From Cylindrotheca closterium (lineage: Eukaryota; Bacillariophyta; Bacillariophyceae; Bacillariales; Bacillariaceae), in assembly GCA_933822405.4 (NCBI GenBank), contig CAKOGP040002080.1, forward strand, positions 124,001 to 188,000: 64,000 nt of DNA, in the 5' to 3' direction. Shown here piece after piece: positions 1 through 64,000 of the stretch. Within the stretch, counting starts at the first letter, position 1. Each line of letters opens with the position of its first letter. The notes under the pieces were generated by a model that worked only from the letters and a program-made list of their open reading frames with translations, searched no databases and was not told where the DNA came from. Made by a program: the position numbers and the translations under genes.

Positions 1-39
1 CATCGTTAGCCAACACAGCCAACAACGACATCGTTAGCC

Positions 40-1158
40 ATGAAGCTCTCTACTCTATTTACAATTATTCTAGTCAATGCCAAGACAGCTCCTCTTCAAG
101 GTGCATGCGACTACTGCACTGCTGGATTTGACAATCCTACTGTAGCAATTTCGTTGTCGGATGTTTTGCCTTTTTCCTTCCTGGATGATGCCGAAGCAAA
201 TGTCACTTCCTGCCAAGACATCCAAAATGAGTGAGTACTTGATGATGCCGATTATGATGTCCTTTACGGTACTCTCACGATAACTCATATTGTATTTATT
301 AATCAATTAATCCCATCAGAGCCGCGAATGCTAACGGTACCACCGAAGAGTGCGAAGCCATTGCGCAGCTTGAACCGCTCTGTTGCCCAAGCACTACGGA
401 GCAGTATGTTTGCGATTTTTGCCCTGATGGCGTCGAGGTTGAAGATAATTTTGTCTGCGGCATCTTCTCACTCGCGTAAGTCGGATTGGAGCAAGGCTGA
501 TTGGCGTTCTGCTGTTGTTTGGTTGTGGATCTAACACATATAAATGGTCGTCTTTTGTAGCGCTCTCGGAGCGAACGAAACAGGATGTGCGTCGACCAAG
601 CTTTATGAACCTATTTGCTGCCCATCAACATCCGAATATAAGCTTCCTACCGTCACTGAAGGTGAAACTTGTTACATTTGTGGCAGCGCTGATGTAGCCA
701 TGACAACACCAGATGCAATCCCCTTGTTTATCCAAGGTAGTGACGATCCCGCAGCCCAATTGACCTGTGCGCAACAGCAGGATGCAATCAACGAAGAGAG
801 AAAAACATCGGGTGCTTCATGTGCGGATGCTATTAGCGGGCTTTACCTATTCGCTTCTCCTTCAATTTGCGGGTGTTCTGGCTATTCCCCTCCAAAGTCG
901 TGCAATATTTGTGAAGGTGGAACTGTCAAGCGCGACGTCATTCCACTTGCCGACGAAGGAAACTTGACCTGTGGACAAGGATACGATACGTTTCAACATT
1001 TCACACCTGGATTTTGTACAACACTCACTGCGAATGGAGAGCTCGACCTTGCCGTCCTCGATGAGGCTTGTTGCACCTATACTAGCAGTGGTCACGTAAA
1101 TGGTCTTCATTTTGCTGGATGGTTGATTGCTAGTTTGGTTGCAATTGCAGTTGTATAG
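40..1158 (+). CDS. Cysteine-rich secreted/surface protein with C-terminal hydrophobic anchor
   Basis: Three exons are read as 40-230, 320-475 and 561-1158 (GTGAGT and GTAAGT donors, AG acceptors), joining in frame to 314 residues. The N-terminus has a short hydrophobic signal-like stretch. The body carries repeated short cysteine modules: CxxC (CDYC, CDFC, CYIC, CNIC), a CCP motif preceded by LEPL or YEPI, and single conserved Cys. The last 20 or so residues are hydrophobic and end at the C-terminus, as in a GPI-anchored or tail-anchored surface protein. Repeated modules of this kind occur in expanded diatom extracellular Cys-rich families, but I cannot assign a function. The upstream 39 bases contain a direct repeat of CATCGTTAGCCA. 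Confidence 0.75.
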
Positions 1159-1653
1159 TGTGTCTGTCTATGAACAATGAAAGACAAAAATGAGGCGGAA
1201 TAGGAAAGAGTATTGTCAGGAGATTGAAGCCACTAGGAAGTCGGCGCCTTCGAGCTCCATTTGAGAACTCGTTTGTTGTGCTGGATTTTTCTGGTTATAT
1301 TCGCTCCTCTTTTCGATGCCGTAACGTAGATGTACAATGAGACATTTCTTTTTGATCACATCTTACTTCCCGTATTTATCTTGCTAGCTACAGTAGTCTA
1401 CTGATACCTTTTATCATGTAAAAGGATGGAGCGGAAGTTGATTCATCCGAGTTCTGTACTGGTACACGTACGCAAGTCACGAGTACACTACAGTCATTCG
1501 ATTCAATCATCACATCGTCCAGCAGCCAACCGCCCACCACTGGTTCAAGTCGTCCGGTTCGGATTTTGTCCATGGAACAGCTTCACCAAAAATTGGTTGA
1601 AGAAAGACAAGGTTCCGAATATAATTGCTTAGAGCACACCTTCTGATTTCATC
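1159..1653. other. Intergenic, no gene seen
   Basis: About 495 bases hold the 3' side of the Cys-rich gene and the 5' side of the JMJD6-like gene. Short open frames here (for example 1426-1632) have no family resemblance and overlap the start of the downstream gene. Presumed promoter of the JMJD6-like gene; no specific element recognised. Confidence 0.5.
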
Positions 1654-2967
1654 ATGGGAGGATGGGAAGAGAAAATGGACAAGGCGCGGAAGCTCCACCG
1701 GCCTTCCCTTACAGATTGGGAACGAGATAATATGCATTTCCGATTTCCTCCTTTTCGCGAGGAAATCCGAAAGCTTCCAAACTCCACGTGTTTCAACCCG
1801 AATGCAGAGCCTGGGAGTGATCAACAACAGCTTCCCCTAATATTAGATGCTGCTACGCTAACACGGGAAGAATTCTACAACTATGAAGAAGAAAGCGTGC
1901 CGGTAGTCATCAAAAACATTCCAGCTGGTCACGACGGTGGAGAGTTCGTCGGTGCTTGGCCAGCCCTTGAAAAGTGGAAGTTGCGGAGTCTACTCAATGA
2001 CGAAGTGCTAATCGATCGAAAATTCAAGTGTGGGGAAGACGACGATGGTCACAATATCAAAATTCGGCTGAGCCATTTCTTGAGCTACGCGGAATTCAAC
2101 AAGGATGACTCTCCACTTTATATTTTTGACTCTAACTTTGATGGCGACAAAAAAGCCGACAGCATTCTTCGGGATTACCGTGTGCCTTCCTACTTCAAGG
2201 ATGACTTGTTTGGTCTAGTCAGCGAAAGCCGTCGGCCGCCATACCGATGGTTCTTAGTTGGACCCGAACGATCAGGAACATGTGTTCACATTGATCCATT
2301 GGGCACTAGTGCCTGGAACACACTAATTGAGGGGCAGAAGCGTTGGGTACTTTTTCCTCCTCACATCCCAAAGAAAGTGGTCAAGGGAGAAACATTGATT
2401 CGCGAAGACGAAGACGATGAAGCGGTGCACTATTTCATGACCATTCTTCCTCGCATCAAACGAGAAGCACGATCTCTGCGATCCACACCAAAGTACGAAA
2501 ACTTTTGCTGCTACGAATTCACACAGCACGCAGGTGAAACGGTCTACATTCCACACGGATGGTGGCACGCTGTCCTGAACCTTACTCACACTGTGGCGGT
2601 GACGCAAAATTTTTGTTCGCCCCGAAGATTTGAAGAGGTTTGGCTCCAAGCAAGAAAGGGTCGAAAGCGCATGGCATGGAAATGGCTTTGCCGATTAGAG
2701 ACGGAGTACCCAGAGCTTTACCGAAGAGCCCGAGCAATGAACGATGCGGATGGCTTCATCATGAAGTACGAAGCTTTAGAAACTGAAAAGGAACGCGAAG
2801 AACGAAAGCGCAAGGAGGAAAAGCTACAGCGAAAAGAACAAGCCAATTGGGATTCGGATCATGGAAGCCCATCGCTAAAACGAGGTAGGCCATCACCAAA
2901 ATCCTCGAAGTCGAAAAAGAAGAAACGAAGGAAGCAATCCAACTCACGTGCTACTGTTTCTCTTTGA
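1654..2967 (+). CDS. JMJD6: JMJD6-like JmjC-domain 2-oxoglutarate/Fe(II) oxygenase
   Basis: Single exon, 437 residues. The JmjC core reads as in JMJD6: GPERSGTCVHIDPLGTSAWN contains the Fe ligands H212 and D214, and HAGETVYIPHGWWHAVLNL contains the distal ligand H307. The N-terminal segment (DWERDNMHFRF, then a cupin-like barrel) and the post-ligand TQNFCSP segment also match the JMJD6 family. The C-terminal 70 residues are strongly basic and Ser/Lys rich, ending in a nuclear-localisation-like KKKKRRK run. JMJD6 proteins hydroxylate lysines of splicing factors and histones; some are reported as arginine demethylases. The start chosen is the first ATG of the frame and precedes the conserved N-terminus closely. 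The family call is secure; the substrate is not inferable. Confidence 0.93.
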   Translation: MGGWEEKMDKARKLHRPSLTDWERDNMHFRFPPFREEIRKLPNSTCFNPNAEPGSDQQQLPLILDAATLTREEFYNYEEESVPVVIKNIPAGHDGGEFVGAWPALEKWKLRSLLNDEVLIDRKFKCGEDDDGHNIKIRLSHFLSYAEFNKDDSPLYIFDSNFDGDKKADSILRDYRVPSYFKDDLFGLVSESRRPPYRWFLVGPERSGTCVHIDPLGTSAWNTLIEGQKRWVLFPPHIPKKVVKGETLIREDEDDEAVHYFMTILPRIKREARSLRSTPKYENFCCYEFTQHAGETVYIPHGWWHAVLNLTHTVAVTQNFCSPRRFEEVWLQARKGRKRMAWKWLCRLETEYPELYRRARAMNDADGFIMKYEALETEKEREERKRKEEKLQRKEQANWDSDHGSPSLKRGRPSPKSSKSKKKKRRKQSNSRATVSL

Positions 2968-3143
2968 ATGTTTGAGCAGATCTCCCGTTTGAGGACCAAT
3001 AACTGCACTCGTAGCCAAGTTGACGGTTTGGAATATGCATCGCAGGGATGAATCGATGTTATGAAGCTGTAGCCATTGTAGCGAAAAGAAGCACGCTAGC
3101 AACTTTTATTGCACTATTATCATTCTTATATGTCTCGGTATTT

Positions 3144-3917
3144 CTATGGGTTGACCCGTTGTTTTGTCCAACCAGATGGTCCACGAGAATCCACCTGTCG
3201 ATATTGGTCTCCTGTCAGTCTCAGATAGTCGACATCCATTGGGTCTAGCAACATCAGCAGAAAGTTGTCGGGAGGTACCAACACCTTTCCATCATCATCT
3301 CTCCCTCCTACTGGAATGATGGAATTGTCCTTTTCGTATGCCTCTCCAGGTACAACTTGACCCAGAAAGCTCTCTCGCGACGGGTCAGAAATGTTCCCCC
3401 ACAATTCCTTGCGAGCAATTTCCAATGCACGGTCCTCATTTTCTCCACCTACCAAAATCAAGTTTCCTCGTACACGATATTGTTCACTCGATTTAGGGAA
3501 CCACCACACAATCTCCGCAACTGATTGTTTGGCGTTCTGTGCCACTTTCTTCGAACGCTTGTCGGTGCACATTTTGAAGAGGCAGGGTTTCTCATCCAAT
3601 TCATGAAACAAATCATGATGTACTGGAGTCTTTTGGAATCCTCGAAAGACTACTGTTCGACAGCGGGGTTCTCCCTCTTCCACAGTAGAGATTTGGACGT
3701 AGTTGGAACCCCGAGTCTTTCTGGACTTGGCGATGGAAACTTCCAACAAGGATCGCCAAGATTGTTCTTCGTCAGATGACATGTTCAGAATGGAAGACGC
3801 TGTTTTTGAGTGATTGCGGACAAATCCAAATGAACTCTTTGTAGTTGAGGCAGCTATACAAAAGAAAACTCCAAGTCCACTTCTCATGGTGGTTATTTGT
3901 GACAACATGCACATCAT
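3144..3917 (-). CDS. Alr4036-family PNPO-like FMN-binding protein, possibly plastid-targeted
   Basis: Single exon, up to 257 residues. The region from WRSLLEVSIAKSRK to the C-terminus resembles the Alr4036 branch of pyridoxamine-5'-phosphate-oxidase-like split-barrel flavoproteins: RTVVFRGF, a TDKRSKKV segment, AEIVWWFPKSSEQYRVRG, and the typical end with DYLRL and a final RVNP. Members bind FMN; their physiological substrate is mostly unproven. Several in-frame ATGs lie near the start; the one at about 3887 (MRSGLGVFFCIAAS) would give a signal-peptide-like N-terminus followed by a Ser-rich stretch with SSFGF, as in diatom plastid leaders. Targeting is therefore an inference. It is divergent from the PGAM5-like gene, sharing a 249-bp intergenic region. 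Confidence 0.85.
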   Translation of the reverse strand: MMCMLSQITTMRSGLGVFFCIAASTTKSSFGFVRNHSKTASSILNMSSDEEQSWRSLLEVSIAKSRKTRGSNYVQISTVEEGEPRCRTVVFRGFQKTPVHHDLFHELDEKPCLFKMCTDKRSKKVAQNAKQSVAEIVWWFPKSSEQYRVRGNLILVGGENEDRALEIARKELWGNISDPSRESFLGQVVPGEAYEKDNSIIPVGGRDDDGKVLVPPDNFLLMLLDPMDVDYLRLTGDQYRQVDSRGPSGWTKQRVNP

Positions 3918-4166
3918 TAACTCACCAACTCAGAAAATTACTCAGTCGTATCGTACCAGGTAGTCAGTCAGTCTTCAGTTTCGGATCTCAATGCCTGCAC
4001 GGCGTCAGGCGTTTCCGACTTTTTGGATCGGACCAAAAGGACAAGATTTGAAATACACAAAAGTATTGTACCACATTTTCCTCATACGATTGTGTTTCGT
4101 GTTTGTTCACCTTTGTTCCTCCTCTCCAAGCTTCCAAGACCACGAACTGGAAGAGATCAGTTCACC
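3918..4166. promoter_or_regulatory. Shared divergent promoter region with GTCAGTCAGTC run
   Basis: The 249 bases separate the start codons of the divergent PNPO-like and PGAM5-like genes. A GTCAGTCAGTC run lies at 3963-3973. Similar TCAGTCA runs lie upstream of the genes starting at 12158 and 61200, so it may be a shared cis-element. The regulatory role is inferred from position only. Confidence 0.4.
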
Positions 4167-5335
4167 ATGTCTTCATATGCATTCCGCTTTGCTCGAAATT
4201 CTCCAGCAGTGGCGGCAATCGTGACCTCGTCATGGTCTTTCTCTTCCTCTTCCAAATGTGATGATGCTCCTGTTGCCGAGGAAAAAATAACTACCGGTTT
4301 GCCTTACACTGGAATGAAACTTGATTCCAAGGGAGATTTTCACAATCTTTTTCCAAGACGGCAACTCTGGCAACCAAAACAAGAGTATCCGTGGTGGGAC
4401 AAGGATTGGGATGGCTTGAATCCAGCACGTAGTGGGGATGACGAAGAAGACCGAAAGAAAATGAGAAAATTGCGCAAGGAGGGAGTTACACGGCACATTA
4501 TACTGGTGCGACATGGACAGTACGACGAGTCAGAACAAGATGATTCTAAGCGAATTCTTACCGAAGTTGGACGGCAACAAGCTGACTATACTGGAAAACG
4601 ATTGAAGGAAATGCTTGACGGTGTCAACGAAAAGTTCGGGCCCTGCAACATCAAAGTGGTCCGTGTTTCCAACATGGCTCGTGCCAAAGAAAGTAAGCAA
4701 ATGTGAAATTCTGCTTGTGGAATGGAGCTGTTGTCCAAATCAAATTGATCATTTTTCTCATTTCAATTGCGTTGTTGTTCCTGCTGCAGCTGCCGACATC
4801 ATTGCTTCGCATTTGCCAGGTGTCGAACGATCCCTACCGGATCCCGAACTCAATGAAGGTCGCCCCGCACACAATGTGCCAGGTGGCAAAGCCTCCCCTT
4901 CAACCATTAAGAAGACGGATGAGAGCCATCCTCGGATTGAAAAGTCATTTCAAAAGTACTTTTATCGAGCAGATCCACCGAATGAAGAGGAAGAAGAAGG
5001 AGATGCCGACAGACCAAAGCACGAGTTTGAAGTAATTGTATGTCATGCTAACGTCATTCGCTACTTCTTTTGCCGGTAGGTACTACTGTATTTCATTAGT
5101 ACTTTTATGTGCTTCACAATGTACAGATCGAATCTCACCATCTTTTTTATTCTTCATCGTCAGTGCTCTCCAATTGCCACCCGAAGCCTGGCTTCGACTT
5201 TGCACATTCAACTGCTCCTTAACATACCTGACCATTCGTCCGACAGGGACAGTCAGTGCAAGAATGATGGGGGATGTGGGTCATATCCCGTATGGTTTGA
5301 CCACCTTCTCTGGGCATCCTGGATTCAATTGGTAA
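4167..5335 (+). CDS. PGAM5: PGAM5-like mitochondrial Ser/Thr phosphatase (histidine phosphatase fold)
   Basis: Three exons 4167-4692, 4790-5075 and 5164-5335 join in frame to 327 residues. The catalytic RHG motif is in ILVRHGQY; the partner Arg is in VSNMARAKE; the second His is in VIVCHANVIRYF, which spans up to the second splice junction. The ending LPPEAWLRL...LTIRPTGTVSARMMGDVGHIP follows PGAM5. A WDKDWD sequence upstream of the catalytic domain matches the WDxNWD multimerisation motif of animal PGAM5. The N-terminus is Ser/Ala rich and basic, consistent with mitochondrial targeting. PGAM5 enzymes dephosphorylate proteins rather than sugar phosphates and act in mitochondrial quality control in animals; the diatom role is unproven. 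Confidence 0.88.
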
Positions 5336-5665
5336 ACGTAAAATTGGAAAGAAGACCCATACTAACCCATTAGTGTCCTTTGCTTTGCTAGGTATATTAG
5401 CAACCTTCCGTCGAACGATCTATGCTATATGGTAGTCTGTAGGAACTGCAGGCAGTCCTGTGTTCCATGCGACTTTAAATTTCAAACTAAAATCATATTA
5501 TCCGATCCATCCGATCCGAACACCACATGAATTAATTGATGGAACTGACTCTCTCGATTCATTTGAAAGAACAAACTTCGCCAACGAACAACAACATCAA
5601 CCTTGATCTTCTCTTTCCTTCACATTCAACATTCCATCAGCGACAAACTGACAATACTAAACATC
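5336..5665. other. Intergenic, no gene seen
   Basis: About 330 bases between the PGAM5-like stop and the NMO start. It contains a short ATCCGATCCATCCGATCC direct repeat near 5508 but no recognisable gene or RNA. Confidence 0.45.
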
Positions 5666-6754
5666 ATGCAAGCACCAGCAATATCAACACGGTTCACCCG
5701 AATATTCGGTTGTCGTTATCCAATTCTTTTGCCTGGCATGTCTTGGATCTCCAATCCCGAGCTCGTCGCGTCCGTTTCGAATGCAGGAGGTGTTGGCATT
5801 CTGGCCACTGGTCCTTTGACTGCCGAAGAAACGCGGGATTCCATTCGCAAGATTCGAAGTCTCACAGACCAACCATTTGGAATTGGTGCTACGCTCCTCA
5901 TGCCAGGTGCCAAAGAGAACGCCAAGGTAGCTCTAGACGAGCAGGTTCCGATTATCAATGTGAGTCTGGGAAAGGCAACCTGGATCGCCGATGGCCTCGC
6001 CCAGTACGGAGGGAAGATGATTGCTACAGTGACCAATCAAAAGCACGCCCTGGGAGCGCTTGAGGCTGGTGCCGATGCTCTCATGGTGACTGGGCATGAA
6101 GCTGCTGCTCATGGGGGCGATGTTACATCTCTAGTATTGATTCCTTCCTTCCGCAAGCACTTTCCGGACACTCCCATTCTAGCAGCCGGAGGATTTGCCA
6201 CAGGTCAAGGACTTGCTGGAGCCTTGTCTCTTGGTGCCGATGGTGTGGCCATGGGCAGTCGCATGGCAGTGACGAGGGAAAGTCCATTGGCTGAGGCTAC
6301 CAAATTGGCAATTGTCAGCTCGGACGAATCAGAAACTCTGTTTGGATCCAAATTTGACGGCATCCCAGCTCGGGTGTTGAAAACGCCCAAATCACAACAG
6401 GCAATGGACCGACGACCCTCATTTCCAGTAGTAGCACATCGGGCATTTCAAGCTGCACTGAAAATGGGGATTCCACTGTGGAAGGTGCTACCAGGCTTGT
6501 TGACACAATTCGAGAAAATGTTTATCATTGCCCAGTTTGGTGCCGCCACAGAGGCCATCCAAGCAGCAACAGTTAATGGAGACCTGGAAAATGGCGTTCA
6601 ATTTGTTGGGCAATGTCAAGGACTCATTGATGACATTCCCATGGTCAATGACTTGGTGCAACGAATCGTATCCGAAGCAAGGCAGGCGCATGAGGACCAA
6701 GCGACTTTCTATGGTGAGGATGAAGCCATGCCCCAAAACATTCGTTCCATGTAG
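5666..6754 (+). CDS. Nitronate monooxygenase (2-nitropropane dioxygenase family)
   Basis: Single exon, 362 residues from the ATG at 5666; the frame stays open upstream but this ATG sits right before the conserved TRFTRIFGCRYPILLPGM start. Family landmarks of the FMN TIM barrel: an N-terminal PILLPGM, NAGGVGILA, the active-site region TGHEAAAHGG with the catalytic-type His, ILAAGGFATGQG, and the phosphate-binding GADGVAMGSRM. Nitronate monooxygenases oxidise alkyl nitronates such as propionate 3-nitronate using FMN and O2. There is no clear targeting peptide, so a cytosolic enzyme is likely. Substrate specificity cannot be read from the sequence. Confidence 0.9.
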   Translation: MQAPAISTRFTRIFGCRYPILLPGMSWISNPELVASVSNAGGVGILATGPLTAEETRDSIRKIRSLTDQPFGIGATLLMPGAKENAKVALDEQVPIINVSLGKATWIADGLAQYGGKMIATVTNQKHALGALEAGADALMVTGHEAAAHGGDVTSLVLIPSFRKHFPDTPILAAGGFATGQGLAGALSLGADGVAMGSRMAVTRESPLAEATKLAIVSSDESETLFGSKFDGIPARVLKTPKSQQAMDRRPSFPVVAHRAFQAALKMGIPLWKVLPGLLTQFEKMFIIAQFGAATEAIQAATVNGDLENGVQFVGQCQGLIDDIPMVNDLVQRIVSEARQAHEDQATFYGEDEAMPQNIRSM

Positions 6755-6858
6755 CAACAAGGGCAAAAATGTATATGTGCGCTAATGGTTAGTGGCCTGT
6801 ATTTTTGTCACTTAAAAGCAGCTTAACGCTGCAACGAATCTGGTTTCCTTCAAGATGT

Positions 6859-8328
6859 TCAAAATTCACTTTCCGGTTCACTATCCGGTGGTACAGCTTC
6901 GCCCTCCATCGTATTCAGAGCTTCGTTCAGAATCTTGGATTCTGAAACAGCCGAACTGCCACCAAACAACCATTTGAAAAATAGGAACGTAAAGAGTAGA
7001 GCGGATGCAATGACAATTTTCAACAAGTTACCGCCCGTTTTTTTATCTGCCTTGGACCATAGATCTTTTGCTGCTGCTGCCTTTTGCATCATGGACACGG
7101 CAGAGTCCAATTTGTCATCGTCCATTTGTGAGAATTGATCGATAAAGCCTTTCAATTTATCTTCGCTCATTCCCGACATGCCAGAGAATTGTTTCAACAT
7201 GTCTGGATTGTCCTTGACCATATTTAGCATACTTTTCAATTGCTTCTTGTCCATGTTCTTTAGCATTTCTGCTGACATTTCAGCGTTTGCCCCACCATTA
7301 CCAGAAGCATCAGTTCCTGTTCCACCACCAGCCGGCATTCCCTTTTGCAAGTTTTCCATTTCTTCGGGAGACAGATTTTTCATTTGATCCATTGCCATCT
7401 TGAACATCTCTGGATTGGAAGCCATCATTTCAAACTGTGAGGCAGCTTCCCGAATTTGATTGTCGTTCATGTGCGCAAGTTGGGGATTAAGTTTTCGAAT
7501 GGTATCAGGGTCCATACTCCTCATCATGCTTGCTTGTTGCTTCAATTCTTCAGGGGTCATGTTGGCCATCTTGTTGGAAGCTTCTTGATATTGGGCGTGC
7601 ATCGGTTGCCCATTGTTTGCTTTCGCGGATGACTTTTTTACTTTTTTCTGTCCTTCTGCCGGTGGTACCCCATTGTTTGCTACTTGGTTCTGCATGCGTT
7701 GAACTTCTTCTGGAGACATGTTCTTGATTTGGCTGGATGCTTGTTTGAGCATCTCAGGGTTGTTTGCCATCATTAACATCTGGTCAGCGGCTTGCCTAAT
7801 CTGGAAATCAGAAAGATTGGCGAATTGAGGATTTGCTCGTCTAAGAGTGTTGGGATCCATTGATTTCATGGCCATAGCCTGTTGGCGAAGTTGATCAGGT
7901 GACATGTTTGCCAATTGATTTGCTGCTTGTGTTGGGTCCACAGCTGGTGTGGCGGCCGCTCTAGCAGCAGAACGAGGAGAAGGTGCATTTGCTACAGCTA
8001 AGACTTCGGCAATCTTTTCTTCTGAAAATCCAAGGTCCGTAACCTTGGATTGCAATTCTGACTTGTCAATACCTGTGAGACCTGAATCGCTGCCATTCTG
8101 TGTCTCCAAGACGGCTTTCAATTCCTTGATGGATAAGCTTGATGCACTTCGTCCTTCATATTTCAAGTTGGTTGGTTTTAATGCAAAAGTTTTCGACATG
8201 TCTTCAACATAAACTTGATGTCGACCGTTTTCAAGAGGACCCTTAACGACACCCTTTTTATCATTTAGGTCTGGCATCTTGACCAGACCCTGAAGGAGAA
8301 CATTTGCTTGTAGAGGAAACGATGTCAT
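6859..8328 (-). CDS. Tail-anchored protein with STI1-like methionine-rich repeats
   Basis: Single exon, 489 residues. After an N-terminal beta-rich segment (GVVKGPLENGRHQVYV) and a SAP/UBA-like helical segment (LSIKELKAVLE), there are at least two long and one shorter STI1-type repeat rich in Met and Asn-Pro, for example ANMSPDQLRQQAMAMKSMDP and ANMTPEELKQQASMMRSMDP. A hydrophobic helix (KIVIASALLFTFLFFKWLF) near residue 450 is followed by about 30 residues, so the protein is probably tail-anchored in a membrane with its repeats in the cytosol. STI1 repeats bind client or chaperone hydrophobic segments in Sti1, ubiquilin and the plastid outer-envelope receptor OEP61. A co-chaperone or targeting-receptor role is inferred; no TPR domain is present. 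Confidence 0.75.
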   Translation of the reverse strand: MTSFPLQANVLLQGLVKMPDLNDKKGVVKGPLENGRHQVYVEDMSKTFALKPTNLKYEGRSASSLSIKELKAVLETQNGSDSGLTGIDKSELQSKVTDLGFSEEKIAEVLAVANAPSPRSAARAAATPAVDPTQAANQLANMSPDQLRQQAMAMKSMDPNTLRRANPQFANLSDFQIRQAADQMLMMANNPEMLKQASSQIKNMSPEEVQRMQNQVANNGVPPAEGQKKVKKSSAKANNGQPMHAQYQEASNKMANMTPEELKQQASMMRSMDPDTIRKLNPQLAHMNDNQIREAASQFEMMASNPEMFKMAMDQMKNLSPEEMENLQKGMPAGGGTGTDASGNGGANAEMSAEMLKNMDKKQLKSMLNMVKDNPDMLKQFSGMSGMSEDKLKGFIDQFSQMDDDKLDSAVSMMQKAAAAKDLWSKADKKTGGNLLKIVIASALLFTFLFFKWLFGGSSAVSESKILNEALNTMEGEAVPPDSEPESEF

Positions 8329-8809
8329 TTTTCGAACAGTTGCTGGATTGTGGCAAACAGTTCGTTTCTGGCAATGTAGCTTTATGTACCAACGGCTTAT
8401 GGCTGCACAGAACGAATTGCAAAGAGACTTTCAAGACACCAGGTATTGTCCCGGCGGTACAGGATTTGAATCATCATCCATTGCATTGGTGAGGTGCGTG
8501 AGCAAATTACAGTCGTATTGGTCGATATTACGCTCATAACCTAAACCGGTAACGTTGAAACGATTTCAAAAGGGGACTCAAACAGTACCTTACATCGGAC
8601 AAGATCTATGACCATGCCAGATCTGCAAGAGTATCGTTGGAAAGCTTTCAGGTGTCAAATAAGGGCATGCTCGTACCACTACTTCATCGACATTGATAGA
8701 GCATACAAACTTCTTTTTTTAGACATTATAATAGAAATCAATCCATGCATTAGAAGGCATTGATACGTCTTTTTTTGTTTTAGAAAACTCGGATTGCTAC
8801 TGTATCAAA
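8329..8809. other. Divergent intergenic region, no gene seen
   Basis: About 480 bases between the start codons of the STI1-repeat gene and the prolyl-oligopeptidase homologue. Two small open frames (8304-8492, 8348-8539) have no recognisable content. Presumably carries both promoters. Confidence 0.5.
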
Positions 8810-11240
8810 ATGGGAGATGAAGACACATATCAGCATCTCGAAGATGATTCGGGTGCCGACGCTATTCATTTCGTAGAATCTGCAAATCGACTGACAATGA
8901 CTGCACTTGGTAGTCCTCCTACGACGTCACCAACGTACTCAAAGATTCTCGATGTTTTGGAGGAGGAAGAAAAGATTCCGCTTATTAGTCAACTTGGAAT
9001 AGATGAGAGTGGTAAACGGATTCTCTTGAATTTCTGGAAAGATGATACAGACGTGAGTAGTCCATTGCTGCAAAATGTCAATATTTTTCATTATGATGCT
9101 GAACTAACTGACCACTGTCTATTCCATTTTTAATTTTTGAAAATACATACAGCACCCCAAAGGAGTTTGGCGGCGGACAACTCTGGAGTCGTACGAAGAT
9201 GAAGATAATACAGAATGGACTGATCTAGTGGATGTCGATAAATTGTCGAAAGATGAGGGCATATCATGGATATGGAAGGGAGCTAGAATGCTTCCTAGAG
9301 GTCAAGATCCTGCTTCGACGGATAATACGATGACAACCCGAGCTCTAATCAGCCTGTCAAGAGAGGGGACCCACACAGTTGAGATTCGCGAATTTGATTT
9401 CCTCACATCCGACTTTGTGAAAACCAACCCATTCAATCTGCCAGAAGGTCGAACGAGGATCAGCTATAAGAGTCGCGATGTACTTTTCGTTTCATCAGAT
9501 TTACAAGATAGTACTTTGACAAAGGCTGGGAATCCAACAACTATTAGAGAATGGAAACGAGGCACTGATTTCAGCAAGTCAAAACTTGTCTTTCAAGGTG
9601 AAAGCTCCGATATCGCAGTTGGATCTTATGTTGATGATCAGAGACATCGCAAAGGTGATATATTCGAGGTTCAGATGAGAAGGCTTGGGATCAATGCTTC
9701 AAAATATTGGGTGCGAAAGATAAAACCAGAACACACGCTGTCAGAAGACGATCCAGCCCGAAAAGGAGTCTCTGATCCTCCTTCATTTCAAGAGCTACAG
9801 GTTCCAGATGATGCGGAAATTAACTTTGTTGGAAATTTACTCGTTGTCAGTCTCGATTCCGAGTGGTCTCCTGAGAAGGGCAAAACATTCTCGGAAGGAG
9901 CAATAGTATACGTCAATGCACACAAGTTCATAAAATACGGACCAACAGATAGAATTTATCACGTCATGTTTCAACCAACGGAGGGGACAAAATGTGATTC
10001 ATATCATGCAGCTCGAAACTTCATCATCTGCTCGGTTCAGGACACTATCAAATCCAGATTGGAATTCTATAAACTCGAAAAGGATGGAAACAAGCTTCGG
10101 CTCGTCGGTATGGACAAGAATCCTCAGATCCGAGTGAATCATGTACAAGTGGTAGACTCTTATGCCAGCAACGAATTCTGGTTGACAACATATGGGTACA
10201 CGGAACCAAGCACCGTGTGGCTCGCGGATGCATCCAAGATGGACAGTTCAGATAAAAAGGTGATTCGAAAAACTGGGTCGGAAGGTTATATGGTGAGAAA
10301 GCTGAAGGGTTTATCAGAAGCTTTCGAAGCATCAGACCTCCATGTTCTGCAGAAGATCGCAAAGAGCAAGGATGGGACCGACATTCCTTATTTCTTGATA
10401 ATGAAGAAAGGAACTCAATTGGATAAGAACAACCCGACACTGTTACATGCTTACGGAGGATTTGGAGTTTCACTGGGGCCGAATTATTCGCCAGCGACTG
10501 GCATAGCGTGGCTTGACCGTGGAGGTGTGTATGTTGAAGCCAACGTTCGAGGAGGCGGAGAATTTGGTCCCACATGGCACTCGGTACGTGAAGCTGCGAT
10601 ATGGCTATGCCAAGTTTAGAAACTTCAATCTGACAAAGTTACCTCCTGTAATACATAGGCTGCTGTGCGGGGTCGGCGTGGGAAATCATTGGAGGACATT
10701 GTTGCTGTTGCAGAAGATTTAATAGCATCGAGAATATGCCGGCCAAAAACGTTGGGTCTTCGAGGTGGTTTGAATGGTGGCCTACTAGTTGCAAATGTGT
10801 ATGTGAGCCGACCAGATCTTTTTGGGGCTGCACACTGTGCCTTCCCAATACTGGATCTAAAAAGGTTCAAAGAATTGGATGGTCCGGAAAGTTGGGTTGA
10901 AGAATTTGGAGACCCAGACAAAAAAGATTGGGAAAAATTTATCAAGGATTTTTCTCCCTACCACAACATTGATGACTCTGTGAAGAAGCGTCCACCGATC
11001 CTCTTCACCACAAGCTGTGGAGATAAGCGAGTTCACCCAGGCCACGCACGGAAAATGGTGAACAAACTTTGGGATTTGAGCAAGGGGAGAAAGTGGCCTG
11101 CATATTACTATGAAGAGATGCAGAACGATTCCGACGATGCCAAGGAGTACGCATTTGTGGCATCATTGGCTTACGATTTCTTATATCGAACACTTCACAA
11201 GAATGCTCAAAAGGAACGAAAAAAGGCAGTGGCGAAATAA
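8810..11240 (+). CDS. Prolyl oligopeptidase (S9A) homologue lacking catalytic Ser and His: probable pseudoprotease
   Basis: Three exons 8810-9052, 9153-10583 and 10659-11240 join to 751 residues, the full S9A length. The N-terminal part (HPKGVWRRTTLESYEDE, WIWKGARML) and propeller lead to the hydrolase domain with LLHAYGGFGVSLGPNYSP, GGVYVEANVRGGGEFGPTWH and a VAVAEDLI helix. The nucleophile elbow, normally GGSNGG, here reads GGLNGG with a TTG codon at 10770-10772 (Leu596). The Asp loop is retained (CGDKRVHPGHARKM). The His loop, normally EGGHG, reads QNDSDD at 11121-11138, so the catalytic His is also missing. Two of three triad residues are gone while the fold and reading frame are intact. 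Function is therefore probably non-catalytic. Confidence 0.85.
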
Positions 11241-11378
11241 GCTTGCGTTATCTTCTTGCAAATTATTTGCCGTCGCGCCATGGTAATATTTCACCTAACG
11301 CTTCTCTGTACGGGTAACATTGTAATGAATAATCGACGCATAGTGTCTATATAGCTTCCTCAAATTTTCACTACTGGT

Positions 11379-12158
11379 TCAATCAATGCCCATATCACGG
11401 AACTTTTTGAGCAGCGGATCTTCAGCTGGCATAGAGAAATCACTAACGTCAGCGTTGATTGAAGCATTCATTCGACTCTTCGAGCTAACTGTTCGTTGCA
11501 ACATTGCTTCCACTTCCAGGGCTCGCTTTTCGATTGCAGCCACATTCTCTTTCATCGCTTCTAGCCGTTTCTTTTCCTCTGCACACATCCTGAGTACTCC
11601 TTTCAGTTTCTCTTGTGCTTGGTTTCGCTGCAGCAAAAAGGACCGAGCAATATCTTCATCACCATTTGTCATCGCATCCTTGGCTTTTTCGTATAGTTCA
11701 TTAGAATCTCTGTCTAGGCGTCTTGCAAGACTTTGCTGGGTTTCTAAGCTTGCCTGTGATGCTTGAAGTGCTTCCATAGACTGATCCAGGGCTACACCGC
11801 ACTCTTGTGCCGCATCTAACATGTCTTGAGTAATCCCAAGTCGCTCCATCTCTTCTTCACGTGCCCGATTCATCGCATTTTTTGACCCAAGGTTCGCGCC
11901 AATTTGTGCTCCAAATAGTACTCCGAATGGCCCTCCGATCAAGCCTCCAAGAATTGCTCCAGCAGCCATTGATCCACCACCCTGCCCTTGAGCCTTTTCT
12001 CTTGACCTTTCAGATATATCTCGATTGAATCGCTCACTGAACATGCATGTTGGAACCGGCTTGTTTACGCTTTGCAACTGAGGATTTGAAAATCCTGTGC
12101 AGAGTTTTGTCACCAAAGATAGTAAGCAACAGACGAAAGTGAGGTTATACGTTCTCAT
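11379..12158 (-). CDS. Plastid-type coiled-coil protein with glycine-zipper segment, PspA/IM30-like
   Basis: Single exon, 259 residues. A hydrophobic signal-like start (LTFVCCLLSLVTKLC) is followed by TGFSN, resembling the diatom plastid cleavage motif. A Gly/Ala-rich hydrophobic stretch, AAGAILGGLIGGPFGVLFG, looks like a glycine zipper that could insert in or oligomerise at a membrane. The rest is a long charged coiled coil with a NGDEDIARSFLLQRNQAQEKLK segment that resembles the PspA/IM30 (Vipp1) helical core. IM30 proteins remodel thylakoid membranes. The similarity is by eye and partial, so the family assignment is tentative. Confidence 0.6.
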   Translation of the reverse strand: MRTYNLTFVCCLLSLVTKLCTGFSNPQLQSVNKPVPTCMFSERFNRDISERSREKAQGQGGGSMAAGAILGGLIGGPFGVLFGAQIGANLGSKNAMNRAREEEMERLGITQDMLDAAQECGVALDQSMEALQASQASLETQQSLARRLDRDSNELYEKAKDAMTNGDEDIARSFLLQRNQAQEKLKGVLRMCAEEKKRLEAMKENVAAIEKRALEVEAMLQRTVSSKSRMNASINADVSDFSMPAEDPLLKKFRDMGID

Positions 12159-12264
12159 GCTTACTAAGGACGATGTTTTCCTCAGGAGAAAGGTACGGTA
12201 GATGAAATGTGAAATCGGAAATTCTATTTTTCATTTCTTCCACGTGACTTGTCGTGATTGATCA

Positions 12265-12281
12265 GTGAGTCAGTCAGTCAC
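12265..12281. promoter_or_regulatory. GTGAGTCAGTCAGTCAC element
   Basis: This AP-1/TRE-like TGAGTCA plus TCAGTCA run lies 107 bases upstream of the start codon of the coiled-coil protein gene, in the 242-bp gap after the giant myosin gene. bZIP factors bind TGAGTCA-type sites in other eukaryotes; binding here is inferred. Confidence 0.35.
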
Positions 12282-12400
12282 GTTACAAGACCATGCGTAG
12301 CTACTGGTGAGTTTGTAATCTCCGTGCTACTTCTACACTGTTCTGACCGTTGTGCATTTCGTACCAACAATAAATAACAAAGCTTTCTACATACTGTAGC

Positions 12401-15400
12401 TTACGCTTTCTTCAAGAAACTCATAGCCACAAAGCCAACCATCGCAACTGCAGCTGCCGCTCCAGCATAAACAACTGAGGAGTCCATGCCTCCTGGAATC
12501 TCTACGGCTGTAAGTTTGACCAAGGCCTTCGCCGATGAACCACCAGCGGATCGTGAGAGTTTGATTGCATCAACCAGATCATCGTCGCTTGTAATCAAGA
12601 TTGTATCTCCTTCATCATCAATAAACTTGAATTGAATACACTTTTTGTTGATCTTGACTTTCTCAGCGAACGCATCGATCAGGCTTGATAATTTGCTATC
12701 AGATTTGACACGGTGTGTGTGCCCAGAAGGATCGACAACCTTGAACTGCAAAATAGGGGTTGATGACGATGTTCTTGTGTCACTCAAAAGCGTTATGTCA
12801 CCATCCAAGTCATGATGATCGTCTTCAGTAAACTCGAGGGTAGTTGGAATATTTCCAGGCAGTTGTGCCATGACAAATGGTGCGTCTTTTGCAACCTTGA
12901 TTGCGGGTGATGTTTTCCTGGCAGAACCCACACCCTTGACACGTACTGAACGAACGCTAACTGATTGGTTATCTGTTGCTTCATCATCAGCGATGTCCAA
13001 GGCACTGTCGAACACTGAACGCCAACCTTCGGCCCCGCCACACGAAAAAATCACGTCCATGACGTCAACTAGACCAACTACAGTTCCATCTTCTTCGCAG
13101 ACCGGCAGTGTGAGGTATTTTTCTTCGTGCATCACTTGAAGAGCCTCGAGAACTGTAATCTCGGGAGAAACAAATTCAGGCTCTGGTGTCATCACCTCAT
13201 TAACACAGGTAGTCTCAACATCCAGATCAGCTGCAACCACGCGTATCATAATGTCTTTAAACCCAAAGATTCCAACTAGATGACCATCATCAACAACCAA
13301 GGATGCCTTTCTATTTTCTGCCATGAGAAGTGCGGCACTCAGAACACTTGTCTCTGGTGTAACAACAGTTGACGGGCGATCAGATAGAATGCTTCTGAGT
13401 GTAGGCGTTGAGTTTGAACCAAGTTTTTGGCTTAATAGAGGTCCAAGCAATGCCTGCAGAGCTTCTCCGTTTCCGCTGCCTTGAAGAGCTTGATTGATCA
13501 AAACTTCTGTCGACTGGTTGGACTTCGATTTCAGCTTCTCAAGCTTCGAAATAGCATCGTTCAGGCATTTTGCAATGTCTAGGATTCCCGTGACAGCTCC
13601 TTCCTCGTCCAAAACTGGCAAATGTCGAAAGTGATTTTCAACCATGATCGTCATGGCATCCATTGCAATATCAGATTTTGACACACATTGTGGGTCAGGT
13701 GTCATTACATCTTCTACCAAGCTCGAGGTTGGATTCAGACGTTTTGCGACTACCCGTCTAGTGACATCTGTATCCGTGATGATTCCCGCCAAAGCACCTT
13801 CCTCATCAACAAGAATTGCAGCATCGCAACGCTTTGATTCCAATAGCTTACAAACATCTGACACAGTGTCTCTTGAAAGAGCAATGACTGGTCTCTTAGG
13901 TCTGAGCATCGACACTGTTCTCTCGTCCTTCGATCGCTTAGACTTTGTTGACTTGACAGTTCCTACCCGGCTGCCTACAGCGCTTCTGCGTCCACTTTGT
14001 AACGAGACTGTATCCGACAGATCGTCCATTTCCAAAGAACTACTAAATATTGATCGCCATCCTTCGGCTCCACCACACCCATAGATCACATCCATTACAT
14101 CGACCAAGCCAACAACCGTACCATCGTCCTCACAAACGGGCAGCGTCAAAAACTTGTGGTCGTGCATCGTTTGCAGTGCCTCCACAACAGTCAGGTCCGG
14201 AGATACGGCCTCTGGATTCGGCGTCATCACCTTACTGATCTCCGTGTAGTCTACAGACAACTCCTTCGCAATAACACGAGTCATCATATCCTTGAAACCA
14301 AAGATACCCACCAGCTCGCCATTATCAACGACAAGTGCAGCCTTTCTTCGCTCAGCCATCAGCATTCCAGCATCTCGAACTGATGTCTCGGGGGAAACAA
14401 CTGTACCTGGTTTCCCAGCGAGCAAGCTACGAAGAGTTGGCGCTGATTGATTCCCAAACGCCTTTGCCATCAAGGGACCAAGCAGAGCATGCAAAGCAGC
14501 AGCTTGGGCGCCCTGTGCTCCTTGTGCTGTCATCGCTTGTTGTAGGGCTACCTGTGCAGAGTCGTCAGTCTTTGATTGAGATTTCTCCAATTTGCTGATT
14601 GCGTCGTTCAAACACTTGGCAATATCCAGCAATCCAACGACACCTCCTTGCTCGTCAACAACAGGCAAGTGACGGAAGTGATTCTCGACCATCGTAGACA
14701 TCGCATCCATAGCGGCGTCGGTTGTGGATACACAAGTGGGATTCGGTGTCATGATTGCAGATACGCTGGCCGACGCAGCATTGAGATTTTTTGCCACGAG
14801 TCGACGTGTAATATCGGTATCAGTAACGATACCTGCAAGACCCCCTTCATTACTCACAACGAGAGATGCATCCCCACGCTTGCTGGCCAGCATCTGAGTG
14901 ACAGCAAGCACGCTATCATCTGTCGACGAAATCAAAGGCTTCTTGGGACGGAGCTTTGATACAGGACGAATTTCTTCAACAATAGTCTTCTTGGATTTTT
15001 TGGAACGAGTGGATCTACCGGACGTACTCCTATTCTCGCTCAAGACAGACGCAGTATCGGATAGATCTTCAAGTTCAAGTGAGCTGCCAAATATGGATCG
15101 CCATCCTTCGGCTCCACCACACCCATAGATCACATCCATTACATCGACCAAGCCAACAACCGTACCATCGTCCTCACAAACGGGCAGCGTCAAAAACTTG
15201 TGGTCGTGCATCGTTTCCAAAGCTTCCAAAGCGGTAAGGTCAGGTGATACGGCCTCTGGGCTTGGGGTCATCACAGTGCTGATCTCTGTGTAGTCTACAG
15301 ACAACTCCTTCGCAATAACACGAGTCATCATATCCTTGAAACCAAAGATACCCACCAGCTCGCCATTATCAACGACAAGTGCAGCCTTTCTTCGCTCAGC

Positions 15401-18400
15401 CATCAGCATTCCAGCATCTCGAACTGATGTCTCGGGGGAAACAACTGTACCTGGTTTCCCAGCGAGCAAGCTACGAAGAGTTGGCGCTGATTGATTCCCA
15501 AACGCCTTTGCCATCAAGGGACCAAGAAGAGCATGCAAAGCAGCAGCTTGGGCGCCCTGTGCTCCTTGTGCTGTCATCGCTTGTTGTAGGGCTACCTGTG
15601 CAGAGTCGTCAGTCTTTGATTGAGATTTCTCCAATTTGCTGATTGCATCGTTCAAACACTTGGCAATATCCAGCAATCCAACGACACCTCCTTGCTCGTC
15701 AACAACGGGCAGGTGACGGAAGTGATTCTCGACCATCGTAGACATCGCATCCATAGCGGCGTCGGTTGTGGATACACAAGTGGGATTCGGTGTCATCACC
15801 AACGAAACACTTGTAGATGCAGCATTGAGATTTTTTGCCACGAGTCGACGTGTGATATCGGTATCAGTAACGATACCTGCAAGCCCTCCTTCGTTGCTCA
15901 CAATGAGAGATGCATCACCACGCTTGCTAGCCAGCATTTGAGTGACAGCAAGCACGCTATCGTCAGTGGATGAAATCAATGGCTTCTTCGGGCGGAGTTT
16001 GGACACCGGACGAATTTCCTTGGCCACGCTCCTCTGACTTTTCTTGGAACGAGTAGACCTTCCGGAACTGCTTCGGTTGTCACTCCGCACTGATGCTGTA
16101 TCCGACAGATCGTCCATTTCCAAAGAACTATTAAATATTGATCGCCATCCTTCGGCTCCACCACACCCATAGATCACATCCATTACATCGACCAAGCCAA
16201 CAACCGTACCATCGTCCTCACAAACAGGCAGCGTCAAAAACTTGTGGTCGTGCATCGTTTGCAGTGCCTCCACAACAGTCAGGTCCGGAGATACGGCCTC
16301 TGGATTCGGCGTCATCACCTTACTGATCTCCGTGTAGTCTACAGACAACTCCTTCGCAATAACACGAGTCATCATATCCTTGAAACCAAAGATACCCACC
16401 AGCTCGCCATTATCAACGACAAGTGCAGCCTTTCTTCGCTCAGCCATCAGCATTCCAGCATCTCGAACTGATGTCTCGGGGGAAACAACTGTACCTGGTT
16501 TCCCAGCGAGCAAGCTACGAAGAGTTGGCGCTGATTGATTCCCAAACGCCTTTGCCATCAAGGGACCAAGAAGAGCATGCAAAGCAGCAGCTTGGGCGCC
16601 CTGTGCTCCTTGTGCTGTCATCGCTTGTTGTAGGGCTACCTGTGCAGAGTCGTCAGTCTTTGATTGAGATTTCTCCAATTTGCTGATTGCATCGTTCAAA
16701 CACTTGGCAATATCCAGCAATCCAACGACACCTCCTTGCTCGTCAACAACGGGCAGGTGACGGAAGTGATTCTCGACCATCGTAGACATCGCATCCATAG
16801 CGGCGTCGGTTGTGGATACACAAGTGGGATTCGGTGTCATCACCAAAGAAACACATGTAGATGCAGCATTGAGATTTTTTGCCACGAGTCGACGCGTGAT
16901 GTCTGTATCAGTGATGATTCCAGCGAGACCACCTTCGTCGCTGACGATCAACGATGCATCCCCACGCTTGCTGGCCAGCATCTGAGTGACAGCGAGTACA
17001 CTATCATCTGTGGACGAAATCAAAGGCTTCTTCGGGCGGAGTTTGGACACCGGACGAATTTCCTTGGCCACGCTGCTCTGACTTTTCTTGGAACGAGTAG
17101 ACCTTCCGGAACTGCTTCGGTTGTCACTCCGCACTGATGCTGTATCCGACAGATCGTCCATTTCCAAAGAACTACTAAATATTGATCGCCATCCTTCGGC
17201 TCCACCACACCCATAGATCACATCCATTACATCGACCAAGCCAACAACCGTACCATCGTCCTCACAAACGGGCAGTGTGAGAAATCGATTGTCGTGCATC
17301 GTTTGCAGTGCCTCCACAACAGTCAGGTCCGGAGATACGGCCTCTGGATTCGGCGTCATCACCTTACTGATCTCCGTGTAGTCTACAGACAACTCCTTCG
17401 CAATAACACGAGTCATCATATCCTTGAAACCAAAGATACCCACCAGCTCGCCATTATCAACGACAAGTGCAGCCTTTCTTCGCTCAGCCATCAGCATTCC
17501 AGCATCTCGAACTGATGTCTCGGGGGAAACAACTGTACCTGGTTTCCCAGCGAGCAAGCTACGAAGAGTTGGCGCTGATTGATTCCCAAACGCCTTTGCC
17601 ATCAAGGGACCAAGAAGAGCATGCAAAGCAGCAGCTTGGGCGCCCTGTGCTCCTTGTGCTGTCATCGCTTGTTGTAGGGCTACCTGTGCAGAGTCGTCAG
17701 TCTTTGATTGAGATTTCTCCAATTTGCTGATTGCATCGTTCAAACACTTGGCAATATCCAGCAATCCAACGACACCTCCTTGCTCGTCAACAACGGGCAG
17801 GTGACGGAAGTGATTCTCGACCATCGTAGACATCGCATCCATAGCGGCGTCGGTTGTGGATACACAAGTGGGATTCGGTGTCATCACCAACGAAACACTT
17901 GTAGATGCAGCATTGAGATTTTTTGCCACGAGTCGACGTGTGATATCGGTATCAGTAACGATACCTGCAAGCCCTCCTTCGTTGCTCACAATGAGAGATG
18001 CATCACCACGCTTGCTAGCCAGCATTTGAGTGACAGCAAGCACGCTATCGTCAGTGGATGAAATCAATGGCTTCTTCGGGCGGAGTTTGGACACCGGACG
18101 AATTTCCTTGGCCACGCTCCTCTGACTTTTCTTGGAACGAGTAGACCTTCCGGAACTGCTTCGGTTGTCACTCCGCACTGATGCTGTATCCGACAGATCG
18201 TCCATTTCCAAAGAACTATTAAATATTGATCGCCATCCTTCGGCTCCACCACACCCATAGATCACATCCATTACATCGACCAAGCCAACAACCGTACCAT
18301 CGTCCTCACAAACAGGCAGCGTCAAAAACTTGTGGTCGTGCATCGTTTGCAGTGCCTCCACAACAGTCAGGTCCGGAGATACGGCCTCTGGATTCGGCGT

Positions 18401-21400
18401 CATCACCTTACTGATCTCCGTGTAGTCTACAGACAACTCCTTCGCAATAACACGAGTCATCATATCCTTGAAACCAAAGATACCCACCAGCTCGCCATTA
18501 TCAACGACAAGTGCAGCCTTTCTTCGCTCAGCCATCAGCATTCCAGCATCTCGAACTGATGTCTCGGGGGAAACAACTGTACCTGGTTTCCCAGCGAGCA
18601 AGCTACGAAGAGTTGGCGCTGATTGATTCCCAAACGCCTTTGCCATCAAGGGACCAAGCAGAGCATGCAAAGCAGCAGCTTGGGCGCCCTGTGCTCCTTG
18701 TGCTGTCATCGCTTGTTGTAGGGCTACCTGTGCAGAGTCGTCAGTCTTTGATTGAGATTTCTCCAATTTGCTGATTGCATCGTTCAAACACTTGGCAATA
18801 TCCAGCAATCCAACGACACCTCCTTGCTCGTCAACAACGGGCAGGTGACGGAAGTGATTCTCGACCATCGTAGACATCGCATCCATAGCGGCGTCGGTTG
18901 TGGATACACAAGTGGGATTCGGTGTCATCACCAAAGAAACACTTGTAGATGCAGCATTGAGATTTTTTGCCACGAGTCGACGCGTGATGTCTGTATCAGT
19001 GATGATTCCAGCGAGACCACCTTCGTCGCTGACGATCAACGATGCATCCCCACGCTTGCTGGCCAGCATCTGAGTGACAGCGAGTACACTATCATCTGTG
19101 GACGAAATCAAAGGCTTCTTCGGGCGGAGTTTGGACACCGGACGAATTTCCTTGGCCACGCTGCTCTGACTTTTCTTGGAACGAGTAGACCTTCCGGAAC
19201 TGCTTCGGTTGTCACTCCGCACTGATGCTGTATCCGACAGATCGTCCATTTCCAAAGAACTATTAAATATTGATCGCCATCCTTCGGCTCCACCACACCC
19301 ATAGATCACATCCATTACATCGACCAAGCCAACAACCGTACCATCGTCCTCACAAACAGGCAGCGTCAAAAACTTGTGGTCGTGCATCGTTTGCAGTGCC
19401 TCCACAACAGTCAGGTCCGGAGATACGGCCTCTGGATTCGGCGTCATCACCTTACTGATCTCCGTGTAGTCTACAGACAACTCCTTCGCAATAACACGAG
19501 TCATCATATCCTTGAAACCAAAGATACCCACCAGCTCGCCATTATCAACGACAAGTGCAGCCTTTCTTCGCTCAGCCATCAGCATTCCAGCATCTCGAAC
19601 TGATGTCTCGGGGGAAACAACTGTACCTGGTTTCCCAGCGAGCAAGCTACGAAGAGTTGGCGCTGATTGATTCCCAAACGCCTTTGCCATCAAGGGACCA
19701 AGCAGAGCATGCAAAGCAGCAGCTTGGGCGCCCTGTGCTCCTTGTGCTGTCATCGCTTGTTGTAGGGCTACCTGTGCAGAGTCGTCAGTCTTTGATTGAG
19801 ATTTCTCCAATTTGCTGATTGCATCGTTCAAACACTTGGCAATATCCAGCAATCCAACGACACCTCCTTGCTCGTCAACAACGGGCAGGTGACGGAAGTG
19901 ATTCTCGACCATCGTAGACATCGCATCCATAGCGGCGTCGGTTGTGGATACACAAGTGGGATTCGGTGTCATCACCAAAGAAACACTTGTAGATGCAGCA
20001 TTGAGATTTTTTGCCACGAGTCGACGCGTGATGTCTGTATCAGTGATGATTCCAGCGAGACCACCTTCGTCGCTGACGATCAACGATGCATCCCCACGCT
20101 TGCTGGCCAGCATCTGAGTGACAGCGAGTACACTATCATCTGTGGACGAAATCAAAGGCTTCTTCGGGCGGAGTTTGGACACCGGACGAATTTCCTTGGC
20201 CACGCTGCTCTGACTTTTCTTGGAACGAGTAGACCTTCCGGAACTGCTTCGGTTGTCACTCCGCACTGATGCTGTATCCGACAGATCGTCCATTTCCAAA
20301 GAACTATTAAATATTGATCGCCATCCTTCGGCTCCACCACACCCATAGATCACATCCATTACATCGACCAAGCCAACAACCGTACCATCGTCCTCACAAA
20401 CAGGCAGCGTCAAAAACTTGTGGTCGTGCATCGTTTGCAGTGCCTCCACAACAGTCAGGTCCGGAGATACGGCCTCTGGATTCGGCGTCATCACCTTACT
20501 GATCTCCGTGTAGTCTACAGACAACTCCTTCGCAATAACACGAGTCATCATATCCTTGAAACCAAAGATACCCACCAGCTCGCCATTATCAACGACAAGT
20601 GCAGCCTTTCTTCGCTCAGCCATCAGCATTCCAGCATCTCGAACTGATGTCTCGGGGGAAACAACTGTACCTGGTTTCCCAGCGAGCAAGCTACGAAGAG
20701 TTGGCGCTGATTGATTCCCAAACGCCTTTGCCATCAAGGGACCAAGCAGAGCATGCAAAGCAGCAGCTTGGGCGCCCTGTGCTCCTTGTGCTGTCATCGC
20801 TTGTTGTAGGGCTACCTGTGCAGAGTCGTCAGTCTTTGATTGAGATTTCTCCAATTTGCTGATTGCATCGTTCAAACACTTGGCAATATCCAGCAATCCA
20901 ACGACACCTCCTTGCTCGTCAACAACGGGCAGGTGACGGAAGTGATTCTCGACCATCGTAGACATCGCATCCATAGCGGCGTCGGTTGTGGATACACAAG
21001 TGGGATTCGGTGTCATCACCAAAGAAACACTTGTAGATGCAGCATTGAGATTTTTTGCCACGAGTCGACGCGTGATGTCTGTATCAGTGATGATTCCAGC
21101 GAGACCACCTTCGTCGCTGACGATCAACGATGCATCCCCACGCTTGCTGGCCAGCATCTGAGTGACAGCGAGTACACTATCATCTGTGGACGAAATCAAA
21201 GGCTTCTTCGGGCGGAGTTTGGACACCGGACGAATTTCCTTGGCCACGCTGCTCTGACTTTTCTTGGAACGAGTAGACCTTCCGGAACTGCTTCGGTTGT
21301 CACTCCGCACTGATGCTGTATCCGACAGATCGTCCATTTCCAAAGAACTATTAAATATTGATCGCCATCCTTCGGCTCCACCACACCCATAGATCACATC

Positions 21401-24400
21401 CATTACATCGACCAAGCCAACAACCGTACCATCGTCCTCACAAACAGGCAGCGTCAAAAACTTGTGGTCGTGCATCGTTTGCAGTGCCTCCACAACAGTC
21501 AGGTCCGGAGATACGGCCTCTGGATTCGGCGTCATCACCTTACTGATCTCCGTGTAGTCTACAGACAACTCCTTCGCAATAACACGAGTCATCATATCCT
21601 TGAAACCAAAGATACCCACCAGCTCGCCATTATCAACGACAAGTGCAGCCTTTCTTCGCTCAGCCATCAGCATTCCAGCATCTCGAACTGATGTCTCGGG
21701 GGAAACAACTGTACCTGGTTTCCCAGCGAGCAAGCTACGAAGAGTTGGCGCTGATTGATTCCCAAACGCCTTTGCCATCAAGGGACCAAGAAGAGCATGC
21801 AAAGCAGCAGCTTGGGCGCCCTGTGCTCCTTGTGCTGTCATCGCTTGTTGTAGGGCTACCTGTGCAGAGTCGTCAGTCTTTGATTGAGATTTCTCCAATT
21901 TGCTGATTGCATCGTTCAAACACTTGGCAATATCCAGCAATCCAACGACACCTCCCTGTTCATCAATAACTGGCAAATGTCGGAAGTGATTCTCGACCAT
22001 TGTAGACATCGCATCCATAGCGGCGTCGGTTGTGGATACACAAGTGGGATTCGGTGTCATCACCAACGAAACACTTGTAGATGCAGCATTGAGATTTTTT
22101 GCCACGAGTCGACGCGTGATGTCTGTATCAGTGATGATTCCAGCGAGACCACCTTCGTCGCTGACGATCAACGATGCGTCACCACGCTTGCTGGCCAGCA
22201 TCTGAGTGACAGCAAGCACGCTATCATCTGTGGATGAAATCAATGGCTTCTTAGGACGAAGCTTCGACACGGGACGGCTTTCAGCCATCATGTCAAGTTT
22301 CTTGGATATTGTTTTCGTTGGGGCCTTTGAAACTTTGCTCGCCCTTGATTTCAAAGATTTCACAGATGTGAGATCGGAGACGTCATCTGTGGCATCTTTT
22401 CGGCCTAAAGGAGTCTTGGCTGCCACTACTCGAGGAGCATGGGTTGGTGTTTTGGGGACTTTTGCTCCACCAACTACTGTAGCCGATTTAACCGAAGCTC
22501 TAGACGATACATTTGGACTCTTCGAAGCCAAAACTTCGGGTGAAACTTGCTCCGGAAGCTTTTCCTTCTCTTTCGAAAGCTTTGTTTCTAATTCAGTGAT
22601 CGCCTTATCAAGAGCTTCGGCATCCGAGAAACGTTTTTCCTCAACAGCCTTCTTCATTTCGCCTTGCTTCTTCCTGATATCATTCGTAATGTCACTGATC
22701 GTAGGAAGATGGGTGCGAAGATTTTCCATAGATTCAATCAGGTTCTGAATCGCTTCAGCTTTTTTGAACTCTTTAGCTGAGACGGCGTCGTTCTGCTTCT
22801 TCTTTGTTTCCTTTATGGCTTCTTCCAAATCATGTCTCGAATCAAATTCTTTTGTTTCCCCATCGATCAGAGTGACCGAAAACGAAGATGGCGTTGATAC
22901 TGCTGGCTCCTCGGCTTCTTTCGCCTTTTCAGCTTCAAGAAGTTTCTCGACTTTTTCGAGATCAGCATGAAGCTTCTCTGCGCCTGCAAAATCTTTGTTT
23001 GCAATACATTGGTCCATTTTCTTCTTTGCTTCGGACACTTGCTCTTCAAGCTCCCCGACTGACGGGAAGAAGACGCGAAGTTTCAGACGTTCATCAAGGG
23101 ACGCCTGCAATGCCGATGCTCCCTTGAAGTCTTTCTTGGCGATTGCCTCGTCGACATTGGATTGCATCTTTCCGATTTCTTTCTCGAGATCAGCACGGGA
23201 CTCGATTCCTTCAATAACTACGCCCTGTTTTCCCTCTTCGGCTTCGCCAATTTCATCGGCTTCTCCTTCGGCTTCCTTCGCAGCAGCATACTTCGCCTTT
23301 GCTTCATCCAATTCCGTCTGGGAGGTTGCTGCACCTGCGAAGTCGCGATTCTTCACCGCCTCTGCTAGATGTGCTTCAGCTGTCTTCACCGCTTCTTTCA
23401 ACTCTTCCATTGTTGGAAGATCCTTTCGCTGCGCGATTAGCACATCAAGCTCTTCTTGCAATGGACCTGCCTCTGTGTACGATTTGCGCTTCAGCGCCTC
23501 ATCAAGGCTAATTTGGCATTTCTCAATCAGCCCTTCGAGTTTCTTCCGGGTCATGGGTTCTCTCTCATCCAAAACTTTATTGATCTCATCGCTATGATTC
23601 CGAATGAGGTAAGTGCCAATAACAATCGACAGGTTTGAGAAGTAGAAACACTTACATTTTCGCCTCAAGCATTGCAGCTGTCTTGAAGTCTTTTGCATTA
23701 ACTGCTTCATCCAATTTTGCCTTCTCAGTTTTGAGGAGACCCTTGATGTCTTGGTAAGTCATATCACAATATGGGTCTCGAATCTTTCGAGCCGTTTGGA
23801 TAGCTACACGACGTCTTTGCAAGGATTGCACTGTAATCACAGATTTTCGTTCTGCGTTATATCTCTGCACCTCAATTTTAGAACGATGGAATGACGCGAT
23901 CTTGGTCGCAGCTCTCTCGCGTTTGTATTTCTTGAGCATAACAATGCGAAATCGAGTCCAAGCCACGAGGAGCTGTGATAGGCGGCGATGCGAGACGAAC
24001 TTTCCGAACCTACCAACCGTTCGAGCTGCCGAGTGAACTCTCAGAGCGGCGAGCCTTTCCAGTTTGTCAGATAGCTCACGACGTAAAAAAATCTTAGAAT
24101 GGCCAATTTGCCAATCTGCGTCCGTTACGTTCAGACGCTTTGAAAGCACATCGACAAGTTGCTCAATACCAGCCTCGCCCTCAATTTCTGCGGGACCAAG
24201 AAGCACCGAGAAGCGATTGTAGAAACTCTGGTGGTCTTCTCGAAGGGCATAACCTTCCCTACGGATTCTGATTGCTTCCATCATTCCAGAGTATCTCAGT
24301 TGTTTCAAGATATCGCCCGCTGCGAAAGAGTTGGGGGCCTTTCTGAGGTTCGGCTTTATGCAACGAATGTAGTGGGGTTGTGTGAGTTCAAGATCTTCGA

Positions 24401-26920
24401 CAAGGGCTTGAAGTGATAGCTTGAACTGTGAAGCAACACTAAATCCTCGAATGGAAGATCGGCGGCTGTCATTCTTTTGCGTGACTTCTTGGTCATTGTT
24501 TGCACAAGAAAATACCGACTTGGCAAGCTCCACTGTCGAGGATGCTCCAAGATCTTTCAATTCGTTGGTGAGGCTCTCCATGTTGCGTTCAACAAATCCG
24601 TCAACAGTGTATTTAACCTAGATCCTTTTGTGAGAACAGACTTCAAAGAAAGAATTGCAAAAGAGCAAAATACAACAGTGCGTCGCTTACCTCTCCTGCA
24701 TAATGTACAATGATGAACGTGCGATCGTTTCCAAACTTGGGTGTAATAAAGTATTTGTGACCGTCTTTCTTTTGGGTTCCAGTTCCGCTACCAAATAGCT
24801 TGTGCAACTGGTTGACAAATTTGCCATCTTTTTCGGCAGAAGTTCCCATACCAGCAAAGGAATCATCCAATGTATTCAGAATACCTACGGTTCCCGAGCC
24901 ACCTTCAATCAGTTCGAGACAAGGGCGGTTGTCATTGAATGTAATATAAGTCCAATCAACTCCTTCGGAGGAATAAAGGTTTTGTTCCACCTCGAACAAG
25001 TGACGGTTGAAGTGGCGTTGTAACTTTTCGTTACAGTAGTTGATCAGCAACTGTTCGTATCCATTCACTTCAAAGGTTTCGAATCCATAGATATCCAAGA
25101 CACCAATGAATCCAACCTTTGTCTCACCATTGCTCTGGGAGGCAACTGTTAAAGTTTCATTGATCGATTTGACCAGCCACAAAAAGACACAAGAGTACGT
25201 CATTTTGGCAAGGGCATCACGTTTATCTTCCGCCATGGCGACAGTGGAAGGCTTCTTGATGGTCTTGCCATTGATACTCAAGTTCTTGGTCAAAATAGCT
25301 TCCTTGACTGCCTCCTGCTCCAGTCCCAGAAGCTCACAAGCCTTTTGCAAGGAAGGTAGGGTATCCTCGCACACCTTTGCAACATGCTCCTCGCCTTCTT
25401 CAAAAGTGACGTTTCCCAAATGCAAAACGGCTGCTGCCAAGCCAAAGATAGTCTGATGGTCTTCAGTAGCAAGACCAATCCGTGCCAAGCACTCTAATGT
25501 TTCCGCAAAATCGCTGGCATCCTTCTCACTGGCGACCACATTGTTTGAGCCGAGGTATCGAAAGGTTGAAGCACCACCATCCATTCCAAGTTTTGCAAGA
25601 GTCTCGGCTCCTGCTCCAGCCAGAAGTTGATAGAAAATGTGATAATTTCGTTCTCCATCAATTTGTGTGGTGATTCTGGTCTTTTCCAAAAGGTAATTGG
25701 AAATTTGAGCACCGACAATGGCACCAGTGTCGGTGCTAAAGTTGATGTGAATAAACTTTCCAAAACGCGACGAGTTGTCATTGCGAAGAGTCTGTGCATT
25801 ACCAAAGGATTCTAGTAGAGGGTTGGAAGAGAGGACTCGATCCTCCAACGAAGCGGCAATCTTTCCATCCGGTGACTTGACAACCTCATTGTCACCCTTT
25901 TTCTTTGTAATCCGTGCCAGATACTTCATGATATATTTGGTAGCCTCTGTTTTTCCAGCACCACTCTCTCCACTGATAATGATCGATTGATTCCTTGGTT
26001 CTCCAGGGGCTTGTCCAAGTTGAGCATCTCCATCCACCATGACATCATGGTCGTCATCTTCCAAATGTGGAACATTGTGGACGGAATCCATCAAATGGGT
26101 GTACGCCCGATCGGCAACTTGAAACAAGTGGGGTTCCTCCTCCGCAAAGGCATCTGCACTCCTATAACTCATCATAATTTCGTCCGAATACAAGGATTCT
26201 CCATCAAATTTTCGGATAGCTTTGTAGGGATTGATGGAAATCAAAATGGGTCCCGCGCTGGTGTAAATATCGTCTCGTTTGTACCGAACTCGCAGAGTGT
26301 GTAGTAAACTAGCTTCGCTGACATTGGCCAGATGCAAAACATCTTGCATGCCCATGTAATCGTCCGGTGCCGTCAAGGCAGACATTTGACTGACCGACTT
26401 GACCTTGTACAAGGTTCCATCCGGCGTTTTGACCAAGGCTGGTCCACTGGTAACGTCTGTGGTTTCTTCCATGGACTGTCGTTTCTTTTTGCCCTTGTTC
26501 TTTTTCTTGCCGTTTCCATTGTTATTATTATTATTATTGTTATTGTTATTATTACTGTTGTCATCTTCCTTGAGGGATTTGATAACCTTGCATGGAACAA
26601 AGAGATGCTTGGAATTCAGGAAAATGTCGTTTGGATCTTGACCTTTCTTGGACTTATTGCTGCTGTTGTTGTTGTTGCTGCCATCTTCAATCACGAGGGT
26701 TGGATCGAAAAAGTACTCGACTACGGTTTTACCAGTCACCTGCGAATCAAAGAAGAAAACAAGTTAGAAAAAGGTGATGATGCAGGGATACTACGGGGTA
26801 TGCTCTCATCATTTGTTTTGTTTGTCTGAAATATCTTACCAAATCCACCGCTTTGGCTCTACCTTTTGGGGCCTCCTTCTTTACCGACCCTCGCTTATTT
26901 GGCGTTTTGTATTGTGACAT
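12401..26920 (-). CDS. Giant myosin fused to nine 4xCBS blocks, PB1 domain and C-terminal membrane anchor
   Basis: Four exons, 26840-26920, 24691-26739, 23656-24617 and 12401-23591, join in frame to about 4760 residues. The motor has the P-loop GESGAGKT (residues 284-291), switch I NDNSSRFGKF, switch II DIYGFETFE, HYAGEV joined across intron 2 to KYTVDGF, and PHYIRCIKPN (791-800). A basic neck with IQ-like repeats follows. UVR-like hairpins (KDFxxAxxLxxxLxx) at about 1000-1400 span intron 3, which ties motor and tail into one gene. From residue 1470 come nine blocks of four CBS motifs, each resembling the whole CBS region of plant CBSCBSPB and yeast Mug70 proteins. The end is a PB1 domain (4640-4730, OPCA-like DDEGDTILITSDDDL) and a hydrophobic tail, also as in CBSCBSPB. 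A membrane-bound, possibly nucleotide-sensing motor is inferred. Confidence 0.88.
13001..13921 (-). repeat. Unit 9: diverged final copy of the 4xCBS block
   Basis: This copy starts with VSMLRPKRPVIAL, keeps the four-CBS order and the closing GGAEGWRS motif, but differs from units 1-8 at many positions throughout. Its position beside the PB1 domain matches the single block of ordinary CBSCBSPB proteins, so it is probably the founder-like copy from which the array expanded. Confidence 0.85.
13925..22276 (-). repeat. Eight tandem 1044-bp coding repeats (units 1-8), each encoding four CBS motifs
   Basis: Units start (at the codon for R of RPVSKLRP) at 22276, 21232, 20188, 19144, 18100, 17056, 16012 and 14968, an exact 1044-bp (348-residue) period. 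Units 1-7 differ by only a few substitutions; unit 8 has a more diverged inter-unit linker and some CBS substitutions. Each unit has CBS1 (GIITDTDI), CBS2 (FRHLPVVDE, DIAKCL), an Ala/Gln-rich helical linker, CBS3 (GIFGFKDM) and CBS4 (GLVDVMDV), then a Ser/Arg-rich linker. Antisense open frames recurring every 1044 bp are shadows of this array. Confidence 0.97.
26519..26560. repeat. AAT/AAC trinucleotide run encoding poly-Asn in the myosin N-terminus
   Basis: A run of ATT/GTT on the plus strand encodes about 12 consecutive Asn ahead of the motor, followed by a Lys-rich stretch. Such Asn runs are also seen in the neighbouring Hop2-like gene. Length is likely variable between alleles. Confidence 0.85.
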
Positions 26921-27348
26921 TCTACTCTAGCTAGCGACCCACAATGATAGCTTGAAACGCCAAGCAGTACAATCAAAGTGGTGGTAGTATGATGGAGCTT
27001 GCCAGATTAGATTTCAGGTTTTGAAAAATTACGTCGGTTGTGAAAACCTCGACCAAACCATCGTTCAATTCGCATATGATGCTGTATTTATGACGTCAGA
27101 TTGATCATTTGAAAAGGAGAAGGGGGTGGCCGGCTTTTAGTACTTTTGCTACATACTCAACGTATTCTTTGACAAGCACACCACCCTCGGAAAGCGTCGT
27201 GTGACGCACAGACGATTCTTGGATTCCATTTTCCAAACAAAACCCATCATATATTTCACTCCAAGCTGCTGCTTTTTGGGTGTCAATGCCAAAAAAGATT
27301 GAATCATCATCTTGATTATTGTCGCTGTTTGTACCTACATCATTTATC
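26921..27348. promoter_or_regulatory. Divergent promoter region of the giant myosin and the Hop2-like gene
   Basis: About 430 bases between two start codons pointing away from each other. A minus-strand open frame at 27105-27410 overlaps the Hop2-like start and is not supported by any family match. No specific element identified. Confidence 0.45.
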
Positions 27349-27903
27349 ATGCCGAAAGAATCATCCTCCAATACCAAATCCTCATCCTCCTCTACCAACA
27401 AGAACAACAAGGTTAGTCAAACCGTCGTTTCACAAGAGGAACAAGAATCGCCCTCCGAAGAAGAAGCACTTTGGGATATCGTGCGCATCCTTTCCAAGAA
27501 GGAAGAAAAGCGCGTTTGTCGATCCGAAGACTGCCAAGAGGTTGCCGTCGCTACTTGGGCATCCAATTTAGATCCACAAGACAAATGGGATCTCTGCGAA
27601 GCCTGCCAAGAGCGCGACTTTGGCGGATGGCCCGAAGATCTTCCGCCACCCAAAGATCCCAGCGATCCCAGCGATCCACGATGCCCATCCACCACCACCA
27701 AGCCAAGCAGTCCTCCAATTGGCACCAACTCTACAACAACAACAACAGCTACTACTACAGCAGTCACACAGGCGAGTCAAGAGGAGCAGGATCCAGAAGA
27801 AGAGAACACCAAGCTTCCCAACGAATCAACTTCTCCATCTCCCGTAGACCAAGTACAGGATTCTACCAGCCCAACACCAATGCGCCAAACCAACAACAAC
27901 AAT

Positions 27904-27938
<35 letters not shown>

Positions 27939-29739
27939 AGGAACCATTACTCCAACTCCAACCGCACCATCCACTCAAGAGAGCTCGGATGCAGCAGACA
28001 CTACTCCGGTTCCACAAAAGTCAGGAAAAGAAGGAGCTAATTCGCCCCAACAAGAGGAAAATTCTTCCAACGCCGAATCGGAAGAAGACGAAGTCTGGGA
28101 CCTTAAAAAGATTATCACCTTTGACAATCTAAACAAGGATGCTACCATCAAATGCTCTACAGAGAATTGCCTTCTAGCAGCCTGTTCTGTCTGGGTGTCC
28201 AATCTTGATCCAAAAACCAAATGGTATTCCTGCCTCGATTGTCAAGAGCAAGACTTTGGTGGTTGGCCACCCTTGAACGAACTTCCATTCAAGTCTTTGG
28301 TGCCTAACCATTTGCAGCTCATGGCCCAAAAGTGTTCCAATCAGAGCAAACCTTCCTTGCCGGAACTTCCTTTGGAAAACAGCAGCAGCATTGGTGCCTG
28401 CAGTCCTTGCCCCACTTCTTCTTTGTCGTCCAAAAAGGGCGATACTAATTCTTCCTCCAAAGCAGCACCCAATACTCACCACAACTGTATCGTCACTCCT
28501 CCCCCTCCTCCTCAAACCTTGCAGCAGCAGCAGAAAAAGACAAAACAACAACCCAACCCCAAGGCTCTAGCCATTCACAACAAATGGCAGGCGGCAGCGG
28601 AAGCGATTGGGGGCAAGGATGTTCGGATTGTGGTCAGCAAGGCGGTAGCCAAGAAACTCATTGCAGATTTGTTGTACGAGTCCTTTCGGCCAATGAATAT
28701 CACCGAAATTTACAAGGTACGTTTGCATTTTGAATTGTGATTAGTGGTGTTTGATTGCATTGCATTGCATTTTTCATTGGTTCATTGGTTCATTCATTCC
28801 CTCATTCTACTTCTTTCTTCTCTCTTTCCTATTTCAATAACAACAACGAGACAGGAATTGAAAGCAATCGTACCCTCTCCAGTCTTGAGTGCTTGCCTTC
28901 AGGAAATGGCACTCGACAAGGATGACAATCGCAATCCATTCGCCGATGATAGTGATGACGAGGATGATGAGGAAAACAGTTCCAAGGCAGCCAACAACAA
29001 GAACTCTTCTTCTTCTACTACTACTGCTGCTGCTGCTGCTACTACTAGTGATCCATATGCTGGGTCACTCCAAACCAAGATTGGTAAGAGCCAAGCCACC
29101 AACTTGTACTATATCGATTACAATAAACGCAAGGGCTTGGATGTGGAAGAACGCAATGAACTCTTGCAGAATATTGCTACTGCCAATGCTACAGAAGAAA
29201 CCTTGAAGGAAACTTTAAAGGTCACCTTGACACAAGCGGACAAGCTTCTTTCCGAGCCAACCAACGAAGTCATTGCCGAGCAACTCGAAATGCAAAGCGC
29301 TGCAGTTCAAGAGCTCCAGGAGAAAGTCCAAGAAGCCACGAAACTCAAGGTCAATGAGAAGCACAAGCAAAGTACCAAGCGCAAGATCCAAAACATGACC
29401 GCTCAGTGGCGCCGTCGCAAGCGCATGTGTATGGACTTTATGATTACGCTCGAAGAGATGACCGATGGAACTGTTCGCGCCAAAAAGTGCCTTTCGGGCG
29501 ATGGTCAAATTGCCCTTGACTCGGACGAGGTCGTGGCCAAAGCAGCAGTCGAATTTGCCAAGAAGAAACGGGCCCGCAAGTCCCAACCAACCAAGAGCCG
29601 GAAGGCCTTGAAGACTTCCGAATCGAAGAATCCAAACTCTTCGGCTAGCCTGGCCGATCCGGATTTTGTGGCTGTGAACTTGGATTCGCAGCACTGTGTG
29701 CGCAGAATCTATGTCAATGATGGTGATGAACAAAACTAG
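27349..29739 (+). CDS. HOP2: Hop2/PSMC3IP (TBPIP)-like meiotic recombination protein with two N-terminal Cys4 modules
   Basis: Exons 27349-28716 and 28855-29739 join to 750 residues (an in-frame ATG at 27319 would add ten). The C-terminal half follows Hop2: a winged helix (LYESFRPMNITEIYKELKAI, spanning the intron), a GKSQATNLYYIDYN end of the wing with an acidic/Ser insertion before it, a coiled coil, and the QWRRRKRM motif matching the EWRKRKRM helix of human PSMC3IP. Hop2 acts with Mnd1 to help Dmc1/Rad51 pair homologues in meiosis. The N-terminal 330 residues carry two copies of a Cys4 module, C-x4-C ... WxSNLDP..KW..C..CQ..DFGGWP (about 27519-27650 and 28150-28290), probably zinc-binding, separated by low-complexity Ser/Thr/Asn. 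Such an extension is not part of ordinary Hop2 (about 220 residues). Confidence 0.72.
27890..27939. repeat. (AAC)n microsatellite encoding poly-Asn
   Basis: A near-perfect AAC run inside the Hop2-like coding region encodes about 16 Asn in the linker between the two Cys4 modules. In-frame expansion or contraction is expected. Confidence 0.9.
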
Positions 29740-29990
29740 ATAGTTAGTCTTGTAGTCCTATATCAATATGAGTATAGAATATTAATAGTCGAGGGGGATT
29801 GTGTAATCAGAAATAAAATAGTCTAGCCTCTAGATAGAACAAAAGATATTGTTTCATACACTCGTACGCGTGTACCCATTGTCAAGCTGTGGGTCACGGA
29901 TGGCCGTTGCGGGACTCGAGTATCAGTCAATAGTGACGAACTTCAAATTTTACAATCCTTCAGTCAACAACAGAAACGAGACCTGCAGTG

Positions 29991-30380
29991 ATGTTTTCAA
30001 GAATCAAGACCTGCTCAGCGTTCATTTGCATCCTTTTTTCGGGCGCGCAAAGTCTGACAACTACCGAAATCTCTCGCCGTCACCTCTTGAAGACAACCGT
30101 TGCATCAGGTGTTGCATCTTTTGTCGTCGGAGTCAGTGATGCGTCAGCATACCCAAGAAGAGATGTAGGCGACCCTGCAACCCGTTCCGCTGCTACAACA
30201 GCCATGAATGATCAGGCTTTCAAAACAAATAATCGTCTTGAGCAACAGGGATTCAAACTAGACACTGCCGAAGAAGAACAGGCTCGCTTGAGTAGCGCTA
30301 TGGCTAGTTTTTCCTACGATGACGCAAATTCTAAGAAGAAGAAGTCAGGTTCCAAGAAAGGAAGCGATGGAAAGAAGTAG
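29991..30380 (+). CDS. Small predicted thylakoid-lumen protein with Tat-type signal
   Basis: Single exon, 129 residues. The N-terminus has an ER-type signal (SAFICILFSGAQS), then a twin-arginine signal SRRHLLKTTVASGVASFVVG ending with an ASA cleavage site before YPRRDVG. This layered leader is typical of diatom proteins sent to the thylakoid lumen by the Tat route. The mature part is about 75 residues, with a GFKLDTAEEEQARL segment and a Lys/Ser-rich tail. I do not recognise the family. Small lumenal proteins of this size are often photosystem-associated, but that is only a possibility. Confidence 0.65.
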   Translation: MFSRIKTCSAFICILFSGAQSLTTTEISRRHLLKTTVASGVASFVVGVSDASAYPRRDVGDPATRSAATTAMNDQAFKTNNRLEQQGFKLDTAEEEQARLSSAMASFSYDDANSKKKKSGSKKGSDGKK

Positions 30381-30466
30381 TAGTGGTATATTCATTTCTA
30401 TTTTTATGTTTTCCGTTAGCTTTTTCGTTTAGCTTTTCTTAACTGTTAGTTGCATTTGTCACAACT

Positions 30467-33400
30467 TCAAAAATTGCTGTTGCTTTCCTCTAGCATAATA
30501 CTTGCAGCCATGCCAGTGGGCAGCGCAAAATCTTCTTCTTCGATTTGTCCTCCCCAGTTCATCAATCCATCCACTAGGCTTTGCATCGACGCTGTCAAAA
30601 CTTCTGCCTCTTCTCTTGACTTTGAAGGAAGAGAAGATGCACTTTGGGAGTATGACTGTGTTGCTGATGGACTTGTTGACGCAGGACTCGTTGGTACGCT
30701 GATTTGAGAACCGCCCCCAGTCGCAACCGGAAGAGAAGTTGCACTAGCTCCAAAATCAAATGCGCCCATATTTATGTCGTCGTCTTCTTCGTTGTCTCCT
30801 TCCCCTTCCTCCGGAATCGGCGATGCAACAGCAAGTGGAAGAAGTGTGTCGGGCTCTGAAGCAAAACTTGTTGGAGAGATTTCTTGCCCGCCCATGACAT
30901 TTTGAAAAAGGTCATGTTCCACAGCAACAATTACTTGACCCTGGTTCAACTCTTGCCCATAAATAGTTGTTTTTGGCTCCTCCTCTACAAACGAAGGTTT
31001 TGGCTTGTACACCAATCGCTTTGTTTGGGTTGATGGAAATACAGAAGGACCGACAAAGCCATCGCGGAAACATGACCAAGCGTCCACAGAACGGCGGGTA
31101 GCTTCATGCTGTGATTTCGCATATGCCAAACATGTCTTAAGTACTTCCCGCTTTCTGTGTGCATTCCAGCACTTGACATCATGCGCCAATGCGAGTGTTG
31201 CCCTTCGTTTTGCTGTCTTTGCTTCGTGCTCAACTACAGTGGCTTGGATTGCATGACTCTGTGCAATCGAAGCTCTAGTTTGCGCGGCCCTTGCTGCGTC
31301 AACCGATGCGAACTTTCCTTCCAGAGCTTTTTGAGCGTCAGAGGCAGCGGTACTGGCAGCAACTTTCGCACTTGTCGCCGTCCTGGCCGCTCGAACCGTT
31401 GACCGAACATCCTCAGCTGCCGATACAGCGGAGCTTGCGAGCGAAGTTTGCCACGATAAATCTGTTGTTGAAAGCAAACTGGTGAACGAATCAAGCGATT
31501 AGAAGAAAAAGAAACAAGCCTTCTGCACATACCATCAATGAGCATGAGATCACTTTCGTCGAACACCTCTCTACTCTGTTCCACACTTGCGACACCCTTG
31601 AGCAAAGCGCGTTGTGCGATAAACTTCCCTCGGAGTCCCTCCCAAGAATCCAACCCTCTCAGCACATCAAGCTGTAATTCGAGTCTCTTTTTGCGCGCTT
31701 TGCCAATTCCACCACTGCTGGCCAACGAGCGAGACAAAGTATTATCCAGCGATCCGATTACTTCCCGGAGTTTATCAATGTTTTCGTCAACCGCCATTTC
31801 TCCAATATACACAGGTTGGCCATCCGCTTTGTCCCCAAGTTTTTCTTCCAAAGGCCCTCCGTATCTGAACCGAGCCTCTTTTGGCACTTCATCATCGTTG
31901 GTTATGTCCTCTTTGTCACTAGCAGCGAAGACTGTTCTTTCTGGAGTGGGCACTGGTAGTGGCAACAGGTCGTATCCAGATTGGTCCTCTGCTGCAGAAT
32001 CCGATTCCAATTCATCGCCAACTTGTATGACTCCTTCTTCGAATGATTGGTCTTGTCCTTGAACTGGGTTACCAGTTGACTCTAGCTGATCTGTTTGCTC
32101 TCCTTCGTCTTCGTTCCACGTAGATTTTCTGGAATGCCCAAAACTTGGAAGAGACGCATGCTGAAGCCGGGCACTAGCCGCTGGTAGTCCAGAAGTCTCC
32201 AAAACACCATGCAATTGAACCGCTACAGCAGCTTGGGCAGCGGTTCTTACCCAAGAAAGATTTGGTTGATTAGAACCAGAGCTGTTTCCAAAACCCAACT
32301 TGGGAATGTTTTCCGTTATTTCACTTGATACCCGGGAATGTTCTTGCAGCGACTTTTTGGCTGCTTCCAGACCTGATTGACTCGCCTGTGTCCAAGAAAG
32401 CAACAATTAGATTAGATTGTTTACGACGAATCCACAACAACGTGCAAATAACAAGAAAATCGTACCTTCAGAATTGTGTTCAGTGGAAACGACGTTGAAA
32501 GTGCAGGATGGTCCAAAAGGTAGTTGAGATATCGCTGCAATTGCCTAGAAGTGCTGTCTGGTGAATTGGGATTGTAGTAACTTTCAGGGATGGACATAGT
32601 CTGTATTGGTCGCTCTTGTCTGGAAGCGGACTGCAGCTTTGGAGTAGTCGTAGTATAACTCCCCCAAAAAGACTTTATGCCACTCTTGATCATGCCCACA
32701 CCAGCAGTAGCTGCGGCTGTCAAAGCATCACTCGTGCTGCTCATCGTGGAATCATCACCATATGACGAATTATGTTTTGGAAATGGAGGTAATATGCGCC
32801 CGCATAGAGTTCCCCCTAGGACTTTTTGCGAGACAAGAGTATCATTGAGCCATTTCATATCCTTCATCGATCGACGTACTGAAACAAAATCTGACATGTC
32901 ATCTCTATAATGGGTCAGGCAAAACTCGATATCATGGTTGGATCCATGGGAGGATAAACCAAGCGGAGGCCGTCCAAACAATTCCAGTTTGACACTACTG
33001 ATGCTATGGTTTCTATCCTTCCTCCGCTGCAGTACATCGTGTGCCGCCAAGAGTGAATGGTCCAAATCAAGTTCTGGTAGTGGAAGGCAAGTATGGTTTT
33101 CCCGTTCATACTCGGCCAACTGATTTGCTGATAGCGAAATAGGTGCTGCTGGTGGAGGAACATCGACAACAATCATTTCACTTCCCTGAGTTGTGTTGCG
33201 GTGCTTCAGAGTCTGCTGCAAATGGCGTCCAGAAAACCTTCGTTTCGCTTCCAAGTATTGTGCGAGAGCAATGAAACGGCAAAAGACAACCCATCCTTCG
33301 ACACCCAACTCAATCGATGAAAGATCATCAAAAACTTCAAATGTCGGGTTCAAACTGCACATAATGACGGATCTCCAGAGCTCTTCGAACGTTGGAGATT

Positions 33401-33743
33401 CGCCATTAGATTCAGTCAGTTTTAGGTACTCGTCTCTTTTCCAAAAGACAGGACATCTAATGGTGACGAATTCCTTCACCGTTTCTTTGGAGATATGTCC
33501 TTTCGAATCAATATCCATAATTGCAAACAGCTGAAGCGTAAACTCAAAATCTCTTCTGGAAAAGCATAATTCGTGTTTCGATTTGTCTTCCAGGAGAATT
33601 TCCAAAACATACTCCGTTCCATCATGCGAATCAAGACGACATAGTGAGCCTTGGTGAGGCAAACTTATACTTGATTGAGCTGGTGGTAGCGAAGAAGCAG
33701 AAGCACTCTTTGGAAAGGAAAACAAAACGTCATCGAAGTCCAT
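30467..33743 (-). CDS. PX-domain (sorting nexin-like) protein with EF-hand-like N-terminus and Ala-rich helical C-terminus
   Basis: Exons 32466-33743, 31533-32385 and 30467-31461 join in frame to 1041 residues. The N-terminal part has a degenerate EF-hand (DIDSKGHISKET) and an EH-like helical segment (FCRFIALAQYLEAKRRF). A PX domain follows, from FCLTHYRDDMSDFVSVRRSM through GRILPPFPKH, a Ser-rich insertion of about 60 residues, and RQLQRYLNYLLDHPAL. PX domains bind phosphoinositides on endosomes. Exon 3 encodes a long Ala-rich helical region with HRKREVLKTCLAYAKSQHEA and W/F positions that resemble the C-terminal helix of SNX-BAR proteins. The BAR assignment is tentative, but the PX call is good. 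The last 130 residues are disordered and acidic. Confidence 0.75.
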
Positions 33744-34402
33744 TGTTGTTTGATTGTGTTGCGACGTGTCACTTAGAGTGTCGTTTTCGTTTTAAAAAAA
33801 TGTGTAGCGATGTTCTCTCAACTTCTAGCGTTCTCTCAGTGCAGCATAGATGCCTAACACTGTGCGTCGTGGTGACTTTGACACGGCGTTGTGTCTCAGA
33901 ATTGGTGTAAAGATAGACTCAACGGAAAGACTTGTTCCGGCACGTTTCAGGTTTTGATGTAACAATAATGAGAACCAAGAAACTGAAGCTTCCTTGAGGC
34001 GGTAGTGATTGAAATTCTGATGTGCAAGTGACCAACAATGTGTCTCCAGGCTTGTACCAATCGTATTCTGTGAGTTGAGAACACGAATCAACTGAAGTTT
34101 GAATGGACAAGTGCGTTGTTATCACCTTTTTTCTCCTTTATTCTTTGTTGAAGAACTTGGTGACAACTCAAAAGAATTTCGTCAAAAGCTCTTCAAGTGC
34201 GTGTTCTGTCACAACGACAATGGACTTGAATGACCTGAACCTAAGATCAATGCAATGACATGGTCGAAGTAGTCATAGCTGACGTCGAATATTGATCGAT
34301 CGAAGTGATCGATGATGTATTAATACCGGTAGCCTACTACGAGTAATTTCATACCGGTATTAGGACTATTATAGTCTATCGTAGCATTTTTATCATCATC
34401 TT
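33744..34402. other. Intergenic, no gene seen; ATACCGGTAT palindrome
   Basis: About 660 bases between the PX gene start and the DUF1499 gene stop. Palindromic TACCGGTA occurs at 34324-34331 and again within ATACCGGTAT at 34351-34360. Small open frames here have no recognisable content. Confidence 0.45.
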
Positions 34403-35188
34403 TTATACTAGCTGATTTTGAATGGCGTAGTTTTGATGGGTATCAAGATCTACACCCTTGGCATCCCAACCCTTGGCGCGAAGTTTTGCTGCCAAATAGT
34501 TCAGTCTCTTTGCATTGACACCAAAGTCGAGGTATCCCAGACGGCTGCTGGATCGAACTTGAACCGATCTATCTCCATAGCCATCAATGAAAGCTAGTTC
34601 AAAGTCATCGATGTATCCATTCTTCAAACTTTCAAATTGAGCATATATGTATCCTTTTTCGGGGTTATTTGTGATAATCTTGAATCCACCTCCATCAATA
34701 CCGGATTGTCCTGGCTCGTATGCGTTCACGACATCGGCTAGTTGCTGAAAGGCAGCTTTCTTGTCTCCAAGACTTTCTGGCCACACCCAAGCAGGGAGAA
34801 AATGCTCTGCGTCATCTTCAGCATTTTCAGTGGAGCAGAAGCAATTTGGTGCTCCATTCGGTTTGCAATGTTGGAGTCCAATGTAATCCTCGCCAGCGAT
34901 GTCTTGTCTCTTTGAGACCCCAATATCCTTTGGCTTTCCTCCGCGTTGTTTGGGTCTATCGTCGTACTTGTCAGAGATTTTATTGTCAAATGAATTCGCT
35001 GGTGGTTGGAAGAGGGCGAAGGCCGATAGGCCTCCAAATGTAGAAACCACATCTCGTCGACTGATAGACGAACTCTTTTCTTTGCAACCACTACTGTGAG
35101 GAGATGATCCCACGAGTCCCTGCACTCCAATTAGAAGGGACAAAAAGGCTGATGTCCGAATCAAAGAAGATAATGTTGTCATAGTCAT
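34403..35188 (-). CDS. DUF1499 protein, predicted thylakoid lumen
   Basis: Single exon; 261 residues from the ATG at 35188 (an upstream in-frame ATG at 35233 would add 15 residues but weaken the signal peptide). The leader has a hydrophobic segment ([16 protein letters not shown]) followed by a twin-arginine-like [18 protein letters not shown], suggesting plastid import then lumenal export. The C-terminal 150 residues match DUF1499: [19 protein letters not shown], a YIYAQFES strand, [10 protein letters not shown] and [21 protein letters not shown]1499 proteins occur in cyanobacteria and plastids; their function is unknown to me. The gene points away from the DUF3593/DUF2499 gene, sharing a 164-bp promoter region. 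Confidence 0.8.
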
Positions 35189-35352
35189 TTGTCTGAGCGA
35201 TTGGTGAAAAGAAATACTGCAAGCCCGAAGCATCAGTGGAGATCATCACACTCGATTTTAGGAATGAGGTTACAAAAAGTGACGTGTTATGTTCGACTTG
35301 CTGGATCAAAAAAAGATTCTCCAGAATCCAACATCACGAAACAGTTCAGAAG

Positions 35353-36771
35353 ATGAGGAAATTCAATCTACCGGTAGGATTGCTGTGCCTCCTTCTTCTT
35401 AAAGGGTCCCGAGCCTTTCTCCCTAACAATGGGTTTCGAAGGACAATCACTAGTGAAACAAGAGAGGCTCCTAAAATCTACAGTGACCAAAAAATTTCCC
35501 TAACATCATTGAATCTGGCCGTCGATCTTGCTTCGAGTTCTGAGCTGTTGTCGTCCTTAAGCTTGAACATTGATCGTGAGCAGGCTGAAGCTCTGGCGGG
35601 TCCTTTCTTTGGCGCAAGTCTTTTTCCATATTTGGCGTTTCTGTATTTTTTGAATGTGAAGGAAAACAACTGTCCGAAAGGTGTGACTGTAGGCTTTGCT
35701 ACTTGCCTCCTCTTTGTGTTCTTGACCATCCCGGCAGCGATTACGGCTCAGGTCCTGTATGGAGTTTCCCTAGCAGATTCAGATTGGCTACATGGATCTG
35801 CCGAGTCTCTATTGACGATTACTAATTTGGTCACTGTCATTGCCTTTCGACAAGCTCTTGAAGCCAAGGAGAAGAATCTTCCAATGCCACAAAGTGCGAC
35901 CAGTTGGGGACCCATGACATCACTCATGCTTGGTCTCACCGGAGTTGCAATTGTCACTGCGGTTGTTCCTGCTGTCCTGGGTCCCACCGTTCACACCCCT
36001 TATCTAGCCGGCTTCATGGATCTGCCGCTTTCCCTTGACGGATTTGGAGCGAACCCTGAACCAGAGAACGCACTCACTATTGCAACTTGGATCATTCATG
36101 TATCCAGTCTCGTAGAGTTCCTTGTAGCTATGGGATTTGCTTGGCGATGGGCTGACATTGTCGACAATCCGACATGGAAAGGTCTTACATGGGGTTTGTT
36201 GCCATTGCACAGTTCTGGTATTACTGCATGCACATATCATCTTTTCTTCAATCGCATTCCCGGTGAGTGATCTTTCTCTATGCGGCCTATTCATTCGTAT
36301 TCGATATGATGGCTTTCTCACTATTGTACAGTGTTGGTACCACTGCAGGCCCTACTGACATGTGTGGGTAATACAACAGCTGCAATTGCCACCTATCGAA
36401 TTGCTCGCTCAAATGGGTGGCAGCCAGACGTAGACGAAAGAATACAGAATACGGTGATCCCATTGTTGGATAAACTCACTAAAAGTCGTACTGGAGAATT
36501 TCAAACAAAAATTGTTGAGTCAGACTCATTGGTTGGTTTTGAAGATTTGGGCGCAGCATTGGCAGGGGATAACGATTATACCTTCCTAATCAAGCTTTTT
36601 GGAGGATGTGCTGCAGCTTCCTATGCCATCAAGTATGGGGAGTTGTACTTTGATTTTCCATACGAAGCAAATGTGTACTTAGGGTTCGCAGTGATTGGTG
36701 TCCCATCGGCACTGAACGCCTTCAAGTGGTACAAACGATCGCAAGATCCAACGTTTGAAGGATGGTTTTAA
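35353..36771 (+). CDS. DUF3593/DUF2499 (Ycf49-like) plastid membrane protein
   Basis: Exons 35353-36262 and 36332-36771 join to 449 residues. A signal peptide (LPVGLLCLLLLKGSRA) is followed by FLPNN, fitting the diatom plastid leader. The first membrane domain (GPFFGASLFPYLAFLYFLNV) matches DUF3593 and the second (ALTIATWIIHVSSLVEFLVA, then GLLPLHSSGITACTYHLFFN, crossing the intron to LVPLQALLTCVGNTTAAIA) matches DUF2499/Ycf49-like proteins. About seven to eight hydrophobic segments are visible. The family is shared by cyanobacteria, algae and plants and likely sits in the thylakoid or envelope membrane. Its activity is unknown. Confidence 0.8.
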
Positions 36772-36883
36772 GTTTTTTACGTGACGACAGTGGTAGTGTG
36801 ACTGGATGCTACGTAAACTTAGATTTATTAATAGTGAGTCATATAATCTTAGAGTTTGAAACGGGGTTATGTGTCAAGAAATT

Positions 36884-38152
36884 TTAGAGAGCCTTGATTG
36901 CGTCCGTCATTTTATTCAGATCCTGACAAAAGTTTGAAACCGCCTTATCCCAAACCATTTGATCCGAGTCTTCAGATTCGAATTCTAGTAGCCCCTCTAC
37001 TTGGTCAATCGAACCAGCCAATGATCCATCCATTATCATTCTAGCGGCAATCTTCTCTGCTTTTTCCGGTTTGACACCCAAGACAGCTGCCAATTCACTG
37101 AAAAATATGGAATCGTAAATTTTGCTAACAGCAATCATGTTGTGTTCCACTACTCCACGCTCCATAATGGTAAGACCATCTCCCATAACGGCCTTTTGGT
37201 GCGGTTGCAAAGAGGATTCAAATTTTTTCAACTCTTCCGGTTGCAAGATCTGGTGTTTGTACATTTTTGTAAGAATGACCGATTGGGTTTCAAATGTTGT
37301 AATGGCATCCAATTGAGACAATCGTTCATCCTTGTAGATCTATGTGGAACAAAAGTAACGACAAAAGAGTCAGTCTGATGAACCACACACAAAAGGAACT
37401 ATGAAAAAAGAGATAAATCATGTACTCACATGAGCTAGGACTCGTTGCCGCTGTGGTCCGCTGGGAGCTAAAATAGCACATGTTGCAGCTCGTCCAAGCA
37501 TTCCAAGAAGATCCTCAGCACGAATGATTTCACCAGGACTCTGACTCAAATCATGATAACGCGATGCCGCTTGCAAGAATTTTCGATTGGCATCCAACAC
37601 TCGAGCATAGGTCGATTTGTACCTCAAGATGAGTGTCATGTGCTGTTCTGGATTGGCAATGGCGGACACGACTCCACCGGCTTTGGTCACTGCCGAATCT
37701 GATTCCACAATTTCGTCTTCCTCGAGAAAACACTCTGCAATCTTTACAAAGACATCACACCTGTCCTGTGGAGTCATGTAGTAAACACTTTGGTCGTTAT
37801 CTTCCATCCTAGTTCCAGCAAGAATTCGTGCCGCTTCTGCATACTCGCCCTCTTCATTGACCTTGTAGTCAAATATCATTTGCCGGAGCTTGTTGTCAGC
37901 TGCGCCATCCACTGTGCTTGGAAGGTGTTTGAGTGTTTCCAGCATGACATTCATCATTTGTCCGGAAGAAAAGGCAGCTGGCAAAAAGCCTGGTGCAGCC
38001 ACCGCGGATTTGATGAAGTGAGCTGCCAAACTTCTCTGTTCCCCTTGGCCCACTGCTTGCCACGAATCGGGTCCAAAAGAAAAGACTCCTGCTAGTGTAG
38101 CATAGTCCTTGCTTTGAATTGCTGAGTCGATAGTTTGCGTGAAACGGTCCAT
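36884..38152 (-). CDS. CSN4: COP9 signalosome subunit 4 (PCI domain)
   Basis: Exons 37430-38152 and 36884-37339 join to 392 residues. Hallmarks of CSN4 are seen in order: KIAECFLEEDEIVESDSAV, LRYKSTYARVLDANRKF, AATCAILAPSGPQRQRVLAH, then across the intron IYKDERLSQLDAI, FESSLQPHQKAVMGDGLTI, VEHNMIAVSKIYDSIFFSEL and AEKIAARMIMDGSLAGSIDQ, the last being the winged-helix part of the PCI domain. CSN4 is a scaffold subunit of the complex that removes Nedd8 from cullins. Length is close to that of plant and animal CSN4. The promoter side has a GGTACCAGGTACC repeat at 38294-38306. Confidence 0.95.
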
Positions 38153-38961
38153 ACTAATTGTATCAAGTACTGTATTTGAAATGATTCATTCACATAAAAA
38201 GGCTTGTGTTTGGTGTTTGAGATTCTTTTTCAGTCTAGTCAGTCTATTGGGTCACGAGTTGTTCCGAACCAACCGGAATAGCACCATACAGTAGGTACCA
38301 GGTACCTCGTACAATCTGTTAAGAGCTTCAAAGGGTACCATACCGTTAGCTTTCTATAACCAAACTCATTGAAATTTAAGTTATACGAACCATCGAATAT
38401 GATTTCGCAGCTACAGAGAAGGAAATCTCTGCCCAGGGTGATTGCAAAGTGTTGACGGAAGGGACGGAGGAAGGCGAGGAAGCACCGAATAGTAGACCAC
38501 CCCTGCCACCTTGGACAGCAAGATGGATCGTTTCGATCTCAAACTGCTCCCATGGTTCCTTCCCTACATTGAGGTTTCGATATTGGCAGAGCAAAAAAAA
38601 ATAGGTACATGTGCGGTCCAATGGCTCCACTCCTACTAGCTTACAGCACTCTATTAGGCATCTTCTTCTTAGCGCATAATGAGATAATGCCTCAACGGTA
38701 GGCATACGAAACTATACCCGAAGCTCATATTTTCACACAAAGTTGTAAGTAGTTCTTCAAAGGAGTCGCTTCTCGAAGAAGGATTGCATAGTTCCAAGAC
38801 CGCAAACTATGAGAACCCGCTGTCACGCGGGAAATACCAAGCCACACCGTGAAACAGCGGCCTACATGGAAATTGGTTGAGTCTCAGGTGTAAAGAAATG
38901 GGTGGGTAGGTATCTTGCAGCGAAATGTGTCCTCGGTCATAGCAAATATCTAGCTTAAGAT
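38153..38961. other. Intergenic, no gene seen; GGTACC repeat
   Basis: About 810 bases between the CSN4 start and the metallothionein-like stop. GGTACCAGGTACC at 38294-38306 lies some 140 bases upstream of CSN4. A minus-strand open frame at 38376-38705 (109 codons) has no family features and no targeting peptide; I do not call it a gene. Confidence 0.5.
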
Positions 38962-39261
38962 CTACAACGAAGTGCAGTTGCTGCATCCACAAGGAGCACC
39001 ACCGAGTGGTGATTTTTGGCAACCATTAGACTTGTTGCAGCAGTCGCAGTTTGCTGACTTCATGCCACCTTGTCCACAGCACTGCCCACAGCACTTGCTG
39101 ACAGGAAGCTTCCAGTCTTTGGCCGGCTTGATGGCCGTAAGACAAGATGATGTTTTGGATCCACCAAACGCCAGCTTGTTGACAGGCGAGAACGAGGCTC
39201 CTTCTGGCACATTGATAGCGATAGCCAAGGCAGAGAGGGCAGCAGTAGTAGTCTTAACCAT
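38962..39261 (-). CDS. Small metallothionein-like Cys-rich protein, predicted plastid-targeted
   Basis: Single exon, 99 residues. The leader ends in EGASFSPVNKLAFGG, which fits the diatom plastid cleavage motif with an aromatic residue after the cleavage site. The mature half is Cys rich, with CC, CxC and CxxC clusters (SKCCGQCCGQ, NCDCCNKSNGCQ, CGCSNC), 11 Cys in about 45 residues plus Gly and Ser. That density is typical of metallothioneins that bind Cu, Zn or Cd by thiolates. I do not recognise a named family. Plastid location and metal binding are inferences from composition and leader. Confidence 0.68.
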   Translation of the reverse strand: MVKTTTAALSALAIAINVPEGASFSPVNKLAFGGSKTSSCLTAIKPAKDWKLPVSKCCGQCCGQGGMKSANCDCCNKSNGCQKSPLGGAPCGCSNCTSL

Positions 39262-39584
39262 TGTTCGATTCGGAAAAAATAACAGGAAAGTTCAAGGAAA
39301 GAAAGATATGTGAGTGGTCGGAGGGGTCTCGACGATGAATGATGGATGATGGGTGGTTCCGTACGGCACCAACAGTACCGGTACCATTTGATGTAATCGA
39401 AATTCTTCGCATTCATCATTCAAGGTCATGACAACCCCCGTTTCTATTTTGATACTCCCCAACATACTCCCCCTGTTTCGTCACACGACACGAACCCCTT
39501 TCTTCGTTGCTCGTGAAACAAGGCAATCTATAATCCGGAAGCACGGCCATTTTAAAAGTCTCCTGGAATATCATTGAATAGAAA
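39262..39584. promoter_or_regulatory. Divergent promoter region with GTACCGGTAC palindrome
   Basis: The 323 bases separate the metallothionein-like and PRA1 start codons. A perfect 10-bp palindrome GTACCGGTAC lies at 39375-39384, 114 bases upstream of the metallothionein-like ATG. Role inferred from recurrence in other upstream regions. Confidence 0.4.
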
Positions 39585-40377
39585 ATGTCAGTTTCAGTTG
39601 CACAAGGAAGTGAAGATGATTCTAGTGGATCGTCGGGTCGCAAGATTATTTTGAACTTTGAGACGGCACAAGCTTTCTTTTTCTCAATGTAAGTTGTTGT
39701 TGATTGTAATTGTTCTTATATGGGATTTCCAGTTAATCATTCCATGACGAGAAGACTCACCATCTTTCCACTCCATGAACACCAGCTTGTCGCGAATACG
39801 AAGTAGAGTTACAGTAGACACAATCCGCCCATTACCAGTTTTTCTCGGGATTACAGGCCAAACGATTGGTTTTAGTCCAGGAGCATTTACCAGCCCCGTG
39901 AGAAAATTTGACAAGTCGACCGCAGAAAAACTGAAATCGAGAATCAAGTTGAATCTCTCCTTTTTTCTATCAAATTATGCGCTAGTCTTTGCAGGGGTTG
40001 CCTTGGTGGTTGTAATGATGCATCCCAGAATCATTTTTTCCATCGTCACTCTTTGGGGTCTTTGGAGTTTCCACGAATTTCTGATCTCGAATGAAGTCAT
40101 TGTTTTTGGTCGCAACATTGGTACTTTGGTTTCGATTTCACATCGCTCTACTGCGTTGACGTTGATTTCCTTTGTGGTTATTGTTTCAATGTGCCTTCGT
40201 CCGGCAATCACAGTGATAGCATTGAGCGGGATTTTGGTGATGGCCCATGCGTTACTCCGAGATCCAAATCACTTGGAGATGCCTAATGCGCATGGTCGAA
40301 GAGGTGTGGATGATGACGATGAGGGGGGATATACTAGTGGGGGTTCAGGAGTTATTGTGGACCGTCCAATCGTCTAA
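39585..40377 (+). CDS. PRA1-family prenylated Rab acceptor membrane protein
   Basis: Exons 39585-39688 and 39786-40377 join in frame to 231 residues. The core follows PRA1: LNLSFFLSNYALVFAGVALV, a short loop with HPR, LWGLWSFHEFLISNEVIVFG, and two more hydrophobic stretches ending GILVMAHALLRDP. PRA1 proteins are four-helix ER/Golgi membrane proteins that interact with prenylated Rab GTPases. The acidic C-terminal tail (GRRGVDDDDEGGYTSGG) is variable in the family. The gene is 3.5 kb from the Rab geranylgeranyltransferase beta gene, a functional relation that may be chance. Confidence 0.88.
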
Positions 40378-40834
40378 AATACACTTGGGTTCTTAAAAGT
40401 CGGGATGGGATGGATTTATGGTCGACGAGCACGGATAGAGGCATCGCTGTCCCATTAGGTGTGTTTTGTTATCGGCTTGCTTGCTATCTTTTTGACCCTT
40501 TCTTTAAGCTCGAAGAATACAATGTGATTCCTGTGGCTGGACTGCCTTTTGCAAACTTTCTACCCGCTAGATCCGCATCAGTCCTTACCCATCAAAGCCT
40601 GATGTCATTAGATTTAACTTTTAAATCATTCTATAACTAAACAATTAGAGGCAATATCATAAACATCAAGTATCATGAGTGTATAGTTTACCGACAGGAA
40701 GCGGCTCACCTTACCTGGTAGTCGTTGCAGTCCCATTTTGGTCTTGCATGTTTCGTGCAAGCGTGACTGACTCAAAGGGAACACGCAACAAAGTTGCAAA
40801 CACACAGTTAACGAACAGACACAACAAGCATAGC
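40378..40834. other. Intergenic, no gene seen
   Basis: About 457 bases between PRA1 and the PH-like gene. The frame of the downstream gene stays open back to an ATG at 40679, so up to 52 more N-terminal residues are possible, but they lack coding character. No RNA or repeat recognised. Confidence 0.45.
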
Positions 40835-41683
40835 ATGAGTGCCATGGAACACCTTGCCGCACCCGCTCCGGAAGTTGAAGTTGCCGAAGCAGATAGAGCC
40901 ATCCCATCTGCGTCATTTGAAGTCGCCCCTGTTACTCCTTGTGAAGATGCCTCAGTCCAATCCGTTAGGAGTGTGGAACCAGCCATGACTGTCGATGATC
41001 CCAAAAAGCTTGCACCCCCGATGTCAAAAGAAGAAGCATCGCATCTCTCTGTTAAAGCTCTGAGGCGTTCTGGTATTGAATTCGAGTCCAAGGTATGCAT
41101 GATCTAGCCAATACTTGTGATTGTATGATCCACTATCTTATTTCCATCCATCTTGTGATTGTATGATCCACCATCTTCTTTCCATCCATCTTTTTCTATT
41201 GATCAACAGGCTGCTGTTATTCAAGGAGGAGTGAAAAAGGATATCTTTCGAAAATGTTTACCACTTTTCTTTGACGAAAGGGACTTCGTTTCTTACGGAG
41301 AGGTAGTTCGATATATGTTTATCAAGAACAACTGTATTCTTGTGTACACAGATGACACATCTCCCTTTCCCCTGTATGCGATTCAAATTTCAGACGTTAC
41401 AGTGGAACAAGAAGATCCAAGAAAGCCCGACAAATATTCTTTTACTGTGTCTCCTCAACCGAACACAAACAAGCCTGCAGAAAACATGTTGACGTTTATA
41501 TTGAGGGACAAAGTAAAGCGAAAGATTGCATACCAAGTGACATTCGATACAACTAATGACAAGAGTCTTGGGAAAATGTTCATGGATTTGTTCCAACGGA
41601 ACGCAAAAAAATATGGCGACGAAGTAATTACTGCTTCGGTTGTAGGTTCAAACTCGAAGATTGCAAAGAATCCAAAGCCTTAG
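40835..41683 (+). CDS. Unknown protein with PH-like domain
   Basis: Exons 40835-41092 and 41210-41683 join to 243 residues. The first 85 residues are Ala/Pro/Glu rich and likely disordered. The second exon encodes a compact domain: alternating hydrophobic strands (VRYMFIKNNCILVYTDD, LYAIQISDV, YSFTVSP, NMLTFILRD, AYQVTFDTT) and a final amphipathic helix (KSLGKMFMDLFQRNAKKY). A seven-strand barrel capped by one helix is the layout of PH domains, which bind phosphoinositides or proteins. I recognise no specific family, so the PH-like call is by secondary-structure pattern only. The intron holds a 38-bp tandem duplication. Confidence 0.6.
41114..41191. repeat. Two 38-bp direct repeats inside an intron
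   Basis: CTTGTGATTGTATGATCCAC followed by a CT-rich stretch occurs at 41114 and again at 41152 with two or three mismatches. It lies wholly inside the intron of the PH-like gene just before the 3' splice site, so it duplicates the polypyrimidine and branch-point region. Confidence 0.8.
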
Positions 41684-41796
41684 CTTCAGATTCTTTCAGT
41701 CGTCCGACTGACAGTCTATCGGCCTTGTTTCATAGGCAGCATGTGATACATAATGTACGAAAAGTAAAGGATTAGATATATAGTTGAAGGTATTGT

Positions 41797-42936
41797 TTAT
41801 TTATGTCTTTCTACAATTTCATAATGCGACAACCTGTCTTCCACTTTTCCATTGCTTCCAATGATCTGAGCGGAAAGTTTCTGTTCCAGAACGATATCTA
41901 CTGGTAGCGCATATACCGGATCAATCTGACGAAATACCGATGGTAGTTTTCCTAGCAAACTGAGACCGGATAAGCCGAAAAATGTGTGAAAGATATCGGG
42001 CATATCGTCTGGTCTATCAGCAATACCTCCGTCATCCGGATCTTGTGCTTTGGAAATGAAAGTGGCCAGCTTGTCTCCACTAATCCAGTCAACGCGTCCA
42101 ATTATACTAAGCGCACTCAGAATCCACCAAGAATAGCAAACGTCTGCCTGCTTTTCGGGTCGACCATTCAGGCCTCCACTATCGCATTGCCTTTCAGCCA
42201 ACCACCACCCAAGTAGATCTGGGTGTTTGATCACATGCAAGGACTTGGCTATACTGAGAGCTCCCACACAGCAAAAGACCTGTCCAGCATGGGATTCTGC
42301 TCCCTTCATACTTCCAAATCCACCATCCAAGTTTTGGCATGAGGCAATGTATTCCACGGCTTTCGGAAGATTGATTTCACCCAGGCTTGAGAGCAATGAA
42401 AGCGCGCTGATTGCACAATAGGAAAATCGGGTATCCACCTCTCCCCACTGATCGCCAACAAAGCTTCCATCTTCTTGTTGCAGTGATAAAATGAACTTGA
42501 CAATATCATCAACATGAAGCTGATTCAGATCATACTCAGCCATGACAAGAATTTGCAAGGCAGATAGTGTGTATAGAATATGGGCATCATGACCTAGATT
42601 TCCGCCGAAACCTCCGGTCCCCTTGACGTAGCACTTCAATACCCAATCCACGATGCTCGGGCGATCGTCGGATGGTGCAGATGTGACTCCCAGTACTTTA
42701 TCAGCCTCTGGGCGCTGGACAAGCAGCGAAAGAGCAGCGTACGTCCAGTATATCCCACTCATGCGAAGGTGCTCTGTAACTGCTCCCTCGTAACTAGAAG
42801 GTTTGTCCAGCTTTGCTGATAAACTTGCAATGTATTTCAGATGAGACTCTCGGTGAAAGAAAACAAAGGATCCATTTTCTCCAGCTGGTATATTCATTTT
42901 CCCAGGCAATTCCTCGCTGCTCGAAGGCGTCGACAT
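41797..42936 (-). CDS. RABGGTB: Rab geranylgeranyltransferase (GGTase-II) beta subunit
   Basis: Single exon, 379 residues from the ATG at 42936. It has the prenyltransferase alpha-alpha barrel repeats, each with a GGF/GSF core: [54 protein letters not shown] and [21 protein letters not shown]. Zinc ligands are visible as Asp and Cys in ADVCYSWW and His in [15 protein letters not shown]. The presence of [14 protein letters not shown] near the N-terminus is typical of the Rab-specific enzyme. It adds geranylgeranyl groups to Rab proteins together with an alpha subunit and REP. A C-terminal extension of about 25 residues ([15 protein letters not shown] end) goes beyond the usual length. Confidence 0.93.
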
Positions 42937-43158
42937 GGCTTTGTTGTATTGAAGGGAGGTTATCAACTTGGTTTCTCGGTTTGATGATTCTATGCCTCGT
43001 ATTTTATTTATTTCTGGTTGTTTGCGGTTTGACTATTTCGATTAAAAAAAACATCTTCGATCGATTGATGATTTGTTGGATTGCTCAAAGATCATGGAGG
43101 TCTGGATGATGGATGTGACTTCTGTAGCATTTCTAAATATCAGCAATCTATTCAATAT

Positions 43159-44700
43159 TTACTCTTCATACTTCTTGAAGAGAATAGCAGCGTTGTGTCC
43201 TCCGAACCCTAAGTTAGTACTCATGGCACCGTTGATCTCCATTTCTCTCTTTTTGTTTGGAACGTAGTCCAGGTCACACTCAGGATCTTCCGTTTCGTAG
43301 TTGATAGTTGGAGGAACAACATTGTCAGCGATACTTCGGACAGCAACAATTGCCTCTAGACCACCAGCAGCGCCAAGGGTATGTCCAGTTACGCACTTTG
43401 TCGACGAAACGACGAAAGATCCATCCTTGGCAGAGGCGTGGTCACCGAAAACGGTCTTGATGGCCATTGTCTCAAATTTATCATTGTATGCTGTCGAAGT
43501 TCCATGAGCGTTAACATAGTTAATTTCACTCTTCTCCATGCCACTCATTTTAATGGCCATTTCCATCGCTGCCGCAAGTCCACGTCCTTCGGGGGCCGGT
43601 GTTGTAATGTGGTGGGCATCGCAAGTAGCTCCATAGCCAACCATCTCAGCATAAATCGTAGCACCGCGCTTCTTAGCTGTCTCCAACTCTTCCAAAACAA
43701 TAACTCCGGCACCTTCACCCATGATGAATCCTCCTCGGCCAGCATCAAATGGGCGAGATCCTCTTTGTGGTTCGTCATTGAAGTTTGTGTTCATGGCTTT
43801 CATGGCACAAAAGCCAGCAAAGCACAAGGGTGTAATAGTTGCTTCAGTTCCTCCAGCAAGCATTCGGTCAACATGTCCATCTTGAATCATGCCAAGCGCT
43901 TCCCCAATTGCATGACTTCCACTAGCACAGGCAGATGTCACCCCGTAGTTTGGTCCTCTACAACCGCATTCAATACCAATCACACCAGAAGCAGTATTTC
44001 CCAACAGTGCAGGGATTGTGAATGGAGAAACCTGGAAGGAAAGCAATGATGAGGTCATTCGGCATAAGAAGTTTGTGATGGATTCATACCTCTAATCCTC
44101 AAACGTTTCGAGTTCCCCTCCGTCTTCTTGAATTCATAATCATATACAGTCATTGGTACCCTCGCTTTCACGTACCTTTGGCTTTGTTGGGTTCTTGGCT
44201 AGTTTCAAAGTCTGTTGTTCAAACGTTTCCATTCCACCAAAAGCTGTACCGACCATGACCCCAATCCTGTCTGGGTCCTCCAGAGTATCTGGAGTATCCC
44301 CTAGATTAGCATCCTGAAGCGCTTGTCTTGCAGCAGCGACAGCTAGATGTGTGTAGCGGTCGTTGGATTTGACATTTTTCGGATTAATGAAGAAATCCTT
44401 TGGGTTGAACTGTTCGTCGGTAATTTCACTTGCAATCTGGCAAGGCATGTACGATGCATCAAATCGCTTCACGGTATCAATGCTAGACTTTCCATCAAGC
44501 AATGCTTGGAAGAATTCCTCATGACCGATTCCACAACCGTTGACCACTCCCAATCCAGTGACCACAACCCGTCTTTTGTCGGCCATATTCAGTTGGGTGG
44601 AAGACAATCTTGTGCTTCCATCACGAGAGTTTTCCAAGGAAAAAGCATCAGCTTGCTGGCTGGTGAGCAGAAAAAAAGCAGCTATCGAAACCAACTTCAT
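43159..44700 (-). CDS. KASII: Plastid beta-ketoacyl-ACP synthase II (KASII/FabF)
   Basis: Exons 44176-44700 and 43159-44031 join to 465 residues. The leader MKLVSIAAFFLLTSQQADAF carries a signal peptide and an ADAF-S plastid cleavage site. RVVVTGLGVVNGCGIG starts the thiolase fold. The catalytic triad is present: Cys in TSACASGSHAIGEA, His in NAHGTST and His in KCVTGHTLGAAGG. The FabF-type PLCFAGFCAMKAMN and the ending GAMSTNLGFGGHNAAILFKK are also clear. The enzyme elongates acyl-ACP by two carbons in plastid type II fatty acid synthesis. It is divergent from the NhaD-type antiporter, another plastid protein, with 305 bp between start codons. Confidence 0.94.
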
Positions 44701-45005
44701 TGTGTATCACGATGAGGACATGCACTATGGGTTCGGAAAAGATTGTACCATTTGTTGGATCGATGCGTACGTCGATGGATGTGATTGCTAATCCGACCCT
44801 TTCGAGCCGATGACGACAACACGTACTTGTTTATGTCCTATGTGACGTCATTAACTAAACCAGAACCGTTAAACCAGGAACGCACCGATCGCATTGATGG
44901 CTATCTTCGAGAGTGCTCAATAAAAAATCCATTGTTCATTTGAGAGTGCTCAATAAATCCATCTCCATTCATTCGGTTTCCTGGTCTTCAACGCTCTTTG
45001 CTACA
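44701..45005. promoter_or_regulatory. Shared divergent promoter region of KASII and CBS-NhaD genes
   Basis: This 305-bp region separates the start codons of two predicted plastid proteins. A GAGTGCTCAATAAA segment occurs twice (near 44912 and 44944). A TGACGTCA palindrome (CRE-like) is at 44843-44850. Promoter role is inferred. Confidence 0.45.
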
Positions 45006-47320
45006 ATGGTCAGATTCGGCTCTAGTCTAGCTTTGGTCTCTACCATCGCTGTAGTCGAAGGTTTTTCTTCTGTTCAGCAATTCTCTTCCAGAACGCCAAG
45101 TTTTGGTCAATCTCAATTCTCTGGAACCCAATTAAATGTTGCAAGTACCGACCCCTTTCCTCTCTCTCGAAGCATCACTCCTGAAGGTTATGGATTCTCA
45201 AGCTCCATTGGACGCGTACTGAAGGAGGCTGGAAGAGAGGGTGGCTATTACAAAGCTGCATCCTCAGATATCGTGGCGGATGTAATGGACGGAATCACAA
45301 GTGGCGAAGTGGATGCAGCTCTCGTATTCGACGACTCGTCAAAGCTGTTGGGTATTTTTACTGAAACTGATTACATAAGGGTAAGAGCTAGAAGCAGTTT
45401 GAAGCTACCAAAAGGGAATCAATTTGACGAGCCTTTTCCTCACTGGATCGGTTTTTTTTTCTCACATATAATCAGTTTTCAATGAAAAGAGCCAAATCTG
45501 CAAGCAATGAAGAAGAATCGGCAAAATACCTCGTCTCGCCTGTAGTAGACTACATCACACCTTCTTCGAAGATTGTGGCACTTTCTGAAAAGGATACGGC
45601 CAATGTTGCCATTGCAGCAATGAAGCAAGCAGGTGTGCGACACATGTTGGTAGTGGACAAAGCTAGTAAGGATCGCCAAATGGTCGATGATAGTTCAGTC
45701 TTGGGTGTCATTAGCATGCTAGATGTTATGTCTTTGGTACAAAAGGATGAACGATTGAGTTTGCAAACAATGGCTAGAAAGTACCCGGGAATCTCCAACC
45801 CTTTTGATTTGATGAACGAAGAAATGAAGTCCCAAGCCAATGCTGACGCAAGCAATCCCGAGACGGCCAAGGAAGATATTATCAAATTTGGAGCTGGGCT
45901 TCTTTCCCTTGGAACTGTAGGTCTTTTCTTTTCCCAATCACAATGGTTGCACGACCATGCCGACTTGGCCATGATTGCCATCTTTATTCTTGGATACATT
46001 GGTATTATCTTTGAAGAAGTCTTCGAGTTCGACAAGGCTGCAGTCGCCCTTCTCATGAGTACTGGACTGTGGGTGACTTATGCTGATTTCTTCCAAAGTG
46101 AGGGTCTTGCGTCAGACACCGTGCTTACGCAACTGGGAGAACAGCTTTCGGAGGTTTCTGAAATCTGTTTCTTCCTTCTTGCTGCTTCAACAATTGTTGA
46201 GGTAATGGATCAACACCAAGGATTCAAGGTTGTGACCAACCAAATCAAGACTACATCGAAGAAAAGTCTCTTCTGGACTATTGGATTCTTAACATTCTTT
46301 CTATCTGCTATTCTCAACAACTTGACCGTGACCATTGTCATGTGCTCCCTATTGCGAAAATTGATTCCTCAGAACGATGATCGCAAGCTCTTTGGTGCCA
46401 TGGTAGTTGTTGCCGCAAATGCTGGGGGAGTTTGGACCCCGATTGGCGATGTGACCACCACAATGCTTTGGATCAATAACCAGCTTTCCACTATTCCAAC
46501 AGTTACGGAATTGTTCCTTCCCTCGTTTGTGTGCTTGGTCGCTTCTCTGGCCTTCTTGGTCGGTCAAGTGGAAGAAGACAGCTCGCTCGCAGACTCAGCC
46601 ATGCCAGAACCAACCGAATTGGCACCGAGAGGTAAACTGGTGTTCTGGAGTGGTATTGCGAGTCTCTTGATCGTCCCAGTGTTTGCCGAGTTGACTGGAC
46701 TTCCACCCTATTTGGCAATGTTGACTGGCCTCGGTGCAATGTGGACATTGACTGATATCATTCATATGGGCGAGGATGGTGATCAGAAATTGAAGGTCCC
46801 TGTCGCCCTTGCAAAGTTGGATACAGCAGGAATCCTTTTCTTTTTGGGCATTCTCATGAGTATTGGTGTTCTAGACAAGAGTGGTTTGTTGAAAGAACTT
46901 GCTGTATTCTTGAGTGACAACTTGCCCAGTTTGGATATCATCGCTACGGTCATTGGTATTGCATCCGCCTTGATTGATAACGTGCCTCTGGTTGCGGCGA
47001 CAATGGGTATGTATGACCTTGCCGACTATGGTACCGATGACAGGCTTTGGCAGTTGATTGCTCTATGTGCCGGAACTGGAGGATCAATCCTTGTTATCGG
47101 ATCTGCCAGTGGCGTAGCACTAATGGGACTAGAAAAGGTCGACTTCATATGGTATGCCAAGAAGGCGTCCGTTGGAGCGGCAGTGGGATACTTTGCAGGT
47201 ATTGCCACGTACTTGGCACAGAATGCTGTTTTGTCGGGCGGATTTCTTGATTTCCTACCTCAGGCCGCCGTTGCAGCTGACATGGCACAGAGTGTAGCTT
47301 CCACTGGAATTGTAATGTAA
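45006..47320 (+). CDS. Plastid NhaD-type Na+/H+ antiporter with N-terminal CBS pair
   Basis: Exons 45006-45380 and 45476-47320 join to 739 residues. The leader (LALVSTIAVVEGFSSVQQF) has a signal peptide and GF-S plastid-type site. Residues about 75-240 form a CBS pair: DAALVFDDSSKLLGIFTETDYI before the intron, then VSPVVDYITPSSKIVAL, GVRHMLVVDKA and VLGVISMLDVMSLV. The transporter follows with about 12 hydrophobic segments and NhaD signatures: AILNNLTVTIVMCSLLRKL, NAGGVWTPIGDVTTTMLW, FFLGILMSIGVLDKSGLL, ASALIDNVPLVAATMGMY and GTGGSILVIGSASGVALMG. Plant NHD1 is a plastid-envelope member that exports Na+. The CBS pair suggests regulation by adenine nucleotides, which is an inference. Confidence 0.9.
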
Positions 47321-47644
47321 ACAGCTCATGGATACAATGTAGCGATTCAGTTCATTTGACCTTTGTATCTAGTTTCCGAACAAAATTCAACACTTGGACG
47401 ATGACGTGTTGGTTTGCCAATAGGAGCTGGAAGGATCATAAGCGTCTCCAGCAGAATCATTCCAGTTGGCAAAGTTCGCAATCTCGAAGTTCATCTGTTT
47501 TCATTTTTGGTTCTGAGCACACCTTTATTTCCCGGCCTTGACCAAAATGGAGAAGCAGAGGTTTGTTTTGGTCCGTATGTCGTCAGCACAGGTTTCGAAC
47601 CTCAAACCATCAAGATCAAAACCACGCCCGTCTTGATTCACAAG
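47321..47644. other. Intergenic, no gene seen
   Basis: About 324 bases between the antiporter and RPB5. The RPB5 frame is open upstream to 47414, but those 77 residues do not resemble the family, so I treat this stretch as promoter and 5' UTR. Confidence 0.5.
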
Positions 47645-48319
47645 ATGACGGAACCAATGGATGCCGAAACTGCTGCTGCCATTGCGGCTCCCACCATTCG
47701 CGGTGGTCTCAATCCCGAAGCCTCCCGCTTATTCCGGGTTTACCGCACAATCGCCAATATGCTAGACAAACGAGGATACATGGTCCCACCCGAGATGCGC
47801 AACATGACTCCCTCAAGCTTTCGAGAAAAGTTTGGCGAATTTCCAAATAGAGAAGCCTTGACGTGCTTTGTTGAGAAGGCAGATGACGAATCAAATCAGC
47901 TGTTTGTTTTCTTTCCTGAAGATGAGAAGGTGGGAGTCAAGCCAATCAAGGTTTACACAGACCGAATGAGGACGGAGAATGTGTCCAATGCTATCATGGT
48001 GCTCAGAGTTGACATCACCCCTTTCGCAAAGCAAGCCGTTCTTGAAATGAGCGATAGTTTCAGAATTGAACACTTTAAGGAATCGGAGCTCTTGGTGGAT
48101 ATTACACAGCACCAACTGGTCCCGACGCATCAAGTTTTGACGCAGAATGAAAAAGCAGAACTCTTGAAACGGTACCGATTGAAGGAGACACAATTACCAC
48201 GAATTCAGACGAATGATCCCGTAGCACGATACTATGGAATGAAAAGAGGAATGGTGGTTAAGATTATTCGTCCATCTGAAACTGCAGGGCGATACGTGAC
48301 TTATCGCGTTTGCATGTAA
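47645..48319 (+). CDS. RPB5: RNA polymerase I/II/III shared subunit RPB5 (RPABC1)
   Basis: Single exon, 224 residues from the ATG at 47645, chosen because the family N-terminus (LFRVYRTIANMLDKRGYMV) begins shortly after it. The jaw domain has QLFVFFPEDEKVGVKPIKVY and the C-terminal assembly domain has ELLVDITQHQLVPTHQVL, LLKRYRLKETQLPRIQ, DPVARYYGMKRG and the near-invariant VVKIIRPSETAGRYVTYR. RPB5 is shared by the three nuclear RNA polymerases and contacts downstream DNA. Length and ending match other eukaryotes. Confidence 0.97.
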   Translation: MTEPMDAETAAAIAAPTIRGGLNPEASRLFRVYRTIANMLDKRGYMVPPEMRNMTPSSFREKFGEFPNREALTCFVEKADDESNQLFVFFPEDEKVGVKPIKVYTDRMRTENVSNAIMVLRVDITPFAKQAVLEMSDSFRIEHFKESELLVDITQHQLVPTHQVLTQNEKAELLKRYRLKETQLPRIQTNDPVARYYGMKRGMVVKIIRPSETAGRYVTYRVCM

Positions 48320-48688
48320 GACTTGGGGATCGGCGTTGCTGAGTTTTCATGGTTTCATGAATGAATCGTACGTATGTTCTACGTGGAAATCTAAACGACA
48401 ACAACGCACTGCATTGATGGCCGCCAGAGAGGACAGTATGGTAACTGAGGACATTTTCACGGCAAGTATTCGACGTGTATTCTAGTGAGAAACAGTTATT
48501 ATCATCACACACGTACGAAAAAAGCTTACATGCAACTATATTATATATTATCAATCCAATTCATGCCTTGTCGACATGCTCTCATACCGTGCACACCTGG
48601 TGCAATCAAATGTCCCATCCTTTTTTTCATTGTGTTTTATGTATTGAATAAACTCTCGTGCTCATATATTATGAAATTTTCTCTTCAT
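48320..48688. other. Convergent 3' region, no gene seen
   Basis: About 370 bases between the stop codons of RPB5 and the receptor guanylate cyclase, which converge. AT-rich with AATAAA-like sequence near 48645; likely both 3' UTRs. Confidence 0.5.
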
Positions 48689-51600
48689 CTACTGCGACAA
48701 GGATCGCTTATATTTGCATGCTGAGCCATCACTCTTGAGAAAACCTTTGCTATCTGACATGTTGAGAAGATCAGGACCTTCTAAGTCCCCACTTGACTGC
48801 ACCTGCATCAGTTTTCTTGGCGTTGTCGGTTGTGCCGAAAGAGGAGAATCCTTAAATGCAACAACTTTCTCATCATCAAAGACCTTTTTCGGTGCCTTCT
48901 TGACCTTGGTCTTAGGTGCTGTTTCGCCAATCCAATATGTTGTCATGTTTCCCTTCCCCTTCACAGCCACCTTTCCACGTCTTCGAATTGGAAGGTTTGG
49001 CGCCTGATCACGGAGCAATTTTGCAGAGATATCGGAGCACTGAATCATGTCGCTCACTGAGAGACTTTCCATGCGAGAGGCAGTATTCACAGTGTCTCCA
49101 AAGAGTCCATAGCGAGGATTCAATGATCCAATCACATTGCTGACAACCTGCCCGGAATGGAAGCCAACACGTATGTGCACGCAACCTGCTCTGGGGTCAT
49201 CTTCGTCTATAACAATCTTGCTTGCTGCCCTAACAGCGTCGACTGCAAACCTTGCAATTCGGGCAACATGAGTATCGTTTTGATCTCCCTCGACTATAAA
49301 GGGTAAGCAAATTGTTTTGAGCTATCGACCTTTGAGCAGCTTACGACAAGAAGAGCAGGAACGTACGGTTTGTGACGCCCATCCACGCATCCCCAATGGT
49401 CTCAACTTTGAACACATGGTGTTCGCTCGAAAGTCGATCAAACTCCATGTACAACCGATCCAGCAAGTTACACACTTTAAAAGGAGTCAGCGCCCGAGAG
49501 ATATCTGTAAAGCGGACAATATCGCTGAAGAATATTGTTACATTGTCATGCGTCTCACTATTCAAGTTTTGGCAACTGTTAGTAGATGAAACAACCAAAG
49601 ACAAGAATTGATCTGTCAGAACTTACGGCTCCACCTTTTGTCCAACCTTGAGTTGGTCTGCCACTTTCTTTGGGAATACCTTATATAGCATGTCACCGGT
49701 CGCAACAATCTTTCTAAGACGAGTATTGGCTTCGTCTATCAATGGTTCTCCATCATTCGCACTCATATCCGCAAAAACCATATCCAAGTCCTTCGCCTCG
49801 GGGCGGAAGAAAGGATCGCTACTCCAACACTTCTGCATGACTTCTGACATCTTCTTTGGACATGTACCAGGAATTCCGGGCCTATAGTTGATCCTGGGAT
49901 CACAGACCTTGCGGAGGATCTTTCTAGGATGTTCCCCTTCGTATGGTATCTTACGACTGTAGATCTCATACATCATCATTCCTTGTATGTAAACAAATCG
50001 TTGAGCATACTCTAATGTTTGCTATCAATGGAAAAAGATCTGGCATGGAACGAACTCACCGAATGCATAGATATCACAAGAAGTAGTGTACTCAGATTTC
50101 CGTCTCAAGTATTCTGGTGCCATCCTACATTGACAAGTTAGATTTGTTCAATTGGTTTCACATGTTTATCATTCCATCATGTACTTACCAGAAAGGTGTG
50201 CCAGTCAGTTGCCCATTATTTTTTGTAGCCAATCCAAAGTCAGCCACTTTGGCTCGAAACCTGCTATCAATGAGGATATTCTTCGCCTTCAAGTCTCCAT
50301 GAAGGATGGGTGGCTTCGACGCATGTAGGAAGCGCAGACCTTGGGCAACGTCGCGAACAATCTGGATAATGATTTCTCCTCCAGTGTAGAGTGTTTCGTT
50401 TCTTAAGAGATCGTATCTTCATACGACACGATGCGTGAGTGCTATCAGCTGCAATAACGTAGAACGACCAAGCGTATTCACTTACAAAGAACCATTTTCC
50501 ATGAATTCCATCACCATCCTGAGATTATAAAGCAAAGAAGGAAACAAGACGAGTTGTAAGGACACGATAGTCGTTTCGTTGAATGAGGAAGATGTTGTTG
50601 AAAACTTACATTGGCTCATTGCCAGTGACAACAGCTCCCATCACCGTTGTAATGCCTGAAACGAGAGAACAATTAGAAGACGAACGAATGTAACAGCATA
50701 CAACCTCTCGTTCCTCGGCTTACATGGATGACGGAGTCTCGAGAGAAGTCTCATTTCTGCCATGAATTCATTTTGTCGGCGAGTGGCCTCATCGCAGTGT
50801 GGGAGACACATCCTCAACACAGACTTAGTAGTAGTCGAACCACCTGAAGCAGTTCCTAGGACATTCAGGTTGTACCGAGAGGTTTCATCAGGGAAAAGGT
50901 ACGGAAACAAACGCCGGAGAAGTGTTTTCTTGTTTCCAATGCTGAGACCACCCAAGAAATCAAGTTCATTGGAAGAAGTCCTGCTACCTGAAGTTAGGCT
51001 TCCGCGCCTTGCTCCCAACGACGAATCCTCAACAGCAGGAGAAGACTTTGAATCAGCTTGGTTCTCAACATCCTCTTCGCTTGTATCTTGATTTGTTTCT
51101 TGACCTTTCCCCATGCTCATGGAACCGCTCCTAGACTTGACTTTCTGCATTGGCAGAACCCTTTTAATTGCGACTTTGGTTCCACGGTACTCGGCGAGAA
51201 GGACGACACCGAATGCACCTTGTCCTATAATCTCAACTGGATGGTTGAAGTGTAGTTCCTCATGATTGACTTGCCATACTTCATCATTTTTCTTTCTCCT
51301 CCATCGTACGTAGCAAAAGAAGAACTGGGCAAGTATCACAACTGCAACGGACGACGCAATTGCGGCAAAGGTACCAGATTCGATACAATCCCTGCCGATT
51401 TCAATTGTTCCTGATGAACACTGACAGATTCCATTCTCGTCCTGAAAGCAGAATTAGCAAAGCGGCGACAAACTTACTGCAGGGCGATTCTTTACTTACA
51501 GGTGCCATGTTCTGGGCATGGAAGTCAATGTCACAGTCCCTATCAATAATCTCAACTCTAAATGGAGACTCTGGGATCTGAACTTCATCCACATAAACTT

Positions 51601-53440
51601 CCACGATTGCAACTCCTCTTTGGAGCTGAGTGAAGCTGAATTCGTACAGGAAATCCTCTAGTACGGTGACATGAAGCCAAGTTGATTGCTGCCCTATGTG
51701 CAGCAAAGCGGACAGGGTAGCGTTGTACCGCTGTCGATTGTCGTATGCTCGGAAGATTGCAGGGGTTCTCTGCTCCACACTCGAGCACAGAGACATTTTG
51801 TCGCAACCATTTTCAAGACTAAAGAGGAATTCTTCCGTAGTATCGTTGTGCCATGGGAAAACGTTCACTTCAAATGCCTCGATGCACGGGCTACAAAAAC
51901 AGGAGTACTCCTGGGGACATGGAAGACCAAGCACGTCGCACTGCTTCTTAAAAGCATTCTCAGGAACTTTATAGAATCCGTCGGGACAGCGGATCCCATC
52001 GTAGAGAGAAGCAGCTCTTTCACAGTGCCATTTGCCTTATCACAAAGCAAAAAAAGTGAGACTTCAGTGGAAACATTAGCTCATGATCTAGATCATTGTA
52101 CGAACATACCATCACCAGTTTCTTCTTCAACAATAAAACCTGCATCTTGTTGCATCGTTCGAACCCCGAAGTAGGAACGTGGAGGTCGAAATCCTGTATG
52201 AAACCCAGCTTTCCCTGCCTGGAGGGCGAGATCTGCCAACTCTCTTGTAGTGTCACATCTCGCTAAAGGATCGAAATAGACTGGTGGCATCGTGTTGCAT
52301 ATATCCATTTCTGCCGTCGAATTTGCTGCTTCCTTGCAGCGTTTGATGGCGTCTCCTACAAAGTAATGGTACTCAAAGTTGATCATTGCACCCGCTACCT
52401 CTTCTGAAACGATGCGAGAAATTCCCGGTTTCACATACAAGGGCCACTCTGGAAATACAGGAGTGGAGTGAAGGAACGGAAATATTTCACCCTCGTCTAG
52501 GATGTGAATCCTTGGCGAGATGACCTTGAAAAGGTCAGGGTTAACAAGGTCGCCAGTTTTTGTGTCAACTGTTCTCTCAACTTGTCCTGTGCGTACGAAG
52601 CCAACATCCCATGTCCCATTTAAGACTCCCTTGACGATGTCGTCATTGTTTCCTGTGGATATAAACGCGCTCTTGATCAGGAAACTGTTGTGATGGACCT
52701 TCCAAACACACCCATGACTTACCAGTAAAGATGACTTGCTTCGGATCCACGACAAAATCCAAGCCTTCTTCACCCATTACAAAGAACTGAGCTTGTGCAC
52801 CCGCGAAGTCAGAGAATGACTGCGCCGCAATTATCTTGCCCCTGAGGTCTTCGACATCTTCAATTTCTTCATTGCTTGAAAGTACCAGCATGGTCCCTGA
52901 GTCGCCAAGCAAAAAGTTAGGATTCAAACATAATGAAAAGACAAAAGAGAGCTTTCATAAAACAGAATACTGACCCGCAAATTGATCAAGCGCATAATCC
53001 CTTCCTCTGGCAGACTGATGAGCTACTGTGGTCCCAATGGGTTGTGCTCCAATTTCCGTCGCAATACAGGAATAAATCCCTGTATCCGAATACATAAAGT
53101 CGACACTAGTGTCTCCGCCGTCGACCCAATCTTGCAATGGATCACTAGTGGCATGCATTGTGAATTCAATGTTGGGTTTGAATCTTTTCCCCACAACGGC
53201 ATTCAAGTAGGTCGTAAAGGTAAGATTATACTCCCGCAAAGCTGTCTCGACACCCGCGGGAGCATGTACACCAATACGATAGACTCTTTGTTGCGTCAAT
53301 GGATCAAACGTGCGAAAGCCATGCCAACAATTAAGTTCTCCCGGTGGCCAATGTTCGTGTGCAGTCCAGTTTTCCCAGGCATCGTGGTTGTCATGCCCAG
53401 TAACGAGGCCGAGCAGAGCTAATCTTAGAATCCAATTCAT
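48689..53440 (-). CDS. Receptor kinase-guanylate cyclase with PhnD-like solute-binding ectodomain
   Basis: Twelve exons: 52975-53440, 52723-52896, 52110-52652, 51500-52035, 50724-51441, 50610-50655, 50486-50518, 50189-50416, 50060-50124, 49627-49981, 49367-49557 and 48689-49293, in phase for 1319 residues. After a signal peptide, residues about 50-330 resemble PhnD-type bacterial solute-binding proteins ([60 protein letters not shown]). A Cys-rich part and a filamin-like strand set ([11 protein letters not shown]) precede a membrane span (about 595-617). The kinase has [25 protein letters not shown] and APE. The cyclase has [20 protein letters not shown] and [13 protein letters not shown] with both metal Asp. 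A ligand-gated cGMP receptor is inferred; the ligand is unknown. Confidence 0.85.
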
Positions 53441-54602
53441 GATATTTGATGTTTATGCACTTTGTGGTTGACAACAAAGACCAAACGCCGCCACTGCTTC
53501 TCGTCCGAGCTGCCGCCTTCTTCATTATTCTGTTTCCCAAGAACCAATTACTCCCGGTACCACTCAGGTTTCGAATATGAAGCTTGGTTTCTGAAAAATG
53601 TAGGGTTCCTTTTTGTCACCCCGCATAAAACTGTTATATCGTGACCCAATATTTTTATTTAAAAAATACCGTATTTATATAAAATAATATTTTATATATT
53701 ATAAAATAATATTTTTTATATTGTTCTGAAAAACAGCCTGTACGTACGTGTACTGGTACACGATATGAGAACTGTACAGACTGTACCGGTACGCTACCAA
53801 TTGACATGTGGAGACGCGAAGTGATGGCTCGCTGTGTGCATTCGGTCTCTTGTGGAATGTTGATAGAACGAGGAGTCTTGCGTATTTTATTGATCCCGAA
53901 GTGATGATTTGTTCGACAAACGAGAACTTATATATGTAATACTCCTTCTTCTGGTAATGGAGTTCTCTGCAATGAACGGAATGCAAATTTGATGATCAAT
54001 CTTACCTCTTACGGTACACAGTACACGGTACTAGTACTGGTACCAGAATGTAATGTCTTTACTTGAAATCCAATGAGATGCATAAAAATATATGTACACT
54101 TTTTTTAAAGACAATTTCAAATTGATATGGAATCACTACTGTACTAACAGAATAACGCTGTACATTTGTACTTGCATGTAAGCTGCAAGCTTCGGAAAGA
54201 AGTTCAAAATGTGACCATTCTTCTGCTTGTTTCGCACCTGAAGTCTGCATCGTCATTCATGACTCCTGACTCCTGGCCTACAGTACTAGCGCAGTCCTTC
54301 AGATCCCACATCCTGTCGCAATCGAAACGAGTGCATTGCATGTCCGATCCAATCAACGTGACGCATATTCCGCGTTTCGCATGACAGCGGACAAGTTTTA
54401 TCAAACAACCATCATATGTCGAAGCGCATAGCCCAATTCCAAGACAGGATCTCCGTACAGTAGCCACTCCTCAAGTTGATATCATTCCGTATCGCTGCTT
54501 CCATAAAGTAGACTGCAATATAAATGATGCTGACCGAACTAACAGGACGCACTCCCACAAAAAGCTCATGACGATTGATGAATGGTAGTAGGAAACCGCA
54601 AC
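53441..54602. other. Intergenic between the two receptor genes, with AT-rich repeat and GTAC palindromes
   Basis: About 1160 bases. An AT-rich stretch at 53640-53720 contains AAAATAATATTTT twice, 22 bp apart. GTACCGGTAC is at 53783-53792; GTACTAGTAC (54028-54037) and CTGGTACCAG (54037-54046) are further palindromes. A possible alternative last exon of the GPCR gene ends near 54484. No other gene recognised. Presumed promoter of the receptor cyclase. Confidence 0.5.
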
Positions 54603-57001
54603 TCACTGGCTAGTGCTTTGGGATCTGTTGACACTGTTGTCAATGGTTCCAGTGAAATCGACGCGTGATGATCTAGAAGGAAGCAAACAGAAAAAGACAA
54701 TGGGTTAGAAATAGAAAGATAAAGAGGGTTGCTTCCGGCTTCCAGAAACCGCTGAACTTACTTTGACTCTTGTGCGCTCTCTGGTATGCCTGGTTTTGAA
54801 CCAGGCATTCCAAAATTAGATGCTGTATTGCTTGACAAACCATTTCCTTCGCTTTGTCCGAACAAGTCTACTTCAGTCTCCGAGATGGGATTGAAAGCTC
54901 TCGACGAACCTTGGCCAATTCCTGAAGAGGTTGGTATAGCAAATCCAGAGATGTAAGTGCGACTTTCTTCGATGCTGTCGCGACTCCCTACAGCCCTGGA
55001 GGCCACGTCATGAATATTTGGCATTACATTCCCCTTTCCCACCATGCATTTATACAAGATGGGGCCAACGATCAATAAAATGACTCCGGCGTTGTTCAAG
55101 AACGCGTAGCTGGCACGGACCACGTACGAAATGGCCACACTGTCACCAGACAAAGAAAGCATGATGACCGCCACCATCAAGAGCTGGATGGAGTTGAAAA
55201 GCGATACTGCAACCATTCGAGAGTCGCTGATTTGATGAAATTTTCTCGTTTGCCAGGCTAAGATGTTTCCATAGATAAGTACTGCCAAATGAAGCAGAAT
55301 AAGGACTACTGGATAAACCCAGAAGTTTTCTCCGTTTGAGCTGCATTCTCCTCGCGCTTGCAGAATTGTACCTTCAAAGTCTCGACTAACAACTGAGATG
55401 GTCCAATGAAAAGGGTCCTGTACTGCCCATACTGTGAGCACGATTGCGTCCAAGACGAGGCCTCCTACAATGAATCCAGAAACGTCACGAACCGTCACAA
55501 TAGTACGACGGATTGCTGCCCTTTCTCCAATGCCTATCACAGCCTTGACTCTAGCCATTTTTGCAACCAAGGTTGTTGTTGTCATCATTTGACCCATTCC
55601 AAGCAGCCAGGTCCAAGCCATGCAGGATCGATCAAGGTTTTGTTTCGAGTATCCAAGATTATCTCTTGACATAAAAATGATCGAAGTTGTGTCCACCAGA
55701 GCGCCAACCAAGATGAGAGTAAGGAAGAAAGGCTGAGCAATGGAAACAACCTTCTTCTTTCTGTACATGTATAGCAGAGCGAGTCCCAAAACACAGAGTG
55801 CATAGTTGATAGCCGCAACAACATAACCAACAAGAAACAGAGCCTCTGGAGTAAAGAGACAATCTACGTATTCACAAGGATCGTCCGCATCTTCAATATT
55901 CTTGAGCCCATTGGTTCGTTCGTGTTGTAGTGTCCATGTGCACAATCGATCAGCCACATATGCTTCTCCCAGGAACTCGACAAGCATAGTTTCCCACGTA
56001 TCAGTCGTTGCAATGGGGTTTGGCGTGAATCGAATAATAGTTGTTAGATTTCCAGTCGAAAGGTACTCTATCGCGGAATCAACGGCGAGTTCTGCTTCCA
56101 GAAAAGGAGACTGAATCGTTGTTCCATACTGTTTTCCTTGACCCAAAATGTCACGGTGACCATTGCACACTGTTCCCACAAGAGTGACAGCATCCTCGCC
56201 ATCAAGTCTCCCTCTATCATTCAATGCCTCGTAGGCTCCAATCAATATATTATCATCCATTGCATATACTCCATGAATCTCTTGACCGGTGGTCTTTAGC
56301 TCATCCATCAGGTGTATCATGGCTTCGTAGGCAGGTTGATTTCCCCAGTCCAAAGGAAGATCATGAGTAATTTCGATACTCGAATCTTCAATGGACTGAC
56401 GAAATGCAGCAATCGATAGATGATATCCCCCGTATGATCCTGGATAACCAAGAGCAACAACTTTTGGATTCGAGAGTCCCCTTTCCTCTATCAAAGAGTC
56501 TATCATCATGAGACCAGCGTTACTCGCTCGCAGCGCGTCACTGGGACCAGCGTATCCCAACAAGTGATCCCACTCCCAAGCTGATTCTTCACTGGGGAGT
56601 TGATTCAATTGAATGATTGGTACACCATGTGCATCGTGGAGTTCCTTCATCAGTTGCCGAGATGGTATGTCAACTGGCCAGATGCAGTATATTCTTGGCT
56701 GCACCTCGCTGTCAATTGCTTCTTGCAAGACTAGAAGCGACTTTTCGGAATTAAAGTCGCCAATTTCGCGAATTTCCAGTGATACATTATACCGCCGTAC
56801 CGAAGAAAGAAGCCCATTGTGAAGCCCATTGGGATAGGCTGTGGACCGATCGGGAATGATAGCCACAATATCTGGTGCTGAAGAAGATGTTTCACTCTGC
56901 GCTCTGGTGGAACAGACGCAGACCTGGACCAGTAGCAAAAGGAACAGAATTGTGGATGAGGATGCGCGGACGCAGTTTGATCCAAATCCTGAAAGACACA
57001 T
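54603..57001 (-). CDS. Class C (GABA-B-like) GPCR with bacterial sugar-binding-protein-like ectodomain
   Basis: Main exon 54762-57001 and a short last exon 54603-54672 (stop overlapping a GTGAGT) give 769 residues; reading through the first donor would stop at 54758. A signal peptide (TILFLLLLVQVCVCSTRAQ) precedes a type I periplasmic-binding fold (about 44-345): DIVAIIPDRSTAYPNG, GVPIIQLNQLP, VVALGYPGSYGGYHLS, GVYAMDDNILIGAYEAL and AVTLVGTVCNGH, closest to ribose/sugar-binding proteins. Seven hydrophobic helices follow (about 390-640). The third contains SCMAWTWLLGMG and TTLVAKMARVKAV, as in GABA-B receptors (conserved Cys and K-x-x-RV). There is no Cys-rich linker domain, also GABA-B-like. 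The cytosolic tail is Ser/Gly rich. Signalling through G proteins is expected; ligand unknown. Confidence 0.85.
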
Positions 57002-58025
57002 CAGTTGCTATGGGGCGGTGAAAGAAAGAAAAAGTCTGAAGGGTGGTGATAGTGCTGATCTTGACGAATTGAAAAGGCGAATCCTTTTACCACAGTTCAG
57101 TACCGCACTGCACATGCCGGTATGTCCGCTATAGCCAAAGCGCTCCCCCAGCCCAATCATACACGTAATTGTTCGCGTGCGAACATCAAGGCATGATTGT
57201 TTATTGGATAAAGTGGCTGAAGGACGCAGACAAGACATCCGATTACAGCATTTTATGATACACTGCCGGTACACGTGCGGTAGTCCCGAGATCAGTCTCC
57301 GTGAATTTTGTATTTTGCTTCAAAAAAGTTTTGGCGATTGATGGTACACTATCTAAGATAGCCTACTGCCGTCCTCCGTGTGTTCGGAGTATTTTGTCTT
57401 GCTGTGTACTGTAGCTGGTGGGTTGTGGTGTGAAGCGGGTCGAACTGATCGAGTACTAGACTCGATTCGTTCGACCAATCTCAGAAATCCCGTGTGCGGT
57501 ATTACTGAGATCTGCTTTCCTACCAGGCACCGCCGATACGGTAAAATGGAGGCGGTGCCCAACAGGGCGGGTGAGGTTTGGGAGAGAAAAATTGAATTAC
57601 CACGACACAAGTGGGTGAATTCAATCTCAGTCGATAAACTGGGCATCATTGCCTTTGCGCATCGACAACAACTTTTGACTGTCGAAGGCCGTTCGGCCTT
57701 TGTCCGTCTGTAACACAATGTAGTCAAAGTGATCGAACAGTGTGCCTGTTGGAAAATGTACGAAGAGGTGCAAGAAAACTTCTGACGCTCGCTGAGAGTC
57801 GTGTACGGTCACTTTGTCCATTCTCTCATAATCACTGATATAAGGTGGCAAGCGTTGGCTTCCTCGTTTTGATTGTTGACCAAAAAATAGTCGAGCTAGT
57901 CTTGTTTACCGAACAAGTGAATGAATCAATCATAAAATCAACCATCAATAATCCTCGTTCAATGGAAGATCACGGTGGGCACAAAGGAAACACGACGAAG
58001 CGACATAGAATCAGTTTCCCGGAAA
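57002..58025. other. Divergent intergenic region, no gene seen
   Basis: About 1020 bases between the GPCR start and the Pro-rich gene start. It has a CCGGTACACGTGCGGTA stretch near 57265 with an E-box-like CACGTG. Open frames at 57353-57727 (minus) and 57378-57713 (plus) are antisense to each other and lack family features; neither is called. Confidence 0.5.
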
Positions 58026-59402
58026 ATGTCACAGGTTCCAGCTCGTGAACATTTGAAGAGTCTCATTGACTTTTATCAGGCTGCGGAGAAGCTGCATCGA
58101 GAAGCAGAGGCCGACGTTGTGTTTGCCAAGAAGCGACGGGATGAGGCACGGACTATGAAAGCAGAGACATGGGATCAGCTAGCGGAGGCGAGGAAGAAAT
58201 ATGACGTGGCCGACCTTGAGTTTCCTGTTCCAGTCCCTCTTCCTCAAAGAGAGAGCTCTCGAAGACTTGTCAAGAAACCGGTAGTTCGAAAGAGTAGTGT
58301 TCGCTCCAATCGAGAAGAAGAAAGCTCTCCCTATCCACCGGCAGCCCTCCCAGATGAGGAAGGTAACTTAGCCGAGGACGTGTCTCCGTCCAGGAGATAC
58401 AAACCCTTACAGAACGAGGACGAATTGAAGAGCGACCTCAGGAAGCTAGTGCCTTTGATTCCTAACTTGACGGAACAGGATGCACCAGGTACCCCACAGG
58501 AGCGCACAAGGAAATCAAACGTGGCGCCGGTTCCTGATTCGGCGCAACAGGATGCACCAGGCACCCCACGTCGCAGCCAGAAATCAAAGATGCTGCCGAT
58601 TCCTGACTCGGCAGAACAGGATGCACCAGGCACCCCACGTCGCAGTCGGAAATCAAACTTGCCTTCGATTCCAAACTCGACTGACCAGGGTTCTGGCGCC
58701 CTAGGAACCCCGCATCGTACTCGCAAACCAAAGATGGCGCCGATTCCTGACTCGGCAGAACTAGTTCCAGGTACACCAGGAACTCCACACCGTAGTCGAA
58801 AATCATCACGGAGGGTTCTTGTTTCTCCAGCCGGTCGAAAGAGTACAGTAGTGGGAGGTTCCTTTTCCATGCACAGAAGATCGATTGCACTCGAGTCGAA
58901 AAATATGGATCTCCCTGTACTAGCAATATGCCAAGGTCGTAGTCGGGAATGGTACGAGGCAAACTTTGATGCAGAGAGCCTAGGATTGGCGAAACGCTTT
59001 TATCAAGCAGCTCTGGGCACCAAGACACATGCTACAACCAATCAAGTACACATATCCAGCGTCCTGCTGAATGATGAATGGAATAAAATGGCAACGACAA
59101 CATCCGAGGTTCAGGAATTATACATTGGTGTTAGCAACACTTCCGATGGAAAAGAAACGCTTCGCGATAGGGCCGCGAGAGCACTTGTCCAACCTCGACA
59201 ACAGGAGCCAGTGGCAATTTTCTTCGCTCCCAAGAAAACTAGAAACACTGAAGATGTGTATTATGGTGGGCATTGGAAGGTCGTTGCTGGCAAAATGTTG
59301 GAGCCACCTCGAGTTGTCAAAGGGATGCCTCGACAATGTCTGGTAAGCTTTGTCTTTTGTGGTGTCGACCCAAACATTGTAAAGGCCGTGAACGGTGATT
59401 AG
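58026..59402 (+). CDS. Unknown protein with coiled coil, PGTP-rich tandem repeats and conserved-looking C-terminal domain
   Basis: Single exon, 458 residues from the ATG at 58026. The first 70 residues form a charged coiled coil (LKSLIDFYQAAEKLHREAEA). The middle holds five tandem copies of a roughly 23-residue unit around DSAEQDAPGTPRRSRKS, rich in TP and basic residues and likely a multi-site phosphorylation segment. The last 170 residues look folded: WYEANFDAESLGLAKRFYQA, a VQELYIGVSN strand, PVAIFFAPKKTRNTEDVYYG, GHWKVVAGKMLEPPR and CLVSFVFCGVDPNIV. The YYGGHWKV segment is vaguely like fungal DUF6697-type sequences, but I cannot assign a family. Confidence 0.7.
   Translation: MSQVPAREHLKSLIDFYQAAEKLHREAEADVVFAKKRRDEARTMKAETWDQLAEARKKYDVADLEFPVPVPLPQRESSRRLVKKPVVRKSSVRSNREEESSPYPPAALPDEEGNLAEDVSPSRRYKPLQNEDELKSDLRKLVPLIPNLTEQDAPGTPQERTRKSNVAPVPDSAQQDAPGTPRRSQKSKMLPIPDSAEQDAPGTPRRSRKSNLPSIPNSTDQGSGALGTPHRTRKPKMAPIPDSAELVPGTPGTPHRSRKSSRRVLVSPAGRKSTVVGGSFSMHRRSIALESKNMDLPVLAICQGRSREWYEANFDAESLGLAKRFYQAALGTKTHATTNQVHISSVLLNDEWNKMATTTSEVQELYIGVSNTSDGKETLRDRAARALVQPRQQEPVAIFFAPKKTRNTEDVYYGGHWKVVAGKMLEPPRVVKGMPRQCLVSFVFCGVDPNIVKAVNGD
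58465..58805 (+). repeat. Five tandem 69-78-bp coding repeats
   Basis: The unit centres on CAGGATGCACCAGGCACCCC and encodes DAPGTPRRSRKS with a PIPDSAE spacer. Copies 1-3 are nearly identical; copies 4 and 5 have diverged (GALGTPHRTRK, TPGTPHRSRK). Confidence 0.85.
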
Positions 59403-59602
59403 AATTTGGTGTCCAAGTAGTGCAGTTGGAATACGTTTTTGCTGGGGTTGGGGATAGTTTGAGGGTTGATTATGCGATTTGTGGTTTTCTTGTACATCGA
59501 TTAATGCTTGAAGTCGATTGAAACGAGTTTTCTACGCTTGGACTTGGGAAAAAGGGGTTTTATGTTTCTTGGTTGTTGTGATAGTGATTAGTTCTCTATC
59601 GA

Positions 59603-60076
59603 TTAGCGTCTACGTTTTCCAATAGCATTCTTCTTCTTCCGCCGAGCAATCCGAGAGCATGGTCTCGAGCCTTTGTTGGCCTTCTTTGGTCCTCTTGCAT
59701 TTCTGTTCAAGACATGCATAGCTTCATTCTGCTCGAGAGGATCAAAAATCGATAGAGGAACATGAATGGTAGTGGAAGGTGAGGAGCTGGCCATTTCAGA
59801 ATTCATTGGAGTGCTGTGATCGGCATGTGGAAGAGGAAAATATCGAGAGAAGATACTGTCCAAAAGAAGATCTGTCTTATCCGCTGATTCCTTCTTTCCA
59901 ATTTTCGTGGATGCTGATAGTGTGTTATTCCATTTAGGCGACGAAACCATGGCATCATGAGAAGGATTGGAAGACCAATCACCACATGATCCCAACGATG
60001 CAAAGTTTCGAGAGAATACACTAGTTTTTTCAAGTGATCGTGATAGCCTTAAAGCGGTGCGAAAGCAAGTAGACAT
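59603..60076 (-). CDS. Small basic protein, predicted mitochondrial
   Basis: Single exon, 157 residues from the ATG at 60076 (the frame is open to 60223). This start gives a typical mitochondrial presequence: STCFRTALRLSRSLEKTSVF, rich in Arg, Ser and Leu without acids at first. The C-terminal 40 residues are highly basic and look conserved: MHVLNRNARGPKKANKGSRP followed by CSRIARRKKK. The RxPKKANKGxRPCSRxRRR pattern recalls short basic mitochondrial (possibly mitoribosomal) proteins of fungi and plants, but I cannot name it. A 16-bp palindrome lies 67 bp upstream. Confidence 0.65.
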   Translation of the reverse strand: MSTCFRTALRLSRSLEKTSVFSRNFASLGSCGDWSSNPSHDAMVSSPKWNNTLSASTKIGKKESADKTDLLLDSIFSRYFPLPHADHSTPMNSEMASSSPSTTIHVPLSIFDPLEQNEAMHVLNRNARGPKKANKGSRPCSRIARRKKKNAIGKRRR

Positions 60077-60142
60077 AATGGATATGTACAAGGAATAGGA
60101 GTTGGACCTTTGTTTGAAGGATGACGATGTTGACGGATTACT

Positions 60143-60158
60143 GTACCGGTACCGGTAC
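60143..60158. promoter_or_regulatory. GTACCGGTACCGGTAC perfect 16-bp palindrome
   Basis: A double TACCGGTA palindrome 67-82 bases upstream of the ATG at 60076. Related GTACCGGTAC sites occur at 39375 and 53783 and ATACCGGTAT at 34351. A transcription-factor or core-promoter site is inferred. Confidence 0.4.
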
Positions 60159-60428
60159 TGCAAGGGTGAAGTGTGAGTGAGCATGCAGACAGACAGAAAT
60201 GGTCCGTCCTTCGACTTCATCATCTTTCATTGATGATTCCGCGAACTGAAAATAACAACAGCAATATCATTATTTCTATCTTCAAGACATCCAACGAGAA
60301 CATCAGAAACTGATAATTGCCATTAGCCTTGAGGACCAAAGAACTCTCAACTTAGACTGAATCAACATTCTTTGCAGATTCACTTCAAACCAATTCAATA
60401 ACGAACAAGTGCAAACACACAACCACAA

Positions 60429-60806
60429 ATGTCCGACCCGACACCAACGGATTCAAACAAGGTAGGGAATTATAACGTGATCCGATCAACTGAACTCTCC
60501 AAAACTTTCGTTCGACAGACCAATGCTGATGTCATGTCGTTTTCACCCTAGGAATCTACTGCCAAAAAGCGCTCTCCATCTGACTTTTTGAAGTCTGTCT
60601 TGGGAAGACCAGTCCGAGTAAAGCTGAACTCAGGGATTGAGTACCGAGGAGTACTGGCTTGTTTGGATGGTTATTTGAATATTGCAATGGAACAGACGGA
60701 AGAATTTGGTCTTGATGGCCAATTAAAGGCAAAGTATGGGGACTGTTTCATTCGAGGCAACAACGTGTTGTACATTTCAGCTCAAAAACGAAAAGGCGGG
60801 AGCTAG
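60429..60806 (+). CDS. LSM6: U6 snRNA-associated Sm-like protein LSm6
   Basis: Exons 60429-60461 and 60552-60806 join to 95 residues. The Sm1 motif VKLNSGIEYRGVLACLDGYL and the Sm2 motif IRGNNVLYIS are clear, and NIAMEQTEEFGLDGQLKAKY distinguishes LSm6 from SmF. LSm6 is part of the LSm1-7 ring for mRNA decay and the LSm2-8 ring on U6 snRNA. The first exon is only 33 bases; its ATG is the first one available and gives a short hydrophilic N-terminus. Confidence 0.96.
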
Positions 60807-61199
60807 GTCTGGGCTTGTTTCTTCTTTGATAAAGTTTTGGAGGGATTTTCATCTTTGGATTGTTTTTTAAATAGAAGTACCGAGCTTTTTCTATCGCAGA
60901 CTGTAATCACCAAGAGTCCTGTGCAGTACATCATCGTCAACTGATTGAATGACAAAAATGGACCTCGGATAAAAGTGGAAATAATTAAAACCATCTATCA
61001 CTGACGCGTATCTACTTTAACCAACTTCCAACTCAAGCGTTTTACTAGAATGACTGTACAGCAATGCACATGGTGGTCAAGCATTCGGATCCTGTAATGA
61101 ACATTCAAACAGGTCAATTGTTAGTCCAATGAGTCAGTCATGCAATCCATCCGTTGTGATTTGTGAGCTGTCGCGTTTATTTCCGTTTCATTGTTGACG
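60807..61199. other. Intergenic with GAGTCAGTCA element
   Basis: About 393 bases between LSM6 and the F-BAR-like gene. GAGTCAGTCA at 61131-61140 lies 60 bases upstream of the next ATG. No gene or RNA recognised. Confidence 0.45.
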
Positions 61200-64000
61200 A
61201 TGGCTCTGTCAGAGACTATGGAGCCTGTCGGGAATTCCACCGAAATGTCAACGGATCTTCCAAACAATGACAAGTTGGAGGTGAAAGAGGAGACTTCGAT
61301 GACTTCCAACGAGGAGGAGAAGGAGGAAGAATCGAAGGAAGGATCCGATGGAAAAATTGTCGATGACAACCGGTCACGCAAAAAGTGGAGCGAGCTCTTG
61401 CAGAGTCCTCGTGGCACGGAATGTTTCTCCCCATCGCTTGACCTTTCAAAACCAGATAGTCTACATGGGATTGGTATGTAAATAATCACTTCATCCGAGA
61501 ACGCGAATGCCACATTTATTGTATTTGAACCGTTGCTAATGATGGCTTGTTTCAATGTCCGCTTTTCACATTATTCTAGGAATGAGGCTAGCCTCTTCCA
61601 AATCCAGGTCTATTGGCGAAGTAGCACATAGGTTACTCATTTTTCTCACGGAAATTTCCAGCTTGTACGATCAAGTGGGCTTGATTGGCTTCAAGTGTCT
61701 TCAAGAGTTGCAACCTTCACAGGAGATTCTCTTTCCCAAAGTGCTTCAAGAAGAGTCGAATGAGTTGAAAATCTCACTGGAAACTTACTCCATGAGTACA
61801 CGACAGCTCGCAGAGTACATAAAAGTGACAATCTTGATCCCTCTGGAGGATTCCTTGAATTCGAATGGAACAATTATAGCTAATTCAAACCAACGCTACA
61901 CTCAAGTACGTCAACTGTGTAAGGAAACAAGATCTAAAGCCCTCAATGCCAGGAAAGTATACCTAAAGGCCGTCAAGAATGCTGAATCTTCATTTGAGTC
62001 TTGGAAGAAGGCAAGGGAAAGCACTGCGCCAACATTAGCTTCGGATTTTGAGGAGATGGCTGACGATGTGGAAGGTTGGGAAAAGGCGCTAACAAGACTT
62101 GGTGCAAACGTTCCAAGCAATACAGCCTCTCTGATTCAACTTTTGAAAACTGTCCAGAGCTGTGAAACCAAGTACCGCGATCTTGTTGTCAAAGAAAACA
62201 AGCTCATAGACGAGGCACAAGCTGTGGAAGTGTTGGGTCTTGATGAGATACAGTCAGTGGTCGATAATCGATTTGACTTTTTTGTCAATTCAGTAGGACA
62301 CAACATCATGGTCTTTGAAGAGAAGGCCATAGGAGAGATGGTTGTTGGGCTGATCGAAGGAAAATCTCCTAATGCTTTGCAAAGCGCTTTGCAGGAGAAA
62401 ATGGACGGCGCACTGTTCTTGAACAATTTGTTCAAGCAGCAAAACATGAAGTACGAAGAAGGAAAGGGAGCGATGGAGGCTGATATGCTTGGATTATCAC
62501 AGGAAACTGGCGAACTTCGTGATAAGATCCAAACTGCTTTCGCTACCCGAAGTTCACGCATCAAGGTCGTACAGGCGTTGAAGAGTGTTTTAGAGGCATT
62601 TGCTTCCGCAAACTCCAAGTTTTCCAAATCCATGAAAACGAAGACTCAAACAGGAAAGATGTAAGTGAAACGATTTGATGGGCTTTCTTTTGTTATTCGA
62701 AGCTGATGGCTGTGCTGGAATCCTTCCCAGAAATCCTACTGAAACAGAGTCATTGCTAGATGTTGCAATGAATAACATTGGGAAAAACAGTGTCGACCTG
62801 ATAGAAGGCATATTGCGTGTTCTTCAAACCGAGGCTACTTCAACCTTGGAATGTGTTGACGAATTGAACAACATTGCAAGAGGTAAGCTCGATCCGTTGT
62901 TGGCAAGTGCACCACAACGGTTAGAAGCCATAATCTCGACCGAAGACTCCGAATGGAAACAACTTTGCGAAGCATCACGGTCAGAATCAAGAGCCGAAAC
63001 TCGGTATAATCAACTAAAGCTACAGCTTGAACGAGGTCGTGATCGCACAGCATCCACTGATAGTGTTGCAACCCCAGTCGATGATGGCGACTCGGGAACT
63101 GTGGATGATCCTGATGACAAGCCGGCGGGAACACCTTCGCGAATGAGCAAAATTGGAAGTATGCTTGCTGGAAACGACGCAATAAAGAAACTTCAAGAGA
63201 ATGCTATGAACACAATTACAAAACTGAAAGATGAGAAGATGGGCAAAGAACGGCAAGCAGTGGCTGAGGCATCTGCGGTTAAGGACGATGTTCTTGGAAA
63301 ATATCTATCAAATGCAAAACAGCGATTGGAAAAACTCGAAACTGAAGACCGCAAAGGATGGGAAGACCTCAAGTCAACACTCGAATCTGTTGTCACTACC
63401 GTTACGAAACTGCTTGAGTGCCGACAAGCTGCGCGCACATCGACACAAAAATCCGACAACTTCACAATCGACAAGATGGTAGATGATGTTGCTGGCTGGT
63501 TGGATTCTTCGAAAACGAAAATCATTGAGGCCGAGCAAGATGGTTTATTTGTAACCTTAAACAATACTGACACAGATGCAGGCTACGCACTAAGTGTTGC
63601 AAAGGCGGAATCGAAGCCTGTTGAAGCGCTGTTGAATCTAAAGGGGGGCGAAGACAGCGTAGAAACCCTAGGCATTGGCCAAATCGTGTGGCCTGAGAGA
63701 CCAGAGGAAAAGAAAGGAACAGACAACTCGTCAAATGGTGCACAGGCAGTCGAAACGAAGGGTACAGCTGATCGATCCGAGGAGCCGATCGCAAAGAATA
63801 GCGGCCACAAAGCGCTACACCGATCATTAACGACACCTATATCCACAACACAGGGAATAGTCAAGCCTTCCAAACAGAATGGGAAGTCTTTCGATGATTC
63901 GAAAACTGAAAATGACTCAGAGAGTGCGTTGAGGCAGTCATTCATCAGAGCTTTCTGGTCGCAAAAAGAAGAGGAAGCCCCAGTCATCCTACAAACAATT
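61200..64000 (+). CDS. F-BAR-like membrane-remodelling protein (partial, runs off the window)
   Basis: Exons 61200-61473, 61580-62660 and 62731 onward are in phase; the third exon is open to the window end, giving at least 875 residues. Residues about 92-430 are helical: SIGEVAHRLLIFLTEISSLY and YDQVGLIGFKCLQEL, then TRQLAEYIKVTILIPLED, KALNARKVYLKAVKNAES and a long coiled coil, which is the layout of F-BAR/FCH domains that bend membranes. Exon 3 continues with coiled coil, then a disordered linker, and ends in RQSFIRAFWSQKEEEAPVIL, which may begin a GRAM-type domain. The F-BAR call is by pattern and the GRAM call is a guess. Confidence 0.65.

Follow-up and report, generated by a model that had tools for sequence, protein, structure and literature searches.

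A class-XXIX myosin gene with an unusually long CBS array in a raphid diatom

Judged from its sequence, the gene at 26920-12401 on the minus strand of the window, a stretch of 64,000 nucleotides (G000:C526:124001-188000) in a 47.6-Mb genome, encodes a class-XXIX (class-29) myosin with an unusually long CBS array and belongs to a raphid diatom close to Nitzschia and Pseudo-nitzschia. Myosins of this class are described, in the accessible text of the 2007 report, as featuring IQ motifs, short coiled coils, "up to 18 CBS domains", a PB1 domain and a C-terminal transmembrane domain (Odronitz & Kollmar 2007, PMC2375034). The statement of the initial annotation that no described myosin possesses such a tail was therefore wrong, and categorical novelty of the motor-CBS-PB1-membrane design is rejected; with the design itself known since 2007, what is new here is the length of the array, the dynamics of its units and a sensor idea open to test. 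It is proposed, with a probability of roughly 0.6, that the product would serve as a motor anchored by its tail to an organelle, probably the mitochondrion, and that this tail forms a string of adenylate-sensor-like discs, the membrane, the nucleotide binding and the control of the motor being the parts of this reading that we infer.

Gene model, motor and neck

Four exons, all on the minus strand, join in phase to encode a predicted protein of 4760 aa, and introns 1-3, each bounded by GT-AG, measure 100, 73 and 64 nt, in agreement with the exon structure originally proposed. Exon 1 (26840..26920) begins with the start codon at 26920, preceded three codons upstream by an in-frame TAG, and is joined in frame to exon 2 (24691..26739), which encodes most of the motor, preceded by an N-terminal extension in which Asn-rich runs occur. 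Exon 3 (23656..24617) contains the end of the motor (to about 24081), an IQ-like neck and the beginning of a series of UVR-like repeats, while exon 4 (12401..23591) encodes the remaining tail and the stop codon. The Asn-rich runs lie ahead of the motor at 26500-26680, with a trinucleotide tandem repeat at 26518-26554.

The myosin motor, intact as had been claimed, is matched by Pfam on exons 2 and 3 (E 1.5e-156 and 6.3e-38) and carries P-loop, switch I, switch II, relay and SH1 sequences. The neck shows three to four degenerate IQ-like stretches by eye in exon 3; no Pfam IQ match was detected in the window at E<=10, and those in relatives P0028 and P0006 are weak and below cut-off. Set against the short coiled coils of the class-XXIX description, what was observed here is a series of seven UVR-like helical repeats (22571..23732), the first of which is split by intron 3 (23592-23655), as the initial annotation had observed. 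An HMM built from these seven repeats recovers 6-8 weak copies in nine diatom relatives and 1-4 in ten other stramenopiles. The Pfam UVR model remains below cut-off both in the window (E 0.019) and in relative P0018 (E 6.2e-4), and a precomputed UVR label is attached to two relatives, P0088 and P0133; UVR is a weak label for these repeats.

Because intron 3 cuts a helical repeat whose two halves fit in frame, motor and tail very probably belong to one gene and one transcript. This conclusion, which agrees with the original claim, is drawn from the reading frame, from 56 relatives in which motor and CBS units occur within one predicted protein, and from P0018, an MMETSP transcript ORF (labelled complete, 2679 aa) that contains a motor, 12 CBS and a C-terminal hydrophobic segment, with PB1 just below cut-off. 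That a myosin and a separate CBS-PB1 gene have been wrongly joined could be entertained on the ground that the gene model of this locus was read from genomic DNA alone, but the united repeat, the relatives and the transcript all speak against it, and this two-gene reading is rejected as extremely improbable.

Relatives and comparison with described proteins

Two protein searches (55 matches among 2065 candidates scored in one, the best 120 of 143 matches in the other) yielded 166 different homologues, at least 56 of which, diatoms included, combine a motor and CBS units in one protein. Two homologues are named "myosin 29", and the named sources include centric and pennate diatoms, oomycetes, Tribonema, Ectocarpus and Discosporangium; P0255, labelled Sphagnum, was left out as an apparent stramenopile contaminant on the basis of its sequence. 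A third search (best 120 of 200) returned shorter CBS-PB1 proteins, mostly metagenomic, most of which may be pieces of such tails. In a tree of 30 motors, consisting of 22 chosen from the 56, seven other myosins of the same genome and the window motor, the latter groups with the two "myosin 29" rows and 20 other CBS-tailed myosins (SH-aLRT 99), the CBS-tailed motors forming one side of a branch; the class is assigned through the rows named "myosin 29" rather than through the 2007 reference sequences. The window motor adjoins those of Nitzschia and Pseudo-nitzschia (70-71% identity), which makes a raphid diatom in or close to Bacillariaceae the probable source, one of these relatives, P0019, being presumably Pseudo-nitzschia multiseries (code Psemu1). 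A second, different myosin gene (38% motor identity) lies on the opposite strand of the same contig about 10-12 kb before the window start (G000:C526:111932-113917, +), and three related myosin genes, one group in the motor tree, occur within 60 kb at G000:C340:195103-254142.

A 2024 survey that covered 309 diatom myosins in 52 species still recognized Class 29, and its available text states that no diatom myosin had been functionally characterized before it (PMC11420354). Class-29 myosins are found across stramenopiles, yet the literature searched, with most subscription papers outside its scope, contained no functional study and no localization or ligand data for any of them, and nothing on this gene; the main texts of PMC5583752 and PMC3942036, searched by term, mention neither CBS nor PB1.

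The window protein shares with class-XXIX myosins the motor, its place in the motor clade, multiple CBS, PB1 and a putative C-terminal transmembrane segment, and its IQ-like neck and helical stretch are possible further likenesses. It differs in the number of CBS motifs, with 36 where none of the 166 scanned homologues exceeds five units (about 20 motifs). Plant CBS-PB1 proteins contain four CBS motifs, in two pairs. The accessible text of a 2009 plant paper calls them "two CBS domain" proteins (PMC2694836), and because that paper seems to count pairs, the 2007 figure could be a count of pairs as well. The published "up to 18 CBS domains" (PMC2375034, as far as its accessible text goes) would fall short of 36 motifs if single motifs were counted, whereas 18 pairs would equal 36 motifs and leave no difference from the window. 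In Phytophthora nicotianae, Pfam finds 17 CBS (E<=0.5 each) and the unit model 19, which fits single-motif counting.

The likeness to CBS-CBS-PB1 proteins noted in the initial annotation is supported: in the accessible descriptions of plant CBSCBSPB and fungal Mug70 proteins, CBS domains are likewise followed by PB1 (PMC7051960, PMC2694836), but these proteins possess no motor and one unit only. Phosphopeptides of CBSCBSPB are listed in the available part of PMC13054138. Since a search of the genome for PB1 gave only this gene and an NBR1-like ORF (L025:853-2202, in which PB1 precedes two stretches that by eye resemble ZZ-type fingers), no free-standing CBS-PB1 copy was seen, nor was a source for the tail in such a gene of this genome. 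A separate two-CBS ORF was recognized by eye at locus L001, and locus L002 has no listed ORF of 300 aa or more.

The CBS array and the copying of its units

The array (12920..22276, minus strand) consists of nine units of four CBS motifs each, spaced at 348-349 aa, and the 36 motifs counted previously are thereby confirmed; the profile search of the tail gave E 1.1e-298 for Pfam CBS, which detects 28 of the 36 singly at E<=0.001, in addition to the unit model. Matches to LuxQ-periplasm, JHY, OM14_C, VP30, TraM and Rpf1_C inside P0001 were discarded as spurious, no single stretch passing, and LuxQ and JHY appear to pass the whole-protein cut-off only through summing over repeats. Units 1-8 are alike (93-100% protein identity), and unit 9 is about 62% identical. 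The linkers between units, about 40 residues long and rich in Ser and Arg (13 Ser of 40 in unit 2), are a possible phosphorylation target.

With unit 9 folded alone, the predicted structure places its four CBS in one disc that resembles the adenylate sensor of AMPK gamma, and the same predicted fold is shared with archaeal MJ1225, at 17-21% identity in the alignments. AMPK gamma is part of a kinase complex, which the window protein is not known to be, and a four-CBS disc fold by itself is no demonstration of binding. The count that bears on possible adenine-nucleotide binding by the units is that of a motif: GhxT/SxxD of CBS1 is retained in 83/83 units examined. The usual Asp position in CBS2 is Lys in 81/83 units, site residues drift in CBS3 and CBS4, and Asp is found in CBS4 of 52/81 units. 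The Lys in CBS2 may presumably be likened to an Arg in CBS2 of AMPK gamma, a comparison for which the literature search gave nothing useful and which carries no weight here.

Nine units exceed the next highest number, five, among 170 scanned rows, made up of the 166 homologues, the spliced protein and three ORFs of the window. Many of these rows are fragments, the homologues come from listings of the best matches, and the first protein search covered candidates up to 1.75 times the query length, about 6600 aa. The array is accordingly almost twice as long as in any relative found and the longest among the rows scanned, though not necessarily the longest in existence, given that collapse may have shortened the arrays of other genomes. 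Over 1044 nt no difference separates units 2 and 3, which leaves the exact number of units dependent on the assembly; units 4 and 6 depart from these two at 1-3 nt. It might hence be supposed that the nine-unit length is an assembly artefact and that the true array, as in related proteins, numbers about four or five units, the count having been read from the assembly alone, with the arrays of other species equally liable to collapse. However, units 1, 5, 7, 8 and 9 and the group 2/3/4/6 represent six clearly different kinds in a clean mosaic, which makes fewer than six units hard to explain, and such an artefact is considered unlikely.

The array is a clear case of recent intragenic repeat copying. 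The first 240 codon columns of unit 5 are the same as those of unit 7, beyond which unit 5 lies 10 nt from unit 2 as against 70 from unit 7, and in columns 181-240 units 1-8 all have the codons of unit 2. Between unit 9 and the others, 457-495 aligned positions differ, gaps counted. Such a mosaic is what would be expected from gene conversion or unequal exchange. Values of dN/dS range from 0.013 to 0.207 in 22 of the 28 inner pairs; three further pairs lack synonymous change, and the last three (unit 6 with 2, 3 and 4) give 0.32-0.64 on 2-3 changes. The inner units therefore seem to be mostly under purifying selection, with the qualification that gene conversion also distorts dN/dS.

A tree built on 55 units, 4 of them from Tribonema and the other 51 from diatoms or unnamed rows, places window units 1-8 in a clade of their own (100/100) and unites the last units of four rows (the window, two Nitzschia and Pseudo-nitzschia) in a clade (98/95) that drew a program warning of long branches. 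Compared by raw identity with the three nearest relatives, unit 9 reaches 0.51-0.59 against their last units and 0.58-0.60 against their inner units. Because of this warning, and because raw identity is no higher to last units, common descent and a separate history of the last unit are proposed tentatively. Among proteins with three or more units, inner units are closer to each other than to the last in 15/19, the exceptions being Seminavis, Epithemia, Amphora and Discosporangium, and the margin is only 0.01-0.03 in the four oomycetes. When 83 units taken from 21 chosen proteins are placed in one tree, the oomycete units cluster according to position instead of species, so the oomycete array appears to be old and stable. 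Near-identical inner units (0.88-1.00) occur in the window, Cyclostephanos, N. inconspicua, Tribonema and P0049, a pattern that would reflect recent amplification or homogenization.

PB1 domain, membrane anchor and proposed function

The PB1 domain (12518..12748, minus strand) anticipated by the initial annotation is matched by Pfam over cut-off (E 2.1e-9). Across 40 aligned PB1 rows, D435 and D439 of the acidic motif are invariant and the N-terminal lysine, K394, is K in 39/40; these column counts suggest that both presumed interaction faces are conserved, which would allow head-to-tail contacts. The hydrophobic end likewise foreseen is found at 12422..12478 (minus strand), six residues before the protein end, as a putative tail anchor with a 19-residue mean Kyte-Doolittle hydropathy of 1.96 and a helix in the structure model. 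It is followed by a short basic C-terminal tail, SFLKKA (12404..12421, minus strand), of the kind specified by a published plant dibasic rule for mitochondrial tail anchors, which, in the available text, calls for a single C-terminal transmembrane segment, a tail of 3-8 residues and two basic residues not followed by Glu, and was derived with Arabidopsis proteins in BY-2 cells (PMC4154396). Transfer of this rule to diatoms is an analogy that would need to hold for the mitochondrial assignment.

A C-terminal hydrophobic segment is present in 52/57 motor-bearing proteins (the window and 56 others, at an author-chosen threshold) and absent in P0036, P0041, P0052 (just below threshold), P0057 and P0138. 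The dibasic pattern occurs in 49/52 of these anchors, window included, a count of the tail rule alone without the hydropathy and signal-peptide filters of the source paper, from related proteins that do not amount to 52 independent tests. It is missed by P0039, P0017 and P0019, two of which are close relatives of the window. Shuffled C-termini satisfy the rule in 7.5%, the control scoring the last 6 residues and the real test up to 8.

According to the proposed mechanism, the C-terminal helix would insert post-translationally into the membrane of an organelle, with the outer membrane of mitochondria as the likeliest target, and the motor would pull the anchored organelle along actin. In the tail, flexible serine-rich linkers, each about 40 residues long, would connect nine AMPK-gamma-like discs; because each disc seems to retain at least one adenine-nucleotide-type site, the tail could report AMP/ADP/ATP near the organelle, and PB1 could join tails head-to-tail. 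Inner units would multiply by unequal exchange or gene conversion, with the membrane-proximal unit staying apart. If the units bind AMP/ADP/ATP and the tail goes to mitochondria, this would be a motor sensing the energy state at its own cargo. Animal Myosin-19 is not known to have CBS or PB1. It is a candidate for a protein that works in a similar manner, being an actin motor on mitochondria, but it belongs to another class and, in the descriptions available, binds outer-membrane Miro1/2 instead of having an anchor of its own.

The main rival to sensing by the tail is that the CBS array acts mainly mechanically, as a long, length-variable tether or spacer in which the CBS folds are structural and sense little. 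The Ser/Arg-rich linkers, a unit number ranging from about 2 to 9 across the 57 motor-bearing proteins, the drifting sites of CBS3 and CBS4 and the Lys in CBS2 are compatible with such a role, but a pure spacer needs no nucleotide site, and the invariant CBS1 motif and the purifying selection in most inner units argue against it; a mainly mechanical array is regarded as rather doubtful, and tether and sensor are not exclusive. Somewhat more credence, though still less than an even chance, is given to an anchor made for a different membrane (peroxisome, plastid envelope, ER or secretory vesicles), with the motor moving that cargo: a mean transmembrane hydropathy of 2.3 is compatible with the ER, and oomycetes, which lack plastids, carry the same kind of anchor, which makes the plastid the least likely of these membranes. 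In the accessible text of PMC4154396, peroxisomes or chloroplasts are named as further reported sites of several tail-anchored proteins of the dibasic kind. An extension of the organelle-motor reading that is viewed as improbable is a multi-site fuel gauge, in which local AMP/ATP would set tether length or motor activity so that organelles are moved according to energy state; nine discs between motor and mitochondrial anchor would offer at least nine, perhaps 27, sites, and sensitivity would be tuned in evolution by unequal exchange adding or deleting identical discs.

Three further ORFs were recorded in the window: a JmjC/cupin-type hydroxylase (1654-2967, +), a CitMHS-type transporter (45482-47320, +) with a weak N-terminal CBS match below cut-off (E 4.1e-4), and an ORF combining a class C seven-transmembrane receptor domain with a periplasmic-binding-type domain (54758-57001, -).
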